Below are positions 1 to 64,000 of a DNA stretch of 64,000 nucleotides, one piece after another. Position 1 is the stretch's first letter; every line of letters begins with the position of its first letter. The position numbers and the translations under genes were made by a program. Location: the NCBI RefSeq assembly GCF_000021485.1, contig NC_011761.1, positions 526,001-590,000 of the forward strand, read 5' to 3'. This stretch comes from Acidithiobacillus ferrooxidans ATCC 23270. Its GTDB lineage: Bacteria > Pseudomonadota > Gammaproteobacteria > Acidithiobacillales > Acidithiobacillaceae. The notes beneath the pieces are model-generated. The model saw only the letters and a program-made list of their open reading frames with translations, ran no database searches and was not told where the DNA came from.

Positions 1-55
1 TAATTGTTTTCAAGACGCTTCGGTGGCATGGGGGCAGCCTCGGAATGGTCGGTCT

Positions 56-958
56 TCATGCCGCTCCAGGCAGAACGGCGGATACCCCGCCCGGCGCGAG
101 GCCTGCGACAATCCCCCAAAAGAGTAGCAGTCCAATCCAGTTATTGTGCAGAAAGGCGCGAAAAGCCTGATCCCGGTCGCCGCCGAGCAGCGTCTGCTCA
201 TAGGCCGCGAGACCAGCGGCACCCGCCAGGGCGATCCAGTAAGGCCAATGCATGGCCTGGGCGACACCTATCCCGATAAAGACGATCAGCATGACCGCCT
301 GCAGGCCGGCAATGATGTGACGGTCGAAGCGTCCAAAAAGAATGGCAGTCGACTTAATCCCCGCTTGGATGTCGTCGGGACGGTCCGCCATGGCGTAGGC
401 CGTGTCATAAGCCACGACCCAGCAGGCATTGGCCAGCATCAGCCACCAGGCGAGGGTGGGCACCTGGTTGAGGGTTGCAGCAAAGGCCATGGGTATGCCA
501 AAGGAAAAAGCGATGCCCAGGTAGGCTTGCGGGAGATGGGTGAAGCGCTTGAACAAGGGATAGGTAATGGTGATGAGCACTGCGCCTGCGGATAACCAGA
601 TGGTCAGCCAGTTGAGGAGGGGCAGGAGGGCCGCGGCCAGGAGGCACAGGACGACAAATAAACGCAGTGCCTCTTGCGGAGTGATCAGGCCTGCCGCCAG
701 GGGGCGCTTGCAGGTGCGGGCTACTTGTCGGTCGAAATCACGATCAAAGTAATCATTGATCACACAACCTGCCGAGCGTGTCAGCCAGGTGCCGACAGTG
801 AAAATCAGGAAGAGGCGGAGTGATGGAGTGCCCTTTGCGGCAAGCCAGAGTCCCCAGTAGGTGGGCCAGAGCAGGAGCAGAGTACCGATGGGACGATCCA
901 CGCGCATCAGGCCTGCATAAGCGCGCAGGCGCTGGCGGAGCGGCGAGGGTGCTTGCAT
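56..958 (-). CDS. ubiA: 4-hydroxybenzoate polyprenyltransferase
   Basis: Attaches the polyprenyl tail to 4-hydroxybenzoate, the membrane step of ubiquinone synthesis. The 300-residue product is very hydrophobic with about eight membrane segments. It shows both prenyltransferase Asp motifs: NDYFDRDFDRQV at about residues 68-79 and DTAYAMADRPDD at about 185-196. Length matches the family (about 290). The ATG overlaps the stop of the upstream ubiC (TGATG), so the two are translationally coupled, and UbiC supplies this enzyme's substrate. The identification is secure from motifs plus neighbour. Confidence 0.96.
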   Translation of the reverse strand: MQAPSPLRQRLRAYAGLMRVDRPIGTLLLLWPTYWGLWLAAKGTPSLRLFLIFTVGTWLTRSAGCVINDYFDRDFDRQVARTCKRPLAAGLITPQEALRLFVVLCLLAAALLPLLNWLTIWLSAGAVLITITYPLFKRFTHLPQAYLGIAFSFGIPMAFAATLNQVPTLAWWLMLANACWVVAYDTAYAMADRPDDIQAGIKSTAILFGRFDRHIIAGLQAVMLIVFIGIGVAQAMHWPYWIALAGAAGLAAYEQTLLGGDRDQAFRAFLHNNWIGLLLFWGIVAGLAPGGVSAVLPGAA

Positions 959-1542
959 CAGCGTCGTCCCCGCCCTGCCCAGCAGGGCAGATCTGGCAGA
1001 AAATGCTCTTCTACCAACACACCTGCGCTGCCGCGCCGCAATACGGAGCGCCGCTGCCAGCGCCGCGGGCCGAACCGCGGCCGGCTGTCGGCCTGAATCG
1101 GGGAGCGCCGCAACCGGCGGTGGCGGAATAAGGTGTTGCCGATGGGGCGCGTGCCATGGCGGGTCAGAGGTAACAGACCGTGGCGCAGTCCTCGCAAAGG
1201 AATGGTGGTGCGCGCCCAGAGTGCCGGGTATGCCGGGTCACCACCGTGCAGGAGCACCTCGCGCCAGAAAATCCGCTCGCCGCGGCGCATGCACAAAATG
1301 CGGCGCTCGACCGGCGAGGGGTTCGCGCGTCCGCTATCCAGCAGCAGCGCCCGCACGGTGTGCGGTTTTCCATAAGCCCGTTGCAGAGCGGCGGTGAGGG
1401 AGGCAGGCAGGATGAGCCAGGGCCAGATTGCGCGGGGAGCGTGGCGCAGGGCAGGGGGCTTGCCGGCCATCATCCTGGTGTGCGGCAGCGATCCCCTGCG
1501 CAACACGGATACGGCATGTTGTGCCTCTTGATCACGCAGCAT
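958..1542 (-). CDS. ubiC: chorismate lyase
   Basis: Converts chorismate to 4-hydroxybenzoate plus pyruvate, the first committed step of ubiquinone synthesis in the cytoplasm. The 194-residue protein has the family's C-terminal pattern RRSVLRRGSAGVLVEEHFLP with the conserved Glu near the end, and the mid-protein REVLL. I chose the ATG at 1542 because AAGGTGG lies about 6 bases upstream. An in-frame GTG at 1551 lies inside that ribosome-binding site. It is coupled to ubiA downstream. Sequence conservation in UbiC is low, so certainty also rests on the operon. Confidence 0.9.
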   Translation of the reverse strand: MLRDQEAQHAVSVLRRGSLPHTRMMAGKPPALRHAPRAIWPWLILPASLTAALQRAYGKPHTVRALLLDSGRANPSPVERRILCMRRGERIFWREVLLHGGDPAYPALWARTTIPLRGLRHGLLPLTRHGTRPIGNTLFRHRRLRRSPIQADSRPRFGPRRWQRRSVLRRGSAGVLVEEHFLPDLPCWAGRGRR

Positions 1543-1560
1543 TACGACCACCTTTCTTTA

Positions 1561-2163
1561 TCACCCGTCACCCTCGAATCCGTCCTTCTGCGGGGGGTGG
1601 TAAATGAAGGTGTCTACCCGTGCCGGTGGAACGTTGCGCCAGACCACGGCGACGCGACTGCGGCGAAACTCGGCTGGCAGTCCCTGGCAGGAGGTACGGA
1701 AATGGTACGTAAACTGGATGAAGACCGTGCCGTGCCGGCTGATCCCGGGAAGTTGCTGGAAGATGCGCTCGACCACCGCTTTGGGAATGCTGCGCAGCGG
1801 CAGGCTGGATACCACGGCGCGAACCGGCCCGCGATGCGCCACAAGGTGCTGAATGTGGGCGGCATCCCCCTCGATGACCTCTATTTCCGGATAACGCTGA
1901 CGCAAGTGCCGGACCATGGTCGGCGCCTGCTCGACAAGGACCAGATCTTCCGGCGGAATGCCGCTTTCCAGCAGGGCTTTGGTCACCGGCCCCATGCCAG
2001 GCCCCAATTCTACCACCAGGCCGGGCCCCTGCGGCACCATGGTGGCCATCCGCCGGGCGAGGAAGGGCGAACTGGGCAGCACCGCTCCGATAGCATGGGG
2101 GTCGCGTAAAAACTCGCGGGTAAAGTGCCAAGCCTGGGACATCGGCCCGGAAAATCGGGACAT
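1561..2163 (-). CDS. SAM-dependent methyltransferase, phospholipid N-methyltransferase (PmtA)-like
   Basis: A class I SAM-dependent methyltransferase of about 200 residues. The N-terminal stretch FLRDPHAIGAVLPSSPFLAR is typical of PmtA/KsgA-like phospholipid methyltransferases. It is followed by the SAM-binding motif VVELGPGMGPVT and VEGD-type acidic residues. Family knowledge suggests methylation of phosphatidylethanolamine, but substrate cannot be read from sequence. The open frame extends far upstream. I chose the ATG at 2163 because GGAG sits 8 bases before it and similarity begins there. It runs away from the divergent lipoprotein gene at 2323. Confidence 0.75.
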   Translation of the reverse strand: MSRFSGPMSQAWHFTREFLRDPHAIGAVLPSSPFLARRMATMVPQGPGLVVELGPGMGPVTKALLESGIPPEDLVLVEQAPTMVRHLRQRYPEIEVIEGDAAHIQHLVAHRGPVRAVVSSLPLRSIPKAVVERIFQQLPGISRHGTVFIQFTYHFRTSCQGLPAEFRRSRVAVVWRNVPPARVDTFIYHPPQKDGFEGDG

Positions 2164-2322
2164 GGGCTTTCTCCACCAGTGGAGGCAAAAACGCGGGCTA
2201 GCGCGTCGCCGAATGAACGGCGCGTATTGTAGCATGGCGCTATGGATGGCGTCATGCTGAAGCGCTTTTGCGCTATACTGGCGCAGTAGGGAGTTGGTTT
2301 CCCGGTTAATTTGAGGATGGAT

Positions 2323-2706
2323 ATGAACAAGCGATGGCTCCTGCTCGGCATGATGATACTGTCCCCGCTCTGGCTCAGCGCCTGCAGCACGGAAAGCGGG
2401 CCGCTGGCGGCCGTTTATACAGGCCAGAGCATCCACTATTATCCGAGACCGTTTCAGCCTACCCTCACCGCGGCCACCCGGGTGTTGGGGCAGATGCATT
2501 GTGTCATCCTGGGGACCGGAAGTGCAGGCGGTCCCTCCCGGGGCAGCGTCATCCACGCGCGTACCGGGCACACACTGGTGGACGTAACGGTCACGTCCAA
2601 GGGACCACAGGTTACTGCGGTGACTACCCGTTTCGGGCTGCTGGGCAGTGTTCAGGATGATCGGCGCTTTCACTTCCTGCTGAAATCGGCGCTGGGTCTG
2701 GGGTGA
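2323..2706 (+). CDS. small lipoprotein, function unknown
   Basis: Predicted 127-residue exported lipoprotein. A Lys/Arg start (MNKRW), a hydrophobic core and the lipobox LSAC predict signal peptidase II processing at the Cys. The mature part is short, Thr/Ser-rich and contains no motif I recognise beyond a beta-rich pattern like other small periplasmic lipoproteins of the DUF3568 kind. GAGG lies 6 bases before the chosen ATG at 2323; two earlier in-frame starts (TTG 2311, ATG 2317) are too close to or upstream of it. A TATACT hexamer at 2274-2279 could be its -10. Confidence 0.7.
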   Translation: MNKRWLLLGMMILSPLWLSACSTESGPLAAVYTGQSIHYYPRPFQPTLTAATRVLGQMHCVILGTGSAGGPSRGSVIHARTGHTLVDVTVTSKGPQVTAVTTRFGLLGSVQDDRRFHFLLKSALGLG

Positions 2707-2727
2707 GGGGTGGCCCTGGGCTGCCCC

Positions 2728-2756
2728 TTGTCAATCCTGCGGGGTGGCCCTATCAT
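2728..2756 (+). promoter_or_regulatory. sigma70-type promoter of the miaB-lnt operon
   Basis: TTGTCA at 2728-2733, a 17-base spacer, and TATCAT at 2751-2756, about 34 bases before the miaB start. It is the only good promoter-like pair between the lipoprotein stop and miaB, so the five downstream genes are probably transcribed from here. Confidence 0.6.
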
Positions 2757-2789
2757 CATTTATAAGCCTTTACTCCTTCCGGGAATGCA

Positions 2790-4145
2790 TTGCAGAACCT
2801 GTATATCAAGACTTACGGCTGTCAGATGAACGAATATGACTCCGAGCGCATGGCGGATACGCTTGCGGTCAGTCATGGCCTGCGTCTGGTGGACGATCCG
2901 GTGCTCGCCGATGTGCTCCTGCTCAACACCTGCTCCATCCGTGAAAAGGCCGAAGACAAGGTCTTTACCCAGCTCGGCTTCTGGCGCCCTTTCAAGGAAA
3001 GGCGCCCGGAGGTGGTGATCGGTGTAGGGGGCTGCGTGGCCAGCCAGGAGGGAGAGCGACTGAGGCGGCGCGCCCCTTACGTGGACCTGGTGTTCGGTCC
3101 GCAGACGCTGCACCGGTTGCCAGATTTGCTGGATGCCTGTCTGGCCGAGCGCCGTCCGCAGGTGGATATCGCTTTCCCGATGCTGGAAAAATTTGATCAT
3201 CTGCCGCAACGGCCGGGCCGCGACGGCGCGACGGCCTTTGTCACCATTCAGGAAGGTTGCGACAAATTCTGTACCTTCTGTGTGGTGCCCCATACCCGGG
3301 GGCGGGAATACAGCCGCAGCATGCCTGATATCCTGCGTGAAGTGCGTGCGCTGGTGGAGCAGGGGGTGCGCGAGATCACCCTGCTGGGGCAGAATGTCAA
3401 TGCCTACCGGGGCGCGACAGGACTGGTAGGCGAGGGTGGCCTGGCCGATCTGCTGGAACGCCTGGCGCGGATTCCCGGTTTGCTGCGCCTGCGTTACACC
3501 ACGTCCCATCCCGCCAACCTCGACGACGAATTGATTGCTGCGCATGGCAGTATCGGTATTCTCGCGCCGCATTTACACCTGCCGGTACAGAGCGGATCGG
3601 ATCGCATCTTGCGGCGTATGCATCGCAAGCATACGGTCGGGCAGTATCTGGACAAGGTTGACCGTCTGCGTGCCGCCCGTCCGGGTATCCAGATTTCTTC
3701 GGATTTCATCGTCGGATTTCCGGGTGAAACCGATGCAGATTTTGCCGCGACCATGGAATTGATCGATGCGGTGCGCTTCGACCAGTCATTTTCCTTCAAA
3801 TATAGCCAGCGCCCCAACACCCCGGCGCTGAAACTGAAGGACAGCGTGCCAGAGGCCGTGAAGGAAGATCGCCTGGCGGTATTGCAGGGACGTATCAACG
3901 GCTTGGCGCAGGGCTACGCACAAGCTCTGGTGGGCACGCAGCAGGCGGTCCTGATAACGGGGCCGTCGCGCCGCGATGCGCAGGAACTGACGGGGAAGAC
4001 CGCCTGCAATCGTGCAGTCAATTTGGCGGGATCCATGGATTGGGTCGGACAGATGCTGGATGTCGAAATTACGGCGGCGTTGCCTAACAGTCTGCGCGGG
4101 CGCGCGGCGCTTGTGGCGCCGACGAGCCAGCGCCTTGCCGTATAA
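2790..4145 (+). CDS. miaB: tRNA-2-methylthio-N6-dimethylallyladenosine synthase
   Basis: Radical-SAM methylthiotransferase that adds a methylthio group to isopentenyl-A37 of tRNAs reading UNN codons. The N-terminal domain holds the auxiliary-cluster cysteines at C11, C48 and C82. The radical-SAM CxxxCxxC is C157, C161 and C164 ([10 protein letters not shown]). A TRAM RNA-binding domain ends the 451-residue chain. Start is TTG at 2790; no in-frame ATG lies near it and the family N-terminus ([11 protein letters not shown]) begins immediately. It heads the miaB-phoH-ybeY-corC-lnt operon, an order common in proteobacteria. Confidence 0.97.
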
Positions 4146-4149
4146 TCCC

Positions 4150-5133
4150 ATGGAGCCTCCGGGTAAGACGCCGAGTATCAGCCACAGCGATTTCACCGCT
4201 GAACACGCCAGCGCCGCCATGCTGTCCGAACTCTCCGGCGAACTGGACAGTCACATCAAGCAGATCGAATCCCGTCTCGGGGTGGTGATACTCCCCCGCG
4301 GGACGCGCTTCCATATCACCGGTCCGGCTGCTTCCGTGCAGGCGGCGCAGGATGTGCTCTCCCAGCTGTATGCCCAGGTGCGCCAGGGGCGCTCCCTATC
4401 CAGTCACTGGGTGCACCACAGCATCCAGAATGTACAACTGGAGGCGGAAACCGGCGCCGCGGCGGTGGAGTCTGCGGGCGTACAGACCCTGCGAGGGGTG
4501 ATCCGCGGTCGTGGACAACGGCAGCGCCATTATCTGGAGTCCATCCGCCATAATGACCTTACCTTCGGTATCGGCCCCGCCGGTACCGGCAAGACCTACC
4601 TGGCCGTTGCGGCGGCGGTGGAGCAGATGGACAGCAATCAGGTGCGACGTCTGGTGTTGGTCCGGCCTGCCGTGGAAGCGGGGGAGCGTCTGGGTTTTCT
4701 GCCCGGATCCCTGAGTGAAAAGGTCGACCCTTACCTCCGCCCGCTTTATGATGCGCTTCACGAAATGCTGGGTTATGAGAAAGTCGCCAAACTGATGGAG
4801 CGGCAGGTAATCGAAGTGGCGCCTCTTGCCTACATGCGCGGCCGCACTCTCAACGATGCCTTCATCATTCTGGATGAGGCGCAGAACACCACCCCGGAAC
4901 AGATGAAAATGTTCCTGACCAGGATGGGTTTTGGTGCCAAAGTCGTGGTGACCGGCGACGTGACCCAGGTGGACCTGCCGCGCGGCCAGCTTTCCGGGTT
5001 GGTACAGGCCATGGATGTGCTGGGGAATATGCCGGGTATCGATATGGTGTTTTTTGAAAGTGCCGATGTGGTGCGTCACCCGCTGGTGGCACGGATCGTG
5101 GAAGCCTACGACCGATTCGGAGAGAAGCCGTGA
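4150..5133 (+). CDS. phoH: PhoH family ATPase
   Basis: PhoH/YbeZ-like cytoplasmic P-loop ATPase of 327 residues, linked by genome context and family knowledge to RNA metabolism together with YbeY. Walker A GPAGTGKT is at 142-149 and Walker B FIILDEAQN at about 238-246. The N-terminal 100 residues carry a KH-like nucleic-acid binding region (ILPRGTRFHITGP). The frame is open further upstream, but the ATG at 4150 lies 4 bases after the miaB stop, so I use it. The stop overlaps the GTG of ybeY. Confidence 0.93.
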   Translation: MEPPGKTPSISHSDFTAEHASAAMLSELSGELDSHIKQIESRLGVVILPRGTRFHITGPAASVQAAQDVLSQLYAQVRQGRSLSSHWVHHSIQNVQLEAETGAAAVESAGVQTLRGVIRGRGQRQRHYLESIRHNDLTFGIGPAGTGKTYLAVAAAVEQMDSNQVRRLVLVRPAVEAGERLGFLPGSLSEKVDPYLRPLYDALHEMLGYEKVAKLMERQVIEVAPLAYMRGRTLNDAFIILDEAQNTTPEQMKMFLTRMGFGAKVVVTGDVTQVDLPRGQLSGLVQAMDVLGNMPGIDMVFFESADVVRHPLVARIVEAYDRFGEKP

Positions 5134-5627
5134 GTCGCCTATATCTGCGCATGGCCGTGGACGATGTGGTCGCGGCCATGCCGCTGCCGCCCCGTGGTGA
5201 GGTGCGCCGGTCGATTCTGCAGGCGCTCTCCGCCCCTTCAGCGCGGGTATCCGCAGATGACCGGATACGCGAGTTGTCCCTGACATTCGTAGGGGACGCG
5301 GAAATGGCGGCGTTGAACGAGGGGTACCGGCATAAGGCCGCGCCGACCAACTGCCTGTCCTTTCCGCAGGATGCGCTGCCGGTGTTGTTCCGCCGAGATC
5401 TGCTGGGGGATATCGTCATTGCCCCGGCGGTGGTTGGGCGCGAAGCTGCGGCGCAGGGTAAGAGTCTGCGCGACCATTATCGTCATTTGCTTATTCACAG
5501 TACCCTCCATCTCCTCGGCTACGACCATGAACTGGCCGCCGACGCGCAGGAAATGGAGGCGCTGGAAACCCGGTTGCTGGCTGAAATGGGTGTGGCCGAC
5601 CCTTACCTGAACCAAATGCATGAGTGA
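5130..5627 (+). CDS. ybeY: endoribonuclease / rRNA maturation factor
   Basis: Single-strand endoribonuclease needed for 16S rRNA 3'-end maturation and ribosome quality control. The 165-residue protein has the metal-binding motif HSTLHLLGYDH with H123, H127 and H133. The start is GTG, overlapping the phoH stop codon (GTGA), which implies translational coupling. Its stop overlaps the start of corC. The position between phoH and corC is conserved widely. Confidence 0.95.
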   Translation: MSRLYLRMAVDDVVAAMPLPPRGEVRRSILQALSAPSARVSADDRIRELSLTFVGDAEMAALNEGYRHKAAPTNCLSFPQDALPVLFRRDLLGDIVIAPAVVGREAAAQGKSLRDHYRHLLIHSTLHLLGYDHELAADAQEMEALETRLLAEMGVADPYLNQMHE

Positions 5628-6495
5628 AGATCGCAGTAGCCAGGAACGGCCGCGGGGCTGGTGGGAACGTTTTACTCAGTCTTTGCGTGGCAATGTGGAG
5701 GATCAGGATACCCTCTTGGAGCTGATCCGTGAGGCGGGCGAGCGGCAGATCATCGACGCCGAAACGGCACGGATGGTGGATGGCATCTTCCGTATGGGCG
5801 AACTCACGGTGCGGGATGTGATGATCCCCCGTGCGCAGATGGAGGTGATCGAACTGGACATGCCGCTGGCCGAGATTATCGCCCGGGTGTCGGAGGTTGG
5901 TCACTCGCGCTTTCCGGTGGTGGGGCATGACCGTGATGATGTGCGCGGCATTCTCCTGGCCAAGGATCTTTTACGAGGATGTCGTGGGGATGTGCCAGCG
6001 CTGCGGCTGACGGATCTGCTCCGCCCGGCGACCTTCATTCCCGAGAGCAAGCACCTGGATCACCTGCTCTACGAGTTCCGTACGGGCCGACATCACATGG
6101 CCGTGGTCGTGGATGAATATGGTGGTGTTGCCGGTCTGATCACCATCGAGGACGTGCTGGAAATCATCGTCGGTGAAATCGAGGATGAATACGATATTGA
6201 CGAAGACGTGATGATCGCACCGCGCGAAGATGGCGATTTTCTGGTGAATGCCCTGATTCCTCTGGAAGAGTTTAATGCACATTTTGTGACACACCTGGAG
6301 GATGGACACGCCGACACGCTGGGTGGATGGGTGGCGGCAGCCCTGGGGCATGTGCCGCGCACGGGCGAAGTCGTGGAGGAGGGGGACTTACGGCTGGAAG
6401 TATTGCGGGCGGATCGTAAACGAGTGCAGATTTTGCGGGTCACGCCGCCGCGCGGCGCTCCCCTGCCGGAAACTACGCCCCAGGGTAATGCATGA
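5620..6495 (+). CDS. corC: CBS-domain CorC/HlyC family protein
   Basis: Cytoplasmic protein of 291 residues with two tandem CBS domains (about 65-190), including the signature DVMIPRAQM and VVDEYGGVAGLITIEDVLE, followed by a CorC_HlyC domain at the C-terminus. The family is associated with magnesium and cobalt efflux (CorC/YbeX). It lacks the membrane CNNM domain, as expected for YbeX. It is coupled both upstream to ybeY and downstream to lnt by overlapping codons. Confidence 0.92.
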   Translation: MSEDRSSQERPRGWWERFTQSLRGNVEDQDTLLELIREAGERQIIDAETARMVDGIFRMGELTVRDVMIPRAQMEVIELDMPLAEIIARVSEVGHSRFPVVGHDRDDVRGILLAKDLLRGCRGDVPALRLTDLLRPATFIPESKHLDHLLYEFRTGRHHMAVVVDEYGGVAGLITIEDVLEIIVGEIEDEYDIDEDVMIAPREDGDFLVNALIPLEEFNAHFVTHLEDGHADTLGGWVAAALGHVPRTGEVVEEGDLRLEVLRADRKRVQILRVTPPRGAPLPETTPQGNA

Positions 6496-8012
6496 AGGTG
6501 GGTGCGTTGAAAAAACCGTCCTTTCCTCTGCGGCTTCTGGCCGCATTAATTTTGGGCGCAGCCTGGCCTTTGGCCTTTGCGCCCTTCGCCTGGTGGCCGC
6601 TGGCCATAGCCCTGCTTTTTGGCTTGTTCTGGCTGGCGATCACGGAGGAGCGCCCACAGCGTCTGGCGGCTCTGGGCGCGGGTTTCGGTTTTGCTGCTTT
6701 TGCCGCGGGAACGAGCTGGATCGCCATTACCCTGCATAATTTCGCCAACATGGATTGGGCACTGGCAGGTGCCGCGGTCGCTTTGCTGGCGGCTTGTTGC
6801 GCCGTCTACGCGGCGTTGGCCTTATGGCTGGCGGGCCGCTTTTTTGTCGGGAATGGCCGGTTGCTGGCGCTGCCGGTGTTGTGGACTTTGGTGGAATGGG
6901 CGCGGGCACGCCTCTTTACGGGCTTCCCCTGGCTGGCGACGGGATATACCCAGACCCATGCCTTCCTCGGTGGCTTTGCGCCCTGGCTGGGGCAATACGG
7001 AGTGGGGCTGGCGACGGCCGGGGTGGCGGTCATCCTGGTCTATATGCTGCAACGGCGGCAGTCCCGCCCGGTGCTCTTGGGCGGCGTCGTGTCGCTCCTG
7101 GTGATTTCCGGGGCAGCCATGGCGGCGGGGTCCGTGTCCTTCACCCATCCTGTAGGCAAGCCGCTGCGGGTAAGTCTGCTGCAGGGCAACATTGCCATCT
7201 CGGAGAAGTGGAATGCTGCCAAAGTCAGCGCCATCCTGCATCATTACGTAAACATGATTTTGCAGACGCCGCCCGATACCCGGCTGATCGTCCTTCCGGA
7301 GACTGCCTTCCCTCTCTTTCAGACCGAAATACCAAGCCTGATCGAACAGTTGCAGCAATGGTCAGCGACGCACCGTAAAATCCTGCTCATCGGTATTCCC
7401 GAGGAGGTCGGCCGCAAATATTACAACGCGGCGATGGAAATTGACGGGAAGGCACCGCTGCGCTGGTATCGGAAAGAGCATCTGGTGCCCTTCGGAGAAT
7501 ATATTCCGATGCCCGTTTTACTCGGGCCTCTGGTACATCATTTTTTGCCGGGGCTCGGCAGTTTCTCTTTTGGAGATGGACCTTACGCCCTGCCCGTAGA
7601 CGGGCAGAAAGCCGGTATGACCATCTGCTATGAAGAGTCCTTCTCCCGGGATGTGCGCAAGGGCGTCAGGGAGGGTGCCACCTTTCTTTTGAATATCAGT
7701 GATTATGCATGGTACGGCCACAGCATCGCCGCCGCGCAAAGTCTGCAAATGGCGGCCATGCAGTCCCGGCAGGAGCAGAAACCCGATGTTCGCGCGACCA
7801 ATACGGGTATTACCGCCCTGATCTCCCCCCATGGGCGGGTAATTTCGCAACTGCCCCAGTTTGTGGGGGGCACTCTGAACGGGGCCATCCAGCCGATGAG
7901 CGGAGAAACACCCTTCGGGCGCTGGGGCAGTCTCCCCTATCTGCTGTTGAGTTCAGTTCTTTTGCTGCTGGCCCTTGTCCTCAGTCGCCGGCAATCATCA
8001 TCTCGTCAATGA
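6492..8012 (+). CDS. lnt: apolipoprotein N-acyltransferase
   Basis: Inner-membrane enzyme that adds the third acyl chain to the N-terminal Cys of lipoproteins, a step needed for Lol-dependent sorting to the outer membrane. About six membrane segments fill residues 10-215. The nitrilase-like domain follows with catalytic E270 (LPETAFP), K328 (YRKEHLVPFGE) and C379 (ICYEESF); all three are present. The length of 506 is normal. The start overlaps the corC stop. The 3' end overlaps the convergent pmbA by 32 bases. Confidence 0.97.
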   Translation: MKVGALKKPSFPLRLLAALILGAAWPLAFAPFAWWPLAIALLFGLFWLAITEERPQRLAALGAGFGFAAFAAGTSWIAITLHNFANMDWALAGAAVALLAACCAVYAALALWLAGRFFVGNGRLLALPVLWTLVEWARARLFTGFPWLATGYTQTHAFLGGFAPWLGQYGVGLATAGVAVILVYMLQRRQSRPVLLGGVVSLLVISGAAMAAGSVSFTHPVGKPLRVSLLQGNIAISEKWNAAKVSAILHHYVNMILQTPPDTRLIVLPETAFPLFQTEIPSLIEQLQQWSATHRKILLIGIPEEVGRKYYNAAMEIDGKAPLRWYRKEHLVPFGEYIPMPVLLGPLVHHFLPGLGSFSFGDGPYALPVDGQKAGMTICYEESFSRDVRKGVREGATFLLNISDYAWYGHSIAAAQSLQMAAMQSRQEQKPDVRATNTGITALISPHGRVISQLPQFVGGTLNGAIQPMSGETPFGRWGSLPYLLLSSVLLLLALVLSRRQSSSRQ

Positions 8013-9327
8013 GGATGGAGGGGCAGCCGGTGTTGCCGTGAATGAGCAGGTCATTGCCTACGGCGCGCATGCCCTGGAACATGCCCTGCAAGGTCCCGGC
8101 GATGGTGATCTCTTCGACGGGATACTGGATCTCCCCATGCTCCACCCAGAAGCCGGCAGCGCCTCGGGAGTAATCACCGGTCACCATGTTGATGCCGAAG
8201 CCGATGAGCTCGGTAACCAGCAGGCCGTGCCCCATCTGGTGGAGCAGTTCATCGAGAGATGCCTTGCCCGGCTGCAAGGTGAGGTTGTGGGCGCCGCCCG
8301 CATTGCCCGTGGTCTTCATGTTTAATTTGCGGGCACTGTAACTGTCGAGGATGTAGCCTTCCAGTACGCCCCCGGAGACGATGTCGCGGTTGCGGGTGGC
8401 GACCCCTTCGCCGTCGAAACTGCAGCTACCCAACCCACGACGCCGTAAGGGTTCTTCATAAACGCGGACGTGTTCCGGGAAGAGTTGTTTGCCAAGGCTG
8501 TCCACCAGAAAGGAACTTTTGCGATACAGGCTGCTGCCGCTGATGGCGCTGGCGAGATGGCCGATAAGGCTGGACGCGACTTGGTTTTCAAAGAGCACCG
8601 GGGCCTTGGTGGTGGCTACCTTGCGGGCGTCCAGGCGGCGCAGAGCGCGCTGCGCGGCGGTCCTGCCGATGGTTTCCGGCGTCGCCAGCGCATCGGCGGC
8701 ACGGGCCACGTCATACCAGTAGTCCCGTTGCATTCCGCCGTTACGGTCTTCCGCAATCACCGAGCAGGACAGGCTGTGTCGCGATGATCGGCTGCTGCCC
8801 ATGAAACCCAGGCTATTGCCATAGACCGACGAGCCCTCGCCGGTGCCGAGGCTGCCGCCTTCGGAGTTGTGAATGCGCGGATCGCTCTCACGGGCGGCCG
8901 CCTCGCAACGACGCGCCAGATCGGCGGCGCTGTCTGCATCTATGGACCAGGGATGATAGAGGTCCAGATCCGGGAAGGTTTTGGCGAAAAGTTCGGGATC
9001 GGCAAGCCCGGCAAACGGGTCTGCCGCCGTATGCCGGGCAATGGTGAGCGCCGCTGAAACGGTTTCTGACAAGGCCTTGCGGGAAAAGTCCGAGGTGGAG
9101 GCGCTGCCTTTGGACTGACCGAGATAGACCGTGACCCCCAGCCCCTTGTCCTGGTGGTATTCGATGGATTCCACTTCTCCGAGGCGCACGGTTACCGACA
9201 AGCCTTTGCCGGTGCTGGCGGAAGCCTCCGCCGCACTGGCACCCTGCTCGCGGGCGAGGTGGAGCATGTCATCAACGATTTGGGTCAGGACGCTGGTATC
9301 CAGCGTAGAATGGGGGGCTTGGCTCAT
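7981..9327 (-). CDS. pmbA: TldE/PmbA-type protease subunit
   Basis: TldD/PmbA family protein of 448 residues, the TldE-like partner of the TldD metalloprotease. By family knowledge the complex degrades or matures small peptides and unfolded proteins in the cytoplasm. Typical features are the N-terminal GKGLSVTVRLGEVESIEY block and the C-terminal VTGDYSRGAAGFWVEHGEI. I chose ATG 9327, which starts the family-like N-terminus. A TTG at 9342 is a longer alternative. tldD itself is not in this window. Confidence 0.92.
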   Translation of the reverse strand: MSQAPHSTLDTSVLTQIVDDMLHLAREQGASAAEASASTGKGLSVTVRLGEVESIEYHQDKGLGVTVYLGQSKGSASTSDFSRKALSETVSAALTIARHTAADPFAGLADPELFAKTFPDLDLYHPWSIDADSAADLARRCEAAARESDPRIHNSEGGSLGTGEGSSVYGNSLGFMGSSRSSRHSLSCSVIAEDRNGGMQRDYWYDVARAADALATPETIGRTAAQRALRRLDARKVATTKAPVLFENQVASSLIGHLASAISGSSLYRKSSFLVDSLGKQLFPEHVRVYEEPLRRRGLGSCSFDGEGVATRNRDIVSGGVLEGYILDSYSARKLNMKTTGNAGGAHNLTLQPGKASLDELLHQMGHGLLVTELIGFGINMVTGDYSRGAAGFWVEHGEIQYPVEEITIAGTLQGMFQGMRAVGNDLLIHGNTGCPSILIDEMMIAGD

Positions 9328-9469
9328 GGGGTGCTTTTCCAAAGGTGATGAAACAATGGGGTCATCTTACCTCCAAGCTTCGTGGCAGGGGAAGCTTGGG
9401 GGTGGAAACTTGGCGCCGTCGGAAAGCGAGCGCCGGCTCCAACCCGGAATCACGTGCGGAACCAGAAGA

Positions 9470-9508
9470 TTGACATTGAATCCCTATTTCCATACTGTGC
9501 AACACAGT
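9470..9508 (+). promoter_or_regulatory. promoter with overlapping palindromic operator for the metal ABC operon
   Basis: TTGACA at 9470-9475, a 17-base spacer, then TACTGT at 9493-9498. The perfect palindrome ACTGTGCAACACAGT (9494-9508; 6-bp arms, 3-bp centre) covers the -10. An overlapping inverted repeat TGCAACACAGTTGCA shares its right side. A repressor bound here would block RNA polymerase. In the context of a Zn/Mn importer, a Zur, MntR or Fur-type repressor is the natural guess. The site does not match the Zur consensus I know, so the regulator is unassigned. Confidence 0.55.
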
Positions 9509-9572
9509 TGCATGAAAAGTTGTGCGGCCCTCCGCCGCAGGCTTTGGCAGCCGTTTTCCGAGGATTTGAAAA

Positions 9573-10505
9573 ATGACCGACCTGGGCTTTCGGAATGCAC
9601 GTATTCATCCGGCGTCCGCCTTGCTGACGCTGATCGCCCTGTGCGCGGGGCTGGGCACGGCGCAGGTGGCTGCCGCAGCGACCATTCATGCGGTCGGGAT
9701 AGAAAATCAATATGCCAACGTGATCAGTCAGATCGGCGGTGAATATGTGTCGGTCACTGCGATCCAGAGCAACCCCGGCACAGATCCGCACGCCTTTGAA
9801 GCCAGTCCTGCGGTGGCCCGGGAGCTTGCCGCGGCGCAGCTCGTGGTGCGGAATGGGGTCGGCTATGACGGTTGGGTCCGGAAAATTTTGCGGGCAAACC
9901 GGAACGCGCAGCGCAGGGTGATCGTCGTCCAGGATCTGCTTCATCTGCCGGAAAACACCCCCAACCCCCATCTCTGGTACAAGCCGGAGACCATGCCTGC
10001 GGTGGCGCAGGCAGTTGCGGCGAGCCTGACCGAACTGGATCCGGCCCATGCCGCCACCTTCGCGGCCAATGTGCGCAGGTTCGATGCCTCTCTGAAACCG
10101 TGGTACCACGCCATCGCCCGCTTCAAGGCCCGCTTTGGCGGCACGCCGGTGGCAGTGACGGAGCCCGTCGCCGATTATTTGCTGGAAGCCGCGGGTTGCG
10201 ACATCAAAACGCCGTGGAAACTCCAGGCCGCCATCATGAATGGTACGGACCCGGCACCGCAGGATGTGAGCGCCCAGAACCAGCTCCTGCAGCGGCATCA
10301 GGTCAGAGTCTTTGTGTATAATCAGCAGGTGACAAATTCATTGACGGCTTCTTTCCTGAGTCGGGCGCAGGCGGCGAAGATCCCCGTGGTCGGTGTCTAT
10401 GAAACCATGCCGGCGGGTTACCACTATCAGTCTTGGATGCTGGCGGAGGTAAATGCGCTGCGTAACGCGGTGGAGCATGGCACTTCGACGACCGTGCTGA
10501 AGTAA
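9573..10505 (+). CDS. znuA: zinc/manganese ABC transporter substrate-binding protein
   Basis: Periplasmic cluster A-I metal-binding protein (310 residues). An N-terminal signal peptide of about 36 residues ends in an Ala-rich stretch. The ligand positions of the family are recognisable: H73 (DPHAFE), H133 (NPHLWY) and E197 (TEP), with a fourth acidic candidate E277 (YETMP). It has no His-rich loop, which many dedicated zinc proteins carry, so Zn versus Mn is open. It is first gene of a four-gene importer operon. The symbol denotes family rather than proven metal. Confidence 0.85.
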   Translation: MTDLGFRNARIHPASALLTLIALCAGLGTAQVAAAATIHAVGIENQYANVISQIGGEYVSVTAIQSNPGTDPHAFEASPAVARELAAAQLVVRNGVGYDGWVRKILRANRNAQRRVIVVQDLLHLPENTPNPHLWYKPETMPAVAQAVAASLTELDPAHAATFAANVRRFDASLKPWYHAIARFKARFGGTPVAVTEPVADYLLEAAGCDIKTPWKLQAAIMNGTDPAPQDVSAQNQLLQRHQVRVFVYNQQVTNSLTASFLSRAQAAKIPVVGVYETMPAGYHYQSWMLAEVNALRNAVEHGTSTTVLK

Positions 10506-10518
10506 TCCGGCATGGGAA

Positions 10519-11343
10519 ATGTCTGACCCGATACTTTCAGTCGCCCACCTGTCCGTGGATCTGGGCGGCCGCAGCATTCTGCGGGATGTCAGTTTTGACC
10601 TCTATCCGGGACAGCTCTGTGCTCTGATCGGTGAGAATGGTGCGGGTAAAACGACCCTTTTGCGCGGTCTGTTAGGTCTGACGCCGATCCGTGCGGGGCA
10701 GGCCTTGATGGATGGTGCGCCAGCGGGTCAGCGCCGTGCTCTGGTCGGCTATGTGCCCCAGAAAATCGCTTTTGATGCGGATACCCCCCTGCGGACCAGA
10801 GATCTGGTGCAGTTGGGGCTGGATGGCCATCGCCTGGGTCTGCCGCTGTTTTCCGGTCGTAAAAAAGCCTTGGTAGATCAGGCGTTGCATGCGGTTGGGG
10901 CAGAAGACTTTGCGGATCAGCGGGTTGGAGAACTCTCCGGCGGCCAGCAACAGCGGGCGGTTATCGCCCATGCCCTGGTGCGTCAGCCGCGCCTGCTCAT
11001 TCTCGATGAGCCCTTGGCTAATCTGGATTTCGGCAGCGCCAATGCGCTGGTGGCGTTGTTTGGGAGATTGACGCGTACCCGACAGATTGCTGTACTGGTG
11101 ACTGCTCATGATATGAACCCACTCTTACCTGTCATGGACCGTCTGGTCTATCTGGTGGGCGGACAGGCCGCCACCGGCAGTGTGGAGGAGGTGGTGCAGC
11201 CTGAGGTGCTGAGTAAGCTCTATGGTTACCCGGTAACGGTACTGCGGCATGGGCGGCGGATACTCGTACTACCCGATGTCGCTGCTGAAGATGCCGAGGC
11301 GGGCACGGCAGCGTCTGTAGCGCATCCGGAAAAGGCGGTTTAA
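10519..11343 (+). CDS. znuC: zinc/manganese ABC transporter ATP-binding protein
   Basis: Cytoplasmic ATPase (274 residues) that drives the metal importer. Walker A GENGAGKTT is at about 38-46, the ABC signature LSGGQQQR at 139-146, and Walker B LLILDEP at about 159-165. The start is ATG 10519, shortly after the binding-protein stop. It is followed 4 bases later by the first permease gene. Confidence 0.9.
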   Translation: MSDPILSVAHLSVDLGGRSILRDVSFDLYPGQLCALIGENGAGKTTLLRGLLGLTPIRAGQALMDGAPAGQRRALVGYVPQKIAFDADTPLRTRDLVQLGLDGHRLGLPLFSGRKKALVDQALHAVGAEDFADQRVGELSGGQQQRAVIAHALVRQPRLLILDEPLANLDFGSANALVALFGRLTRTRQIAVLVTAHDMNPLLPVMDRLVYLVGGQAATGSVEEVVQPEVLSKLYGYPVTVLRHGRRILVLPDVAAEDAEAGTAASVAHPEKAV

Positions 11344-11347
11344 CGCC

Positions 11348-12253
11348 ATGTGGAATCTTTGGATGTTTTTGGAAAACTCCGGTTTCTTCGCTAGCGGACC
11401 GGTGCAAACCGCGTTGATCGTAGGGACTTGTGCAGCGCTGGTCAGCGCGGTGATCGGTATGTTTACCATATTGCGCGGCAATGCCTTTGCCGGACATGCC
11501 CTGGCCGATGTAAGCAGCGCCGGCGGGGCGGCCTCCTTCCTGCTGGGCATCAATCCCTTGCTGGGTTTTCTGGGTATGGCCTGGATTGCGGCCTTCGGCA
11601 TGGAGTTTCTTGGTGTACGCAAGGTGCGGGAGCGTGATCTTGCCACGGGCATCGTTCTGGGGGCGGGATTGGGGCTGTCGGCGCTCTTTCTCTATCTGGA
11701 CGTGACGACCACCAGCACTACGGGCGCAGCGGTGTCGGTGATGTTCGGCTCCATGTTTGCGATTCCGCAGAGTCTTATCGGTCCTGCATTGATGGCCTCC
11801 GCCGGGGTGTTCTTGCTGGTGGGTCTGCTCTACCGGCCTATGATGTTGATGGCGGTGGACCCTGATCTGGCGGCGGCGCGAGGTATTCCCCTGCGTTGGA
11901 TCGGTTTGCTGCAACTGCTGGCCCTGGGACTGGCGGTAGCAGTCTGCGCCCTGGCCATCGGCGCGGTGCTGGCGACAGCTTTGCTCATTGGCCCGGCGGG
12001 TGCGGCGATTCGCCTGAGTCGGCGCCCGGTACAGGCGATATGCTGGGCCATTGCTATCGGTTTGACCGCGGTCTGGGTGGGTATCTGGATGGCCTATGAG
12101 AGTTACTACTGGTTTTCCGGTAATGCCTGGCCAGTGAGCTTTTTTATCGTGGCGCTGGTGTTCCTGTTTTATTTGGCGGCGGTGCTGGTGGCTAAAGTAG
12201 CGGGCTTGTCAGCGCGTCCGAAGTCGGTCAGTTGGCCGCACTGCGAGGCATAG
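11348..12253 (+). CDS. znuB: metal ABC transporter permease, first copy
   Basis: ABC-3 family permease of 301 residues with about eight membrane segments. It contains the family pattern GNAFAGHALADVSSAGGAASF near the N-terminus and a GPAGAAIRLSRRP-type loop late in the protein. It lies 4 bases after the ATPase gene and 3 bases before a second permease of the same family. The pair could form a heterodimeric pore. Confidence 0.88.
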   Translation: MWNLWMFLENSGFFASGPVQTALIVGTCAALVSAVIGMFTILRGNAFAGHALADVSSAGGAASFLLGINPLLGFLGMAWIAAFGMEFLGVRKVRERDLATGIVLGAGLGLSALFLYLDVTTTSTTGAAVSVMFGSMFAIPQSLIGPALMASAGVFLLVGLLYRPMMLMAVDPDLAAARGIPLRWIGLLQLLALGLAVAVCALAIGAVLATALLIGPAGAAIRLSRRPVQAICWAIAIGLTAVWVGIWMAYESYYWFSGNAWPVSFFIVALVFLFYLAAVLVAKVAGLSARPKSVSWPHCEA

Positions 12254-12256
12254 GGC

Positions 12257-13066
12257 ATGTTTTCCAGTTTCATGATCAATACCTGGATTGCCGCCACCGC
12301 CATTGCTTTTGTCGCTGCTTTCATCGGCTTTTTTGTGGTGGTACGGCGCTCCGCCTTTGCCGCCCATGCCTTGCCTCTGGGCGCTTTTCCGGGGGCGGCG
12401 GCGGCCAACCTGCTGGGAATCGATCCGTTGATCGGGTTGCTGGTTTTTGTTGGAATGGGGGTTTTACTCCTGCGCCAATTGGTGCGCATGGGGCGCCGCG
12501 ATGTGGGCACCGGGCTGCTGCTGGTGCTGTTTCTGGGGGTGGGTGCATTGTTGCTCAGTATGACCAGTGCGTATGCACCGGCGGTGTTTTCCCTGCTCTT
12601 CGGCGAGGTGCTGGGGGTCAGCGACGCCGATTTGTGGCCCATACTGGGCATCTGCGCGCTGGTGGTTGTGGGCATCGCTCTGTATTTTCGGCCTCTCTTG
12701 CTGGACTCGACTTTTCCCGATCTGGCGGCCTTGCAGGGGATTCGCGCCGCACGCATGGATCTGGTGTTCCTGACCCTGCTGGCCCTGGTAACTGCCACGG
12801 CCTTGCCGGTGGTGGGGGCCTTTCTGGTGTTCACCCTGCTGGTCGGCCCGCCGGCCGCCGCCCAGGTGTTGAGCGGCAATCCCATGCGCGTGCTGGTGCT
12901 GTCCGTGGTTTTTGCAGAGGGCTGCATCTGGAGTGCTATCGCACTCTCCTACTGGACCAACTGGCCCATCGGTTTTTTTGTCGGGACCATCGGTGCGGGC
13001 TTGTTTACGGTGGCGCGTTCTTACCGGCACTGGAATCAGCGGCAGCGCAATTTCGTGGCGCTATAA
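12257..13066 (+). CDS. metal ABC transporter permease, second copy
   Basis: Second ABC-3 family permease (269 residues, about eight membrane segments). It has the corresponding loop RSAFAAHALPLGAFPGAAAA and a VGPPAAAQVLSGNP segment aligned with the first permease. Clearly paralogous but diverged. Most Znu operons have a single permease that homodimerises; two consecutive ones suggest a heterodimer, as in Mn/Fe systems of the SitCD kind. Last gene of the operon, convergent with the DUF5666 gene. Confidence 0.86.
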   Translation: MFSSFMINTWIAATAIAFVAAFIGFFVVVRRSAFAAHALPLGAFPGAAAANLLGIDPLIGLLVFVGMGVLLLRQLVRMGRRDVGTGLLLVLFLGVGALLLSMTSAYAPAVFSLLFGEVLGVSDADLWPILGICALVVVGIALYFRPLLLDSTFPDLAALQGIRAARMDLVFLTLLALVTATALPVVGAFLVFTLLVGPPAAAQVLSGNPMRVLVLSVVFAEGCIWSAIALSYWTNWPIGFFVGTIGAGLFTVARSYRHWNQRQRNFVAL

Positions 13067-13102
13067 ATACTGATCGCACTTTTTCAACTGCCGGATTTTG
13101 GA

Positions 13103-14311
13103 TTAATCGTTATCAGGGAGTTCCGGCCTTTCCACCAGGGGTTCTATCTCCGGGGGCCCAAACTCCGGGCGCTCGATTTCGGGATGATGTAATACCGGAG
13201 GGAGCACCGGCATCCGCGGTATGATGGGGAAATCAAAGTCCATGGGGTTGACGCTGAAGATGACGCGTTCCGCATTGACGACGCCCGGTGCCTGGACCCT
13301 TCCCTCGACGGCGACCATGCTGCCTGCCCGCATGTTCGCGGCATCCCCGTTTTCATAGAGGGTGTGGGGTCCCTCCACCAGAGATATCCCGTGGGTGGTC
13401 CAACCGTTATCCCCGCGAGCCAGGTAACCCACCAGGGACACCCGGTTGCCGACGTTCTGCGCCGCCAGTGCAGTGGGGGTCACGCTCTCGACCTGAGCCC
13501 GTCCGTCGGCGTATTCGCCTCTGACTACCACGGATTGCCCTACCTGGATGGCACGGAGCAGGGCCCCGTTGACCTTGAGTTTCGTTGCTCCGACTTCCAG
13601 GGTGTCCCGATCCGGATAAAGGGCGTCCACCTGGCCCCGAAGCAGCAACGGGACCCGGGCGGGCGCGGTATCCCCCGGATAGAGACGACGGATCGCCGTC
13701 GCCAGCCAATGGCCATTCCCCCGGTCCAGGCCGCTGATCGACACCACGTCACCGACCTTCAGGGCCGTGAAGGGCAGGGATTGATCCGAATCGTGCATGG
13801 TGATGGGGGTCCTTTTGCCCGTCTGGATGGTCTCGCTGAGGATGGCGAGTTGTCGCTTGGCCGCATCGACTTCGGTCACCCGGCCGATAACGGCATGCTC
13901 CACCCGTACCTCCTGGGCGATCGCCCGCCCGTCGGCGGCGGCCTGGACGGTGACGCGGTCCCCGAGATGCAGGTCTTTCGCCGTACCCGCAGCGCCGTCG
14001 ATGCTATAGCGGGTCTGGGGGGTCAGGGCATATTCCTGACCGTTGACATAGATGCTGCCGAAGCGCTGGATTACCCCCAGGGCCGTGATTCCCGTCCCGC
14101 CGATGCCCCCTGGCTGGATGCCGGTGCCGCCGATGCCGCCGGAATGTATGCCGGTGCCGCCGATGCCGCCGGGGTGGATACCCGTACCCCCGATGCCATC
14201 CCGGGTGGCGCCCGATCCACCAAGGCCACCAGCCGGGTCGGGAAGGGCCCATGCCCCCGGCAGGGCTACCAGGCCCAGGACCAGGACCCACCAGCGCAGG
14301 GCTTTAGGCAT
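13103..14311 (-). CDS. secreted DUF5666-like repeat protein, copy 1
   Basis: Predicted exported protein of 402 residues. A signal peptide (MPKALRWWVLVLGLVALPGA, cleavage after about AWA) leads into a Gly-rich stretch with four imperfect 11-residue repeats of the type GGIGGTGIHP. About four OB-like beta modules follow, of the DUF5666 kind (VNGQEYALTPQTRYSIDG, LHLGDRVTV, LKVGDVVSISGL). The tail is rich in ERPE. I chose ATG 14311, not an upstream ATG at 14368, because GGAGGA lies 8 bases before it and it overlaps the DUF6502 stop as ATGCCTAA. Function unknown; perhaps a cell-surface or matrix protein. The 3' end differs from copy 2. Confidence 0.75.
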   Translation of the reverse strand: MPKALRWWVLVLGLVALPGAWALPDPAGGLGGSGATRDGIGGTGIHPGGIGGTGIHSGGIGGTGIQPGGIGGTGITALGVIQRFGSIYVNGQEYALTPQTRYSIDGAAGTAKDLHLGDRVTVQAAADGRAIAQEVRVEHAVIGRVTEVDAAKRQLAILSETIQTGKRTPITMHDSDQSLPFTALKVGDVVSISGLDRGNGHWLATAIRRLYPGDTAPARVPLLLRGQVDALYPDRDTLEVGATKLKVNGALLRAIQVGQSVVVRGEYADGRAQVESVTPTALAAQNVGNRVSLVGYLARGDNGWTTHGISLVEGPHTLYENGDAANMRAGSMVAVEGRVQAPGVVNAERVIFSVNPMDFDFPIIPRMPVLPPVLHHPEIERPEFGPPEIEPLVERPELPDND

Positions 14312-14606
14312 GCGGCTCGTCCTCCGCGGCCGGTTCTTCTGTCGATTCCGCAGCGGCGTCTTCTTCATAGTAATAGACCCCCAGGCGCAGCCGCCGCTGC
14401 GGCCCTTCGGGGGACTCGGCTGTATTCAGCCGCTGATGGGCCTCGCGCAACAAGCGCTCGCCCATCCGGTAGAGTTCGGGCCGCGCCTCCTCCAGCACCG
14501 CTGCCGGCAGCGCATCGAAATACAGCGCCCGTTCCAGAAAGGGTTCCCCCCCTTCCAGGTTGTGTACCGCGCTGCGCAGGTGGTCACCGACGTTCTCCCC
14601 CAAAAA
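13311..14606. repeat. near-identical duplicated block, copy 1
   Basis: About 1.3 kb that matches 16989-18296 almost perfectly: I count roughly ten substitutions plus one 12-bp insertion in the other copy. It spans most of the DUF5666 gene and the 3' third of DUF6502. Identity falls sharply at both borders although both genes continue beyond them. This pattern fits gene conversion better than a recent simple duplication. Confidence 0.85.
14052..14220. repeat. 33-bp coding tandem repeats (GGIGGTGI units), copy 1
   Basis: About four tandem units of roughly 33 bp encode GGIGGTGI followed by a variable tripeptide such as HPG, HSG or QPG. They lie in frame just after the signal peptide of the secreted protein. 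The same array is found in copy 2 at 17730-17890. Confidence 0.8.
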
Positions 14607-15134
14607 GGCTACCCGGTCTTCCGGCAGGGCAGAAATATAGGCATGGCGTAACAGACGCACTACCCCTTCCTTTTCCTCCGCCACCCCCACCCGGCCCAAT
14701 TCATCCAGAATGGCTCGTGGGCGCATGTCGGCCTTGACTCGGCGCGCCAGTCCCTCAAAGCTCGGGGACGCCTCGCTGCGTAGGGGTAGCGACTTGGGTT
14801 GCCCGGAAGGGTCTGCATAATCCGCCATCGACACCCAGGCGGCCACCACCTGCGCCGCAATGTTGGCCCCGTGCCGCAACATCGGCCGCTCGCCGTGCTC
14901 CTCCAGCAGAAGCCGCAGCCGCCTGACTTCCTTACGGTGGATCCCGGTCAGCAGGCTGACCCGACTGTCCGTCAGTGTCCGCCCGTCGGTCTCCCCATAG
15001 TGCTTGCTCGCCTCCGCCACATACACCATCTTGAGTGTGTCCGCCAACGCCCCATAGGTCCACCCCTGTCCGATCAGATACCGGACCAATGGGCGCAGGA
15101 TCGCCAACACCGCCGTTTTCAGTACTCCATTCAT
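14304..15134 (-). CDS. DUF6502-like protein with HTH-type N-terminus, copy 1
   Basis: A 276-residue soluble protein resembling the uncharacterised DUF6502 family. Residues about 25-80 look like a winged helix-turn-helix (WTYGALADTLK, then LTDSRVSLLTGIHRKEVRRL). The remainder is helical and Arg/Glu-rich, ending in an acidic tail (EEDAAAESTEEPAAEDEP). No enzyme motif is visible, so a DNA-binding regulator is plausible but unproven. Its stop overlaps the secreted-protein start by 8 bases. A degenerate version of the operator found at copy 2 lies at 15184-15202. Confidence 0.75.
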   Translation of the reverse strand: MNGVLKTAVLAILRPLVRYLIGQGWTYGALADTLKMVYVAEASKHYGETDGRTLTDSRVSLLTGIHRKEVRRLRLLLEEHGERPMLRHGANIAAQVVAAWVSMADYADPSGQPKSLPLRSEASPSFEGLARRVKADMRPRAILDELGRVGVAEEKEGVVRLLRHAYISALPEDRVAFLGENVGDHLRSAVHNLEGGEPFLERALYFDALPAAVLEEARPELYRMGERLLREAHQRLNTAESPEGPQRRLRLGVYYYEEDAAAESTEEPAAEDEPHA

Positions 15135-15171
15135 GGCCTGCCTGGGCTCGCCTTACTCAGTTTCCGTATCA

Positions 15172-15202
15172 ATTGTAGCATGTCGTGAAATATGGACCCA
15201 CC
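15172..15202 (-). promoter_or_regulatory. putative promoter and degenerate operator of DUF6502 copy 1
   Basis: On the minus strand TACAAT (15177-15172) sits just downstream of an inverted-repeat-like element at 15184-15202. This element aligns with the AGTGG-N9-CCACT site of copy 2 but has lost one arm (GTGGG on one side, CACG on the other). Positioning relative to the -10 is the same in both copies. The rest of 15135-15414 shows no gene. Confidence 0.35.
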
Positions 15203-15414
15203 ATTTACCCTGCCTCCCGGCGCATGCGCAACACCCCGCCGTTAGCCAAAACGGAACACGGAGGCAAGATCTCGCCAGCCCCATTCGGCGACTTGTGCAT
15301 GTTGTATATAGACCATGATACGGGCTGCACGGGCTGCGATCATCGCTCGGCAATCGGTCATCAGGAGCGCCGCCATGTCCAATCCGCTGCGCTGTGGTCT
15401 GGAGTCACCTGTTT

Positions 15415-16428
15415 TCAAGATGCGTCGTAATAACTCCGATACCAGTCGATGAAACGGGCAAGACCATCACGCAAGGGGGTGGCGGGGGAAAAACCCACCG
15501 CCTCCTGCAATTCACCCACATCGGCATAGGTGGCAATAACGTCCCCGGCCTGCATGGGCAGCCATTCGATGTCGGCCTTGCGCGCCAGCAGATCCTCCAG
15601 GATCGCGATGAAATCCAGCAGGGCTACAGGGGTATGGTTGCCAATATTGTAAAGACGGAAGGGGGCATCGCTGGTGCTCGGATCCGGCCGCTCCGTCGAC
15701 ATCGGAGCAGGGCGCGGTGCGAAGTCCAGGAGCCGTACCACGCCTTCGATGACGTCGTCGATATAGGTAAAATCCCGGCGCATCTGACCATGATTGAAGA
15801 CGGGGATAGGCTCTCCGGCAAGGATCTGGCGCGTGAAACGAAAATAGGCCATGTCCGGTCGGCCCCACGGTCCGTAGACCGTGAAAAAACGCAAACCGGT
15901 GCAGGGAATGCCGAAGAGATGTGCATAGCTATGGGCCATGAGTTCGCCGGCCCGCTTGCTGGCGGCGTAGAGGCTGAGCGGATGATCGACCCCGTCATGG
16001 ACGCTGTAAGGCAGGCGGGCGTTGGCGCCATAGACCGAACTGGAGGAGGCGAAAAGCAGATGGTCCACGGCCTGGGCGCGACAGCCCTCCAGAACATTGG
16101 CGAAACCGACCAGATTGCTGTCGACATAAGCGGCGGGATCCTGGAGGGAATGGCGGACGCCCGCCTGGGCCGCAAGATTCACCACCACATCAAAATGTGG
16201 CCCGGCGAAGAGGCCTGTCATGGCCTCCCGATCGGCAAGATCCACGGTGTGGAATTGAAAGTCCGGATGGTTTTCCAGATGCGCCAGGCGATCCCGCTTG
16301 AGGGCGGGGTCATAATAGGCGTTGAGGTTATCAAGACCATGCACGATCCACCCTTCGGTCAATAGACGGCGGCACAGGTGGTAGCCGATGAAGCCGGCGG
16401 CACCGGTGACGAGAATCCGCCTGCTCAT
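15415..16428 (-). CDS. UDP-glucuronate 4-epimerase (NAD-dependent epimerase)
   Basis: Extended short-chain dehydrogenase/reductase of 337 residues. It has the NAD-binding TGAAGFIG (8-15), a Ser-rich catalytic stretch at about 128-131, and YAASK with Y154 and K158. Length and the motifs TVYGPWGRPDMA and AYYDPALKRDRL match UDP-glucuronate 4-epimerases, which make UDP-galacturonate. The substrate UDP-glucuronate would come from the UDP-glucose dehydrogenase at 25275. The ATG at 16428 overlaps the stop of an hldD remnant. The frame stays open to 16683, but that extension is the remnant read in another frame. Confidence 0.85.
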   Translation of the reverse strand: MSRRILVTGAAGFIGYHLCRRLLTEGWIVHGLDNLNAYYDPALKRDRLAHLENHPDFQFHTVDLADREAMTGLFAGPHFDVVVNLAAQAGVRHSLQDPAAYVDSNLVGFANVLEGCRAQAVDHLLFASSSSVYGANARLPYSVHDGVDHPLSLYAASKRAGELMAHSYAHLFGIPCTGLRFFTVYGPWGRPDMAYFRFTRQILAGEPIPVFNHGQMRRDFTYIDDVIEGVVRLLDFAPRPAPMSTERPDPSTSDAPFRLYNIGNHTPVALLDFIAILEDLLARKADIEWLPMQAGDVIATYADVGELQEAVGFSPATPLRDGLARFIDWYRSYYDAS

Positions 16429-16690
16429 GAGAAAGCCTGCGCCAGGAGGATGTGCAGACCATGACTGCCCCTTCCCTGCACCGCACCGACGTCTGCCCCC
16501 GCGCAGCTCTGGTAATTGCCCTGCAGGACCTCGGGCATGGGGATATGGCGGATCACGCCACCGCCCCTGCAACGCCGCCGAACGGTGTCCGGCGCAGCCT
16601 CGTTCCGTCTCCAGGTCATTGATGAATATGCCAGGGTTTTTATCCCCCACAGGTTGCTTTCCAAGTTCATCGACATTCTCCATCTCTATG
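16425..16690 (-). pseudogene. hldD: 3' remnant of ADP-heptose epimerase gene (hldD), frameshifted
   Basis: The last 45 codons (about 16575-16425) read GGGVIRHIPMPEVLQGNYQS and onward. This aligns without gaps to the HldD C-terminus (family pattern: IPFP, L-G-YQ, ADL, AAG). Upstream, pieces resembling the preceding HldD segments occur in different frames: PGIFINDLETERG against the GIFNLGTGR region, and SMNLESNLW against DVNLWF. So at least one frameshift separates them. The 5' three quarters of hldD are absent. The stop overlaps the epimerase ATG (ATGA), suggesting the two genes were once coupled. The remainder of 16429-16741 holds nothing else. Confidence 0.6.
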
Positions 16691-16741
16691 ATTCAATTTA
16701 AGATGCACGGTACTACTCAGTGATGGCGATACAGTCTTGTC

Positions 16742-17989
16742 TTAATCGCCATCAAGGATTTCCGGCCTTTCCACCTGTGGTCGCACTTCCGGCCGCTCGA
16801 CATCGGGCCGCTCGATTTCGGGGCTATTGACCTCTGGGCGCTCACCCTCATTTTCGGATCGCTCCCAGTCACCTCGCGCGCCCCGCGCCATCTGTGGTAA
16901 GGCGGGCAAATCAAAGTCCATAGGGTTGACGCGGAAGGTGATGCTTTCCACCGCGATGACCCCCGGGGCTTTGACCTCCCCACTGATGGCGACCATGCTG
17001 CCTGCCCGCATGTTCGCGGCATCCCCGTTTTCATAGAGGGTGTGGGGTCCCTCCACCAGAGATATCCCGTGGGTGGTCCAACCGTTATCCCCGCGAGCCA
17101 GGTAACCCACCAGGGACACCCGGTTGCCGACGTTCTGCGCCGCCAGTGCAGTGGGTGTCACGCTCTCGACCTGAGCCCGTCCGTCGGCGTATTCGCCTCT
17201 GACTACCACGGATTGCCCTACCTGGATGGCACGGAGCAGGGCCCCGTTGACCTTGAGTTTCGTTGCTCCGACTTCCAGGGTGTCCCGATCCGGATAAAGG
17301 GCGTCCACCTGGCCCCGAAGCAGCAACGGAACCCGGGCGGGCGCGGTATCCCCCGGATAGAGACGACGGATCGCCGTCGCCAGCCAATGGCCATTCCCCC
17401 GGTCCAGGCCGCTGATCGACACCACGTCACCGACCTTCAAGGCCGTGAAGGGCAGGGATTGATCCGAATCGTGCATGGTGATGGGGGTCCTTTTGCCCGC
17501 CTGGATGGTCTCGCCGAGGATGGCGAGTTGTCGCTTGGCCGCATCGACTTCGGTCACCCGGCCGATAACGGCATGCTCCACCCGTACCTCCTGGGCGATC
17601 GCCCGCCCGTCGGCGGCGGCCTGGACGGTGACGCGGTCCCCGAGATGCAGGTCTTTCGCCGTACCCGCAGCGCCGTCGATGCTATAGCGGGTCTGGGGGG
17701 TCAGGGCATATTCCTGACCGTTGACATAGATGCTGCCGAAGCGCTGGATTACCCCCAGGGCCGTGATTCCCGTCCCGCCGATGCCCCCTGGCTGGATGCC
17801 GGTGCCGCCGATGCCGCCGGAATGTATGCCGGTGCCGCCGATGCCGCCGGGGTGGATACCCGTACCCCCGATGCCATCCGGGGTGGCGCCCGATCCACCA
17901 AGGCCACCAGCCGGGTCGGGAAGGGCCCATGCCCCCGGCAGGGCTACCAGGCCCAGGACCAGGACCCACCAGCGCAGGGCTTTAGGCAT
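16742..17989 (-). CDS. secreted DUF5666-like repeat protein, copy 2
   Basis: A 415-residue paralogue of the copy 1 protein. It has the same signal peptide, the same GGIGGTGI repeats and the same OB-like modules, almost identical over the central 1.3 kb. Only the last 90 residues diverge: here the tail has a longer series of ERPE/ERPD units (ERPEVNSPEIERPDVERPEV). The start is ATG 17989, overlapping the DUF6502 stop (ATGCCTAA). An upstream in-frame ATG at 18058 lies inside DUF6502. The preserved core with diverged tails suggests both copies are functional. Confidence 0.75.
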   Translation of the reverse strand: MPKALRWWVLVLGLVALPGAWALPDPAGGLGGSGATPDGIGGTGIHPGGIGGTGIHSGGIGGTGIQPGGIGGTGITALGVIQRFGSIYVNGQEYALTPQTRYSIDGAAGTAKDLHLGDRVTVQAAADGRAIAQEVRVEHAVIGRVTEVDAAKRQLAILGETIQAGKRTPITMHDSDQSLPFTALKVGDVVSISGLDRGNGHWLATAIRRLYPGDTAPARVPLLLRGQVDALYPDRDTLEVGATKLKVNGALLRAIQVGQSVVVRGEYADGRAQVESVTPTALAAQNVGNRVSLVGYLARGDNGWTTHGISLVEGPHTLYENGDAANMRAGSMVAISGEVKAPGVIAVESITFRVNPMDFDLPALPQMARGARGDWERSENEGERPEVNSPEIERPDVERPEVRPQVERPEILDGD

Positions 17990-18296
17990 GCGGCTCGTCC
18001 TCCGCGGCCGGTTCTTCTGCCGGTTCTTCTGTCGATTCCGCCGCGGCGTCTTCTTCATAGTAATAGACCCCCAGGCGCAGCCGCCGCTGCGGCCCTTCGG
18101 GGGACTCGGCTGTATTCAGCCGCTGATGGGCCTCGCGCAACAAGTGCTCGCCCATCCGGTAGAGTTCCGGCCGCGCCTCCTCCAGCACCGCTGCCGGCAG
18201 CGCATCGAAATACAGCGCCCGTTCCAGAAAGGGTTCCCCCCCTTCCAGGTTGTGTACCGCGCTGCGCAGGTGGTCACCGACGTTCTCCCCCAAAAA
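16989..18296. repeat. near-identical duplicated block, copy 2
   Basis: Partner of 13311-14606, in the same orientation about 3.7 kb away. It carries a 12-bp direct duplication in the DUF6502 tail, adding one extra EEPA unit to the acidic C-terminus. Confidence 0.85.
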
Positions 18297-18824
18297 AGCG
18301 ACCTGGTCTTCGGGTAGATCGGATATATACGCAGCGCGCAACAGGTGCACCACGCCATCCTGCTCCTGGGCCACTCCCACCCGGCCCAATTCATCCAAAA
18401 TGGCTCGTGGACGCATGTCGGCCTTGACTCGGCGCGCCAGCTCCTCAAAGCTCGGCACCGCCACACTGCGCAGCGGTAACGATCGGGGCTGCCCGGAAGG
18501 GTCTGCATAATCCGCCATCGACACCCAGGCGGCCACCACCTGCGCCGCCAGATTGGCCCCGTGCCGCAACATCGGCCGCTCGCCGTGCTCCTCCAGCAGA
18601 AGCCGCAGCCGCCTGACTTCCTTACGGTGGATCCCGGTCAGCAGACTGACCCGACTGTCCGTCAGCGGTCGCCCGGCGGCCTTCCCGTAATGTCGTCTCG
18701 CTTCCGCTACGTATACCATTTTGAGCGCATCCGTCAGCGCCCCATAGGTCCAGCCCTGTCCGATCAGATATCGGACCAGGGGGCGCAGAATCGCCAATAC
18801 CGCCGTCTTCAATGCTTCGTTCAT
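17982..18824 (-). CDS. DUF6502-like protein with HTH-type N-terminus, copy 2
   Basis: Paralogue (280 residues) of the copy 1 protein with the same helix-turn-helix-like region (TDSRVSLLTGIHRKEVRRL) and acidic tail. The ATG at 18824 matches the copy 1 start; an in-frame start at 18866 would fall near the promoter. Divergence is patchy: near-identical in the C-terminal third and around residues 55-100, but clearly different at about residues 107-118 and 148-180. Two AGTGG-N9-CCACT inverted repeats lie immediately upstream, consistent with autoregulation. It is divergent from the glycosyltransferase operon. Confidence 0.75.
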   Translation of the reverse strand: MNEALKTAVLAILRPLVRYLIGQGWTYGALTDALKMVYVAEARRHYGKAAGRPLTDSRVSLLTGIHRKEVRRLRLLLEEHGERPMLRHGANLAAQVVAAWVSMADYADPSGQPRSLPLRSVAVPSFEELARRVKADMRPRAILDELGRVGVAQEQDGVVHLLRAAYISDLPEDQVAFLGENVGDHLRSAVHNLEGGEPFLERALYFDALPAAVLEEARPELYRMGEHLLREAHQRLNTAESPEGPQRRLRLGVYYYEEDAAAESTEEPAEEPAAEDEPHA

Positions 18825-18861
18825 GGCTTGCCGAGTTCGCCTCAATACAGTATTCACGTTC

Positions 18862-18892
18862 AGCATAGCATGTAGTGGTATATATTCCCACT
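18862..18892 (-). promoter_or_regulatory. operator 1 and putative promoter of DUF6502 copy 2
   Basis: AGTGGTATATATTCCCACT at 18874-18892 is a 19-bp inverted repeat with perfect 5-bp arms. On the minus strand it is followed by TATGCT (18867-18862), a likely -10, so the operator lies over the spacer and -35 region. It is the first of three sites sharing AGTGG-N9-CCACT. Confidence 0.6.
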
Positions 18893-18910
18893 CATGCGTA
18901 GATTGTTTGA

Positions 18911-18929
18911 CGTGGTAGAAAATCCCACT
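18911..18929. promoter_or_regulatory. operator 2 between DUF6502 copy 2 and the glycan operon
   Basis: CGTGGTAGAAAATCCCACT has the same spacing and AT-rich centre as operator 1 with one mismatch in the outer position. It is placed 37 bp (about 3.5 helical turns) from operator 1. The remaining intergenic sequence to 19103 has one GC-rich hairpin (19023-19042) without a T tract and no gene. Confidence 0.55.
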
Positions 18930-19103
18930 ATATTGATCATACGGCAGCGGAATGCCGATGTCGACCAGCCACCGGAAAGGAAGACGTCACGTATCAGACA
19001 CCTCTATACAGGAATTCGATGGCCGGGCGGTGCGTTGCCCGGGAGCGGTCTGTAACCAGGGTCGGAGAACGGCGCGAGTGTCCGGCTTGAGCCTGGGTGA
19101 TTG

Positions 19104-19132
19104 TTGACAGTGGGAAAAATTACCACTAATCT
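19104..19132 (+). promoter_or_regulatory. glycan operon promoter with operator 3 in its spacer
   Basis: TTGACA (19104-19109) is followed after 17 bases by TAATCT (19127-19132). The third inverted repeat, AGTGGGAAAAATTACCACT (19109-19127), fills the spacer exactly. A bound protein would compete directly with RNA polymerase, so repression is the expected outcome. Confidence 0.6.
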
Positions 19133-19192
19133 TGTTTCAAGTGTCGCGATCGGTAGCATTTCCCAACCATGGAGAGAGGCAAGGAGGGTGTT

Positions 19193-19531
19193 ATGACAAC
19201 CACTTATGAACAACAACGAGTTCTACACGACGAATCTTCCCTTATGCTAGGGGCCTGGCAGTTTTCACCCGAGATGAAGCAGGTGAGGGATGTCGACGCT
19301 ACTGTCGGCACTATTTGCGGCCATCACAGCCCGCACGCGGTGCGCATCTTTCTTGACGGCGCCTGGACGACGTTCTGTATGGATTGCTGGCGCAGGAATC
19401 GCCGTTCCTACCGCCGTCCGGACGGCTTGTTGGCGCAGACCGAATCTTCCGCTGAACAAGTCTCACCAACGGCGATTCGGAAAACCTTCAGCAAGCCTTT
19501 TCTCCAATCGCTCCGTTCAGGAGGGCGGTGA
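19193..19531 (+). CDS. small Cys/His-containing protein leading the glycan operon
   Basis: A 112-residue protein I do not recognise. It holds a possible metal-binding set: ICGHHSPH at about 41-48 and FCMDCW at about 63-68, a spacing like a small zinc ribbon. It has no signal peptide and no membrane segment. AGGAGG precedes the ATG at 19193 by about 6 bases; an earlier ATG at 19169 lacks such a site. The stop overlaps the next gene's start region (GTGATG), so it belongs to the operon. A regulatory or accessory role is conjecture. Confidence 0.65.
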   Translation: MTTTYEQQRVLHDESSLMLGAWQFSPEMKQVRDVDATVGTICGHHSPHAVRIFLDGAWTTFCMDCWRRNRRSYRRPDGLLAQTESSAEQVSPTAIRKTFSKPFLQSLRSGGR

Positions 19532-20949
19532 TGAAACCCCTCATACAGCCGGGAATGGAGCGATACCGCCGCCTGCCCGGTGCGCAGGCGGCGGGTCCCA
19601 TGCCCACTAGCCAACGCTACGCGGACCGGGAAAGCCGGCAGAACCTGATGTTTGCCGGTGATTCCCCTTCCTCCCCCGGGACTTTCGCAGCAACGGGGCA
19701 GCCGATAACCCCGGGCGCCTTGCACCAGTGGTCCGCCGCAAAGCATGAGCGGTCGGCGCGACGAGTACTCCTCTATTCTCATGACACCTTCGGACTTGGC
19801 CATTTACGGCGGAATCTGGCCATTGTCGAGCATCTCATGCAGCGTAAACCGCCTTTTTCCGGGATGCTGCTGACCGGTTCCCCCATGGCCGGTTCCTGGC
19901 CGATGCCGATCGGCCTGGAGGTACGAGCCATCCCTCCCGTCATCAAGGTTGGTGCCGAGGAATATGCGGCCAGGGATCTTTCCTCCAGCTTCGAGATGGT
20001 CAAGGCACAACGCGAGGCGGCGATTCTGGACGCCATTGCCTCCTACCGGCCCGACTTCTTCCTGGTCGATCATGCCCCGGCGGGAATGAAAGGGGAGCTT
20101 TTGTCGGCACTGCGGTTCATCCGCGAGGAGATGCCGGCGACTCGCACCGTGTTGGGGTTGAGAGATGTCATCGACAGCCCTGAGACCGTGCGCCAGGTTT
20201 GGCAGGCACAAGGCATCTACGAGTTGCTGGAAAGGGAATATGACCAGATCCTGGTTTACGGCAGTCGCCACCTGTTCGACGTGGTGAGTGCCTATAAGCT
20301 TTCACCGAAGGTGGCGGCCAAAGTGCGCTACTGCGGTTATGTCGCCCGCACGGGCCTGCACGGTGTTCCGGACGTGCTGATGGCACCGTCGGGTTTGCCG
20401 GTGGTTCTCGTTACCGTCGGCGGCGGCGGCGATGGGTATGCCTTGATTGATGCCTATCTTGAGGCCTTGCGTCGGATTCCACAGAACACGGTACACAGCA
20501 TCGTCGTTCCCGGGCCGCTCATGCCGCCGGACCAGTATCAGACGCTGGCCGGGATTGCTGCTCAGCGCCAGGACATCCAGATTATCCCCTATACCACCGA
20601 ACTCGTGGGCTTGCTGCACATTGCCGATCTGGTGGTGGCGATGGGAGGGTACAACACCACCGCCGAGATCCTCGCCGCCAGGAAGTCGGCCATCCTGGTG
20701 CCACGCTCGACCCCGCGCATGGAGCAATGGCTTCGCGCAACGACGTTGAGCCAGCTCGGGCTCGTGTGGATGATCCAGCCCGAGGAAGACCTGGTCGACC
20801 GACTGGTGGAGCTGGTGCCGGCCGCCGTTGCCGGCGACCGTCCGCCTGGAAAGCCATGGGATACCGTGGACCTGGGGGGCGTTCATCGTGTTGCCGAGGT
20901 ACTGGAAGAGATGCTCCATCCCGGCGCGAGCACGGAGGTATCCCTATGA
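19531..20949 (+). CDS. glycosyltransferase, MurG-like (COG4671 type)
   Basis: A 472-residue GT-B fold protein. After a 70-residue poorly conserved N-terminus comes RRVLLYSHDTFGLGHLRRNL, the hallmark of the MurG/GT28-like predicted glycosyltransferases. The C-terminal half carries VVAMGGYNTTAEILAARKS, the nucleotide-sugar binding region of this fold. Donor and acceptor are unknown. The start is ATG 19531, or the adjacent GTG 19528, behind AGGAGGG. The stop overlaps the next start (ATGA). Confidence 0.82.
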   Translation: MKPLIQPGMERYRRLPGAQAAGPMPTSQRYADRESRQNLMFAGDSPSSPGTFAATGQPITPGALHQWSAAKHERSARRVLLYSHDTFGLGHLRRNLAIVEHLMQRKPPFSGMLLTGSPMAGSWPMPIGLEVRAIPPVIKVGAEEYAARDLSSSFEMVKAQREAAILDAIASYRPDFFLVDHAPAGMKGELLSALRFIREEMPATRTVLGLRDVIDSPETVRQVWQAQGIYELLEREYDQILVYGSRHLFDVVSAYKLSPKVAAKVRYCGYVARTGLHGVPDVLMAPSGLPVVLVTVGGGGDGYALIDAYLEALRRIPQNTVHSIVVPGPLMPPDQYQTLAGIAAQRQDIQIIPYTTELVGLLHIADLVVAMGGYNTTAEILAARKSAILVPRSTPRMEQWLRATTLSQLGLVWMIQPEEDLVDRLVELVPAAVAGDRPPGKPWDTVDLGGVHRVAEVLEEMLHPGASTEVSL

Positions 20950-22208
20950 CGGCGACAACCCCGACGGTAGGCTACGTACTGAAGCGTTATCCGCGCCTTT
21001 CGGAAACTTTCATTCTCAACGAAATGCGCGCACTGGAGCGTCTGGGTACCCCCCTGCACATCTTTTCGCTTCTGCGGCCCGAGGACGCCCCGCGGCATCC
21101 CACGGTTTCGGAGGTCCGGGCGACCGTGACGTATCTTCCCCTTACTTGGCCCCGGATCATATTTGCGGTTGCCAGGGGCCATGCCGTCGTGGCGGCCCGG
21201 GCACCGCTGCGCTACCTGCATGCCACCGGGCTCGCATTGTGGTGGTCCATCCGCACCCGTCGGCCACTGAGCGTCGGGAAACAGTTCCTGCGTTCCGGTT
21301 ATGTAGCGCATGGTTGTCTGCAAAACAACATTCAACACCTCCATGCCCACTTCGCCAATGCACCCGCCACGGTCGCTCGCCTGGCCGGGGTCATGTGCAA
21401 TATTCCCTACAGCTTCACAACGCACGCCAAGGATCTCTACCTGACCCCCCAGGAGGCCATGCGCCGACGGATCAAGTCGGCGCATTTCGTTCTCACCTGC
21501 ACCCGCTACAATGTCGAATACCTGCGCGGTTTTCTGCCGCGCCAGGACTGGGACAAAATCCATCTCGTCTACCACGGTATCGATCTTGCGGCCTTTCCTC
21601 AGGGTGAGTCTTTTGCGGATTTTCCGCTGGGGGAAAATGCCGATCTGCCCTTGATCCTTTCAGTGGGTCGCCTCGTCCCCAAAAAAGGGATGCGGGACTT
21701 GGTTACCGCTTGCCACCTGCTGCACAGCCGAGGGATTGCCTTTCGTTGTGTCATCATCGGTGAAGGCCCGTTGCGCCAGGAACTGGAGAGCCACGTCGCC
21801 GAGCTGGGCCTGACGGCTATGGTAACCCTGCCGGGTGCCATGGCTCACGACCGCCTCCTGGCATTTTACGGACAAGCAACCGTTTTCGCTCTCGCCCCCC
21901 ATGTAACGGAAGACGGAGACCGGGACGGCATCCCCAACGTTCTTGCGGAAGCCATGGCGGCTGGCACGCCCGTGGTCTCAACCGCGGTTTCGGGTATCCC
22001 CGAATTGATCGAAGACGGCCGTACCGGGCTGCTGGTGCCGCCGCGGGACCCGGTGGTGTTGGCCGACACCTTGGAACGGGTGCTTGTCGACGCGCCGCTA
22101 CGGCGCCGCCTCGCGGCGGCGAGCCGGGGCAAGATAGAGGAGCGCTTCGAATGCTGGGAGACCGCCAAGGCCCTGCGCGCCCTATTCGTGCAGAGTGTGC
22201 AGCCATGA
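20946..22208 (+). CDS. glycosyltransferase family 4 (colanic-acid type)
   Basis: A 420-residue retaining GT-B glycosyltransferase. The N-terminus YVLKRYPRLSETFILNEMRA is characteristic of the WcaL/colanic-acid-like subgroup. The C-terminal domain has VGRLVPKKGMRDLV and the EGDRDGIPNVLAEAMAAGTP motif, with the conserved Glu residues that contact the nucleotide sugar. It probably adds one sugar to a lipid-linked or growing glycan on the cytoplasmic face. Coupled on both sides by ATGA overlaps. Confidence 0.87.
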   Translation: MTATTPTVGYVLKRYPRLSETFILNEMRALERLGTPLHIFSLLRPEDAPRHPTVSEVRATVTYLPLTWPRIIFAVARGHAVVAARAPLRYLHATGLALWWSIRTRRPLSVGKQFLRSGYVAHGCLQNNIQHLHAHFANAPATVARLAGVMCNIPYSFTTHAKDLYLTPQEAMRRRIKSAHFVLTCTRYNVEYLRGFLPRQDWDKIHLVYHGIDLAAFPQGESFADFPLGENADLPLILSVGRLVPKKGMRDLVTACHLLHSRGIAFRCVIIGEGPLRQELESHVAELGLTAMVTLPGAMAHDRLLAFYGQATVFALAPHVTEDGDRDGIPNVLAEAMAAGTPVVSTAVSGIPELIEDGRTGLLVPPRDPVVLADTLERVLVDAPLRRRLAAASRGKIEERFECWETAKALRALFVQSVQP

Positions 22209-23449
22209 ATATCGTATACCTGTGCGCGGATCGCGGTATCCCCGTCCTCGGGGACAAGGGGGCGTCGGTGCATGTTCGGGAATTTACCACCGCGCTCGCA
22301 CGCGCCGGGCACGAGGTCACGCTACTCTGCGCCACGCAGGGAAAGGGGAATCCTTACCCACCGGCGCGGCTGATCGAGTTGCCGCCCGACGCCGATCCCA
22401 CAGAGATCCGTAGCGAGGGGGAACGGCTGGGAATCGGGCAGGGGGAATATGACCAGACTATGCGCCGGGAGGTGGACAAGCTGATCTGCGACCGCCGGCT
22501 CGCGGTTCGCGCCCTGGATGCCTTGGACGCGGCAGGTGTGCGGCCGGACGCGCTCTATGAGCGTTATGCGCTCTTCCATCGCTCCGGCGGTGACCTCGCC
22601 AGCGCCCTGAGGGTGCCTTACGTGCTGGAAGTCAATGCGCCTCTGGTCTACGAACAGGAGCGTTTCCGGGGATTACGGTTGAAGGCCATGGCGGAGGAGG
22701 CGGAAGTCACGGCCTTCCAGCGGGCCGACCATATCGTGGCCGTGTCGGAGGCCGTTCGTGAGCACGTGCTGTCCCGGCAGGTGCCGGTGAATCACGTGAC
22801 GGTGTTACCCAACGGGGTGGATATCAGCCGTTTCCATCCGCAAGTGGATGGACAGGGGATTCGCACACGCCTCGGGCTCGATGGACGACCGGTCATCGGC
22901 TTCGTGGGCAGCCTGAAGCCCTGGCATGGCCTGGATTTCCTGCTCGACGCCTTTATGCTGGTCAGCCGACAGTCGCCGGAGGCAGTGCTGTTGGTAGTGG
23001 GTGAAGGTCCCGGCAGTGCCGCCCTCCAGTCCCGTGCGATGGAAAATGGTTTCGCCGGCAAGGTCATCATGACCGGGCGTGTACCCCATGAAGATATCCC
23101 CGGCTACCTCGCTGCCATGGACCTTACGGTAGCTCCCTACCTCCCCCAGAACGGGTTCTATTTCTCGCCCCTCAAAGTGGTGGAATCGCTGGCGGTCGGA
23201 CGGCCCGTGGTGGCGCCTCGAATCGGCCAGTTACCCAGCCTGATCGAGGATGGCGTAACCGGTTTGCTCTTCCCGCCGGGGGATCTTGCGGCCTGTGTCG
23301 GCTGCATCCTCACCATGCTGAACGGGCCGTCGCAGCGGCGGGCCATGGGCTACCGTGCCGGCGAGGCGGCAGAAGGGATCCTCGGCTGGGGCAGAACCGC
23401 CCGGCAGGTGACGGATATCATTGCCGCCCTGCGATCCGGGCCGATATGA
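22205..23449 (+). CDS. glycosyltransferase family 4
   Basis: A 414-residue GT4 enzyme. The N-terminal Rossmann domain has the acceptor-side GDKGASVHVREF motif; the donor side has SLKPWHGLDFLLDAF and APYLPQNGFYFSPLKVVESL. That last stretch is a variant of the usual EGFGLPxxE motif. It differs from the preceding GT4, so the two likely make distinct linkages. ATGA overlaps at both ends place it inside the same polycistronic unit. Confidence 0.87.
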   Translation: MNIVYLCADRGIPVLGDKGASVHVREFTTALARAGHEVTLLCATQGKGNPYPPARLIELPPDADPTEIRSEGERLGIGQGEYDQTMRREVDKLICDRRLAVRALDALDAAGVRPDALYERYALFHRSGGDLASALRVPYVLEVNAPLVYEQERFRGLRLKAMAEEAEVTAFQRADHIVAVSEAVREHVLSRQVPVNHVTVLPNGVDISRFHPQVDGQGIRTRLGLDGRPVIGFVGSLKPWHGLDFLLDAFMLVSRQSPEAVLLVVGEGPGSAALQSRAMENGFAGKVIMTGRVPHEDIPGYLAAMDLTVAPYLPQNGFYFSPLKVVESLAVGRPVVAPRIGQLPSLIEDGVTGLLFPPGDLAACVGCILTMLNGPSQRRAMGYRAGEAAEGILGWGRTARQVTDIIAALRSGPI

Positions 23450-25278
23450 TGAACGCGGCCATGGACCAGCGGCAATCCTCCTTCTCCCTTTGGGATCTGC
23501 GTCGGTTTCTGCGCCCGCACTGGGCGGCGCTGTCCGGTGCTGCTCTGGCCATGACGGCGCGGGCCATGGTGTTGCTGGTCATTCCCTGGCCCTTGAAATT
23601 CGTCATCGACAGCGTGATTTCCCAGAAACCTCTGCCTGTCTGGCTTGCCGGTTTCCTGCCGGATCCCCTCAGCCATCGCGTGGCGCTGCTGGATGTCCTG
23701 GGGATTGTCATGCTCCTGTTCGCCGTGGCCGACTCTGCGCTGGCCTACGCCGGGGGCCGCCTGCTGTTGCGTGTGGGACAACGCGCTGTTTTCGACATCC
23801 GACGCAGCCTCTTCGCCCATCTGCAGCGACTTTCGCTGGCTTTTCATCGACGTCAGAAGAGCGGGGACCTCATGGCCCGGCTCGGCGGCGATATTCAGAC
23901 CCTTCAGGACTTTGTCGTGTCGGTGGGAACGGGGCTCTTTGCCCACCTGCTCACCATCATCGGCATGGCCGGGATCATGCTCGCCATTGACTGGCGCTAC
24001 GCCCTGGTCGTGATAGCATCCGTCCCCTTGCTGCTGGCGATCACCCAGCGTCACACGCGGCGCCTCAAGCAGGCGTTCCGCCTGGCGCGGCGGAAAGAAG
24101 GCGAATTGTGGAGCATGGCGCAGGAAAGCATCGCCGGCATCCCGGTCGTCCAGGCGTATGGCCGGGAATCCTTTGAGGAAAACCGTTTTCGTGAACGCGC
24201 CGAACGGAGCCTGGATGCGGCACTGGAAGCCAACGAACTGCAAATGCGTTTTACCCCCCTGGTGGGCGGCCTGGTGGCCGCGGCCGTGGGGATAGCTGTC
24301 TGGTACGGCGCCTCCCAGGTGTTGGCCGGACGCATCACGACGGGCGAATTGCTGGTTTTTCTCGCCTATCTGCGCGGCATGGCGGCGCCTCTGCGTCAGT
24401 TCGCCAAGATGGCCGGAACCGTCAGTAAGGCGACGGTAGCAGCCGAACGCCTCGGGGATATCTTCGCCGAAGAACCCGATATCCGGGATGCCCCGAACGC
24501 CGTGCCTCTGCCATCCTGTACCGGTGCGCTGGAATTTCGCTCCGTTTCCTTTGGTTACCAGACCGGTGAACCGGTGCTGAAGGAGATCTCCTTCGGTGTG
24601 GATTCCGGCCGGACGGTGGCCCTGGTGGGCACTACGGGCGCCGGCAAAAGCACGCTGGTGAGCCTCATTCCCCGCTTCCACGATCCCGTGGAAGGGCGGG
24701 TACTGCTGGATGGACGAGATCTACGCGATCTGAAAGTCGCCTCTGTCCGCGACCAAATAGCCCTGGTTCTGCAGGAACCGCTCCTCTTTCACGGCACCAT
24801 CTGGGAGAACATCGCCTATGGTCGCGCTGGTGCGGGGCGCGAAGAAGCCATTGCCGCAGCGCTGGCGGTTGGCCTCCATGACCTCATCGGAGGCCTGCGC
24901 GATGGCTACGATACCATGGTCGGAGAGCGGGGGGCATCGCTGTCCGGCGGGCAGCGGCAATGTGTCTCCATTGCCCGGGCCATGTTGCGGGACGCGCCTA
25001 TCGTCATCCTCGACGAGCCTACCAGCGGGCTGGATACCTTCTCCGAGCGTCGCGTGCTGGAAGCATTGAATCGCCTCACCACTGGCCGTACCACCCTGGT
25101 CATCGCCCACCGTCTGGCGACTATCGCCGCCGCCGACCGAATACTGGTTCTCGAACACGGCCGCATCATTCAGGACGGCACCCATGAGCAGCTTCTCGCG
25201 CAAGGGGGCCAATATGCCCGACTCTGGCAGCAGGGTTACTACCAATCATCCATGAGCATCACGCAGGAGGCAGTATGA
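23446..25278 (+). CDS. ABC exporter, MsbA-like (fused membrane and ATPase domains)
   Basis: A 610-residue half-transporter. An N-terminal six-helix membrane domain (about 25-320) is followed by an ATPase domain with Walker A GTTGAGKST at about 395-403, signature LSGGQRQ at about 499-505, and Walker B IVILDEP at about 519-525. Homodimers of this class flip lipids or lipid-linked glycans across the inner membrane. Being embedded among glycosyltransferase genes, it probably exports the locus product. The start may be ATG 23446 or 23449. Confidence 0.88.
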   Translation: MMNAAMDQRQSSFSLWDLRRFLRPHWAALSGAALAMTARAMVLLVIPWPLKFVIDSVISQKPLPVWLAGFLPDPLSHRVALLDVLGIVMLLFAVADSALAYAGGRLLLRVGQRAVFDIRRSLFAHLQRLSLAFHRRQKSGDLMARLGGDIQTLQDFVVSVGTGLFAHLLTIIGMAGIMLAIDWRYALVVIASVPLLLAITQRHTRRLKQAFRLARRKEGELWSMAQESIAGIPVVQAYGRESFEENRFRERAERSLDAALEANELQMRFTPLVGGLVAAAVGIAVWYGASQVLAGRITTGELLVFLAYLRGMAAPLRQFAKMAGTVSKATVAAERLGDIFAEEPDIRDAPNAVPLPSCTGALEFRSVSFGYQTGEPVLKEISFGVDSGRTVALVGTTGAGKSTLVSLIPRFHDPVEGRVLLDGRDLRDLKVASVRDQIALVLQEPLLFHGTIWENIAYGRAGAGREEAIAAALAVGLHDLIGGLRDGYDTMVGERGASLSGGQRQCVSIARAMLRDAPIVILDEPTSGLDTFSERRVLEALNRLTTGRTTLVIAHRLATIAAADRILVLEHGRIIQDGTHEQLLAQGGQYARLWQQGYYQSSMSITQEAV

Positions 25279-26579
25279 AGCACATCGTAGTCATTGGTGT
25301 CGGGTATGTAGGGTTGACGACTGCGGCCTTCCTGGCCGAGTTAGGGCACCACGTCACAGGAGTGGACATGGACGAAGGGAAGATCGTCCTGCTGCGTCAG
25401 GGCCGGATTCCCTTCATTGAACCAGAGCTTCCCGAACTGGTGGAGCGGAACGTCCGGGCCGGTCGCCTCAATTTCACCACCTCTTGCCAGAAAGCCATGC
25501 CGCATGCAGATATGGCCTTCATCTGCGTCGGCACGCCACCGACTCCCAGCGGACATGCCGACATGAGTCAGGTGGAAGAAGCCGCCCGGCAGGTTGCCCT
25601 CGCGGCGACGCAGCCCCTTATCGTCGTCCTCAAGAGCACCACCCCTCCCGGCGGAAATGCTGAGCGCGTGGCCGCCATCCTGGCAAGCCATCTGTCGCCG
25701 GGAATGGATGCCCCGCTGGTCGTCAACCCCGAATTTCTCCGCGAAGGATCGGCGGTATATGACACCTTCCACCCGGATCGTGCCGTGATCGGTGCCTGGG
25801 ACAGCGCGGCTGCAGAAGAAGTGGCGGCGTTGTATGCCCCCCTGCGCTGCCCCGTTCTCCTGACGGACCCGGCCAGCGCCCAACTCACCAAATATGCCTC
25901 CAACGCCTTCCTGGCCACCAAGATCTCTTTCATCAACGAGATATCCCGTATTGCCGAGCGGGTAGGGGCCAATATCCATGCCATTGCCCAAGGCATGGGG
26001 TTCGACGAGCGCATTGGCGCCGAATTCCTGGAGTCCGGCCTTGGCTACGGGGGCTCCTGCTTCCCCAAGGACGTCCTGGCCCTGTCCGCCATTGCGGAAC
26101 AGCAGGGGTATTATTCGCAATTTCTGCATGCGGTCACGGACATCAATGCCGGCCAGTGCAGTCTCGCCGTCGAGAAACTCGGTGACGCACTGGGGGGGTT
26201 CCACGGCAAGGCGGTATGCGTTCTCGGGCTGGCTTTCAAACCACAGACCGACGACGTGCGCGAGTCACCCGCCTTATCCGTGATTTCCATGCTTTGCCGG
26301 CAGGGCGCTGTTGTCCAGGCCTATGACCCGGCCGCCATGTCTACCGCGCAAAAAGTGCTGCCACCCCATGCTGCCCTGGAATATTGCGCCGATGCCTATG
26401 CTGCGGCGCTGGGTTGTCATGCCGTCCTGATCGCCACCAACTGGCCGGAATTTCGCAGCCTCGACTGGTCGCACATCCATTCTTCGATGGCGGGTAAGGC
26501 GGTCATGGACGGTCGTGGTTTGCTTTCACCGGATGAGATGCGCGGCATGGGGTTCGAATATCTGGCCTTCGCCAACTAG
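25275..26579 (+). CDS. ugd: UDP-glucose 6-dehydrogenase
   Basis: Oxidises UDP-glucose to UDP-glucuronate with two NAD+. The 434-residue chain has the NAD-binding GVGYVGLTT at 8-16, the substrate-loop Lys in LTKYASNAFLATKISFINE, and the catalytic Cys at 262 in GYGGSCFPKD. The C-terminal domain includes LGLAFKPQTDDVRESP. It supplies UDP-glucuronate, and through the epimerase at 15415 UDP-galacturonate, to the neighbouring glycosyltransferases. Coupled to the ABC exporter by ATGA. Confidence 0.95.
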   Translation: MKHIVVIGVGYVGLTTAAFLAELGHHVTGVDMDEGKIVLLRQGRIPFIEPELPELVERNVRAGRLNFTTSCQKAMPHADMAFICVGTPPTPSGHADMSQVEEAARQVALAATQPLIVVLKSTTPPGGNAERVAAILASHLSPGMDAPLVVNPEFLREGSAVYDTFHPDRAVIGAWDSAAAEEVAALYAPLRCPVLLTDPASAQLTKYASNAFLATKISFINEISRIAERVGANIHAIAQGMGFDERIGAEFLESGLGYGGSCFPKDVLALSAIAEQQGYYSQFLHAVTDINAGQCSLAVEKLGDALGGFHGKAVCVLGLAFKPQTDDVRESPALSVISMLCRQGAVVQAYDPAAMSTAQKVLPPHAALEYCADAYAAALGCHAVLIATNWPEFRSLDWSHIHSSMAGKAVMDGRGLLSPDEMRGMGFEYLAFAN

Positions 26580-26619
26580 GCACATACCGGCGTTATCATA
26601 CACAGGAGAGGCTCAGCCC

Positions 26620-27462
26620 ATGCGTATCCGCCGTAGGAAACTCTCGGTCCTGATCATGCTGGTCGTCTGTTACGCGGGATGGGGCCAGTCCGCGTATGCC
26701 CAACCCTGGATTCCCCCCGCGGGGTCCGGGAAAATCAAGGCCACGGTGAGATTTTATCACTCCGACCGCCTCTTCCCGCAGACTTCATTCAGCAGTACCA
26801 CTACCCCAACTCATTCAAAGCTTTCGGAGACGCAATTCCGTATCGACGGTGAGCAAGGGATCGGGCAGGGTTGGGCACTGGTTTACCAACTGCGCGCCGC
26901 CCTGCTCACCAAATCCAAACCGAAGGCGTCCTATTCCTCAGGAGGGTTGCAGGATCAACAGATTGGCGTCTCCTATGGATTGCGACAGCATGCGCACTTC
27001 GCCGACGCCATTACCGTCAACGCGATCATTCCCACCGGGCGGACATCGACCATCCCCCAGCTCGGGACCGGCGCTCTGGCCGTCGAACCGGATTACGAAG
27101 TGGGAGTGGAACATAATTTCGGGTCCCGGGTGGCCTACGCCGGTCTTTCCGTCGGTCCGCGTATCTACGTCAGGGATGGCGTGACGCAGCTACGAGCCTC
27201 GGCGGTGGTGGGTGTCGGTCTCATCCGGCGCCTCACCCTCATCGGTACCCTGTTTTTTTCCAAAACGCTGGCCAGTAACGCGCTTGCGGTCAGTACGACC
27301 CCCAACGCCTCGGAATTCTACAATATATTGCGCGGTGGTGTCGGACTCGAATACGCCGTTACCAAAAACGTGCGGCCGGTCATCGCCTACCAGGTGGATC
27401 TGGCGGGTCAGAGCATCCATGCCGGCAGCAGGCTGGTGGCCGGTGTTTCCTGGCGTTATTAA
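26620..27462 (+). CDS. outer-membrane beta-barrel protein of the glycan operon
   Basis: Predicted 280-residue exported protein. A twin-Arg-free signal peptide (MRIRRRKLSVLIMLVVCYAG, cleavage after about AYA) is followed by alternating polar/hydrophobic strands and a terminal aromatic residue (SWRY), typical of outer-membrane barrels. CAGGAGAG precedes the ATG at 26620. A 40-base gap separates it from ugd. It may export or anchor the glycan, or be a general transporter of the phenol_MetA_deg-like kind; I cannot tell which. Confidence 0.7.
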   Translation: MRIRRRKLSVLIMLVVCYAGWGQSAYAQPWIPPAGSGKIKATVRFYHSDRLFPQTSFSSTTTPTHSKLSETQFRIDGEQGIGQGWALVYQLRAALLTKSKPKASYSSGGLQDQQIGVSYGLRQHAHFADAITVNAIIPTGRTSTIPQLGTGALAVEPDYEVGVEHNFGSRVAYAGLSVGPRIYVRDGVTQLRASAVVGVGLIRRLTLIGTLFFSKTLASNALAVSTTPNASEFYNILRGGVGLEYAVTKNVRPVIAYQVDLAGQSIHAGSRLVAGVSWRY

Positions 27463-27473
27463 AAGCCCCGGCC

Positions 27474-28142
27474 ATGGAGACCATCCTGTTTTTATTGCGG
27501 CACGGTGAGACCGAATGGAATCGCAGCGGACGTTATCAGGGCCGTAGCGACCCGGAACTCACGCCCAACGGTGAGGCGCAGGCGCAAAGGGCTGCGGAAC
27601 ACCTTGCGCGCCTGAACCTCGCCGCCATTGTGGTTAGTCCACTGAGGCGGGCGTATGTCACTGCAAGTATCGTTGCAGAACGCCTGGGCCTACCCATCAC
27701 CACGGATGAGCGGCTGGTGGAGATGGGCTACGGCGACTGGGAAGGCTTGCAGCAAGCGGAGATCAAGACGCGGTGGCCAGAGTTGTTGCGCCGCTGGAAA
27801 AAGGCCCCCGACGAGGTGGCCCCTCCGGGTGGGGAGTCCCTCTCCGATCTTCAGCGCCGCGTACGCTCTTTTCTCCAGGACACCGCCGCAGGACCTGGAC
27901 CGATCCTCGCCGTTACCCATGCCGGGGTGATCCGGGCCGCGGTCCTTGAAATCCGGCGCGAACCGCTTGGCAAATTCCGCCAAGTGCAAGTCGCGAATGG
28001 CTCCCTCACTACCATCCATTGGCAGGACGGCCGCCTCTGTCTCGCCGATGGTCCGTGGGTCGGCGAAGGTAGTATTTATTCAAGAATCTGCACGGATCCA
28101 GAAAGATCCAGAGACCAGTTAAAAGACGATCTGAGCGCCTAG
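27474..28142 (+). CDS. histidine phosphatase family protein
   Basis: A 222-residue phosphoglycerate-mutase-like phosphatase. The phospho-accepting motif RHGETEWN starts at residue 9, and the second catalytic His is in AVTHAGV. Members include alpha-ribazole phosphatase and sugar-phosphate phosphatases. In this operon a sugar phosphate is a reasonable substrate, but that is inference. It starts 11 bases after the barrel-protein stop. Its 3' end overlaps the convergent outer-membrane gene by 24 bases. Confidence 0.85.
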   Translation: METILFLLRHGETEWNRSGRYQGRSDPELTPNGEAQAQRAAEHLARLNLAAIVVSPLRRAYVTASIVAERLGLPITTDERLVEMGYGDWEGLQQAEIKTRWPELLRRWKKAPDEVAPPGGESLSDLQRRVRSFLQDTAAGPGPILAVTHAGVIRAAVLEIRREPLGKFRQVQVANGSLTTIHWQDGRLCLADGPWVGEGSIYSRICTDPERSRDQLKDDLSA

Positions 28143-28904
28143 GCCAACACCGTAGTTCGCGCTGCCGTTGGACAATCCTTTGTCTGCGTAGAGTTGAATA
28201 CCACTACCTGCGCGCGTGACATTGTAATTCCAGGCAAAAACGATGTCTGCCGGACCCGCATAACCGGGCTGCTCGGATTCGGAACCAGAAAACATCGCTG
28301 TAAGGATGTTGCGCGGCGTGGCAACAAAGCTGGAGCCCATATCATAGGTCCAGATATTGTGCAGATTACCGCCAGCCGGATTGCCCACGAAACGGTAGCC
28401 CAGATGGGCGAATGGAAAGATGCGGGTGCCAATCGTCTCGTCCAGACCTACACCGATCTCGTAATCGTTGCGCCCGGTGCCCAATCCATTGGTGGCCGAG
28501 GCCGTACCAAGCTTGACCTTGGCATAGGGCACCACTGCGGGCAAAAGACCGGTTCTCTGGTAAACCGTGTAGTGTGCGGATAACCAGATGTCACCCAGAC
28601 CGCTCGCGCTATTTTGGGTTTGTGTCGTGCCAGGGCGGTGAACAATACCCCCACCCGTAAGCCGCGCCCCCTGGGGCAATCCGGAAACGGAGATGTAGGG
28701 AACCATCAACTTGAGACGCAGATCCCGATTTCGAAACTGGAAATAGGTGGCATCGTAAAAAATGTTGATATGACTGCCCGTTCCGAAAGTCCCCTGGTAG
28801 TACGAAGGCACATTGCCCAAAGTGAAACGGGGAGCCGCATGCGCAACTGTCACTACTGCCCACGAGGACAGAATGCCCATTCCTACCAATGATCGAAACC
28901 GCAT
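28119..28904 (-). CDS. outer-membrane beta-barrel protein
   Basis: A 261-residue exported barrel protein. It has a signal peptide (MRFRSLVGMGILSSWAVVTV, cleavage after AHA) and repeated strand-like segments such as FYDATYFQFRNRDLRLKL and SGLGDIWLSAHY, ending in IVF. This pattern fits the transporter/phenol-degradation MetA-like family (PF13557). AGGAGG lies about 6 bases before ATG 28904. It resembles the barrel at 26620 in style, size and SGLGD-type motifs. Function unknown. Confidence 0.72.
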   Translation of the reverse strand: MRFRSLVGMGILSSWAVVTVAHAAPRFTLGNVPSYYQGTFGTGSHINIFYDATYFQFRNRDLRLKLMVPYISVSGLPQGARLTGGGIVHRPGTTQTQNSASGLGDIWLSAHYTVYQRTGLLPAVVPYAKVKLGTASATNGLGTGRNDYEIGVGLDETIGTRIFPFAHLGYRFVGNPAGGNLHNIWTYDMGSSFVATPRNILTAMFSGSESEQPGYAGPADIVFAWNYNVTRAGSGIQLYADKGLSNGSANYGVGLGAQIVF

Positions 28905-29069
28905 GCAATCCTCCTGTTCCTCTGAAATTGGGTGCGAATGAGTCATCTGGAAATCAATTTTTGAACATGCGGGAATTATGCCCACAAGTTTGGCAAGGAA
29001 CAAGAATTGGTCCTGTGGGGCGCAGAGGGCGCACTGCGACAAAGCCGGTGCGCCAGAAATCGCTGGTCC

Positions 29070-29882
29070 CTATTCCGGCAGCAGGATGACCAGCTTGAAA
29101 TCGGTGCTGGTGGCTGGCAATAACGTGCTCTGCTCATAGACCACCTGCCCGTGCTGAGGATGCTGGAAAACCCGCCTGCCACCCTCCCGTTCGACGACGT
29201 CCTGTGCAGCCCAGAGCTGAGCAAAAATCGGACTGTTTTGCTGAAGGTGCTCGATTTGGCGGGCCATTTGCGGATCGTCCAGGTGCTTGCCCACATCCGC
29301 GCGGAATTCCGCGATGATCCGCCGGGTACGGCCTTCCCAGTCGGCGACAAAACTGCGCGCCGTGGGATTCAGCAGGAGGAATTCCAGCAAGTTAGGGGGA
29401 GGGTTGCCCGGTGCAGGGGGTTGGTCCATCCAGCCGACAAAATGCGCCGCCGCAGCCGTGTTCCAGGCGATCGCATTCCAATAGCGATCCAGTACATAGG
29501 CAGGTGTGTCCAGGGCTTGCACGATCCGCAGTACGGTATGCGGGGGCTGGGTATGGGCTTTGTCGGCAGTGGGATCAGCGCGGCCGGCCAGATCGAACAG
29601 GTAGGCGCGCTCCGCTTCGGAGAGTTGCAGCGTTTGACTCAGGCGATCCAGCACGGCAGTGGAGGGCTGTACGGGGCGGCCTTGCTCTATCCAGGTAACC
29701 CAGGTGCTGCTGATTCCACAGAGGAGGGCCAGTTCCTCACGGCGCAAACCCTGAGTGCGTCGTCGTCCCTGTGTGCTGAGGCCGGCCTGCTGCGGAGTGA
29801 CTTTTCCACGGTGACGGCGGATGAAGTCGCCGAGAAGGGGCGCGTTGCCAGTCACTATCTTGACCGGCAGTCTGGTTTCCAT
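29070..29882 (-). CDS. XRE-family regulator with MmyB-like C-terminal domain
   Basis: A 270-residue transcription factor. The N-terminal helix-turn-helix (about 40-100) includes RRTQGLRREELALLCGISST and WIEQGRPVQPS, the classic start of this family. The C-terminal MmyB-like domain (about 115-265, PAYVLDRYWNAIAWN) resembles a PAS fold that binds fatty-acid-like ligands in characterised relatives. GGAG precedes ATG 29882. Palindromic operators lie directly upstream in the region shared with the divergent methyltransferase gene, suggesting control of both. Confidence 0.87.
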   Translation of the reverse strand: METRLPVKIVTGNAPLLGDFIRRHRGKVTPQQAGLSTQGRRRTQGLRREELALLCGISSTWVTWIEQGRPVQPSTAVLDRLSQTLQLSEAERAYLFDLAGRADPTADKAHTQPPHTVLRIVQALDTPAYVLDRYWNAIAWNTAAAAHFVGWMDQPPAPGNPPPNLLEFLLLNPTARSFVADWEGRTRRIIAEFRADVGKHLDDPQMARQIEHLQQNSPIFAQLWAAQDVVEREGGRRVFQHPQHGQVVYEQSTLLPATSTDFKLVILLPE

Positions 29883-29913
29883 GCTTTTCTCCTGGATGCA
29901 ATACAAGTGCTTA

Positions 29914-29960
29914 TGGTAGAAAATATACCAGTATAAATTGTCATATTGTACCAGTTTAAC
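29914..29960. promoter_or_regulatory. operators between the MmyB-like regulator and the methyltransferase
   Basis: TGGTAGAAAATATACCA (29914-29930) is an inverted repeat with 5-bp TGGTA/TACCA arms. A second, partial copy (TGTCATATTGTACCA, about 29939-29953) follows. Both lie in an AT-rich divergent intergenic region, the usual place for autoregulatory XRE sites. Confidence 0.5.
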
Positions 29961-30013
29961 AAGAATCGTAGGATGCATTCATGCCGTTAAATACGACAGT
30001 GTAAGGATTGATC

Positions 30014-30778
30014 ATGGACCAACAAAAATTGGTAGATGCACAGTTTGGTGTCGCCGCAATGGATTACCTGCAGAGCCCCACCCATGCGCAGGGGGCTGAT
30101 CTGCAGCGGTTGCGTGCGTTGGCTGATGGTCAGCGCGATTGGCGGGTGCTGGACCTCGGTTGCGGTGCCGGACACGCGAGCTATGCGCTGGCTGGCGAAG
30201 TCATGGAGGTAACGGCTTATGATCTCTCGGCTGAGATGCTGCTGGTGGTGGCGGCCGAGGCGCAGCGGCGCAAGCTGGCGAATGTGCGGACGCAGCAAGG
30301 CGTGGCGGAAATTTTGCCTTTCGCCGATGCCTGCTTTGATCTGGTGGTGACCCGCTTCTCGGCGCACCACTGGGCGGATGTGCCGCGTGCCCTGAAGGAA
30401 GTGCGGCGGGTGCTCCAACCGGAGGGCAGACTGGTGGTGATCGATGTTATCGCACCGGAAACGCCGCTGCTGGATACCCTGCTGCAAAGCGTCGAAGTCT
30501 TGCGGGATGCCTCCCATGTGCGCGATTATCGACGCTCTGAGTGGGAAGACATGCTGGTCCGGGCGGGTTTCGTTGTCAGCGACCATCAGGCCTGGAAATT
30601 GCCTTTGCGCTTTGAGAGTTGGATTGCGCGCATGCGGACCCCGGAGCTGCGGGTCACCGCGATCCGCAGTCTGTGCGCGCATGCCGCCACCGAGGTGCGG
30701 GACTATTTCGCCATTCAGCCGAACAACGACTGTGCCATAGATGCGGCCTGGATAGAGGCGGTATCCCCGTCCGCCTGA
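30014..30778 (+). CDS. class I SAM-dependent methyltransferase
   Basis: A 254-residue methyltransferase with SAM motif [13 protein letters not shown] at about 45-56 and the acidic residue of motif II in TAYDLSAEM. Post-I region [19 protein letters not shown] is typical of Methyltransf_11 (UbiE-like/small-molecule) enzymes. Substrate unknown. TAAGGA sits 6 bases before ATG 30014. It is divergent from an MmyB-like regulator, an arrangement often seen when the regulator controls the adjacent enzyme. Confidence 0.85.
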
Positions 30779-30824
30779 CGCGGACCGTCGGTGGACCGGG
30801 AACGACAATTTTCTGAGGAGACAA

Positions 30825-32240
30825 GTGGTGTCTGCAAAAACGCTCTACGATAAATTATGGGAAAGCCATGTGGTCCATACGGAGCAGGACGGCGGAGTGT
30901 TGCTCTATATCGACCGTCAATTGTTGCACGAAGTGACCAGCCCGCAGGCCTTTTCCGGGCTGCGGGCGGCGGGCCGCAAGGCGTGGCGCATTGATGCCAA
31001 TATCGCAACGGCCGACCACAACGTGCCGACCACTGATCGCGCCGCAGGGATTGCCGACGCCACCTCGCGCTTGCAGGTGGATACCCTCGACCGGAACTGT
31101 GCGGAGTTTGGCATCGAAGAATTTGGTATGCACGATAAGCGTCAGGGCATTGTTCACGTCATTGCACCGGAACAGGGCCTGACCCTGCCGGGCATGACGG
31201 TGGTCTGTGGCGACTCCCACACGGCGACCCATGGGGCGTTGGGGGCGCTGGCCTTCGGGATCGGCACCACCGAAGTGGAGCACGTGCTGGCGACCCAGTG
31301 CCTGTGGGCGCGCAAATCCAGATCCATGCGCATCTGGGTGGAGGGTGAGCTGGGCAATGGGGTGACCGCGAAAGATCTGGTGCTGGCCATCATCGGGCGA
31401 ATCGGCACGGCGGGTGGCACTGGCTACGCCATCGAGTTTGCCGGACCTGCGGTGCATGCGCTGTCGGTTGAAGGCCGTATGACCCTGTGCAATATGGCCA
31501 TTGAAGCGGGTGCGCGCTCGGGCATGGTGGGTGTGGATGCCGTCACCATCGATTATCTCCGTGGCCGCCCCTATGCCCCGGTCGGCAAGATCTGGGATCA
31601 GGCGGTTGCGGTCTGGGGCGAACTCCACAGCGACCCTGATGCGCAGTTTGACGCAGAGATTCGTCTGGAGGCCACGGATGTGGCCCCCCAGGTCACCTGG
31701 GGCACCAGCCCGGAGATGGTGGTGGATATTTCTGCGCGGGTCCCCGATCCTGCACTGGAAAAGGACCCGGTGCGGCGCAAGGGCTGGAGTGATGCACTGG
31801 CTTACATGGATCTGGCGGCCGCAACACCCATTTCTTCGATAGCGCTGGACAAGGTATTCATCGGCTCCTGCACCAATGCCCGCATTGAAGACTTGCGGGC
31901 GGCGGCGGCGGTTGCCAGAGGCCATCACAAGGCTGCGTCGGTCAAGGCGGTGCTGGTAGTGCCGGGCTCCGGTCTGGTCAAGGCGCAGGCGGAAGCCGAA
32001 GGCCTGGACCGCATCTTCCGGGATGCCGGTTTTGAATGGCGGGAGCCAGGCTGCTCCATGTGTCTGGCCATGAACGCCGACCGCCTGGAGCCGGGGGAGC
32101 GTTGCGCGAGCACCAGTAATCGCAATTTTGAAGGGCGTCAGGGCGCTGGAGGACGGACCCACCTGGTGAGCCCCGCCATGGCCGCAGCGGCTGCCATTGC
32201 CGGCCATTTTGTGGATGTGCGTGACTGGATCATGCACTAA
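30825..32240 (+). CDS. leuC: 3-isopropylmalate dehydratase large subunit
   Basis: Aconitase-family large subunit that interconverts 2- and 3-isopropylmalate in leucine synthesis, acting with LeuD. The 4Fe-4S ligands are in [10 protein letters not shown] and PGCSMC. Substrate-site motifs [15 protein letters not shown] and [12 protein letters not shown] are intact, and length (471) is standard. The start is GTG at 30825 or 30828 after GAGGAG; 30828 has better spacing. Followed by a possible tiny gene and leuD. Confidence 0.96.
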
Positions 32241-32388
32241 AAAGCGCGCGCGGTCCTGGTTACTGCGCCTCGCCTTGGGCTTGTGCAGTCTGGGCATGGT
32301 GGAGATCGGTGTTTTTGCGGCAACCCGTGGCTGGTCAGCAGAATGTGCGGCCATGGAGTATGTCATACAGCGTCGGATGGAGAGATAA
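32221..32388 (+). CDS. possible small membrane peptide between leuC and leuD
   Basis: A 55-residue frame starting at GTG 32221 inside the leuC 3' end. It has a basic start (TKKRAR), one hydrophobic segment ([15 protein letters not shown]) and a tail with TRGW and YVIQRRMER. Its stop TAA overlaps the leuD ATG (TAATG), which suggests coupling. Entericidin-like lipoproteins occupy this spot in other proteobacteria, but the lipobox Cys is missing here. It may be a degenerate relative or a chance frame. Confidence 0.35.
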
Positions 32389-33011
32389 TGGAAGCCTTTA
32401 CCGTAGTAGAAGCGGTGGTTGCGCCGCTGGATCGTCCCAACGTGGACACCGATGCAATTATCCCCAAGCAATTCCTCAAGACCATCGAGCGCAAGGGGCT
32501 GGGTAAACACCTCTTTGACGCCTGGCGTTATCTGGAACGGGATGGAAAGCAGGTAAACAACCCGGATTTCGTGCTCAATCAGCCCGCCTATGCGGGTGCA
32601 CAGATCCTGTTGGCTCGGGAGAACTTCGGCTGTGGTTCCAGCCGTGAACATGCACCCTGGGCCTTGGCGGATTACGGCTTTCGGGCAGTGATTGCCCCGA
32701 GTTTCGCCGATATTTTCGCCAATAATTGCGTACAGAATGGCATCCTGCTGGTACGCTTGCCCATGGATGTGGTGGATCATCTCTTCCATGAAGTGGCGGC
32801 GAACCCCGGCTACCGTCTGCGCATCGACCTGCCCGCACAGGAGGTACAGACCATGGGCGATAGCCGCTACGCCTTCCCCATGGATGCGGGCCACAAGCAT
32901 AAACTGATGCACGGTCTGGATGACATTCAGCTCACTCTGCAGCGGGACAACGCTATCCGGGTCTATGAGGCACGGCGACGGCAAACGGCACCTTGGTTAT
33001 TTCGCGATTGA
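32388..33011 (+). CDS. leuD: 3-isopropylmalate dehydratase small subunit
   Basis: Swivel-domain subunit (207 residues) that completes the LeuCD dehydratase. Characteristic motifs are [16 protein letters not shown] at the N-terminus and [16 protein letters not shown], which carries the substrate-contacting Ser and Arg. The frame is open upstream, but ATG 32388 matches the family start ([16 protein letters not shown]). leuB does not follow as it does in many genomes. Confidence 0.96.
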
Positions 33012-33031
33012 AGGCTCAGGAGCAGGAAAAC

Positions 33032-33346
33032 ATGGTTCAGGAATCACCGATAGCGGAAGAGAACGGTTTGCCACCTCTGTGTTCAGGTGCGGTCATCGTG
33101 GAGGGTATGACCAAACGGGGTAAGCCGTGCAGGTTGATCGACAATACCGCCTCGGCACCCCGGGAGGAGTTGGTGGCACTGCTCAACGACCTCATCGAGC
33201 AGGAGCACTTCGGGCCCTCGGGATTGAGTGTGGCGGGGGGTAACACGATCCGCATCGGTGCCCCGCAGTCCGCCCATGTGCAACTGGGGGAGCACATCTA
33301 CCGGATGATCGTGGTGGACTACGCGGCGCAGCTGGAGTCATTTTAG
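33032..33346 (+). CDS. hypothetical protein downstream of leuD
   Basis: A 104-residue protein that I do not recognise. It is soluble, acidic and has no signal peptide. Visible stretches include GMTKRGKPCRLIDNTASAPREELVALLNDLI and a Gly-rich GGNTIRIGAPQSAHVQLGEHIYRM. I place the start at ATG 33032, 20 bases after the leuD stop with GGAGCAGGA upstream. Codon use resembles its neighbours. It is probably co-transcribed with leuCD and convergent with pdxH. Confidence 0.55.
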   Translation: MVQESPIAEENGLPPLCSGAVIVEGMTKRGKPCRLIDNTASAPREELVALLNDLIEQEHFGPSGLSVAGGNTIRIGAPQSAHVQLGEHIYRMIVVDYAAQLESF

Positions 33347-33362
33347 CGCCGCGTCGCTTTCT

Positions 33363-34019
33363 TCAGGGCATCAGCCGCTGAATCACCCACGCGCCGCCGG
33401 TGTCGGCCGGGCGGCTGTAACGGAAACGGTCGTGCAACCGGCTGCGGCGTCCCTGCCAGAACTCGAAGTGTTCCGGCTGCAGACGGTAGCCGCCCCAGGC
33501 GGGGTTGCGCGGGACGTCCCCGGCGGGATAACGGGCCCGTAAGGCCGCTACGCGCTGCTCCAGTGCAGCGCGACTGGCGATGGGCTGACTCTGCTCGGAA
33601 GCGGCAGCGGCAAAGCGGCTGCCTTCGGGACGTTGCTGAAAATAGGCATCCGCCTCGACATCGCTGAGTTTTTCGACGGTGCCGTCCACCCGCACCTGCC
33701 GGTCATTTTCCGGCCAGTAAAATACTACGGCTGCCTGCGGGTTGGCCGCCAGTTGCCGTCCCATGGGGCTGCGCTGATCGGTGTACCAGCACAGACCGCT
33801 TTCATCAAAATGCTTGAGAAGCACGATTCGCACGTCAGGATGCCCCTCCGCGTCGCTTGTCGCCAGTGCCATGGCTGTCGCATCAAAGTTGTGTGCCGCG
33901 ATCGCTGCCGCCAGCCAGTCGGAAAACTGATGAAACGGATCGGGATTCAGATCCTTGCGATGCAGTTCGCTGTGCACATAGTCTCGGCGGGTACTGCGGT
34001 GATCTATTTCGCCTTCCAT
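33363..34019 (-). CDS. pdxH: pyridoxamine 5'-phosphate oxidase
   Basis: FMN-dependent oxidase that makes pyridoxal 5'-phosphate from the pyridoxine or pyridoxamine phosphates. The 218-residue protein has the FMN-binding RIVLLKHFDESGLCWYTDQRS region and the C-terminal signature EFWQGRRSRLHDRFRY. GGAGGGAGA precedes ATG 34019; the frame is open further upstream but family similarity begins here. Confidence 0.96.
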   Translation of the reverse strand: MEGEIDHRSTRRDYVHSELHRKDLNPDPFHQFSDWLAAAIAAHNFDATAMALATSDAEGHPDVRIVLLKHFDESGLCWYTDQRSPMGRQLAANPQAAVVFYWPENDRQVRVDGTVEKLSDVEADAYFQQRPEGSRFAAAASEQSQPIASRAALEQRVAALRARYPAGDVPRNPAWGGYRLQPEHFEFWQGRRSRLHDRFRYSRPADTGGAWVIQRLMP

Positions 34020-34050
34020 ACTCTCCCTCCATTCAGGATGCCGCTGGCGC

Positions 34051-34710
34051 TTATGCCTTGCGTTCGATGACGCCGCCCGCGCTGCCAAACAGCATCACAT
34101 CCGCACGCCGATGGGCAAAGATGCCATTATCCAGCACCCCCGGGATCGCATTGATGGTTTCTTCCATCCGCAACGGATCGGAGAAATCGAGTCCGGTGAC
34201 GTCGAGGATGACATTGCCGTTGTCCGTGGTGATACCGCTGCGCAGGGTGGGGCTGCCACCGATCTTCACCAGTTGCCGGGCGACAAAGCTGCGGGCAAAA
34301 GGAATCACTTCCACAGGGAGGGGGAATTTGCCGAGCATGGGTCTATCCTTGCTGTCATCCGCAATACACACGAACAGTCGGGCGGCACTGGCGACGATCT
34401 TTTCGCGGGTAAGGGCACCGCCGCCGCCCTTGATGAGGCGGAAATGCGGGTCGGCCTCGTCAGCGCCGTCAATATAGACCGGAATATCGCCCGTGGCATT
34501 CAGTTCGAGCACATTGAGGCCCTGTGCCTTGAGGCGGTTTTCGGTAGCGATGCTGGACGCGACGTAGCCGTCCACATGAATCTTGGCAGCGCCCAATGCT
34601 TCGATGAAGAAGTTGGTGGTGGAGCCAGTGCCCACCCCGACGACCATGCCGGGCTGGATATAGCGCAGAGCGGCTTCGGCCGCCATTTTTTTGAGTGCGT
34701 CAGTATTCAT
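34051..34710 (-). CDS. rpiA: ribose-5-phosphate isomerase A
   Basis: Interconverts ribulose 5-phosphate and ribose 5-phosphate in the pentose phosphate and Calvin cycles. The 219-residue protein has [11 protein letters not shown] near the N-terminus, the catalytic region YIDGADEAD with the key Asp and Glu residues, and [14 protein letters not shown] 34710 lies within the end of the upstream DJ-1 gene, an 11-base overlap, with GGAAAAG as ribosome-binding site. In a CO2-fixing host this enzyme feeds the Calvin cycle. Confidence 0.96.
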
Positions 34711-35452
34711 GTGCTTTTCCTTTATGTGTTGGGGTGGAGGTGAGGCGTTGTATGAAAGCATGGGTAAGTGCGGCCCCAGAGGCCGGATTCTGGCCGCTGA
34801 GGATGAGGTGGTCCGTGACCACATGGCTTTGCCACGGAACGCCGACGCTGACCAGGAAGCCTTCCTGCCGGAGCCGGTCTTCGAGGGTATAAGGCCAACG
34901 CCCGGCCAGCGCTGTTGCCGATTCTTCCGCCGCACTGAAGCAGGTTACCCGTTGCCCCAGGAAAGGCGAACGGTCCGCCCCACCGCAGGTGGCGAGGAGT
35001 GCTGCGCTGCCGTGGCAGAGGGTGGCGACGGGCTTTGCCGTCGCTAGGCAGTAGCGCAGCAGGCGATCCATCGCCGGTGCCCGGCAGAGGTCCATGAGCG
35101 GCCCATTGCCGCCGGGAATGAAAACACCGGCCAAGGCGTCCAGGTCCTCGCCCGTCAGCGCATTCAAATCGGCAGGTGTGGTTAAGTCCGTGATCTGCGC
35201 CACGGCGTCGCATAACCGGGCGGCCTTGCGGGTATCGCCCCCAAGAGCGGCGGGCTCGAGACTCTCGGCATCGACCGACGGCCGCACCCCGCCCGGAGTG
35301 GCGACGTGCGTTTGCCATCCTGCTTCGCGCAGTATCTGCCAGGGTGTCACCAGCTCTTCGGCCCAGAATCCGGTAGCAACCTCGGTGCCGTCATCGAGGC
35401 GAAGACGTTGCGCCGCGCTGAGCAGAATAAGGACGGAAGGCCGGGTAGTCAT
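34700..35452 (-). CDS. DJ-1/PfpI family protein (type 1 glutamine amidotransferase-like)
   Basis: A 250-residue DJ-1/PfpI fold protein. The nucleophile elbow is ATLCHGSA with C146 and H147, and the acidic partner is in [11 protein letters not shown] at about 28-38. This combination is typical of the HchA/YhbO-like group, chaperone or glyoxalase/deglycase enzymes that handle reactive carbonyls. The specific reaction cannot be set from sequence. It is coupled to rpiA by overlap. Confidence 0.82.
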
Positions 35453-36217
35453 GGCCAGAGTTTAGCATGGCCAGCAGGCAAGAAAAGGGCGACTTCCGCC
35501 GGGGCGTCCGCTGTTTTGGCGCAGAAATGCGCAGATACGGAGGACCCGGCTTTGTCCGTACAGTCCTGGCCATCATCGGATTTTCGATTGCAGGAGGACG
35601 GAGCGGATATTTTCGGGGAAACAAGTGCCGTTCTGCAGGCAAATGGAGCATGGTTTTTTACGCTAAAAATACTCACAGATGGTTTTATATTTTTAAAAAT
35701 TAGCCGGGGGAAATTGATCCGTGATCTGCCTGGATAGAATATTACACTATACTAATAAGTAAATATACGGTTTTCACTAGTGTTATATTTCATGAGCGAA
35801 CATTAACCAACCATTTGTTCCACAGATGGTTTTCAGATGCGTCTTAATAAGATAAAGGTAATATTATGATTTATCTTTTGGGCGCACGCACATCACTAAT
35901 ACTATTTACATAAGCCCAAAAATATTTGAGGCAAATCCCTATTGCTTTGCGCCCCCGCCTGCACTAGTTTTACTGCCAGGTAATCAATAGGCAGTAATAG
36001 TATAAATTTATATGATTTACGGAAGTGGTGAAAACTGGTGCCAATGCCGGCCTGCTGCAGAATCGCCGGCAGCCCGGACGCCGTGGTTCGGCGGCCGCTG
36101 TGCGGTGGAAGCCCATAGAAATCCTGATCTGCATGCAGTGTCGGGGAAGGTAATCGGATAGTGATCGCTATCCTGTCATATCGCGGATGGTCTGAAGTCC
36201 GTCAGGGAGAAATATCA
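35453..36217. other. AT-rich intergenic region upstream of cyoA
   Basis: 765 bases with no credible gene; a 78-codon frame at 35467-35703 has no family resemblance. From about 35640 to 36030 the base composition is strikingly AT-rich compared with the rest of the window. It contains a 13-bp direct repeat CACAGATGGTTTT (35674-35686 and 35821-35833) and a perfect inverted repeat TTACTGCC-N12-GGCAGTAA (35970-35997). A TTGATC/TAGAAT pair at 35714-35740 has a short 15-base spacer. Probably the regulatory region of the cyo operon. Confidence 0.6.
35970..35997. promoter_or_regulatory. inverted repeat upstream of cyoA
   Basis: Perfect 8-bp arms TTACTGCC and GGCAGTAA separated by 12 bases (AGGTAATCAATA). 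It lies about 220 bases before cyoA in the AT-rich region. There is no T tract, so an operator is more likely than a terminator. The binding protein is unknown. Confidence 0.4.
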
Positions 36218-37183
36218 ATGCAAGTGAAGTGGAGGAATAACCTTAAAAACGGGTGCCGCCATGCCGTCCTCGCGCCGATTCTGTTGCTCAGTGGCTGCGC
36301 GGGTAACCCCTTTTGGATATTCGATCCAAAAGGGTTGATGGCCGATACCAACCTGTTTTATCTGCTGGTGGATGTCGGGATCATGGGCAGCATCGTCGGC
36401 CTGACGGCGCTCCTGGTGATCTGGTTCATGTGGCGCTACCAGAAGGGCAAAAACCGGGGGAAATATGATCCTACCTGGTCCCATTCCAACACCATCGAAG
36501 TGGTTGTCTGGGGTATTCCCATCATTGCCGTCGGCTTTTTGTCCTATTTTGCGGTAACCGGCACCTTCGAGCTAAATCCATATAATCCGACGGTGATTAC
36601 CAACCATCTGAAACCCGTAAGTGATCCGGTCGAGGTGGATGTCATCGCAACCGACTGGCAGTGGCTTTTTGTATACCCGCAGTATCATATGGCCGCGGCC
36701 AACGAGCTGGTGCTGCCCGCGCATACCCCGGTATTTTTCCGTCTGACCTCCTCTGCGGTGACCACGACATTCTTCATTCCACAACTGGTGGGCATGATCG
36801 ACGTAATGCCCGGCATGCGTACGAAAAACGCCCTGGAAAGCAACCATGTCGGGGAATACCAGGGCATTGCTTCGGACTATGCCGGCGCGGGCACCTCCTG
36901 GATGACGTTCAAGACCAGGATAGTGAAGTCGGCCGACTTCCGCGAGTGGGTGCGGAAGGTGCAGCAATCTCCGACATCCATGACCTACGCCAGCTTCAAT
37001 GACTACGCCGACCCTTATATCAATGTGCATCATAAGGTGGCCTATTTCTCGTCGGTGCCGGACGGTTTGTTCGACCATGTCGTCGACGAGGTCATGAAGG
37101 GTAAAACCTGGCCCATCCCGCCGATGATGACGGAAAACATGGTGGCGTATATGCAGAAGCAGAACGCCGAACACCGCGACTAA
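36218..37183 (+). CDS. cyoA: cytochrome bo3 ubiquinol oxidase subunit II
   Basis: A 321-residue inner-membrane lipoprotein subunit. A signal sequence with lipobox LSGC is followed by two membrane helices (about 45-120) and a periplasmic cupredoxin domain containing TDWQWLFVYP. The Cys/His ligands of the CuA centre are absent, which separates quinol oxidases from cytochrome c oxidases. AGGGAGA precedes ATG 36218. First gene of cyoABCDE, behind a long AT-rich leader. Confidence 0.92.
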   Translation: MQVKWRNNLKNGCRHAVLAPILLLSGCAGNPFWIFDPKGLMADTNLFYLLVDVGIMGSIVGLTALLVIWFMWRYQKGKNRGKYDPTWSHSNTIEVVVWGIPIIAVGFLSYFAVTGTFELNPYNPTVITNHLKPVSDPVEVDVIATDWQWLFVYPQYHMAAANELVLPAHTPVFFRLTSSAVTTTFFIPQLVGMIDVMPGMRTKNALESNHVGEYQGIASDYAGAGTSWMTFKTRIVKSADFREWVRKVQQSPTSMTYASFNDYADPYINVHHKVAYFSSVPDGLFDHVVDEVMKGKTWPIPPMMTENMVAYMQKQNAEHRD

Positions 37184-37202
37184 ACAACAGGAGAATTGAC
37201 AG

Positions 37203-39353
37203 ATGCTCGTAGATTTAGCCGGGGGCTGGAACCCCATGCTGGGGCGCCTTGCCTGGTCTCAGATTCCTTACGACAACCCCATCCTGGCGCCGCTGTTTGT
37301 CGCGGTGGTCATTGGGGCCATCCTGGTGCTGGGTCTGATCACGTACTACGGGAAATGGACCTACCTGTGGAAGGAATGGCTGACCACCGTGGATCACAAA
37401 AAACTAGGGGTGATGTACATCCTCATCGGTTTGGTGATGCTGTTCCGGGGTTTCATCGATGGTCTGATGATCCGGACACAGCAGGCCTGGGCGGTAGGCC
37501 CACATTCCTCGGGAGTGTTCGGTGCGACGCACGGTTACCTGACTCCGTTCCATTTCGGGCAGGTCTACAGTGCCCATGGGGTGATCATGATTCTGCTGGC
37601 AGCCACGCCGTTGCTCGTCGGCTTCATGAACATCATCGTGCCCATTCAGATCGGTGCCCGGGACATGGCCTACCCCTACCTGAATGCGTTGGGGCTATGG
37701 TTCACCGCCGCGGCCGGGGCATTGATCATGATTTCCCTGTTCGTGGGTGATTTCGCGCACAATGGCTGGTTCGGTTATGCACCGATCTTCGAGTTGCAAT
37801 ACAGCCCGGGCGTCGGTGTGGACTACTGGATATGGACCATGGAGTTGTTGGCGCTGGGGACCACCTTGGGCGGCATCAACATTCTGGCGACCATCATCAA
37901 GATGCGCGCGCCGGGTATGACCTGGGGTCGTTTGCCGATCTTTGTCTGGGCTTCGATTGCGTCGAACGTGATTGCCCTGACTTCTTTTCCGGCACTGCAG
38001 GTGGCACTTGCATTGGTTGCTGCAGACCGCTATCTGGGCGCGCATTTCTTCACGGCGGGTCTGGGTGGCAATCTGATGCTCTATACCAATCTATTCTGGA
38101 TATGGGGCCACCCGGAAGTCTATTTCGTGATTCTTCCGGCCTTCGGCATGATGTCGGAAATCTTTCCGACCTTTTCCGAAAAACCATTATTTGGCTACAT
38201 GACCATGGTACTCGCCAGTATGGCCATTGCCGGCGTTTCCTGGCTGGTCTGGCTGCATCATTTCTTTACCATGGGCGCCGGGCCCTACGTCAACAGCGCC
38301 TTCAGTGTGGCCACCATGCTGGTCGGCATTCCTACGGGTGTGAAGGTGTTCAACTGGGCATTCACCATGTATCGTGGGCGTCTGACTTTCAACGCCGCCA
38401 TGCTGTGGGCCATCGGCGCGCTTTTCCTGCTGCTGGTCGGCGGATTGACGGGCATGATGCTGGCGGTTCCGGCCATCAATTACATGGTCCACAACAGCGT
38501 TTTTGTGGTCGCGCATTTCCATTCCATGCTGTTGACGATTGTGTACGCCATTTTTGCTTCGGTGATCTACTGGTTTCCCAAGGTCTTCGGCTTCAAGCTG
38601 AATGAGTTCTGGGCAAAGACCATGTTCTGGCTCTTTTCTGCCGGTACGGTGCTGGTGTTCGTGCCGATGTACATGCTCGGTTTCATGGGTATGACCCGGC
38701 GTCTGGATTATGTGTTCAACACCGCTTGGCATCCTTATCTGCTGGTGATGGAATTCGGTATCGTGGTGTATACGCTTTCCGTCCTCGCATTTTTCGCGCT
38801 GCTTTATGTCAGTGTCCGCGATCATGCGAGCAACCAGGTTGGCGCGGATGCCTGGGGTACCTCCCGCTCGCTGGAATGGCTTACCCATTCTCCTGTGCCA
38901 TTTTATAACTTTGCCGTACTGCCGCACATCAATGCGCGCGATGAAGTGGCCTGGCGGCGTGATAACGGCATCGATCATGTTCAGCCCGATCACTATGAAG
39001 ATATCCATATGCCCAATAATACCGGTGTGGCCATTGTCCTTGGCGGCCTGACCTTTGTGCTGGGTTTCGCCCTGGTATGGCGTATCTGGTGGCTTTGTGC
39101 CTTCTCCCTGCTGGCAATCATTGCACTCGTAATCTACCGCTCCTTCAAGGGTGATCCGGGTTACATCATTACCGCGGCGGAACTGGAACAGATGGAAAAG
39201 GCAGCTATGCGCCGGGAAGCAGGGATAGGTAAACAGCAGCATCGGGTCGGCGGCGGCGTATTGGGTGAGGCAATAGCCTATGAGCGTTCTGACCTGCCGC
39301 CACTGGCTTCGCAGCCGAGCTCATCCGTGGGGCTGGATCATCATCGCAGTTGA
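37203..39353 (+). CDS. cyoB: cytochrome bo3 ubiquinol oxidase subunit I
   Basis: Catalytic heme-copper oxidase subunit, a proton pump that reduces O2 with ubiquinol. The 716-residue chain has about 15 membrane segments. The CuB/Tyr region is WIWGHPEVYFVILPAFG, and the heme-ligand region is VVAHFHSML. It is longer than the E. coli protein (663), mostly in the hydrophilic C-terminal tail. The gene starts 19 bases after cyoA. Confidence 0.96.
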   Translation: MLVDLAGGWNPMLGRLAWSQIPYDNPILAPLFVAVVIGAILVLGLITYYGKWTYLWKEWLTTVDHKKLGVMYILIGLVMLFRGFIDGLMIRTQQAWAVGPHSSGVFGATHGYLTPFHFGQVYSAHGVIMILLAATPLLVGFMNIIVPIQIGARDMAYPYLNALGLWFTAAAGALIMISLFVGDFAHNGWFGYAPIFELQYSPGVGVDYWIWTMELLALGTTLGGINILATIIKMRAPGMTWGRLPIFVWASIASNVIALTSFPALQVALALVAADRYLGAHFFTAGLGGNLMLYTNLFWIWGHPEVYFVILPAFGMMSEIFPTFSEKPLFGYMTMVLASMAIAGVSWLVWLHHFFTMGAGPYVNSAFSVATMLVGIPTGVKVFNWAFTMYRGRLTFNAAMLWAIGALFLLLVGGLTGMMLAVPAINYMVHNSVFVVAHFHSMLLTIVYAIFASVIYWFPKVFGFKLNEFWAKTMFWLFSAGTVLVFVPMYMLGFMGMTRRLDYVFNTAWHPYLLVMEFGIVVYTLSVLAFFALLYVSVRDHASNQVGADAWGTSRSLEWLTHSPVPFYNFAVLPHINARDEVAWRRDNGIDHVQPDHYEDIHMPNNTGVAIVLGGLTFVLGFALVWRIWWLCAFSLLAIIALVIYRSFKGDPGYIITAAELEQMEKAAMRREAGIGKQQHRVGGGVLGEAIAYERSDLPPLASQPSSSVGLDHHRS

Positions 39354-39419
39354 TGACCCTGACAGGTGGTGGCCGAGGCATCGGCTACCCGTTAATGAAC
39401 GGTAGATTGAGGAGTTTTT

Positions 39420-40055
39420 ATGAGTTCTCATACCAGTAATGTGGATCCGAAAACAGCAGAATTATGGGATAAAAGTCACTATCAGCATGATGTGATCTCC
39501 ACCCGCACCTTTGGTTATTTCATGTATCTGCTGAGCGACGGCATGCTGTTTGCGACACTTTTTGCCGCTTATGGCGTACTGAGTTACCAGCACAGTTATT
39601 TTGGTGGTCCTACCCCGGCCGACTTTGTCAAGCCCTGGTATACGTTTGCTCAGACCATGGCGCTGTTTGTCAGCGTGCTGGCTTATGGTTTTGGCATGAA
39701 TGCACTCAAGCACAAAAACAAAAGCGCGGTGATCAATGGGTTGCTCGCGGCTTTCGTGTTTGGTGTATTGTTTCTGGCACTGGACATCCATGACATGACG
39801 CAACTGGCGTCATTGGGTATCACGGTTGCCACCAGTGGCGGTATATCGGCGTTTATTATCCTGACCCAGGTACATGCCGCCCATGTTTTCTTCGGGTTGA
39901 TCTGGATTCTGGTGATGATGGCCCAAGTGCTGACCAAGGGCTTTACTACTGAGGTGGTGGGCCGGTTGTTGACACTGCGTATGTTTTGGCATTTGCAGGC
40001 GATCATTTGGGTGTTTGTGTTCGTGTTCGTTTATTTATGGGGATATATGTCATGA
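39420..40055 (+). CDS. cyoC: cytochrome bo3 ubiquinol oxidase subunit III
   Basis: Five-helix structural subunit (211 residues) of the heme-copper oxidase. Motifs such as TRTFGYFMYLLSDGMLFATLF and the helix with HAAHVFFGLIWILVM are typical of CyoC. A 66-base gap from cyoB contains a GAGG ribosome-binding site. The stop overlaps cyoD (ATGA). Confidence 0.95.
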   Translation: MSSHTSNVDPKTAELWDKSHYQHDVISTRTFGYFMYLLSDGMLFATLFAAYGVLSYQHSYFGGPTPADFVKPWYTFAQTMALFVSVLAYGFGMNALKHKNKSAVINGLLAAFVFGVLFLALDIHDMTQLASLGITVATSGGISAFIILTQVHAAHVFFGLIWILVMMAQVLTKGFTTEVVGRLLTLRMFWHLQAIIWVFVFVFVYLWGYMS

Positions 40056-40408
40056 GTCACGGTCACGATGATCCGACATTGCATCCGGAAGTACAGATGT
40101 CCACTTCCCGGGGATATTTTTCAGGGTTCGCGATTTCCAGCATCCTGATGTTCGTCGCTACCTTTTTGGTGGCATCGCGTGCCGTGCCGCCATTCGGTTT
40201 GCTGATGGTCATCTCGGTCTGCGCGGGCATAGCGATTATCGCGCAGATCTACTTCCTGCTGCATATCGATGTTTCCGAACACAACATCTGGAATACCGTG
40301 GCGCTGGTGCTGTTCATGCCGCTTTTTCTGATTACCATCGGACTGACCTGGTGGATGTTCTCGCAATTGTATCTGCGCACGATGATTATGCCGGGCATGA
40401 TGCACTGA
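40052..40408 (+). CDS. cyoD: cytochrome bo3 ubiquinol oxidase subunit IV
   Basis: Small subunit of 118 residues with three membrane helices and a His-containing N-terminus (MSHGHDDPTLHPEV). The motif QIYFLLHIDVSEHNIWN is typical of CyoD, which assists assembly of the copper site in subunit I. It overlaps the cyoC stop. Confidence 0.93.
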   Translation: MSHGHDDPTLHPEVQMSTSRGYFSGFAISSILMFVATFLVASRAVPPFGLLMVISVCAGIAIIAQIYFLLHIDVSEHNIWNTVALVLFMPLFLITIGLTWWMFSQLYLRTMIMPGMMH

Positions 40409-40436
40409 CCGCGCGAATTCCGGAGGTCCTAGCGTC

Positions 40437-41381
40437 ATGTTAAAAGAAGGATTACACAGCGACGGCATTGGCGAACTTTCTGGTCCCCGGGCACGGCCGT
40501 CTTATCTTCGCGATCTCTGGGTTCTGGCCAAGGCGCGGGTGGTATCGCTGCTGGTATTTACCGCCGCAGTGGGCGAGATCCTCGCCCCCGACGCCCTGTT
40601 GCACTGGGAGTCGGCGCTGGCTGGTTTGGCGGGCATCGCGCTGGCCGGTGGAGCAGGAGGGGTACTCAACCAGATTGTCGAACCCGCCCTCGACCAGCAC
40701 ATGCGACGCACCCTCCACCGGCCGCTGGCCGAAGGCCGCATCAGCCGTGCTGGTGCCATTGCCTATGCCATGACATTGATGTGCGCCGCCATTGCGGTAC
40801 TCGCCTGGGGCACCAACCCTCTGACCCTGGTACTGACCCTGGTGGGCACCGTCGGCTACGGCGTCGTCTACACCCTCTACCTCAAGCCCAGCACGCCCTG
40901 GAACATCGTCTGGGGCGGCCTTGCCGGTGCCCTGCCGCCACTGATCGGCTGGACCGCCATCACCGGCAGTCTCGCCGTGCTGCCTCTGGTGCTGGTCCTG
41001 CTGGTATTCGTCTGGACCCCGGCGCACTTCTGGCCCCTGGCCATCTGTTGTCGGGAAGACTACGCCAAGGCCTGCATACCCATGCTGCCGGTGACCCATG
41101 GTGTCGACCGCACCCGCCGGGAAGTGCTGAACTACGCCATACTCACCTGGATCGTCAGTATGGTGCCAGCGCTACTCACCGGCGACTGGTTATATGGAGC
41201 CATCGCCTGGCTCTCCGGCGCATGGTTCGTGGGCATGGCCCTGCGTCTCAAAGGTCTGCCCGAAGGCCCGGAGATGAACCGCTACGCGCGGCGGATGTTC
41301 GCCTACTCCATCTCCTACCTTTTTTTACTCTTTACTGCCCTGATCCTGGGTAAACTGGTGATGGGCTATGGCTTCTTCTGA
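40437..41381 (+). CDS. cyoE: protoheme IX farnesyltransferase (heme O synthase)
   Basis: Adds a farnesyl group to heme b to give the heme O required by bo3 oxidase. The 314-residue UbiA-superfamily protein has about nine membrane helices. The Asp motifs appear as NQIVEPALDQHMRRTLHRPL, a CyoE/CtaB-type first motif, and a second cytoplasmic loop with CREDYAKACIPMLP. CGGAGG lies upstream of ATG 40437. Presence in the operon matches quinol-oxidase identity. Confidence 0.95.
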   Translation: MLKEGLHSDGIGELSGPRARPSYLRDLWVLAKARVVSLLVFTAAVGEILAPDALLHWESALAGLAGIALAGGAGGVLNQIVEPALDQHMRRTLHRPLAEGRISRAGAIAYAMTLMCAAIAVLAWGTNPLTLVLTLVGTVGYGVVYTLYLKPSTPWNIVWGGLAGALPPLIGWTAITGSLAVLPLVLVLLVFVWTPAHFWPLAICCREDYAKACIPMLPVTHGVDRTRREVLNYAILTWIVSMVPALLTGDWLYGAIAWLSGAWFVGMALRLKGLPEGPEMNRYARRMFAYSISYLFLLFTALILGKLVMGYGFF

Positions 41382-42603
41382 GGCCGCCAAAGGCCCGCCC
41401 ATGAGCCCGTTCGAAAAGCGGGCGGTGGCGGGACTGAGCTTCATCTATGTCGCGCGCATGCTCGGTCTGTTCATGCTCATGCCGGTACTGGCCCTGGACA
41501 ACGACCAGCTTCGCCACAGCACCCCGGTGCTGTTGGGCCTGGCCATTGGCATCTACGGACTGGCCCAGGCCGCCCTGCAGTTTCCCTTCGGGGTGGCCTC
41601 CGACCGTTTCGGGCGCAAGCGGGTACTGGTCTTTGGTCTGCTGATCTTCGTCCTGGGTTCCCTGCTGGGGGCGGTCACCCACAACATCTGGGGCATCATT
41701 CTCGCCCGTCTGCTGCAGGGTGCGGGCGCCGTCTCCTCGGTGCTCCTGGCCACCGCAGGGGACCTCACCGGTGAACAGCACCGCACCAAGGCCATGGCCG
41801 CCATCGGCGGCAGCATCGCCATCGCCTATGTTCTGGGGATGGCGATGGGACCCGTCTTTTACGGTCTCTCCGGGCTGACCGGGGTATTTCTGGTAGCCGC
41901 CGCACTCGGCGTCCTTGCGCTATTACCGCTGTGGAAAGTGATTCCCCCCATCCCCCGCAATCTGCAGCAGCGCATGGGGAACTGGCGTGACGCCCTGAGG
42001 ATATTCAGATACCCCCCGGTTCTGACCGCCAGTGTCGGCATCTTCATCCTGCAGATGGTGCTGGGGGCCAGTTTTGTGGTGCTCTCCCCGGAACTGGTCA
42101 AGGCCATGCACATTCCGGGCAGCGCCGTCTGGGAAGTGTATCTGCCGGTGATGCTGCTCTCGGTGGCGGGCATGCTCTACCCGGTGATCCACGCCGAAAG
42201 GCACAGACAGCACGGACAGATGCTGGTCTTCAGTGGTCTTGCCATTGCTGCGGGAGCGTTGTTCATGGGTTTGCTCGCTGGTCACTTCTGGCCGGTGGCG
42301 GTAGGAGCGGTGATTTTCTTCACGGGTTATAACGTGGCCTCGGCGATTCTGCCCTCGATGATGAGCCGCAGCACCACCCAGGAACAGCGGGGGGCGGCCA
42401 GTGGTGTGTACTCGCTGATGCAGTTTCTGGGGATATTCGCGGGGGGTGTGGTCGGTGGCTGGGGGCTGGGCATGGCCGGCGAGCAGGGTGTCTTTTATCT
42501 CCTTGCCGTCGTCGGATTGCTCCTCGCCCTGCAAAGCTGGAACGGAAAACGCGTGGCACTATTGCTGGAACCGGACGCCCGGGAAGCAGGGGACGGTCAG
42601 TAG
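41368..42603 (+). CDS. MFS transporter, YajR-like
   Basis: A 411-residue major facilitator with 12 predicted helices. Motif A is VASDRFGRKRVLVFG between helices 2 and 3. The N-terminal LSFIYVARMLGLFMLMPVLA and general layout resemble the YajR group of drug/H+ antiporters. Some members have a C-terminal YAM domain; this one ends after helix 12. Substrate unknown. The start overlaps the end of cyoE by 14 bases, implying co-transcription with the oxidase genes. Confidence 0.83.
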   Translation: MASSEAAKGPPMSPFEKRAVAGLSFIYVARMLGLFMLMPVLALDNDQLRHSTPVLLGLAIGIYGLAQAALQFPFGVASDRFGRKRVLVFGLLIFVLGSLLGAVTHNIWGIILARLLQGAGAVSSVLLATAGDLTGEQHRTKAMAAIGGSIAIAYVLGMAMGPVFYGLSGLTGVFLVAAALGVLALLPLWKVIPPIPRNLQQRMGNWRDALRIFRYPPVLTASVGIFILQMVLGASFVVLSPELVKAMHIPGSAVWEVYLPVMLLSVAGMLYPVIHAERHRQHGQMLVFSGLAIAAGALFMGLLAGHFWPVAVGAVIFFTGYNVASAILPSMMSRSTTQEQRGAASGVYSLMQFLGIFAGGVVGGWGLGMAGEQGVFYLLAVVGLLLALQSWNGKRVALLLEPDAREAGDGQ

Positions 42604-43430
42604 CCGCCGATGATCAGTGCCAGCGCACCAAAGGCGATGCAATAAATACCAAAGGGCCGCAGTGCCTTGATCTCATGCTTGTGAAAATAGTGCATCAGAA
42701 ACCATACGGATGCCCACGCGCAGATTCCGGAGAGAAGCCCCGCAAGAAAGATGGTGCCGAGCAACCCGGACGGCATCTGTGCGTGAAAGAGCTTGGGCAC
42801 TTCCAGCATGCCGGCCGCCGCGATGATCGGCGTGGCGAGCAGAAAGGAAAATTTTGCGGAATTTTCATAGTCCAGCCCCACACCGATACCCGCCACCAGG
42901 GTCGCGCCGGAACGGGAAAATCCTGGAATCAACGCAAGGGACTGGGCAAACCCTATACCGATGGCACGCGGCCAGCTCAGGTTGTCCAGCGAATGGCTAG
43001 GTTGCCGCGCGCGCAGGCGATCCCCCAGGATGAGCATGATGCCGTTGATCATCAGCGCCACTGCGGCAAAGGTGAAGCCGCCGAACAGGGCCTTGATCTT
43101 GTGGGCAAGGGCGAGGCCCAGCAAACCGGCGGGAATGGACGCGATGAAGAGAATCCATAACAGCCGGGAGTCAGGATTGTCGGGGCGTCCCCGCGCACGA
43201 ATGAAACCGCCGAGCAGTGCCGCCCAGTCGCGCCAGAAGAACAGGAGCAACGCCGTCGCCGTGGCAAGGTGGAGCACGACCACAAAGGGCAGAAACCATC
43301 CTGCGTCCCGGTTGATGGGCCAATGCAGGAGCGCTGGCACCAAAATGATATGCCCCAGGCTGGAGATGGGAAACAACTCCGTAACGCCCTGTAGTATGGC
43401 CAGGAACAGCAGGTAGATATGGTGTGTCAT
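42597..43430 (-). CDS. uppP: undecaprenyl-diphosphatase
   Basis: BacA/UppP family membrane phosphatase (277 residues, about eight helices) that recycles undecaprenyl pyrophosphate for peptidoglycan and other glycans. The two catalytic motifs are present: ELFPISSLGHIILVP near the N-terminus, the variant with Leu after the Ser pair, and GFSRSGATLVAG in the second half. Its 3' end overlaps the MFS gene by 7 bases. Confidence 0.94.
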   Translation of the reverse strand: MTHHIYLLFLAILQGVTELFPISSLGHIILVPALLHWPINRDAGWFLPFVVVLHLATATALLLFFWRDWAALLGGFIRARGRPDNPDSRLLWILFIASIPAGLLGLALAHKIKALFGGFTFAAVALMINGIMLILGDRLRARQPSHSLDNLSWPRAIGIGFAQSLALIPGFSRSGATLVAGIGVGLDYENSAKFSFLLATPIIAAAGMLEVPKLFHAQMPSGLLGTIFLAGLLSGICAWASVWFLMHYFHKHEIKALRPFGIYCIAFGALALIIGGY

Positions 43431-43441
43431 GCGATCATGAT

Positions 43442-43914
43442 CTATATGTAACGCACGGCAAGAATGGTGTATTCCCGTGTTCCGCCGGGGGCGCGCACTT
43501 CAACCGGATCGCCTTCATGCTTGCCGATGAGCGCGCGGGCAATGGGGGAACTGATGGATATCTTGTTTTCCTTGAGGTCGGCCTCGGCATCACCCACGAT
43601 CTGGTAGGTCACCTCGTTGCCTTCCGCATCTTCCAATTCCACAGTGGCCGCAAAAACGATTTTACCGCCGGTATTCAGTTGCTTGGGGTCGATGACCTGG
43701 GCACGGGCCAGATAATCCTCCACCTCACGGATACGTCCTTCGATAAAAGCCTGCTGCTCCTTGGCGGCGTCATATTCGGCATTTTCCGACAGATCACCCT
43801 TGGCGCGCGCCTCGGCAATGGCTTCAATCACCGTAGGGCGGTCAACGGTTTTGAGGCGATGCAACTCGTCGCGCAGCCGCTGGGCACCAATAACCGTCAT
43901 GGGAATTTTATCAT

Positions 43915-43918
<4 letters not shown>
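43442..43918 (-). CDS. greA: transcription elongation factor GreA
   Basis: Rescues arrested RNA polymerase by stimulating transcript cleavage. The 158-residue protein has the N-terminal coiled coil with the acidic tip ([20 protein letters not shown]) and the C-terminal FKBP-like domain ending in [17 protein letters not shown] 43918 overlaps the carB stop (ATGA). The carA-carB-greA order is common in proteobacteria. Confidence 0.97.
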
Positions 43919-47146
<3,228 letters not shown>

Positions 47147-47154
<8 letters not shown>

Positions 47155-48289
47155 GGTGACGGCCTCCGTACTGGTTCATGGCGTGAACGAAGTCGTCAAA
47201 AATTGCACGGGCGTCGTGGGGCCCGGGTCCGGCCTCAGGGTGGCCCTGAAAGGAAAATACGGGCAGCTCCCGATGCGCCATGCCCTGCAGGCTGCCGTCG
47301 AACAGTGAGGCATGGGTCGCCACCAGGCACTCCGGCAGGGTGTCCGCGTCCACCGCGAAACCGTGGTTCTGACTGGTGATCAACACCCGACCGCTGCGCA
47401 GGTCTTTGACCGGATGGTTGGCACCGTGGTGCCCGAACTTCATCTTGACGGTTTTGGCGCCCAGGGCCCGTCCCAGCAACTGATGCCCCAGACAGAGTCC
47501 GAAGGTGGGAATACCCGTGGCGATGACTTGGCGCATGGCCTCTTCCGCATAGCCGAGGGCCGCTGGGTCACCGGGACCATTGGAGAAGAGTATGCCGTCC
47601 GGGCGCAGGGCGATCACCTCGGCGGCCGCGGTGCGGGCCGGCACCACCGTGATTCGGCAGGCCCGATCCGCCAGCAGGCGCAGGATATTCCGTTTGGTGC
47701 CGAAATCGTAGACCACCACATGGCACTGTGTCCGGGTGACGGCCTGCGCGTGATAGCCCTGTTCGGGGGTGCCGCTGGCGAGATCCCAGGTGTATGCCTC
47801 CCGGCAGCCCACATCCTGCACCAGATCACGGCCGATGAGGCCTGGGAAAGCGCGCGCCGCAGCCAGGGCCTTCTCTTCGCTGGCCGCTTCTCCGACGAGG
47901 ACGGCAGCATTCTGAGCGCCGCTATCCCGCAGTCTGCGGGTCAGAGCGCGGGTGTCGATTCCCGCGATGCCGGGAATTCGATGGGTCTGCAGGAAGGAGG
48001 CCAGGTCCTGGGTGCTGCGCCAACTGCTGGGTTGCCGTGGCAGATTGCGCACGACGAGAGCGGAGCAGAATATCCGGGTACCTTCCATGTCCTCCGGGTT
48101 GACCCCGGTATTGCCGATATGGGGATAAGTGAGCGTGATGATCTGTCCCTGATACGAGGGATCAGAAAGGATCTCCTGGTAGCCACTCATGGCGGTGTTA
48201 AAACAGATTTCACCTGCTGCCAATCCGGTGGCACCAAAGCCTATACCGCGATAGATGCTGCCGTCTGCCAATGCCAAGACCGCCTGCAT
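47147..48289 (-). CDS. carA: carbamoyl-phosphate synthase small subunit
   Basis: Glutaminase subunit of 380 residues. The N-terminal half forms the CarA-specific domain ([15 protein letters not shown]). The C-terminal class I amidotransferase has the nucleophile region [13 protein letters not shown] and the catalytic His/Glu in [12 protein letters not shown] chose ATG 48289, preceded by GAGGTGG, rather than a longer frame to 48307. A terminator-like hairpin and strong promoter lie just upstream. Confidence 0.97.
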
Positions 48290-48315
48290 GCCCCACCTCG
48301 CCAACAAGAGGATGC

Positions 48316-48340
48316 AAAAAAAGGGAGGGGGTCCCCTCCC
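48316..48340 (-). terminator. hairpin plus T7 tract in the carA leader (possible attenuator)
   Basis: On the minus strand the sequence forms a stem from GGGAGGGG and CCCCTCCC (48340-48323), followed at once by seven T residues (48322-48316). This is the form of an intrinsic terminator. It lies between the carA promoter and the carA start, within about 15-35 bases of the expected transcription start. No minus-strand gene lies upstream that it could terminate. Confidence 0.6.
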
Positions 48341-48355
48341 ACGTAGATATCGCCT

Positions 48356-48384
48356 ATTCTAAGGACCGGAAGGGGAGTGGTCAA
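48356..48384 (-). promoter_or_regulatory. promoter of carA-carB-greA
   Basis: On the minus strand TTGACC (48384-48379), a 17-base spacer, then TAGAAT (48361-48356). It is the best sigma70-like match in the carA upstream region and places the start of transcription around 48349, immediately before the leader hairpin. Confidence 0.6.
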
Positions 48385-48458
48385 CGCACGGCGGCCAGAC
48401 CGAGCATGGTGGCAACCTTCCGACGCGGGTTTCCAGGGGCATGCCATGGATTAAGCTC

Positions 48459-48486
48459 TTGAGCAGTCATGCCCTGATGTTAGACT
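48459..48486 (+). promoter_or_regulatory. promoter of the Pro/Ala-rich lipoprotein gene
   Basis: TTGAGC (48459-48464), 16-base spacer, TAGACT (48481-48486), about 38 bases before the ATG at 48524. Divergent from the carA promoter. Confidence 0.45.
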
Positions 48487-48523
48487 CGAACGCAACTTTA
48501 ATGATTTGACGAAGGAGTGCTTT

Positions 48524-49210
48524 ATGGGTTGGATGCAATGGTCCGTGCTCGCCATGGGTGGCATGCTGATACTGGCGGGGTGTGCGACGACTACGACGAA
48601 CGGTATGTCGCCGCAGTCGCAAGGCATGGTGGGTAACTACCCGGCCTTTGCCGCAGCTCCATTGCCGCCTGCCCGCGTCACATCGGCACCGGTGCGCAGT
48701 GCGCCAGCCGTTGTTTCCCGCCCGCCCGCGCCTTCCATAACACCGCCCCCGGTTCGTTATTCGTCCGCCGCGCTGCCCTTGACCACCGTAGCGCCAGCCC
48801 TTCCCGCCGCACCGGCTATTCCGGCAGCGCCCTCCGCGGCGCAGACGCTGAGCGACGCCGGCACATCCTTTTCCGGTGCGTGGCAGGGGGATATGACCAA
48901 GGCACGGCAGGACAGCGCCCGGTGTGCGGCGATGTCGTCCGCTGCGCGGACGTCGTGTTGGCAGGATGTCTCCGCTTGGGCGGAGAAACGCGCGGCGCAT
49001 TATCAGGCACTCAGTACCCGGGCCACGGGTGCCCAGTCCCAGCAACTACAATCCGCAGCAAAGTTTTTCGGGGTAACCGGGGAGTGGGCCAGTGCCTGCA
49101 GTTCGATTACCTCACAGCAATGCGCCGAATCGCCACTCATCGGCAAGATGCAGCAATGGAAGGCTTCTGTAGGGATACCGGGGGCGGCGGTGACCATACC
49201 TACGCCCTGA
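48524..49210 (+). CDS. Pro/Ala-rich lipoprotein, function unknown
   Basis: A 228-residue predicted lipoprotein. The signal peptide ends in the lipobox LAGC. A low-complexity Pro/Ala/Ser linker (about 45-110) could span the cell wall. The C-terminal domain (about 115-220) has four to five Cys residues (SARCAAMSS, TSCWQD, ASACSS, QQCAES) that could form disulfides in the periplasm. AAGGAG precedes ATG 48524. I know no family for it. Confidence 0.65.
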   Translation: MGWMQWSVLAMGGMLILAGCATTTTNGMSPQSQGMVGNYPAFAAAPLPPARVTSAPVRSAPAVVSRPPAPSITPPPVRYSSAALPLTTVAPALPAAPAIPAAPSAAQTLSDAGTSFSGAWQGDMTKARQDSARCAAMSSAARTSCWQDVSAWAEKRAAHYQALSTRATGAQSQQLQSAAKFFGVTGEWASACSSITSQQCAESPLIGKMQQWKASVGIPGAAVTIPTP

Positions 49211-49313
49211 ACATGGGGTTATTCGTCATTGCCGCGATCGTTCGGGATCTCTGCGCCACGCGGGCGGGCGCATTCGCTTGACGCTCTTCCGGTGAGGTTC
49301 TAGCATCGCTATC

Positions 49314-49514
49314 ATGCAGATTCTGGTGAATGGTGTGGCCCGCGAGGTGCCTGAGCAGATAACGGTGCGGGCGCTGCTGGCCGAGCTGGGCTGGGCGGAG
49401 CGCCGTGTGGCCGTTGAATGCAATGGTGAAATCGTACCGCGCAGTACCCACGCCACGGCGACGCTGTCGGCCGGCGACCGCCTGGAGATCATCCAGGCGG
49501 TAGGCGGCGGCTGA
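49314..49514 (+). CDS. thiS: sulfur carrier protein ThiS
   Basis: A 66-residue beta-grasp protein ending in VGGG; the terminal Gly-Gly is adenylated and thiocarboxylated to donate sulfur for the thiazole ring of thiamin. It is directly followed by thiG. The thiF-like activator is not adjacent; the MoeB/ThiF-like gene at 56469 is a candidate. No TPP riboswitch is recognisable upstream. Confidence 0.93.
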
Positions 49515-49558
49515 GTGCTCCGCACTAATCCCTTATTTTGAGGCGAAAGACAAACACA

Positions 49559-50341
49559 ATGCGTAAAGATCCTTTGGTGATTGCAGGGCGGGAGTACCAG
49601 TCCCGTCTGCTGGTGGGTACGGGAAAATATAAGGATTTTGCCGAGACCCGGGCGGCCATCGATGCGGCTGGCGCGGAGATCGTCACCGTGGCGCTGCGCC
49701 GGATGAATCTGGGGCAGAGTAAAGACGCACCTAATCTGTTGGAGTTTCTCCCGGCGGACCGCTTTACCATCCTGCCGAACACGGCGGGATGCTACACGGC
49801 GGAGGATGCGGTGCGCACCTGCCGTCTGGCTCGGGAGCTGGGTGACTGGAAACTGGTCAAGCTGGAAGTCATCGGTGACCCTCAGACTCTATATCCAGAT
49901 ATGCGACAGACCTACGATGCGGCCAAAACCCTCATCGCCGAGGGCTTCGAGGTGATGGTCTACAGTGTGGATGATCCGGTGGCCTGCAAGACCTTTGCGG
50001 AGATGGGCTGTGTAGCGGTGATGCCGCTGGCGGCACCCATCGGCTCCGGTCTGGGTATTCGTAATCCTTACAATCTGCGCATCATTCTGGAGCAGGCGAC
50101 GGTACCGATTCTCGTGGATGCGGGCGTGGGCACGGCGTCTGACGTGGCGGTGGCGCTGGAGCTGGGTTGTGATGGCGTTTTGTTGAACACCGCCATTGCC
50201 GCCGCCAAAGACCCCATTCTCATGGCCGAGGCGATGCGGCAGGGAGTGGAGGCGGGGCGTAAGGCTTTTTTGGCGGGACGCATGCCACGCAAGCTGTATG
50301 CCAGCGCCAGCAGCCCTGTGGATGGCCTCTTTTTTGAGTAG
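49559..50341 (+). CDS. thiG: thiazole synthase
   Basis: Forms the thiazole phosphate of thiamin from 1-deoxyxylulose 5-phosphate, dehydroglycine and ThiS thiocarboxylate. The 260-residue TIM barrel has the Schiff-base Lys in [14 protein letters not shown] and the phosphate-binding region [19 protein letters not shown] use ATG 49559; an earlier start at 49538 is possible. It lies 44 bases after thiS. Confidence 0.95.
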
Positions 50342-50912
50342 CAATGATGCCTTGGAATATGCGCGTACCGCCCCCCTTGACGAGGAATTTGTCGAGGCAG
50401 TGGAGCGCCTGGTCATGGGCGCAGTGCCCGGTGGCGCAGTGCCAGACTATGCGGAAGACTGGGACGAGGCGGAGCGACTGATTGCCCGGCTGGGCGATCA
50501 GGGGGTGGGGGTACGCTTCGAATTCGTGGTGGATGAGAACGGCCAGCGCTGGCACACCTATCTGGATTGGCAGGAGCCGGTCAGCCATGAATGGCAGTTG
50601 ACCGAGGCGGAGGAGATGACGGCGGCGCAGGCGGTGACGCGGGCGGCTCTGGTCTGGTACTACCAGCAGGAGATTGCGGCGGCCAGCGCCCAGCCGCCGG
50701 ACGGCTGGGCCTATTTTGAGGTGGTGGAACGTCTGGGTATGGCCCGGGATATGCTGACGCGCTCCCTGGACGATCATCCGGTGCTGGCGGAAGAGGCGGA
50801 GATGATGGCCCGTTATCAGGAGCTTCTGGAAAAATTCAACGCGCTCTATGAACTCGCCAATCAGGCGCTGGATCAACGCCTCGGCGCACCGGCGCGCAGT
50901 ACCATGCACTAG
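50322..50912 (+). CDS. hypothetical acidic protein between thiG and mpl
   Basis: A 196-residue cytoplasmic protein, rich in Glu, Asp and Trp, with no signal peptide. Segments such as [25 protein letters not shown] suggest a small alpha/beta fold. The C-terminal third is helical ([27 protein letters not shown]) and may be a coiled coil. I do not recognise the family. ATG 50322 lies within the thiG end (20-base overlap), which suggests coupled expression; mpl follows 11 bases later. Confidence 0.6.
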
Positions 50913-50923
50913 GTCCGCCTACC

Positions 50924-52291
50924 ATGCATATCCACGTCCTCGGCGTCTGCGGGACTTTCATGGGAGGCATCGCGCTGCTGGCGCGGGCGGCGGGGCATCA
51001 GGTAACGGGTTCGGATGCACACACCTATCCTCCCATGAGTGATCTGCTGGCCCGCGAAGGGGTTACGGTCCATGAAGGCTATGATCCCGCTCAACTGAAT
51101 CCTGTCCCCGACCTGGTACTCATCGGTAACGCCCTGTCGCGGGGCAACCCCTGTGTGGAGGCGGTTCTGGACCGGCAGATGCCCTATGATTCCGGTCCCG
51201 CCTGGCTGTCCCGGGAGATACTGCAAAGCCGCTGGGTATTGGCCGTGGCGGGTACCCACGGCAAGACCACGACGACCTCCATCCTGACCTGGATATTGCA
51301 GGAGGCAGGACTCGATCCAGGGTTTCTCATCGGTGGGGAGGCGCGCAATTTCGGTGTATCGGCGCGGCTGACGGACAGCCCTTTTTTTGTGATCGAGGCG
51401 GATGAGTATGACACCGCCTTTTTCGATAAACGTTCCAAGTTCGTGCACTATCACCCGCGGTCGCTGATACTCAACAATCTGGAATACGATCATGCCGATA
51501 TATTTCCGGATATGGAGGCGATCATCACCCAGTTTCACCACCTGCTGCGCACCGTACCCGGCGCGGGCGCGATTATCGTGAAGGATGGAGTGCCAGCGCT
51601 GAAACGGGTGCTGGAGCGCGGTTGTTGGACACCCCTGCAACGCTTTGCCGGTACGGGCGAGTGGCAGGTGCGGCTGGACGCTGTGGATGGCAGCCGTTTT
51701 ACCGTGCTGGAGCAGGGCGTCGAGCGCGGGCAAGTCGGTTGGGAGATGGCCGGGTCGTTCAATGCCGAGAATGCATTGGCGGCCTTGCTGGCGGCGCGGC
51801 ATGCCGGGGTGCCGCTGGCGGTCGGATGTGCAGCATTGCGCAGCTTTCAGGGGGTGCGGCGGCGCCTGGAGCTGCGCGGACGGGCTGGCGGCGTGGCGGT
51901 GTATGACGACTTTGCTCACCACCCCACGGCCATCGCCGCCACCATCACGGCCCTGCGCGGGCGGATGGAGGGGACGGAGCGTCTGATTGCCGTGCTGGAA
52001 CCACGCTCCAACACCATGAAGATGGGGGTGCACCGGCAGACGCTGGGACCAAGTTTGCAAGGCGCGGATCGAGCGTTTGTCTATGCTCCGGCAGATCTGG
52101 GTTGGGATGTGGCGGCCGCCCTGGATTCCGCTGCGCAAGTTTATGTCGATATGGACGCGCTCTTGCGGGCGCTGGACGCAGAATTGCGCCCGGGGGATGA
52201 TGTGCTCATCATGAGCAACGGTGCCTTCGGCGGGATTCACGGACGCCTGCTCGAACGTCTCGCCCGACGGGATGTACCGGCAGGGTCGTAA
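50924..52291 (+). CDS. mpl: UDP-N-acetylmuramate:tripeptide ligase
   Basis: Recycles cell-wall peptides by ligating L-Ala-gamma-D-Glu-meso-DAP to UDP-MurNAc. The 455-residue Mur ligase has the ATP-binding [11 protein letters not shown] at about 109-119, the [16 protein letters not shown] block that is specific for Mpl against MurC, and the C-terminal [12 protein letters not shown]. The gene follows a hypothetical gene by 11 bases. Confidence 0.95.
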
Positions 52292-52322
52292 TCCCGGGTT
52301 CCATCCGGGTCAAGGAGCGCTA

Positions 52323-52940
52323 ATGGAAGATCGGCGACGGCAGGATCGGGTTTGTGTGGCGATTAGCGGCGCTTCCGGTGCGGCTTATGGGTTGCGGCTG
52401 GTGGAGGTGCTACTGACCGCCGGGGTGCGGGTCTATCTGCTGATATCGGACGCAGCGCGGGTGGTTTGCCGTGAGGAGTTGAGTCTGGATCTCCCGGATA
52501 CGGCTGAGGCGGTGACCCGTTTCCTCAATGAACGGTTCGGCGCCGACCCGGACCTGTTATCGGTTTATGCCCAGGATGACTGGCTATCTCCAGTGGCTTC
52601 CGGTTCCAATGCGGCTCAGGCCATGGTGGTCTGTCCCTGTTCCGGGGGGACACTGGCCGCCATTGCCCACGGGCTGTCCGAGAATCTGATCGAGCGCGCC
52701 GCCGACGTGATGCTGAAAGAAGGCCTGAAACTCATTCTGGTGCCTCGCGAAAGCCCCGTCTCGACGATTCATCTGGAAAATATGCTGAAGCTGGCACAGA
52801 TGGGGGTACGCATTCTGCCGGCGAGCCCCGGTTTTTACCACCACCCCCAAAGAATCGAAGATTTGGTGGATTTCATCGTGGCGCGGATTCTGGACCAACT
52901 GGGGTTGCCGAACCGGATTGCGCAGCGCTGGGGAGAGTAG
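52323..52940 (+). CDS. ubiX: flavin prenyltransferase UbiX
   Basis: Makes prenylated FMN, the cofactor of the UbiD decarboxylase in ubiquinone synthesis. The 205-residue flavoprotein has the N-terminal [15 protein letters not shown], the active-site [19 protein letters not shown], and [16 protein letters not shown] use ATG 52323. The 3' end overlaps the convergent mlaF-like gene by 68 bases. ubiD is not in the window. Confidence 0.95.
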
Positions 52941-53724
52941 GGCATTTTTCTGCGGCGCGGAGGCTGGTCAGCAGGCGCTCGCCCCGTTCCCCATGAAAGA
53001 ATGCACGGATATAGGGGAAGTCCACCTGTTGAACCTCGATCAGTGAACCGACCGTCAGCACTCTGCCGTCGGCCAGTACCGCGACACGATCAGCGGTGGC
53101 GGCGAGGCTGTCCAGGTCGTGACTGACCATGACCACGGTAAAGCCGATGTCGCCGTGGACCTGCCGAAGCAGGGCGTCAAATTCCGCGGCCGCGATAGGG
53201 TCGAGTCCGGAAGTGGGTTCGTCGAGAAAGAGAATCTCCGCCTCCATGGCCAGGGCGCGGGCGAGGGCGACCCGTTTGACCATTCCTCCCGACAACTCCG
53301 CCGGCAGTTTCCATGCGTCGCTGGGCTTCAGGCCTACCATTTGCAACTTCAGAGCTACCAGATCGCTGATTTCGGAACGGCTGAGATGTCCCCACTCCAG
53401 TAGCGGAAAGGCGATATTTTCATAAACCGTCAGGGCGCTGAACAGGGCTCCCTGTTGAAAGAGCACCCCCCAGCGCTGGCGCAGGGCAATCAGTTCGCGC
53501 AGATTGAGCGCTTGCGGATTTTCGCCAAGGATGGTCATCCGTCCTTCAGCGATGGGAACGAGGCCCATCATGGCGCGCAGCAGCGTGGTCTTGCCGGTGC
53601 CGCTGCCGCCGACGATGGCGAGTATCTCCCCGCACCGAACGGTCAGATCGAGGTGCCGCTGAACCCAGTGGGTTCCGAACCGGGTGGCGATATCGGTCAG
53701 GACAATGGCGTCGGAGCGGACCAT
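52873..53724 (-). CDS. mlaF: MlaF-like ABC transporter ATP-binding protein
   Basis: A 283-residue ATPase with Walker [10 protein letters not shown] at about 39-47, the Mla-type signature [16 protein letters not shown], and Walker [15 protein letters not shown]. The family energises retrograde or anterograde phospholipid transport between membranes. About 30 C-terminal residues extend beyond the typical domain and lie over the ubiX 3' end. The ATG overlaps the stop of the mlaE-like permease gene. The symbol denotes family. Confidence 0.87.
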
Positions 53725-54860
53725 CAGTTGGAGATTCCCGTATTGGCAAAGACCAGGGCAAGAATGGCATCGATAAGAATCATCACGGTGATGGACATGA
53801 CTACCGAGTTGGTGGTTTCCCTGCTCAGGCTGGTGGTGTTGGGCTTCACCTTGAGGCCATGAAAGCCAGCGATCCACGCAATGAGGATACCGAAGAGGGC
53901 TCCTTTGACAACGCCCAGCCACAAATTGAAACTGGGGACTACCACGGGCATTTGTTGGATAAAGAAGCGGTTGCTGATGCCGAGCTCCAGTTTGGCCACG
54001 AGCATGGCTCCGTACAGTCCGACCATATCGGTCCAGAGGACGAGCAGTGGCATCACCAGCGCCAGCCCAATGACCTTGGGCAGAATCAGACGGCGGATCG
54101 GGGGAATGCCGAAAGTGCGCAGGGCATCCAGTTCTTCGGTTACGCACATGCCGCCGATTTGCGCGGTAAACGCCGAGCCGGAACGCCCCGAGAGAATGAT
54201 GGCGGTGATCAGCGGGCCAAACTCACGCAGTATGCTCAGACCCGCAATGTTGATGATGTAAATGTTGGCGCCGTATTGGGCGAGCGTCGAGGCCGACTGA
54301 AAGGAAATCACCACGCCGATGAGGAAGCCGATCAGGGTGAGGATGGGCAATGAATTCGGTCCGGTATTGACGATGGTGGCGGAGATTTCGCGCCAGGGAA
54401 AGCTTCGCGGGTGGCGGAGGCCACGCCCGAACTCCAGCAGCAGAGCACCCATGAGCAGAAAAAGTCCCCATAGGTCCCGTCCGGTTTCTATCAGGAAGGC
54501 GCCGAGCTGGTCGAGAAAATGCCAGGGATGCCGGGGGCGCGCCGCGACGGGTTGGATATCCGCCAGACGGGCGAAGATGCTGTGATGCTGGTCGGCCATC
54601 CGGATATTGTTGGGTAGGTGATTGCCCCATGCGCGCCAAAGCAGGAGGGCCCCGGCGCTGTCGAGGACCTCGACTGCCGAGAGATCCCAGCATACTTCCG
54701 GGCTGATGTTCCGCAGTGCCGCTTCCTGTGCCGCGAATCTCCCGCCGAGACGCCGCAATGTCCAGCGTCCGCTGAGGCGCAGCGTTCCATCATCGCACTC
54801 CCATCGCGGTTGGTGCGCACTGTTTTTGGCGGTGTGCGGGTCTGGGCTTTTCTCGGTCAT
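53724..54860 (-). CDS. mlaE: MlaE-like permease with N-terminal STAS domain
   Basis: A 378-residue membrane protein. Residues about 17-110 form a STAS-like domain (CWDLSAVEVLDSAGALLLWR), usually a separate protein MlaB. The following 270 residues are the MlaE permease with about five helices, including FQSASTLAQYGANIYIINI and LREFGPLITAIILSGRSGSA. Fusion of MlaB and MlaE functions is seen in some proteobacteria. No mlaD or mlaC is adjacent. The start at ATG 54860 avoids a longer frame running into the divergent lipoprotein promoter. Confidence 0.88.
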   Translation of the reverse strand: MTEKSPDPHTAKNSAHQPRWECDDGTLRLSGRWTLRRLGGRFAAQEAALRNISPEVCWDLSAVEVLDSAGALLLWRAWGNHLPNNIRMADQHHSIFARLADIQPVAARPRHPWHFLDQLGAFLIETGRDLWGLFLLMGALLLEFGRGLRHPRSFPWREISATIVNTGPNSLPILTLIGFLIGVVISFQSASTLAQYGANIYIINIAGLSILREFGPLITAIILSGRSGSAFTAQIGGMCVTEELDALRTFGIPPIRRLILPKVIGLALVMPLLVLWTDMVGLYGAMLVAKLELGISNRFFIQQMPVVVPSFNLWLGVVKGALFGILIAWIAGFHGLKVKPNTTSLSRETTNSVVMSITVMILIDAILALVFANTGISN

Positions 54861-54904
54861 TCCCTGGGTTATACTCGACGACTGACGTTTGCAGGAGTGC
54901 TCGG

Positions 54905-55408
54905 ATGGCCATTGTCGCACGAAGTTCCCGCATCACCCAACGGTTTCGCTGCTGGGTTGCGTTGCTGGTCGCGCTGCCCCTCAGCGCCTGCGGAGCCTTC
55001 CCTGCTCACCAGCCGGAAGTGCAGTTGCTGAATATTCAGCCCGAAACGGTAGGACTGGTCGCGCAGACTTTTATGCTGTCGCTCAAGGTCAGCAACCCCA
55101 ATGACAGCGCGCTCCATGCCAAGGCGGGGGAGGCGCGCCTGTATGTGCGGGATCGGCAGGTGGCCTACGGATTGCTGGACAAGCCGATCGAGGTGCCCGC
55201 CTATGGTAGCGCCACGGTGAGCATCCCGGTCACAGGCAATTTTCTGACATTGCTGGGGGATCTCGGCAGTATCAGCGCCGGGGCGGGGCTCCCCTATACC
55301 GTCAAAGGTTATCTGGTGACCGGCATGTTCGATATGCGGGTACCTTTTACCGTCACTGGTGCTTTGCATCTGCCGCTGTCGCCGAGTCCCAGCGCAGTTT
55401 TGCCTTGA
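54905..55408 (+). CDS. LEA14-like (LEA type 2) lipoprotein
   Basis: A 167-residue lipoprotein with a signal peptide and lipobox LSAC. The mature domain (about 37-160) has the water-stress/hypersensitivity pattern LSLKVSNPNDSALHAKAGEARLYVRDRQVAYG, a beta-sandwich found in bacterial LEA14-like proteins. It is divergent from the Mla-type genes, whose starts lie 44 bases away; a link to envelope lipid handling is possible but unproven. The 3' end overlaps the convergent endonuclease-family gene by 56 bases. Confidence 0.8.
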   Translation: MAIVARSSRITQRFRCWVALLVALPLSACGAFPAHQPEVQLLNIQPETVGLVAQTFMLSLKVSNPNDSALHAKAGEARLYVRDRQVAYGLLDKPIEVPAYGSATVSIPVTGNFLTLLGDLGSISAGAGLPYTVKGYLVTGMFDMRVPFTVTGALHLPLSPSPSAVLP

Positions 55409-56129
55409 GGGCGAGGTGATCGGAGAGGGGCTCGGTGACGGTTTCAATCATCGTGAATTCCAGGTCAGGGCTACAGAGGATGTGATCGAAGGAAAAGCGC
55501 GGTGACCAGCTGGGAAAGGTCGGTGGGCTCCAGGGCGGCGCCTGCAGGCCACTTTCATTGAGGAGCAGGCGCATTTCCGGGGAGCGCGCCGTGCAGTTCA
55601 GGTCGCCCATGAGAATGAGATTCGGGCGTCCGCGCAGGCGTTGGGCGAGATCGCGTATCTGACTGAGGCGCGCATGACGGCTAAGGCCGAGGTGGGTGAT
55701 GATCACTGTCAGGGATCTTCCACCAGCGTTGAGCCGGTTTTCCAGCATGCCGCGCCCATTCATGAAGCTGGGCAGGGAATGCGCTATGGTCTCTTCAATG
55801 GGCCAGCGGGAGAGAATGCCATTGCTGTGCTGGGCAAAGTCGCCGAAGTCACGGGTACGTTGTTGCGCCCAGTAAGGGAAATGGGCGCGGTCAGCGAGAA
55901 AACCCGCCTGGTTGACATACTGGCTGCGAAAAGAGCCGGCATCGACTTCGTTGAGTCCGGCGACGTCGGTTCCCTCCAAGACCGCGGCGATCCGCTCCAG
56001 GTTGCGCAGACTCTGACCATGGGGCATCACGTACTTCCAGCCGTGCAGGAACATGTGCCGGGCGCGGTGGGAGCCGATGCCCACCTGGATGTTGAAGGAC
56101 GTCACAGAAAACTCTGGGGCCTCAGTCAT
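55353..56129 (-). CDS. endonuclease/exonuclease/phosphatase family protein
   Basis: A 258-residue EEP-fold protein. Metal and catalytic motifs are recognisable: SFNIQVG at the start, GLNEVDAG with the conserved Glu, LMGDLNCT with Asp and Asn, FDHILCS, and the final SDHLALKA with Asp-His. No signal peptide is present, so it is probably cytoplasmic. Substrate could be DNA, RNA or a phospho-compound. ATG 56129 overlaps the end of the next upstream gene by 8 bases. Confidence 0.85.
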   Translation of the reverse strand: MTEAPEFSVTSFNIQVGIGSHRARHMFLHGWKYVMPHGQSLRNLERIAAVLEGTDVAGLNEVDAGSFRSQYVNQAGFLADRAHFPYWAQQRTRDFGDFAQHSNGILSRWPIEETIAHSLPSFMNGRGMLENRLNAGGRSLTVIITHLGLSRHARLSQIRDLAQRLRGRPNLILMGDLNCTARSPEMRLLLNESGLQAPPWSPPTFPSWSPRFSFDHILCSPDLEFTMIETVTEPLSDHLALKAKLRWDSATAADAKHQ

Positions 56130-56472
56130 GGTCGAGTTCGATATCAAGTTCCTGCCAGGCCGCGCCATCCCCCGCGCGGGAGAAGGCGCGCAGGAGGATC
56201 ACCCCTTTGATATCCGCAGCCAGCAATATCTGGTAGGGCGTGCCGATGGGGACGATATCCGCGATCGGCGCGGCGGCATGGGCGTAATGTGCGAAAGATG
56301 TTTCGCCTCGGGACTGGATCAACGCGGACGCTGCGGCAAGGTTCGCCGGTGGGCAGGGATAGATGGAGACCGGCATGTCGGCGGTAGCGCCGATAAGTCC
56401 TTCGCCAACACCGGATTGCAGGTCTGCGAGCAGGGCGTTGGCCAGGGTGCGTGGCAGTTTCAGGCGCCTCAT
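56122..56472 (-). CDS. JAB/MPN-like protein with degenerate metal motif
   Basis: A 116-residue protein resembling bacterial JAB-domain peptidases in order of elements: EGLIGATADMPVSIYPCPPA, then AHYAHAAAPIADI, then GTPYQILLAADIKGVILLRAF. The canonical HSHP-x-PS-xx-D metal site of active JAMM proteases reads HYAH without the Ser-Asp pair, so it may be inactive or bind differently. It overlaps the MoeB/ThiF-like gene by ATGA. JAB-E1 pairs process sulfur-carrier or ubiquitin-like proteins. This assignment rests on pattern, not a search. Confidence 0.5.
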   Translation of the reverse strand: MRRLKLPRTLANALLADLQSGVGEGLIGATADMPVSIYPCPPANLAAASALIQSRGETSFAHYAHAAAPIADIVPIGTPYQILLAADIKGVILLRAFSRAGDGAAWQELDIELDHD

Positions 56473-57224
56473 GCGCAAACGCCACAGGCCGGGTCGCGGC
56501 GCAGGGCGATCTGCCGCCACTGCCAGCTTTGCGCATCCACCAGCAGGAGTTGCCCGGCCAGCGGGGAATGGCCGGTACACAGCAGGCGGATGGCTTCTGC
56601 TGCCTGCATGCTGCCGAGTACACCGAGGAGTGGGCCAAGGACGCCGCTGCGAGAGCAGGTATCTTCGGTATCCTCTACGCCGTCCGGGTAGAGACAGGCA
56701 TAGCAGGCGCTTTCCGATACACGAAAATCAAAGACGGCGAGTTGCCCTTCCCAACGGATGGCCGCGGCACTGACCAGAGGTTTACCAGCATTACGGCAGG
56801 CGCGGTTGATGGCGTGCCTGCTGCCGAAGTTGTCGGTGCAGTCCAGTACCACATCGTGGGTGTCCAGTGCCGCGGCAAGAGACTCGGGTTGCGCTGATTC
56901 CACCCAGGCGCTGACCCGAATCTGCTGGTTCATGGCGCGCAGTCGATCGCGTGCGGCCAAGGCTTTGGGGCGCCCCAGGTCGGCCTCGCCATAGAGAATC
57001 TGGCGTTGCAGATTGCTGAGATCGACCTGATCTCCATCGCAGACGGTCAGGTTGCCGACGCCCGCGGCCGCCAGATACTGGGCGGCCGGGCAGCCCAGGC
57101 CGCCCATGCCGATGATCAGCACCCGGCCGGCCGCCAGTGCCTGCTGTCCGGCAATGTCGATTTCCGGCAAGAGAATCTGGCGTGCGTAACGCAGCAGTGC
57201 AGCGTCGTCGAGGGTGTCAGTCAT
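56469..57224 (-). CDS. moeB: MoeB/ThiF-family adenylyltransferase (E1-like)
   Basis: Activates the C-terminal Gly-Gly of a small sulfur carrier (MoaD or ThiS) by adenylation. The 251-residue protein has GMGGLGCP at 39-46, the catalytic-Asp region DCTDNFGSR, and the zinc cysteines in CYACLYP and CGVC at the extreme C-terminus. There is no rhodanese domain. thiS lies 7 kb away and no MoaD is in the window, so MoeB versus ThiF is undecided; the length favours MoeB/HesA-type. Confidence 0.88.
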   Translation of the reverse strand: MTDTLDDAALLRYARQILLPEIDIAGQQALAAGRVLIIGMGGLGCPAAQYLAAAGVGNLTVCDGDQVDLSNLQRQILYGEADLGRPKALAARDRLRAMNQQIRVSAWVESAQPESLAAALDTHDVVLDCTDNFGSRHAINRACRNAGKPLVSAAAIRWEGQLAVFDFRVSESACYACLYPDGVEDTEDTCSRSGVLGPLLGVLGSMQAAEAIRLLCTGHSPLAGQLLLVDAQSWQWRQIALRRDPACGVCA

Positions 57225-57360
57225 GGTTCAGAATGATGGCGCATCCAGTGTGGCGCTCCGGAAACGGTTGTTGCGGCGGCAGGGCGCTTTCATTGAGCAT
57301 GCATTCAGTGTAGCAACGCGGAGGAATTTGCTCCAGTTACGCGATGCTTCGCTGATGGCC

Positions 57361-58503
57361 TCATTGACCCAGAGCCAGACGGCCGCCATAGCCGGTGAGT
57401 TCCAGATATCCTCTCCCTGCGGTCTGTCGACCCGTCACGGCGCGCACCGCTCCTTCCCAGTAGACGGTGCCGCTGCTGCGGCTGGCGTCGAATTCCTGAT
57501 TGTCCATGAGCGGGACGATAGCGAAATGCAGGTTTCCCACCTGCATCTGCCAGCGCACGGGGTAGCGTATACCGGTTTGCGGCGACCGCCACCAGCCCGT
57601 GGGCTGCATGCGGATGTCTTTGCCCGGAATGTAGTGTACCTGGCCCTGGGCATTGCGCTCTGTAGCTGCCAGCCAGAGGGGCGCACCGTCGGCGCGGCGC
57701 ATCATGAAGACCATGAGGGCACCGCCATCCTTCAGATTGACCCCCAGCCAATCCCAACCGACGGCCTGTTTGGGCAGGTACGCCGCCGACCATTCGTGAT
57801 CCAGCCACGCCTCCCCGCTGACGGGCTCACGCCGTCCTTTGATGTCCACCGTCCCGCTGACCTTCAGATGTGGAAGGCTGTAGTAGTAGCTGGCATTCTT
57901 CGGGTCTGGGCCTTTCCGGCTGATGCCCTGGAGACCTTCGAGCAGTGCCGGTTGGGTTGTTGTGAATCGTAGTCGATAACGGATGCCTTTGCCATCGATG
58001 TGGGCTTCGTAAGCCCGCCCTTGCTGGCGCAGATACCAATGGCGAATCCAGACATCGGTATGGTTTCGATCCGCCCCTGCCAATCCGAGATCTGCCCGTG
58101 CGGCCCGTTGCGCGGTGAGCAGATGTCCGATGCGGGGATCGCTCAACGCCGCCTCGGCAAAAAGCAGTTCACCGGGATTGAATGCACTGGGGTTTGCCCA
58201 GACCTCAGGGGCCCGGACCCGGAAAAAGGTGACCTGAAATCCCAGCGGTTTTCCCGATGCGTTATGCAGCCAGCCCGTTACGTACCACCATTCAATGGGG
58301 AAATCCGGGTGGCTGCCCAATGCGTTGGGGAATTGCATGGGGTGCTGCGGGGTGACCTTCACATCCGGGGTGGGCTGTAAAGGCAGGGGCGTCCCCGGCA
58401 GACTGGATTCAGCCTGCGCCGGTCCACAGAGCCCGCAGCACAGTACCAGTAGACCAGAACATATCCCTTTACGCGGTGATCCCGACCATAAATGACTAAT
58501 CAT
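57361..58503 (-). CDS. AttH/CrtC-like secreted lipocalin-type protein
   Basis: A 380-residue exported protein: signal peptide about 1-31 ending in PAQA, then motifs of the AttH/hydroxyneurosporene-synthase (CrtC) family, such as DFPIEWWYVTGWL and EAWLDHEWS. Homologues are annotated as predicted hydrolases or carotenoid hydratases, but no carotenoid genes are nearby. It is encoded after a LolD/FtsX-type transporter with an 8-base overlap, a conserved association, so it probably handles a lipophilic substrate in the periplasm. Confidence 0.83.
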   Translation of the reverse strand: MISHLWSGSPRKGICSGLLVLCCGLCGPAQAESSLPGTPLPLQPTPDVKVTPQHPMQFPNALGSHPDFPIEWWYVTGWLHNASGKPLGFQVTFFRVRAPEVWANPSAFNPGELLFAEAALSDPRIGHLLTAQRAARADLGLAGADRNHTDVWIRHWYLRQQGRAYEAHIDGKGIRYRLRFTTTQPALLEGLQGISRKGPDPKNASYYYSLPHLKVSGTVDIKGRREPVSGEAWLDHEWSAAYLPKQAVGWDWLGVNLKDGGALMVFMMRRADGAPLWLAATERNAQGQVHYIPGKDIRMQPTGWWRSPQTGIRYPVRWQMQVGNLHFAIVPLMDNQEFDASRSSGTVYWEGAVRAVTGRQTAGRGYLELTGYGGRLALGQ

Positions 58504-61003
58504 CGCGCAGCACCGCGGAGGTATGCCGGACCGCCCGCCGTCCGGCCAGCACCATGGTGGCCGTGCTCGCCAGCCAGAGGATGGCACTCAGGGTCAGCAA
58601 TAGCGGCCAGGACGGATGAAAGCCCATGTGCCAATGGAAAGACTGGGGATTGACCACTTCGATCAGGATGATGCTGATGGCCATCCCCAGTGCACCGCCG
58701 ATGAGTATTCCGAGTAGCGAAAGGACGCTGCCCTCGGCAAAGAGCAAGGTGAGCAGGTCACGCCGCCGCAGACCCAGATGCCGGAGCATGGCGAATTCGC
58801 TGCGGCGCATGAGCGTCTGCGCCCCGAAGCCGCTGCTCACCCCCAGCAGCCCGATCACCATGGCGACAGCCTCCAGTGCATAGGTGGCGATAAAGCTCTG
58901 GTTGAATATCTGCAGGCTCTTGCTGCGAATTTCTTTGGGGGTCGCGATCAATAATCGACCACCATCGGGCAGTGTCTGCCGCAACTTGTGGATGGCGGCC
59001 GGTATCGCAGTGCCGGGACGCAGCCAAAGGGCGACGCCATTGACCGCATCGTCTCCGGACCATACGCGGTATTGCTGAATGGGTATGGACACTGAACCCT
59101 CCTGATAGGCGTAATCCCGATAGATGCCGGCGATGGTCACCGGCCGCTCCTGCCCACCCAGCGGCAGATGGATCACCTGTCCGGTCTGCCAGCCACTGAT
59201 ACCTGCCAGAATCTCCGAAATCCACACGGGCGGTGGCTGTTGTGGCCCGACCCTGACCGCATGGAGTATCTGCAATTCCCGCTCCGGATCGCTGATGTTC
59301 ATGCCCCGCGCGAGAAGCGTCACCGGTGGGTGTCCCGGTAACAAATTTAGAGTGACCCGCCGCAGAGGCGAGCAGGCGCGGACATCGGGCAGTGCACAAA
59401 GCTGGTGCGCTGCGCCATGGGGGAGGAGTGAGTCTCTATTCATCCCAGCCTGCACATAGAGGTCCGCGCGTAAAATGTCGGTCAACCAGTTGGCGACGGA
59501 GTCACGGAATGAACCCACCATCACCGCCATGGCCACGACCAGACTGAAGGCCACTACCACTGCAGCCAGGCTTTGCGCCGCCCGCCCCGGCGCACCCCGC
59601 AGTTGTTCCAGGGCCAGACGCCAGACGGGGGCATGGGGCAGGGGAAAGAGCCTGGTCAGTGCGCGCAGGAGCGGGGCCAGTAAAAAGAGCAGGGCAAAGA
59701 GCAGGCAGGCTACCGCGCCGTAGGCTAGATAGGGGATGCCGTGGATGGCCGGCGCCAACGACCCTGCCAAGGCCAGTCCCAAGAGCAGCAGACCTACCCA
59801 GGGATGTTGGTGCTGCTGATGGGCCTGCTCTTCAGAGCCGGCCCGCAACGCCAGGGCGGGGATCGCCCGGCTGGTTTCCCAAGCTGGTAAAAAGGCGCCG
59901 GTCAGCGCCGCTCCCAGGCCCGCCACGAAAAAGATCAGCAGGAGTCCCGGATGCCATTGCAAGTGCAAAGCCGTGGCACTGAAATATCCTGCTCCGAGGT
60001 CGCCACCCATGTGTGCCAGAGCCAGCCAAGCCGCCAGCACGCCCAGCGGCAGACCCAGCAGCGCGCCCGGCAGACCCAACGTCGCACCCTGCAACAATAC
60101 GGCCAGTACGACTTCCCGGCGGCGCAGGCCCAGGACCCGCAACAGGGCCAGTTGCTGCCGTTGCCGCACTACCCCCATGGCCAGGGTGGAATAGACGAGA
60201 AACGCTCCGGTAAACAACGCTACCAGCGATAGTACCAGCAGGTTCACGCGATAGGCGCGCGAAGCATCCGCAGCCACGTGTCCCTGCTGCGCCGGGCTTT
60301 GTAACACCGCGCCGACCGGCAGATGCCCCTGCCATTGCGCGAGAAAATGAGCGATGGGTATTCCCGGATACAGACGCAGGTCGACCTGATTGAGGGTGCC
60401 GATCCTTCCCCACAGCCACTGTACTGCGGCAATATCCATGACGCCGAGTGCTTCGCTGTTGCCCACACCCGGCAGTTCGCCGATGATTCGCAGTGTGCGT
60501 GGCTGTCCGTCCGCGTCGAGCGTCAGCGTATCCCCTACCCGCAGGCCGAGACGTGTCAGCGCCGCCTGGCTCAGGGCAATGTGGTCGGGGGTCAGCAGGG
60601 CAAGCGGGCTATGCAGATTGAAAGGCAGCAGCGGTTGTCCCATGCGCGCCGCCTGGAAGGCGTCAATGCCGAGAATGGGGAGCATGCCCTTCCGGGCAGG
60701 ATGCAGTACCTGCGCCTGCAAGCGGATTTCCGGGGTGGCCACGGCCACATCTCTGGCCATACTCAGGCGCACATACCATTGTTCGGGAAAGCTCTGCCCC
60801 GGCGCCGTCAGGGCCAGGTCGGCCTGCCCCGACAGGCGCCGCAGCCCGGCAGAAAAATCGCTTACGGCCTGGATGTTGATAAGGGCGATGGCCAGTCCGA
60901 GCGCGACCCCCAGCGCAATGCCGATGATCGCCAGCACGCTCGCCCCCGGCCTCTGGCGGAGGGGGCGCCATACGGCCGCTTGCCATGGAATCCGGGTGAT
61001 CAC
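58496..61003 (-). CDS. ABC transporter permease, FtsX-like duplicated
   Basis: An 835-residue permease with the layout of the YbbP/AttFGH group: TM1 at about 20-45, a large periplasmic domain, three helices around 255-390, two more helices near 400-450, then a second set (TM near 470-495, periplasmic domain, three C-terminal helices). It is a fusion of two FtsX units, so one chain can form the whole pore. It works with the ATPase at 61000 and the AttH-like protein. Its start overlaps the ATPase stop. Confidence 0.87.
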   Translation of the reverse strand: MITRIPWQAAVWRPLRQRPGASVLAIIGIALGVALGLAIALINIQAVSDFSAGLRRLSGQADLALTAPGQSFPEQWYVRLSMARDVAVATPEIRLQAQVLHPARKGMLPILGIDAFQAARMGQPLLPFNLHSPLALLTPDHIALSQAALTRLGLRVGDTLTLDADGQPRTLRIIGELPGVGNSEALGVMDIAAVQWLWGRIGTLNQVDLRLYPGIPIAHFLAQWQGHLPVGAVLQSPAQQGHVAADASRAYRVNLLVLSLVALFTGAFLVYSTLAMGVVRQRQQLALLRVLGLRRREVVLAVLLQGATLGLPGALLGLPLGVLAAWLALAHMGGDLGAGYFSATALHLQWHPGLLLIFFVAGLGAALTGAFLPAWETSRAIPALALRAGSEEQAHQQHQHPWVGLLLLGLALAGSLAPAIHGIPYLAYGAVACLLFALLFLLAPLLRALTRLFPLPHAPVWRLALEQLRGAPGRAAQSLAAVVVAFSLVVAMAVMVGSFRDSVANWLTDILRADLYVQAGMNRDSLLPHGAAHQLCALPDVRACSPLRRVTLNLLPGHPPVTLLARGMNISDPERELQILHAVRVGPQQPPPVWISEILAGISGWQTGQVIHLPLGGQERPVTIAGIYRDYAYQEGSVSIPIQQYRVWSGDDAVNGVALWLRPGTAIPAAIHKLRQTLPDGGRLLIATPKEIRSKSLQIFNQSFIATYALEAVAMVIGLLGVSSGFGAQTLMRRSEFAMLRHLGLRRRDLLTLLFAEGSVLSLLGILIGGALGMAISIILIEVVNPQSFHWHMGFHPSWPLLLTLSAILWLASTATMVLAGRRAVRHTSAVLRDD

Positions 61004-61674
61004 AGGGGATGGAAGCCCTGCGCGTCGAAACGCAGGCGGCGTTGCGCCCAGTCTGCCGCTGTCGCCGAATGGGTCACCAGCACAATAGCCGCCGCCTCGG
61101 CTTCTCCCGCCTCACGCAGGAGGCTGAGCACGGTTTCCGCAGATTCGGCATCGAGGCTCCCCGTCGGTTCGTCCGCCAGAATCAGCGACGGGCGATGTAC
61201 GACCGCCCGCGCTACCGCAACCCGCTGCATCTCGCCGCCGGAAAGCTCCCGCGGCCAGGCATTCAGGTGACTGCCAATGCCGAGCCGTTCCACCAGAGTT
61301 TTAACCCGCTGATTCATGTCGCGCCGGGAGAGGCCGTTCAGTCGCCAAGGCAGGGCGATGTTTTCCTCTACGGTCAATTGTGGGATCAGATGAAAGGCCT
61401 GAAACACAAAACCCATGTGCCGCCGCCGCAGGAGCGTACGCGCATCGTCATCCAGGGTGTCGAGCGGCTCACCCTTGAATGTCATGTGTCCCGCATCGGG
61501 GCGATCCAGCCCGGCAATGATATTGAGCAGGGTGCTTTTGCCAACGCCGCTTTCCCCCATGACGGCCACAAAGTCTGCTGGTGCTATGTGGAGGCTCGCA
61601 TTGCGGAATAACCAACGCTGAGGGTCTCCGGGAAGCCGTTTTGCCAGATTGTCCAGAACCAGAAGTGCAGTCAC
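61000..61674 (-). CDS. ABC transporter ATP-binding protein, LolD-like
   Basis: A 224-residue ATPase of the MacB/LolD type: Walker A GESGVGKST, signature LSGGEMQRVAVARA, Walker B LILADEPTGSLD. I prefer GTG 61674, preceded by AAAGGA; the frame is also open to ATG 61716 and 61731. The ATPase energises the adjacent 835-residue permease, probably extruding or extracting a lipidic substrate. The gene starts about 140 bases from tRNA-Ser on the opposite strand. Confidence 0.88.
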   Translation of the reverse strand: MTALLVLDNLAKRLPGDPQRWLFRNASLHIAPADFVAVMGESGVGKSTLLNIIAGLDRPDAGHMTFKGEPLDTLDDDARTLLRRRHMGFVFQAFHLIPQLTVEENIALPWRLNGLSRRDMNQRVKTLVERLGIGSHLNAWPRELSGGEMQRVAVARAVVHRPSLILADEPTGSLDAESAETVLSLLREAGEAEAAAIVLVTHSATAADWAQRRLRFDAQGFHPL

Positions 61675-61814
61675 GCCATCCTTTCCAAGCTTTGCCAAAC
61701 GCAGATGGTTTACCATACGCCAAGCCCGCAACGGCGACTATACCGATCTCCAGGACAAGGGCGGAGCATCGGGTTTTGACCTGAGCCCGTGCGACAGGTT
61801 AGAATCCCGCTACC

Positions 61815-61907
61815 GGAGAGATGGCCGAGCGGCTGAAGGCGCTCCCCTGCTAAGGGAGTATGGGGCTAAACACTCCATCGAGGGTTCGAATCCCTCTCTC
61901 TCCGCCA
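61815..61907 (+). tRNA. tRNA-Ser (anticodon GCU), CCA encoded
   Basis: A 93-base class II tRNA. The acceptor stem GGAGAGA pairs with TCTCTCC before G-CCA. The anticodon stem-loop CTCCC-CTGCTAA-GGGAG gives GCT (reads AGC/AGU). A long variable arm is typical of tRNA-Ser, and the T arm GAGGG-TTCGAAT-CCCTC is perfect. CCA is encoded at 61905-61907. Confidence 0.96.
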
Positions 61908-61952
61908 CCCTTACTGGCTTAAAATCTTAACGAAAGTGACCATCCATCGCTC

Positions 61953-61980
61953 TTGCATCCCTGTTGTATCGTGCTATCCT
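61953..61980 (+). promoter_or_regulatory. putative promoter of trxA-rho
   Basis: TTGCAT (61953-61958), 16-base spacer, TATCCT (61975-61980). It leaves a leader of about 135 bases before trxA that includes a short GC-rich inverted repeat GCGCC-ATCC-GGCGC near 62021-62034. The -35 and -10 matches are moderate. Confidence 0.4.
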
Positions 61981-62123
61981 TCAATCATCTTATGGACTGA
62001 AAGAAGTACTTATCTGCGGGCGCCATCCGGCGCATGTGGTCTCGGGTTAAATCCCTCGAACGATAAAAATCTCATGAATATCCACCGAAGCGTTGTACCC
62101 AACTGACTGAGGAGCTCTCTCCA

Positions 62124-62450
62124 ATGAGTGACGCCATTCTTTATGTGTCTGATGACAGTTTTGAAACGGATGTATTGAAGTCCTCCAAACCGGTATTGGT
62201 CGATTTCTGGGCCGAATGGTGCGGACCTTGCAAGATGATCGCCCCCATTCTGGAAGAGATCGCTGATGAATATGCCGATCGCCTGCGGGTTGCCAAATTC
62301 AACATCGACGAAAATCCCAATACTCCCCCTCAGTACGGCATTCGCGGTATTCCCACACTGCTCCTTTTCAAGGCTGGCAAGCTTGAAGCGACCAAAGTGG
62401 GTGCCCTGAGCAAAGCCCAGCTGACCGCATTCCTGGATAGCCAACTTTGA
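62124..62450 (+). CDS. trxA: thioredoxin
   Basis: General cytoplasmic disulfide reductase of 108 residues. The active site is WCGPCK with C33 and C36, preceded by the buried Asp (VDFWAEW), and the cis-Pro loop [10 protein letters not shown] is intact. GAGGAG precedes the ATG. The stop overlaps a TTG that could start an extended Rho (TTGA). Adjacent trxA-rho is a familiar proteobacterial pair. Confidence 0.97.
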
Positions 62451-62566
62451 ATACGCCACGTCCCCGCCGTAAACCCCCCCGGACGCCCAAGTCCTTTCCC
62501 AACGAAGATATTCTGGTAGACGACGAAGACGAGAACGCGCTTTGTCCGTCACCTGGCGCTGCGGCG

Positions 62567-63823
62567 ATGAATCTGACCGACCTCAAACGCAAAACGGCCG
62601 CTGATCTGGCGGTGATCTGCCAGGACATGGGGTTGGAGGGTACCGCCCGTCAGAAGAAACAGGAAATCATTTTCAATATCCTCAAGGCGCACGCGCGCAA
62701 TGGCGACGCCATTTACGGTGAGGGGGTGCTGGAAATTCTGCAGGATGGATTTGGCTTTCTGCGTGCCGCTTCCGGGTCTTACATGGCGGGGCCGGATGAC
62801 ATCTATGTCTCGCCCTCACAGGTGCGGCGCTTTCACCTGCAGACCGGAGACACGGTGTCCGGCCAGATTCGCCCTCCCAAAGAAGGTGAACGCTATTTCG
62901 CGCTGCTCAAGGTGGAGAGCATCAATTTCGAAGCGCCGGAAGCAACCCGCAACAAAGTCAATTTTGACGATTTGACGCCTTTGTTCCCGGACGAGCGTTT
63001 GCGCCTGGAATACGACGCGGTACCTTATGGCGAAATGGCTCCGCGGATCATCGATCTGGTATCACCCATCGGCAAGGGCCAGCGCGGTCTGATCGTCGCC
63101 CCGCCCAAAACCGGCAAGACGGTGTTGTTGCAGCAGATTGCCCACGCCATTACCGCCAACCATCCGGAATGCTATCTGATCGTGCTGCTGATCGACGAGC
63201 GTCCTGAAGAAGTGACGGAGATGCAGCGCTCGGTGAAGGGCGAAGTGGTTTCTTCCACCTTTGACGAACCGGCGACGCGCCACACCCAGGTTGCGGAAAT
63301 CGTCCTGGAAAAGGCCAAGCGCCTGGTGGAGCACAAGCACGATGTGGTCATCCTGCTCGACTCCATCACCCGCCTGGCGCGCGCCTTCAACACCGTAGTG
63401 CCGTCTTCCGGCAAGGTGCTGACCGGCGGCGTGGATGCCAATGCGCTGCAGAAGCCCAAGCGCTTCTTTGGCGCCGCACGCAACATCGAAGAGGGCGGCA
63501 GCCTCACCATCATCGCCACGGCGCTGGTGGAAACCGGTTCCAAGATGGACGAAGTCATCTTCGAAGAGTTCAAGGGTACGGGCAATATGGAAGTACATCT
63601 CGACCGTCGTCTAGCCGAGAAACGTACTTACCCGGCCATCAATCTCAATAAATCCGGCACCCGTCGTGAAGAACTGCTGGTCCCGGCCGAGATGCTCAGC
63701 AAGATGTGGGTATTGCGCAAATTGCTCGCGCCCATGGATCCGGTGGAATCCATGGAGTTTCTGCTCGACAAGGTGCGCAGCACCAAAAATAACGCAGAGT
63801 TCTTTGACTCCATGAACCGTTAA
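62567..63823 (+). CDS. rho: transcription termination factor Rho
   Basis: Hexameric RNA helicase for factor-dependent termination. With ATG 62567 the protein is 418 residues, the usual length. It starts [14 protein letters not shown], followed by the cold-shock RNA-binding domain ([20 protein letters not shown]) and the RecA-type ATPase with Walker A APPKTGKT and the Q/R loops. The frame is open 40 codons further upstream to TTG 62447, which overlaps the trxA stop; that extension is rich in Pro, Arg and acidic residues. The short form lacks an obvious ribosome-binding site, so the longer form remains possible. Confidence 0.95.
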
Positions 63824-63832
63824 GCGGGCCTG

Positions 63833-63862
63833 CTGGACGCCCGCCCCCTCCGTCCCTATAAT
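63833..63862 (+). promoter_or_regulatory. putative rpmE promoter
   Basis: A perfect TATAAT at 63857-63862 lies 36 bases before the rpmE ATG. The -35 candidate CTGGAC (63833-63838) is weak with an 18-base spacer. A GC inverted repeat after the rho stop (GCGGGC...GCCCGC, about 63824-63844) lacks a T tract. Confidence 0.45.
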
Positions 63863-63897
63863 TCGCCTCTTTGTATCAAGGCCCGAGAGTAGCTAAC

Positions 63898-64000
63898 ATG
63901 AAAAGCAATATTCACCCCAAGTACGAAGAGATCACCGTCACCTGTAGTTGCGGCAACGTTTTTAAGACGCGCTCGACCGCGAACCGCGACCTGCATATTG
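63898..64000 (+). CDS. rpmE: 50S ribosomal protein L31 (5' part, runs off the window)
   Basis: The first 34 codons of L31 are present, beginning [21 protein letters not shown]16 and C18 are the first half of the zinc-binding set of the Cys-containing L31 type. The gene is cut by the window end, and the distal Cys pair is not visible. The order trxA-rho-rpmE is conserved in many proteobacteria. Confidence 0.92.

Follow-up and report, generated by a model that had tools for sequence, protein, structure and literature searches.

Palindromic repeats in the predicted promoters of a DUF6502 gene and a glycan operon in Acidithiobacillus ferrooxidans point to a probable, hitherto unrecognised family of bacterial regulators

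The window, a stretch of 64,000 nucleotides of the Acidithiobacillus ferrooxidans ATCC 23270 genome, contains two DUF6502 genes on the minus strand. Copy 2 (17982-18824), which encodes a 280-aa candidate regulator, matches Pfam PF20112 with E=3e-25 and 88.9 bits (gathering cut-off 27) over profile positions 3-267 of 268 and is thus a member of this family. Its start at ATG 18824 agrees with that of relatives, and an upstream ATG at 18866 falls in the predicted -10 element. Copy 1 (14304-15134), also a PF20112 protein, is 92% identical to copy 2. As no operator of the kind described below was found upstream of copy 1 (15135-15330), the two copies are probably under different regulation. The operon partner of copy 2 encodes an apparently secreted DUF5666 protein (16742-18058, minus strand; Pfam PF18914, E=3e-21). 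This protein and the DUF5666 protein encoded at 13103-14368 have tandem GGIGGTGI repeats close to the N-terminus, and a nucleotide-sugar epimerase/dehydratase gene (15415-16425) lies between the two DUF6502-DUF5666 blocks. Divergent from copy 2, on the plus strand, lies a glycan operon (19193-28142) that encodes a 112-aa protein, a GT28-like and two GT4 glycosyltransferases, an MsbA-like ABC exporter, a nucleotide-sugar dehydrogenase, an outer-membrane protein and a histidine phosphatase. The epimerase/dehydratase and the nucleotide-sugar dehydrogenase (25275-26579) may point to a uronic-acid glycan as product. The minus-strand gene 28119-28904 encodes an outer-membrane-like protein, for which no family match above cut-off was found.

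Three inverted repeats, none with an assigned strand, lie between copy 2 and the glycan operon: AGTGGTATATATTCCCACT at 18874-18892 (operator 1), CGTGGTAGAAAATCCCACT at 18911-18929 (operator 2) and AGTGGGAAAAATTACCACT at 19109-19127 (operator 3). A sequence-only reading of this DNA had described them as AGTGG-N9-CCACT repeats, two of them 37 bp apart at the copy 2 promoter and the third in the -35/-10 spacer of the glycosyltransferase operon. The coordinates were correct and the arms are exact at operators 1 and 3, but operator 2 is one base off (CGTGG). Operator 1 overlaps the -35 element and spacer of the predicted copy 2 promoter (18862-18890, minus strand), which consists of the extended -10 TGCTATGCT (18870-18862), 17 bp and a weak -35, TGGGAA (18890-18885); sequence and conservation place this -35 within operator 1. 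A copy 2 promoter with the TGCTATGCT -10 is plausible, its proposed -35 being poor. The 37-bp spacing of operators 1 and 2 also held, but the assignment of operator 2 changed: as it takes up the whole spacer between two promoter-like elements on the plus strand (upstream glycan-side promoter, predicted at 18907-18934; TTGACG 18907-18912, N16, TATATT 18929-18934), its place is with the glycan side no less than with the DUF6502 side. In the related genomes G011 and G012, the corresponding element makes up the spacer between TTGACG and TATACT in the promoter of a gene for a secreted protein, divergent from DUF6502. Operator 3 does occupy the spacer of the predicted glycan operon promoter (19104-19132, plus strand), in which TTGACA (19104-19109) and TAATCT (19127-19132) are separated by 17 bp. 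Judged by sequence and conservation, each operator would thus overlap one predicted promoter. A weaker fourth site, GCGGGAATTATGCCCAC (28969-28985, no strand assigned), precedes the gene 28119-28904 for the outer-membrane protein; it is kept in G007 and G002, and a stronger version is present at the orthologue in G011 and G012.

AGTGG-N9-CCACT occurs twice in the window, compared with 0.00 times in shuffled sequences. Across the whole genome (2,982,397 bp) it occurs three times and the reversed control pattern eight times, so the 5+5 arms by themselves are non-specific. Because genome-wide specificity was absent, we dropped this pattern as the motif and put in its place GTGGKA-N5-TCCCAC, the informative core of the sites. 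The copy 2 sites read GTGGTA-N5-TCCCAC at 18875-18891 and 18912-18928, with the spacing expected of the subfamily of the protein (His66, defined below). The third genomic AGTGG-N9-CCACT (C1:1239136), which has a GC-rich centre and sits where an open frame ends, was taken as chance. The pattern AGTGGTAWWWWWTCCCACT fits all three sites better (site 3 on the minus strand) and, with up to three mismatches in the 2.98-Mb genome, returned the three sites and two weaker places, compared with none for the control. When seven species of the genus are aligned, the sites stand out as conserved islands, and operator 1 is present in G003, G004, G005, G007 and G013. The regulon excludes permissive one-mismatch sites elsewhere in the same genome that fall within open frames (L266, L268-L271), and also L272, for which conservation evidence was absent.

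To follow the motif in relatives, we searched 29 genomes of the window's family for GTGGTAWWWWWTCCCAC, allowing up to one mismatch. Nine genomes contain it exactly and the other 20 do not, and the reversed control was near zero. Each of the nine has a PF20112 match, the glycan operon, or both. G011 and G012 have DUF6502 with the motif beside it and lack the GT28 gene, which shows that the motif follows DUF6502 and not the glycan operon. In G002 and G005 the glycan operon is present without a PF20112 match because their contigs stop beside the site; by eye, the G005 contig still contains the first 23 codons of DUF6502. Conservation of the motif beside DUF6502, which the sequence-only reading had named as a check on its proposal, was found also where the glycan operon is absent, and a version of the motif occurs in several phyla. 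In the same-order relative G200, DUF6502 is divergent from a homologue of the 28119-28904 gene, with two operators between them. This arrangement suggests a history in which the glycan operon of Acidithiobacillus was placed between DUF6502 and the outer-membrane gene and gained operators. The gene for a Sel1-like secreted protein has a conserved site upstream as well (G000:C1:1569573). At this gene (L005:1474-1519, that is, G000:C1:1569545-1569590), a conserved sigma-54-like TGGCACGAATACTGC is closely followed by a perfect GTGGGAAAAATTCCCAC operator.

DUF6502 is present in 99 of 369 sampled Gammaproteobacteria genomes and absent from all 14 control genomes. A further 80 DUF6502 loci were drawn from Pseudomonadota, Thermodesulfobacteriota, Nitrospirota, Myxococcota, a Planctomycetota and a Binatota bin. 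Among 79 of these loci, TGGGA-N6-TCCCA at the DUF6502 gene start was perfect in 52 and matched at least 9 of 10 positions in 63, whereas spacings of 2-5 and 7-12 gave no perfect match at these 79 starts, and their dinucleotide shuffles gave on average 0.0 perfect matches and 0.8 with up to one mismatch. At the genome level, TGGGAW6TCCCA was found in 46 of 99 genomes with DUF6502 and in 10 of 270 without (p=2e-21), and a genome with the motif mostly has one or two copies. Among the sites inspected away from DUF6502, many precede DUF5666 lipoprotein genes, and the DUF6502-DUF5666 pair recurs in annotated records of Azospirillum, Methylocystis, Pseudoroseomonas and Rhizobium. Exact sites are missing from one in three His-type genomes and, among all genomes with DUF6502, from about half; some of the DUF6502 genes concerned are internal to operons and the rest are unexplained. 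No operator was found at three Rhizobium DUF6502 loci.

The form of the operator differs between two subfamilies of the protein. The window DUF6502 has a His at recognition-helix position 66 (TGIHRKEV) and belongs to the His66 subfamily, whose members with a detectable site have GTGGGA-N5-TCCCAC (14 of 14). In contrast, non-His66 members with a site (Ser, Thr, Asn, rarely others) have TTGGGA-N6-TCCCAA (68 of 68 distinct proteins). As a quick tree shows two clades with a single change between them, the match of subtype and operator counts as one evolutionary event, and we rejected the idea of many independent protein changes tracking operator changes. Two cases that fit the rule make coincidence less likely: in genome G165, which contains both paralogues, each gene carries the operator type of its own subfamily, and on alphaproteobacterial plasmids, which lay outside the set from which the rule was derived, all 7 of 7 proteins are of the His type, with N5 operators at 4 of 7 and N6 operators at none. 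The N5 motif was likewise found in 16 of 24 His-type genomes compared with 5 of 34 others.

The two operator types also sit differently at promoters. N6 operators often lie 17 nt after TTGACA and are centred on the -10, with the start codon a few bases on, so that many N6-type DUF6502 genes look leaderless; at L086, L078, L091, L098 and other such loci, the operator lies over the -10, 3-4 bases ahead of the start codon. N5 operators are often directly adjacent to a TTGAC(A/G) of the other strand. Divergent promoters repeatedly carry a pair of operators with a spacing of 33-37 bp. At several loci (L192:1474-1516, L256:707-757 and L259:4677-4800), two or three operators follow one another at distances of 20-70 bp, a clustering that may allow cooperative binding. 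In Methylocystis iwaonis, a glycosyltransferase gene is divergent from DUF6502 with N5 operators between; its product has no similarity to the GT28 protein of the window and was rejected as its relative. Near His-type DUF6502 genes of other genera we also observed short-repeat open frames (LDLGPLDFRP, LISGR; L252:8450-9184, L253:8472-9896, L254:10584-12404), which may be frames opposite a repeat-rich gene.

An AlphaFold model of DUF6502 made with 125 homologues (mean pLDDT 87, pTM 0.71) contains a confidently predicted helix-turn-helix at residues 56-80 (helices 56-63 and 67-80, pLDDT >90), which bears out the helix-turn-helix-like N-terminus proposed earlier. The lack of a DNA-binding fold, which the sequence-only reading had named as grounds for refuting its proposal, was thus not seen. 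The window protein retains the SRVSxxTGxxRKEV helix-turn-helix of the PF20112 family, and DNA-binding domains of DeoR, NsrR and TtgV match this first unit. A second, winged-helix-like unit is predicted at 126-161. With two models, HetR structures (PDB 3qod, 4j00, 4izz, 4yrv) were the sole PDB entries with an alignment to almost the entire DUF6502 chain, at a level below significance (Foldseek prob 0.95, E 0.013, TM ~0.34, rmsd ~11); VIA gave Z 7.5 over 218 residues. HetR, the master regulator of cyanobacterial heterocysts, is an autoregulated activator that acts on its own promoter, and it binds a short GGG-N5-CCC palindrome in which Arg62, Glu71 and Lys73 touch bases (PMC4649674); these half-sites are closer together than those of the putative DUF6502 operators, GGG-N7/N8-CCC. 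Homology by sequence was unsupported, as hhalign of the DUF6502 alignment against one HetR sequence gave no match and a PDB sequence search with DUF6502 profiles returned chance matches only. No HetR relatives were found in plasmids and viral contigs. The resemblance, seen with predicted structures, is a lead and not a sign of family membership.

Overall, the distribution and form of the motif indicate that the three repeats are very probably docking sites of DUF6502. As natural candidate regulator, the role that the sequence-only reading gave it, DUF6502 is supported by a motif that tracks it in the genus and sits at its genes across phyla. We consider it probable that DUF6502 acts as a helix-turn-helix transcription factor that binds palindromes and regulates its own gene, that the repeats are its operators and that both divergent units are repressed until a signal arrives. 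In the DUF6502 dimer that we assume, each TGGGA-type half-site would be contacted by one of the two recognition helices. Bound at operator 1, the dimer would cover the DUF6502 promoter and cause autorepression; at operators 2 and 3, it would cover the -35/-10 spacers of the two glycan-side promoters, and both units would be kept off until an assumed signal releases the protein. Direct contact between DUF6502 and DNA is strongly implied by the sequence patterns, and repression is likely, we infer, because the operators lie over predicted core promoters. For the glycan operon, control is proposed from operator position within one genus. Recurrent targets of DUF6502 would be its own gene and DUF5666 genes, with the glycan operon, the outer-membrane protein and the Sel1-like protein as further putative targets in the window's genus.

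Such a layout, with the operator over the core promoter and a divergent regulator-target pair, is common among classical autoregulatory helix-turn-helix repressors of the TetR, LacI and IclR kinds. DUF6502 matches none of these above cut-off (Pfam, NCBIfam) and no clear match exists for its second, winged-helix-like part or for its C-terminal part. AfeR is a LuxR-type protein. This quorum-sensing regulator of A. ferrooxidans resembles the role proposed for DUF6502 in that it binds a palindrome in this species and has a link to polysaccharide genes (PMC5021923). In the available portion of the source no link of AfeR quorum sensing to DUF6502 was found, and we did not retain it as regulator of the repeats.

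A role for DUF6502 as an activator at the same operators, or as activator and repressor both in the manner of HetR, would fit the best full-length structural match being an autoregulated activator (PMC4649674) and the recurrence of paired operators 33-37 bp apart at divergent promoters. We regard it as unlikely, as the operators overlap the -10 or fill a 16-17 bp spacer, where a bound protein normally blocks RNA polymerase. Spacer activators of the MerR type require a spacer of 19-20 bp, and the operator-bearing spacers here, at 16 and 17 bp, are shorter.

Sites far from any DUF6502 gene, such as that at the Sel1-like gene (G000:C1:1569573), would be expected if another, unlinked regulator bound the palindromes and DUF6502 were just one target among others. 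This seems improbable in view of a motif that occurs at DUF6502 genes in several phyla, shifts with the subfamily, differs between the G165 paralogues and depends for its presence on DUF6502. As the partner DUF5666 appears secreted, DUF6502 is the sole shared DNA-binding candidate. That the repeats are chance or structural features (RNA hairpins, promoter texture) with no dedicated protein accords with the 5+5 arm pattern being no rarer genome-wide than its reversed control. Yet their distribution in the genus, the conserved islands in seven species, the fixed spacing, the family-wide palindrome at gene starts and shuffles near zero strongly disfavour it, as do the positions of the sites in promoter spacers, upstream of predicted transcripts, and we give it hardly any credence.

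DUF6502 thus seems to represent a type of bacterial gene switch that has gone unrecognised as a family and would control its own gene in many phyla and, in the window, a surface-glycan operon as well. The literature searched, which excludes most subscription journals, yielded no paper naming DUF6502 or PF20112 and, in line with the earlier reading, no described function. The class of mechanism, an autoregulatory helix-turn-helix protein on a palindrome over its promoter, is familiar, while the family, operators and partner appear new. A bolder and doubtful extension is that of a widespread HetR-fold family outside cyanobacteria, coupled to secreted DUF5666, with two operator codes set by the recognition helix, that switches production of a surface glycan and might be released by DUF5666, or by something that the system makes, as the signal. 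Found in about a quarter of sampled gammaproteobacterial genomes and in several other phyla, DUF6502 becomes a testable regulator family through the operator consensus, the two-subfamily code, the partner DUF5666 and a concrete target operon. For Acidithiobacillus, this would offer a handle on the surface glycan and, perhaps, hence on biofilm formation and mineral attachment.

Follow-up and report, generated by a model that had tools for sequence, protein, structure and literature searches.

A conserved terminator hairpin at the probable start of the carA-carB-greA transcript of Acidithiobacillus ferrooxidans, a likely minimal attenuator

The window comprised 64,000 nucleotides of the Acidithiobacillus ferrooxidans ATCC 23270 genome (NC_011761.1, positions 526,001 to 590,000), and all coordinates below refer to it. 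The gene order carA-carB-greA proposed in the original prediction was borne out by Pfam matches and by overlapping start and stop codons. The following genes were assigned.

47147..48289, minus strand: carA, carbamoyl-phosphate synthase small chain (PF00988, PF00117; start set by alignment of relatives)
43915..47154, minus strand: carB, carbamoyl-phosphate synthase large chain (PF02786, PF02787 and others; 8-nt overlap with carA)
43442..43918, minus strand: greA, transcript cleavage factor (PF03449, PF01272; ATGA overlap with carB)
42597..43430, minus strand: BacA/UppP-family gene (PF02673; 11 nt past the greA stop)

From the gene overlap we infer that carA, carB and greA are co-transcribed. 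The BacA/UppP-family gene may be a further member of the operon, and the unit would then be longer than carA-carB-greA. The upstream neighbour (48524-49210) is divergent and matched no Pfam family. As originally stated, there is thus no upstream gene on the minus strand to terminate, and a role of the hairpin described below as terminator of an upstream gene was ruled out. The plus strand carries two long open frames, 44740-45876 (378 codons, antisense to carB) and 47312-48346 (344 codons, antisense to carA), which are probably by-products of codon bias.

The region between the divergent gene and carA contained the following elements.

48356..48384, minus strand: sigma-70-type carA promoter TTGACC-17-TAGAAT (10/12 consensus match)
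48341..48350, minus strand: probable start region (set by distance from the -10 box)
48323..48340, minus strand: terminator hairpin GGGAGGG-GACC-CCCTCCC (assigned by sequence, fold and conservation)
48316..48322, minus strand: T7 tract, expected 3' end of the terminated RNA (T5-T8 in 28/28 family genomes)
48294..48299, minus strand: carA ribosome-binding site GAGGTG (assigned by sequence; GAGGT kept in most relatives)

The promoter, the GC-rich hairpin and the seven T residues were verified letter by letter. The -35 box TTGACC lies at 48384-48379 and is separated by a 17-nt spacer from the -10 box TAGAAT at 48361-48356. The hairpin is made up of the 5' arm at 48340-48334, the loop GACC at 48333-48330 and the 3' arm CCCTCCC at 48329-48323. 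The T7 tract is followed by GCATC, by the ribosome-binding site and by the carA ATG at 48289. The stretch between the predicted promoter and carA has the architecture of an intrinsic terminator, namely a G+C-rich hairpin with an adjoining T tract. Transcription likely starts at the A at 48348 (or 48350), which leaves about 8 nt of RNA ahead of the hairpin (8-10 nt from presumed start to hairpin) and agrees with the distance of about 10 bases given earlier. An RNA terminated in the T tract would be about 31-33 nt long.

Folding of a 34-nt leader yielded a single hairpin that accounted for 93% of the ensemble (-14.8 kcal/mol). Compared with dinucleotide shuffles its energy had a z of -1.9 and 8 of 200 shuffles folded as well, so that energy alone is not decisive; the full long leader folded no better than its shuffles (z 0.10). 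The 3' arm CCCTCCC (48323-48329) is complementary to GAGG of the carA ribosome-binding site (48294-48299), and pairing within the terminator hairpin could leave this site accessible in read-through transcripts.

For an estimate of rarity, both strands of 444 kb of the same genome (the window and 19 stretches of 20 kb) were scanned with a strict terminator rule. This gave 14 terminators, two of which had a promoter-like pair 8-25 nt upstream: that of carA (10/12) and a weaker one (9/12). In a simple scan of 3 kb, terminator-like sites numbered 2 where 1.9 were expected, which by itself is no evidence. A second copy of the hairpin was not found in the genome, the sole exact pattern match being carA itself. 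At gathering score, Rfam reported one tRNA only in the window and had no match at the carA leader, either here or in 10 other loci. The decisive evidence that the leader is more than chance is its conservation in the family, not the scan or the fold energy.

Family genomes with readable sequence upstream of carA numbered 28 (17 of the genus, 10 others of the family and 1 more); where one contig of a genome (L113) had no upstream sequence, another contig of the same genome (L128) supplied it. A 29th genome (G027, 69% complete) had no carA match and is not part of the 28. Promoter, hairpin and T tract were kept in 28/28. Within the 17 genus genomes both promoter hexamers were invariant throughout, as were 14/14 stem letters and 6/7 positions of the T tract, compared with 5/17 positions of the spacer, 1/4 of the loop and just 3/55 upstream of the -35 box. 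The 11 other family genomes keep a promoter, GGGAGG...CCTCC(C/T) and T5-7 GCA. In all 28 the tract of T5-T8 is followed by GCA. The end of the -10 box was 12-15 nt from the hairpin in the 27 family leaders measured; with a start at the usual distance from the -10 box, no more than about 9 bases of RNA would precede the hairpin across the family. The original prediction had made its reading depend on conservation in relatives, which was thus found for both hairpin and T tract. The leader very probably contains a functional terminator. In a second Acidithiobacillus clade (L012-L018) an ATG stands at the hairpin foot (ATGCGGGAGGGG), in frame with carA and with the frame open. Translation could begin there almost without a leader and give a CarA extended at its N terminus, which is not possible in the clade of the window.

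As a near-perfect inverted repeat with invariant letters, the element could also be bound by a repressor as a DNA operator (about +9 to +26). An operator is at odds with the spacing of the conserved arms, which varies within the family (6-7 nt) and varies more outside it, and with a T tract on one side only. Furthermore, loop and outer pairs change and pairing stays, although the hairpins were chosen for pairing and this is not independent proof. The operator was rejected on the variable arm spacing and is very improbable. Alternatively, the element might terminate partially without any regulation, or act as a stem that stabilises the 5' end, and would then only set a basal level or protect the mRNA. 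Such a role would suit a minimal leader in which no sensor part is visible. A stabilising stem needs neither the T tract nor the GCA, yet both were kept in 28/28. In addition, the available text of PMC4997734 describes a Pseudomonas reporter in which the stem-loop lowers expression and a decrease with uracil in the full-length fusion. An unregulated element is therefore improbable.

Outside the family, the two genomes of a sister family share this hairpin and T tract (GGGAGGGG...CCCCTCCCG, T5, GCATG), located 46-47 nt after the -10 box. The stretch ahead of the hairpin thus differs in length and the terminator stays. Among 75 other named gamma- and betaproteobacterial carA loci, a hairpin with T tract was located within 150 nt of carA in 31 (32 with a wider look); 44 had no carA leader terminator by the same rule. 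The background rate was 28/388 for other ORFs in the same loci and 25/375 for shuffles. Many of the hairpins read (A)CGGGA...TCCCG(T) or (A)GCGAGG...CCTCGC(T). A carA leader terminator was also present in 33 of 100 further genomes, which were picked by hand from the rows listed among 183 matching genomes, for the most part one from each family, with most matches near contig ends omitted; this set overlaps the named loci, and the two counts are not additive. Outside the family, 57 of 62 non-identical terminators had a promoter call, which in 46 of the 57 was 12-60 nt before the hairpin. The distance was 12-16 nt in four non-family cases, including L037 (Rhodocyclaceae) and L077 (Aromatoleum). 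These varied distances indicate that it is the terminator that stays constant and the sequence ahead of it that varies. In Marinobacterium (L040, L046, L078, L105) a leader of about 50 nt precedes an AGCGAGG...CCTCGCT terminator. These leaders carry an extra small inverted repeat (e.g. CCTGC...GCAGG), a possible sensor domain in long-leader forms.

The carA leader of Pseudomonas was used as the main comparison and is cited from the available text of PMC4997734. In P. syringae DC3000 (P32) there is a single promoter and a Rho-independent terminator before carA, with a 3' end mapped just behind it. Cutting the stem raised reporter expression, and the full-length fusion is reported to decrease with uracil. 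For P. aeruginosa the same text relates that the pyrimidine response is lost once the stem-loop is removed. By qRT-PCR, P. syringae showed no change with arginine plus uracil, a point against the analogy (PMC4997734). The likeness to the leader studied here consists of a terminator between promoter and carA and of an operon with greA (carA-orf-carB-greA in P. aeruginosa; P32 in P. syringae). Differences are that the hairpin starts at about +9 here and that the upstream gene is dapB there and a divergent gene here. As far as the Pseudomonas leaders are described in that text, kinship would rest on position and architecture, not on leader sequence.

The element is best explained as a promoter-proximal intrinsic terminator (attenuator) of carA-carB-greA, the Acidithiobacillaceae form of a widespread gamma- and betaproteobacterial carA leader terminator (probability roughly 0.65). 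That termination responds to pyrimidines is probable by analogy with Pseudomonas. The original prediction was of attenuation that lacks an obvious leader peptide, and this is the reading best supported, by the hairpin and T tract kept in 28/28 and by the same gene order with a leader terminator in Pseudomonas, as given in the available text of PMC4997734. The prediction had further held that the mechanism would differ from that of pyrBI; closer comparisons than pyrBI are Pseudomonas carA and the leader of E. coli greA (GraL).

The pyrBI mechanism, in which attenuation is coupled to ribosomes on a leader peptide, was nevertheless considered. According to the available text of PMC4997734 a carA leader peptide is made in P. 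aeruginosa, and the P. syringae DC3000 carA leader has no leader-peptide start codon. In the leader studied here no start codon with a ribosome-binding site was found upstream of the terminator. Only about 8 nt precede the hairpin, and a peptide is largely excluded by this length. A GTG at the hairpin foot has no ribosome-binding site ahead of it and is not conserved in the second clade, the only one with an in-frame ATG at the hairpin. The leader peptide was rejected for want of room and is scarcely credible in Acidithiobacillaceae. Because one is reported for P. aeruginosa, the mechanism need not be shared with the Acidithiobacillaceae leader.

With promoter-proximal attenuation, RNA polymerase would start near 48348 and form the hairpin at once. 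In some complexes transcription would end within the T tract, giving a free RNA of about 31-33 nt, and the remainder would read into carA, carB and greA. If Pseudomonas is a guide, a larger share of complexes should stop when the cell has ample pyrimidines. With 5-9 nt before the hairpin there is no room for a leader peptide or for an RNA antiterminator built upstream, and for this reason sensing probably takes place at the polymerase, through slippage linked to UTP, through the kinetics of termination or through feedback by GreA. The RNA polymerase footprint on RNA is about 14 nt. Hence about a dozen bases would be out of the polymerase when the 3' arm is completed, and a ribosome would be without room. 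The signal most likely acts on the polymerase within the terminator itself. Slow addition of UTP in a T tract ordinarily raises termination rather than lowering it, so plain kinetics gives the wrong sign for a pyrimidine response. Slippage driven by UTP, on the T tract ahead of the invariant G, would give the correct sign, with stuttering and release at high UTP and read-through at low UTP; as the sensor it is a speculative and unlikely candidate. UTP-sensitive reiterative transcription (E. coli carAB P1, pyrBI, codBA, upp), as described in the available text of PMC6245113, is alike in that a car operon is controlled at or near initiation and free of a peptide. It differs in needing a T run in the initially transcribed bases, whereas the T run here comes after the hairpin. 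Initiation of the carAB P1 type found no counterpart at the presumed transcript start (ATCTA), which has no homopolymer run.

A rival sensor is GreA. In this explanation the leader terminator serves greA, the third gene, as GraL does, and more GreA would cause more termination and less carA-carB-greA. As described in the available text of PMC6829880, the E. coli GraL terminator lies 19 nt after the start with about one third read-through, and GreA represses through GraL in cis; the sequences of +1-18 and of the hairpin both matter, and Hfq is not needed. The leader studied here is alike in having a promoter-proximal intrinsic terminator on a GreA-encoding transcript, as judged from the gene overlap, and the invariance of both hairpin arms in the 17 genus genomes is in keeping with such a role. 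It is unlike GraL, the hairpin of which is at +19 to +48 before greA itself (PMC6829880, available text), in that the Acidithiobacillaceae hairpin is before carA, shorter and nearer the start. Autoregulation by GreA through GraL was not reproduced in vitro, according to the same text, and the P. aeruginosa stem-loop was tied to pyrimidines, as related in the available text of PMC4997734.

The distribution of greA was compared with that of the terminator. The state of greA was judged in 75 of 80 named loci, five being too short. Terminator and greA were both present in 33 loci, greA only in 15 and neither in 27. All 33 loci with a carA leader terminator thus have greA behind carB, and none of the 27 greA-less loci has a terminator. 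The plain table gives a Fisher p of 6e-10, which is not counted as a test and is discounted because loss of greA from the operon is a single evolutionary event: the CarA tree shows one change in greA state, and an association of carA terminator and greA that amounts to one event is not statistically testable. The tree is a quick one with many open forks and a long-branch warning, and its drawing bears a greA mark for L043, the row of which is too short to judge and is outside the counts. In the wider sample greA was present in 94 of 97 judgeable genomes, and 64 of those 94 were without terminator by the same rule. Where greA stands separately, a terminator-like hairpin lay no more than 135 nt from greA in 10 of 27 leaders and in the E. 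coli control, and the rate for other ORFs was 28/388 (Fisher p 3e-5, overstated by relatedness of the genomes); an eleventh (L151, at -212) was set aside. In several of these (L156, L163, L165, L167, L173 and others) the terminator often stands 60-80 nt before the start codon, which resembles GraL. In the available text of PMC2965389, greA/rnk takes seventh place in the ranking of gene families that have leader terminators. The link between greA and the terminator is a lead, not a test, and GreA feedback as the explanation of the carA leader is unlikely. A wider conjecture is that the terminator itself is the sensor, where nothing apart from RNA polymerase and the factors on it (GreA, sigma, Nus) would be able to sense the signal and nucleotide pools or GreA would set read-through within the first 33 nt. 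The carA leader terminators and GraL would then be two sides of a single GreA/pyrimidine circuit that accompanied greA when it left the car operon. As a whole this conjecture is doubtful.

The carA motif SRC-12-1 (mostly Polynucleobacter) is likewise a structured leader directly before carA. In the available text of PMC8632094 it forms a long, imperfect hairpin immediately ahead of the ribosome-binding site, for which a role as a translational riboswitch is proposed; it is not described there as a terminator. A literature search on Acidithiobacillus carA or Acidithiobacillus small RNAs gave nothing relevant, and none on carA leaders beyond PMC4997734 added leader data. carA is never mentioned in the E. 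coli 3'-end paper PMC7815308 or, as a whole word, in the main text of PMC2965389, supplements aside. Most likely, the carA leader attenuator is of a known kind and is present here in an extreme short form. Within the literature searched, what the sequences add would be the minimal architecture, the family-wide conservation and the spread of similar carA leader terminators.

A natural leader that throughout the family consists of little more than promoter, 7-bp hairpin and T tract removes most candidate sensors, and so minimal a leader is amenable to a one-tube in vitro transcription assay. If GreA matters, carA attenuation and GraL, treated apart in the literature cited, would be joined.
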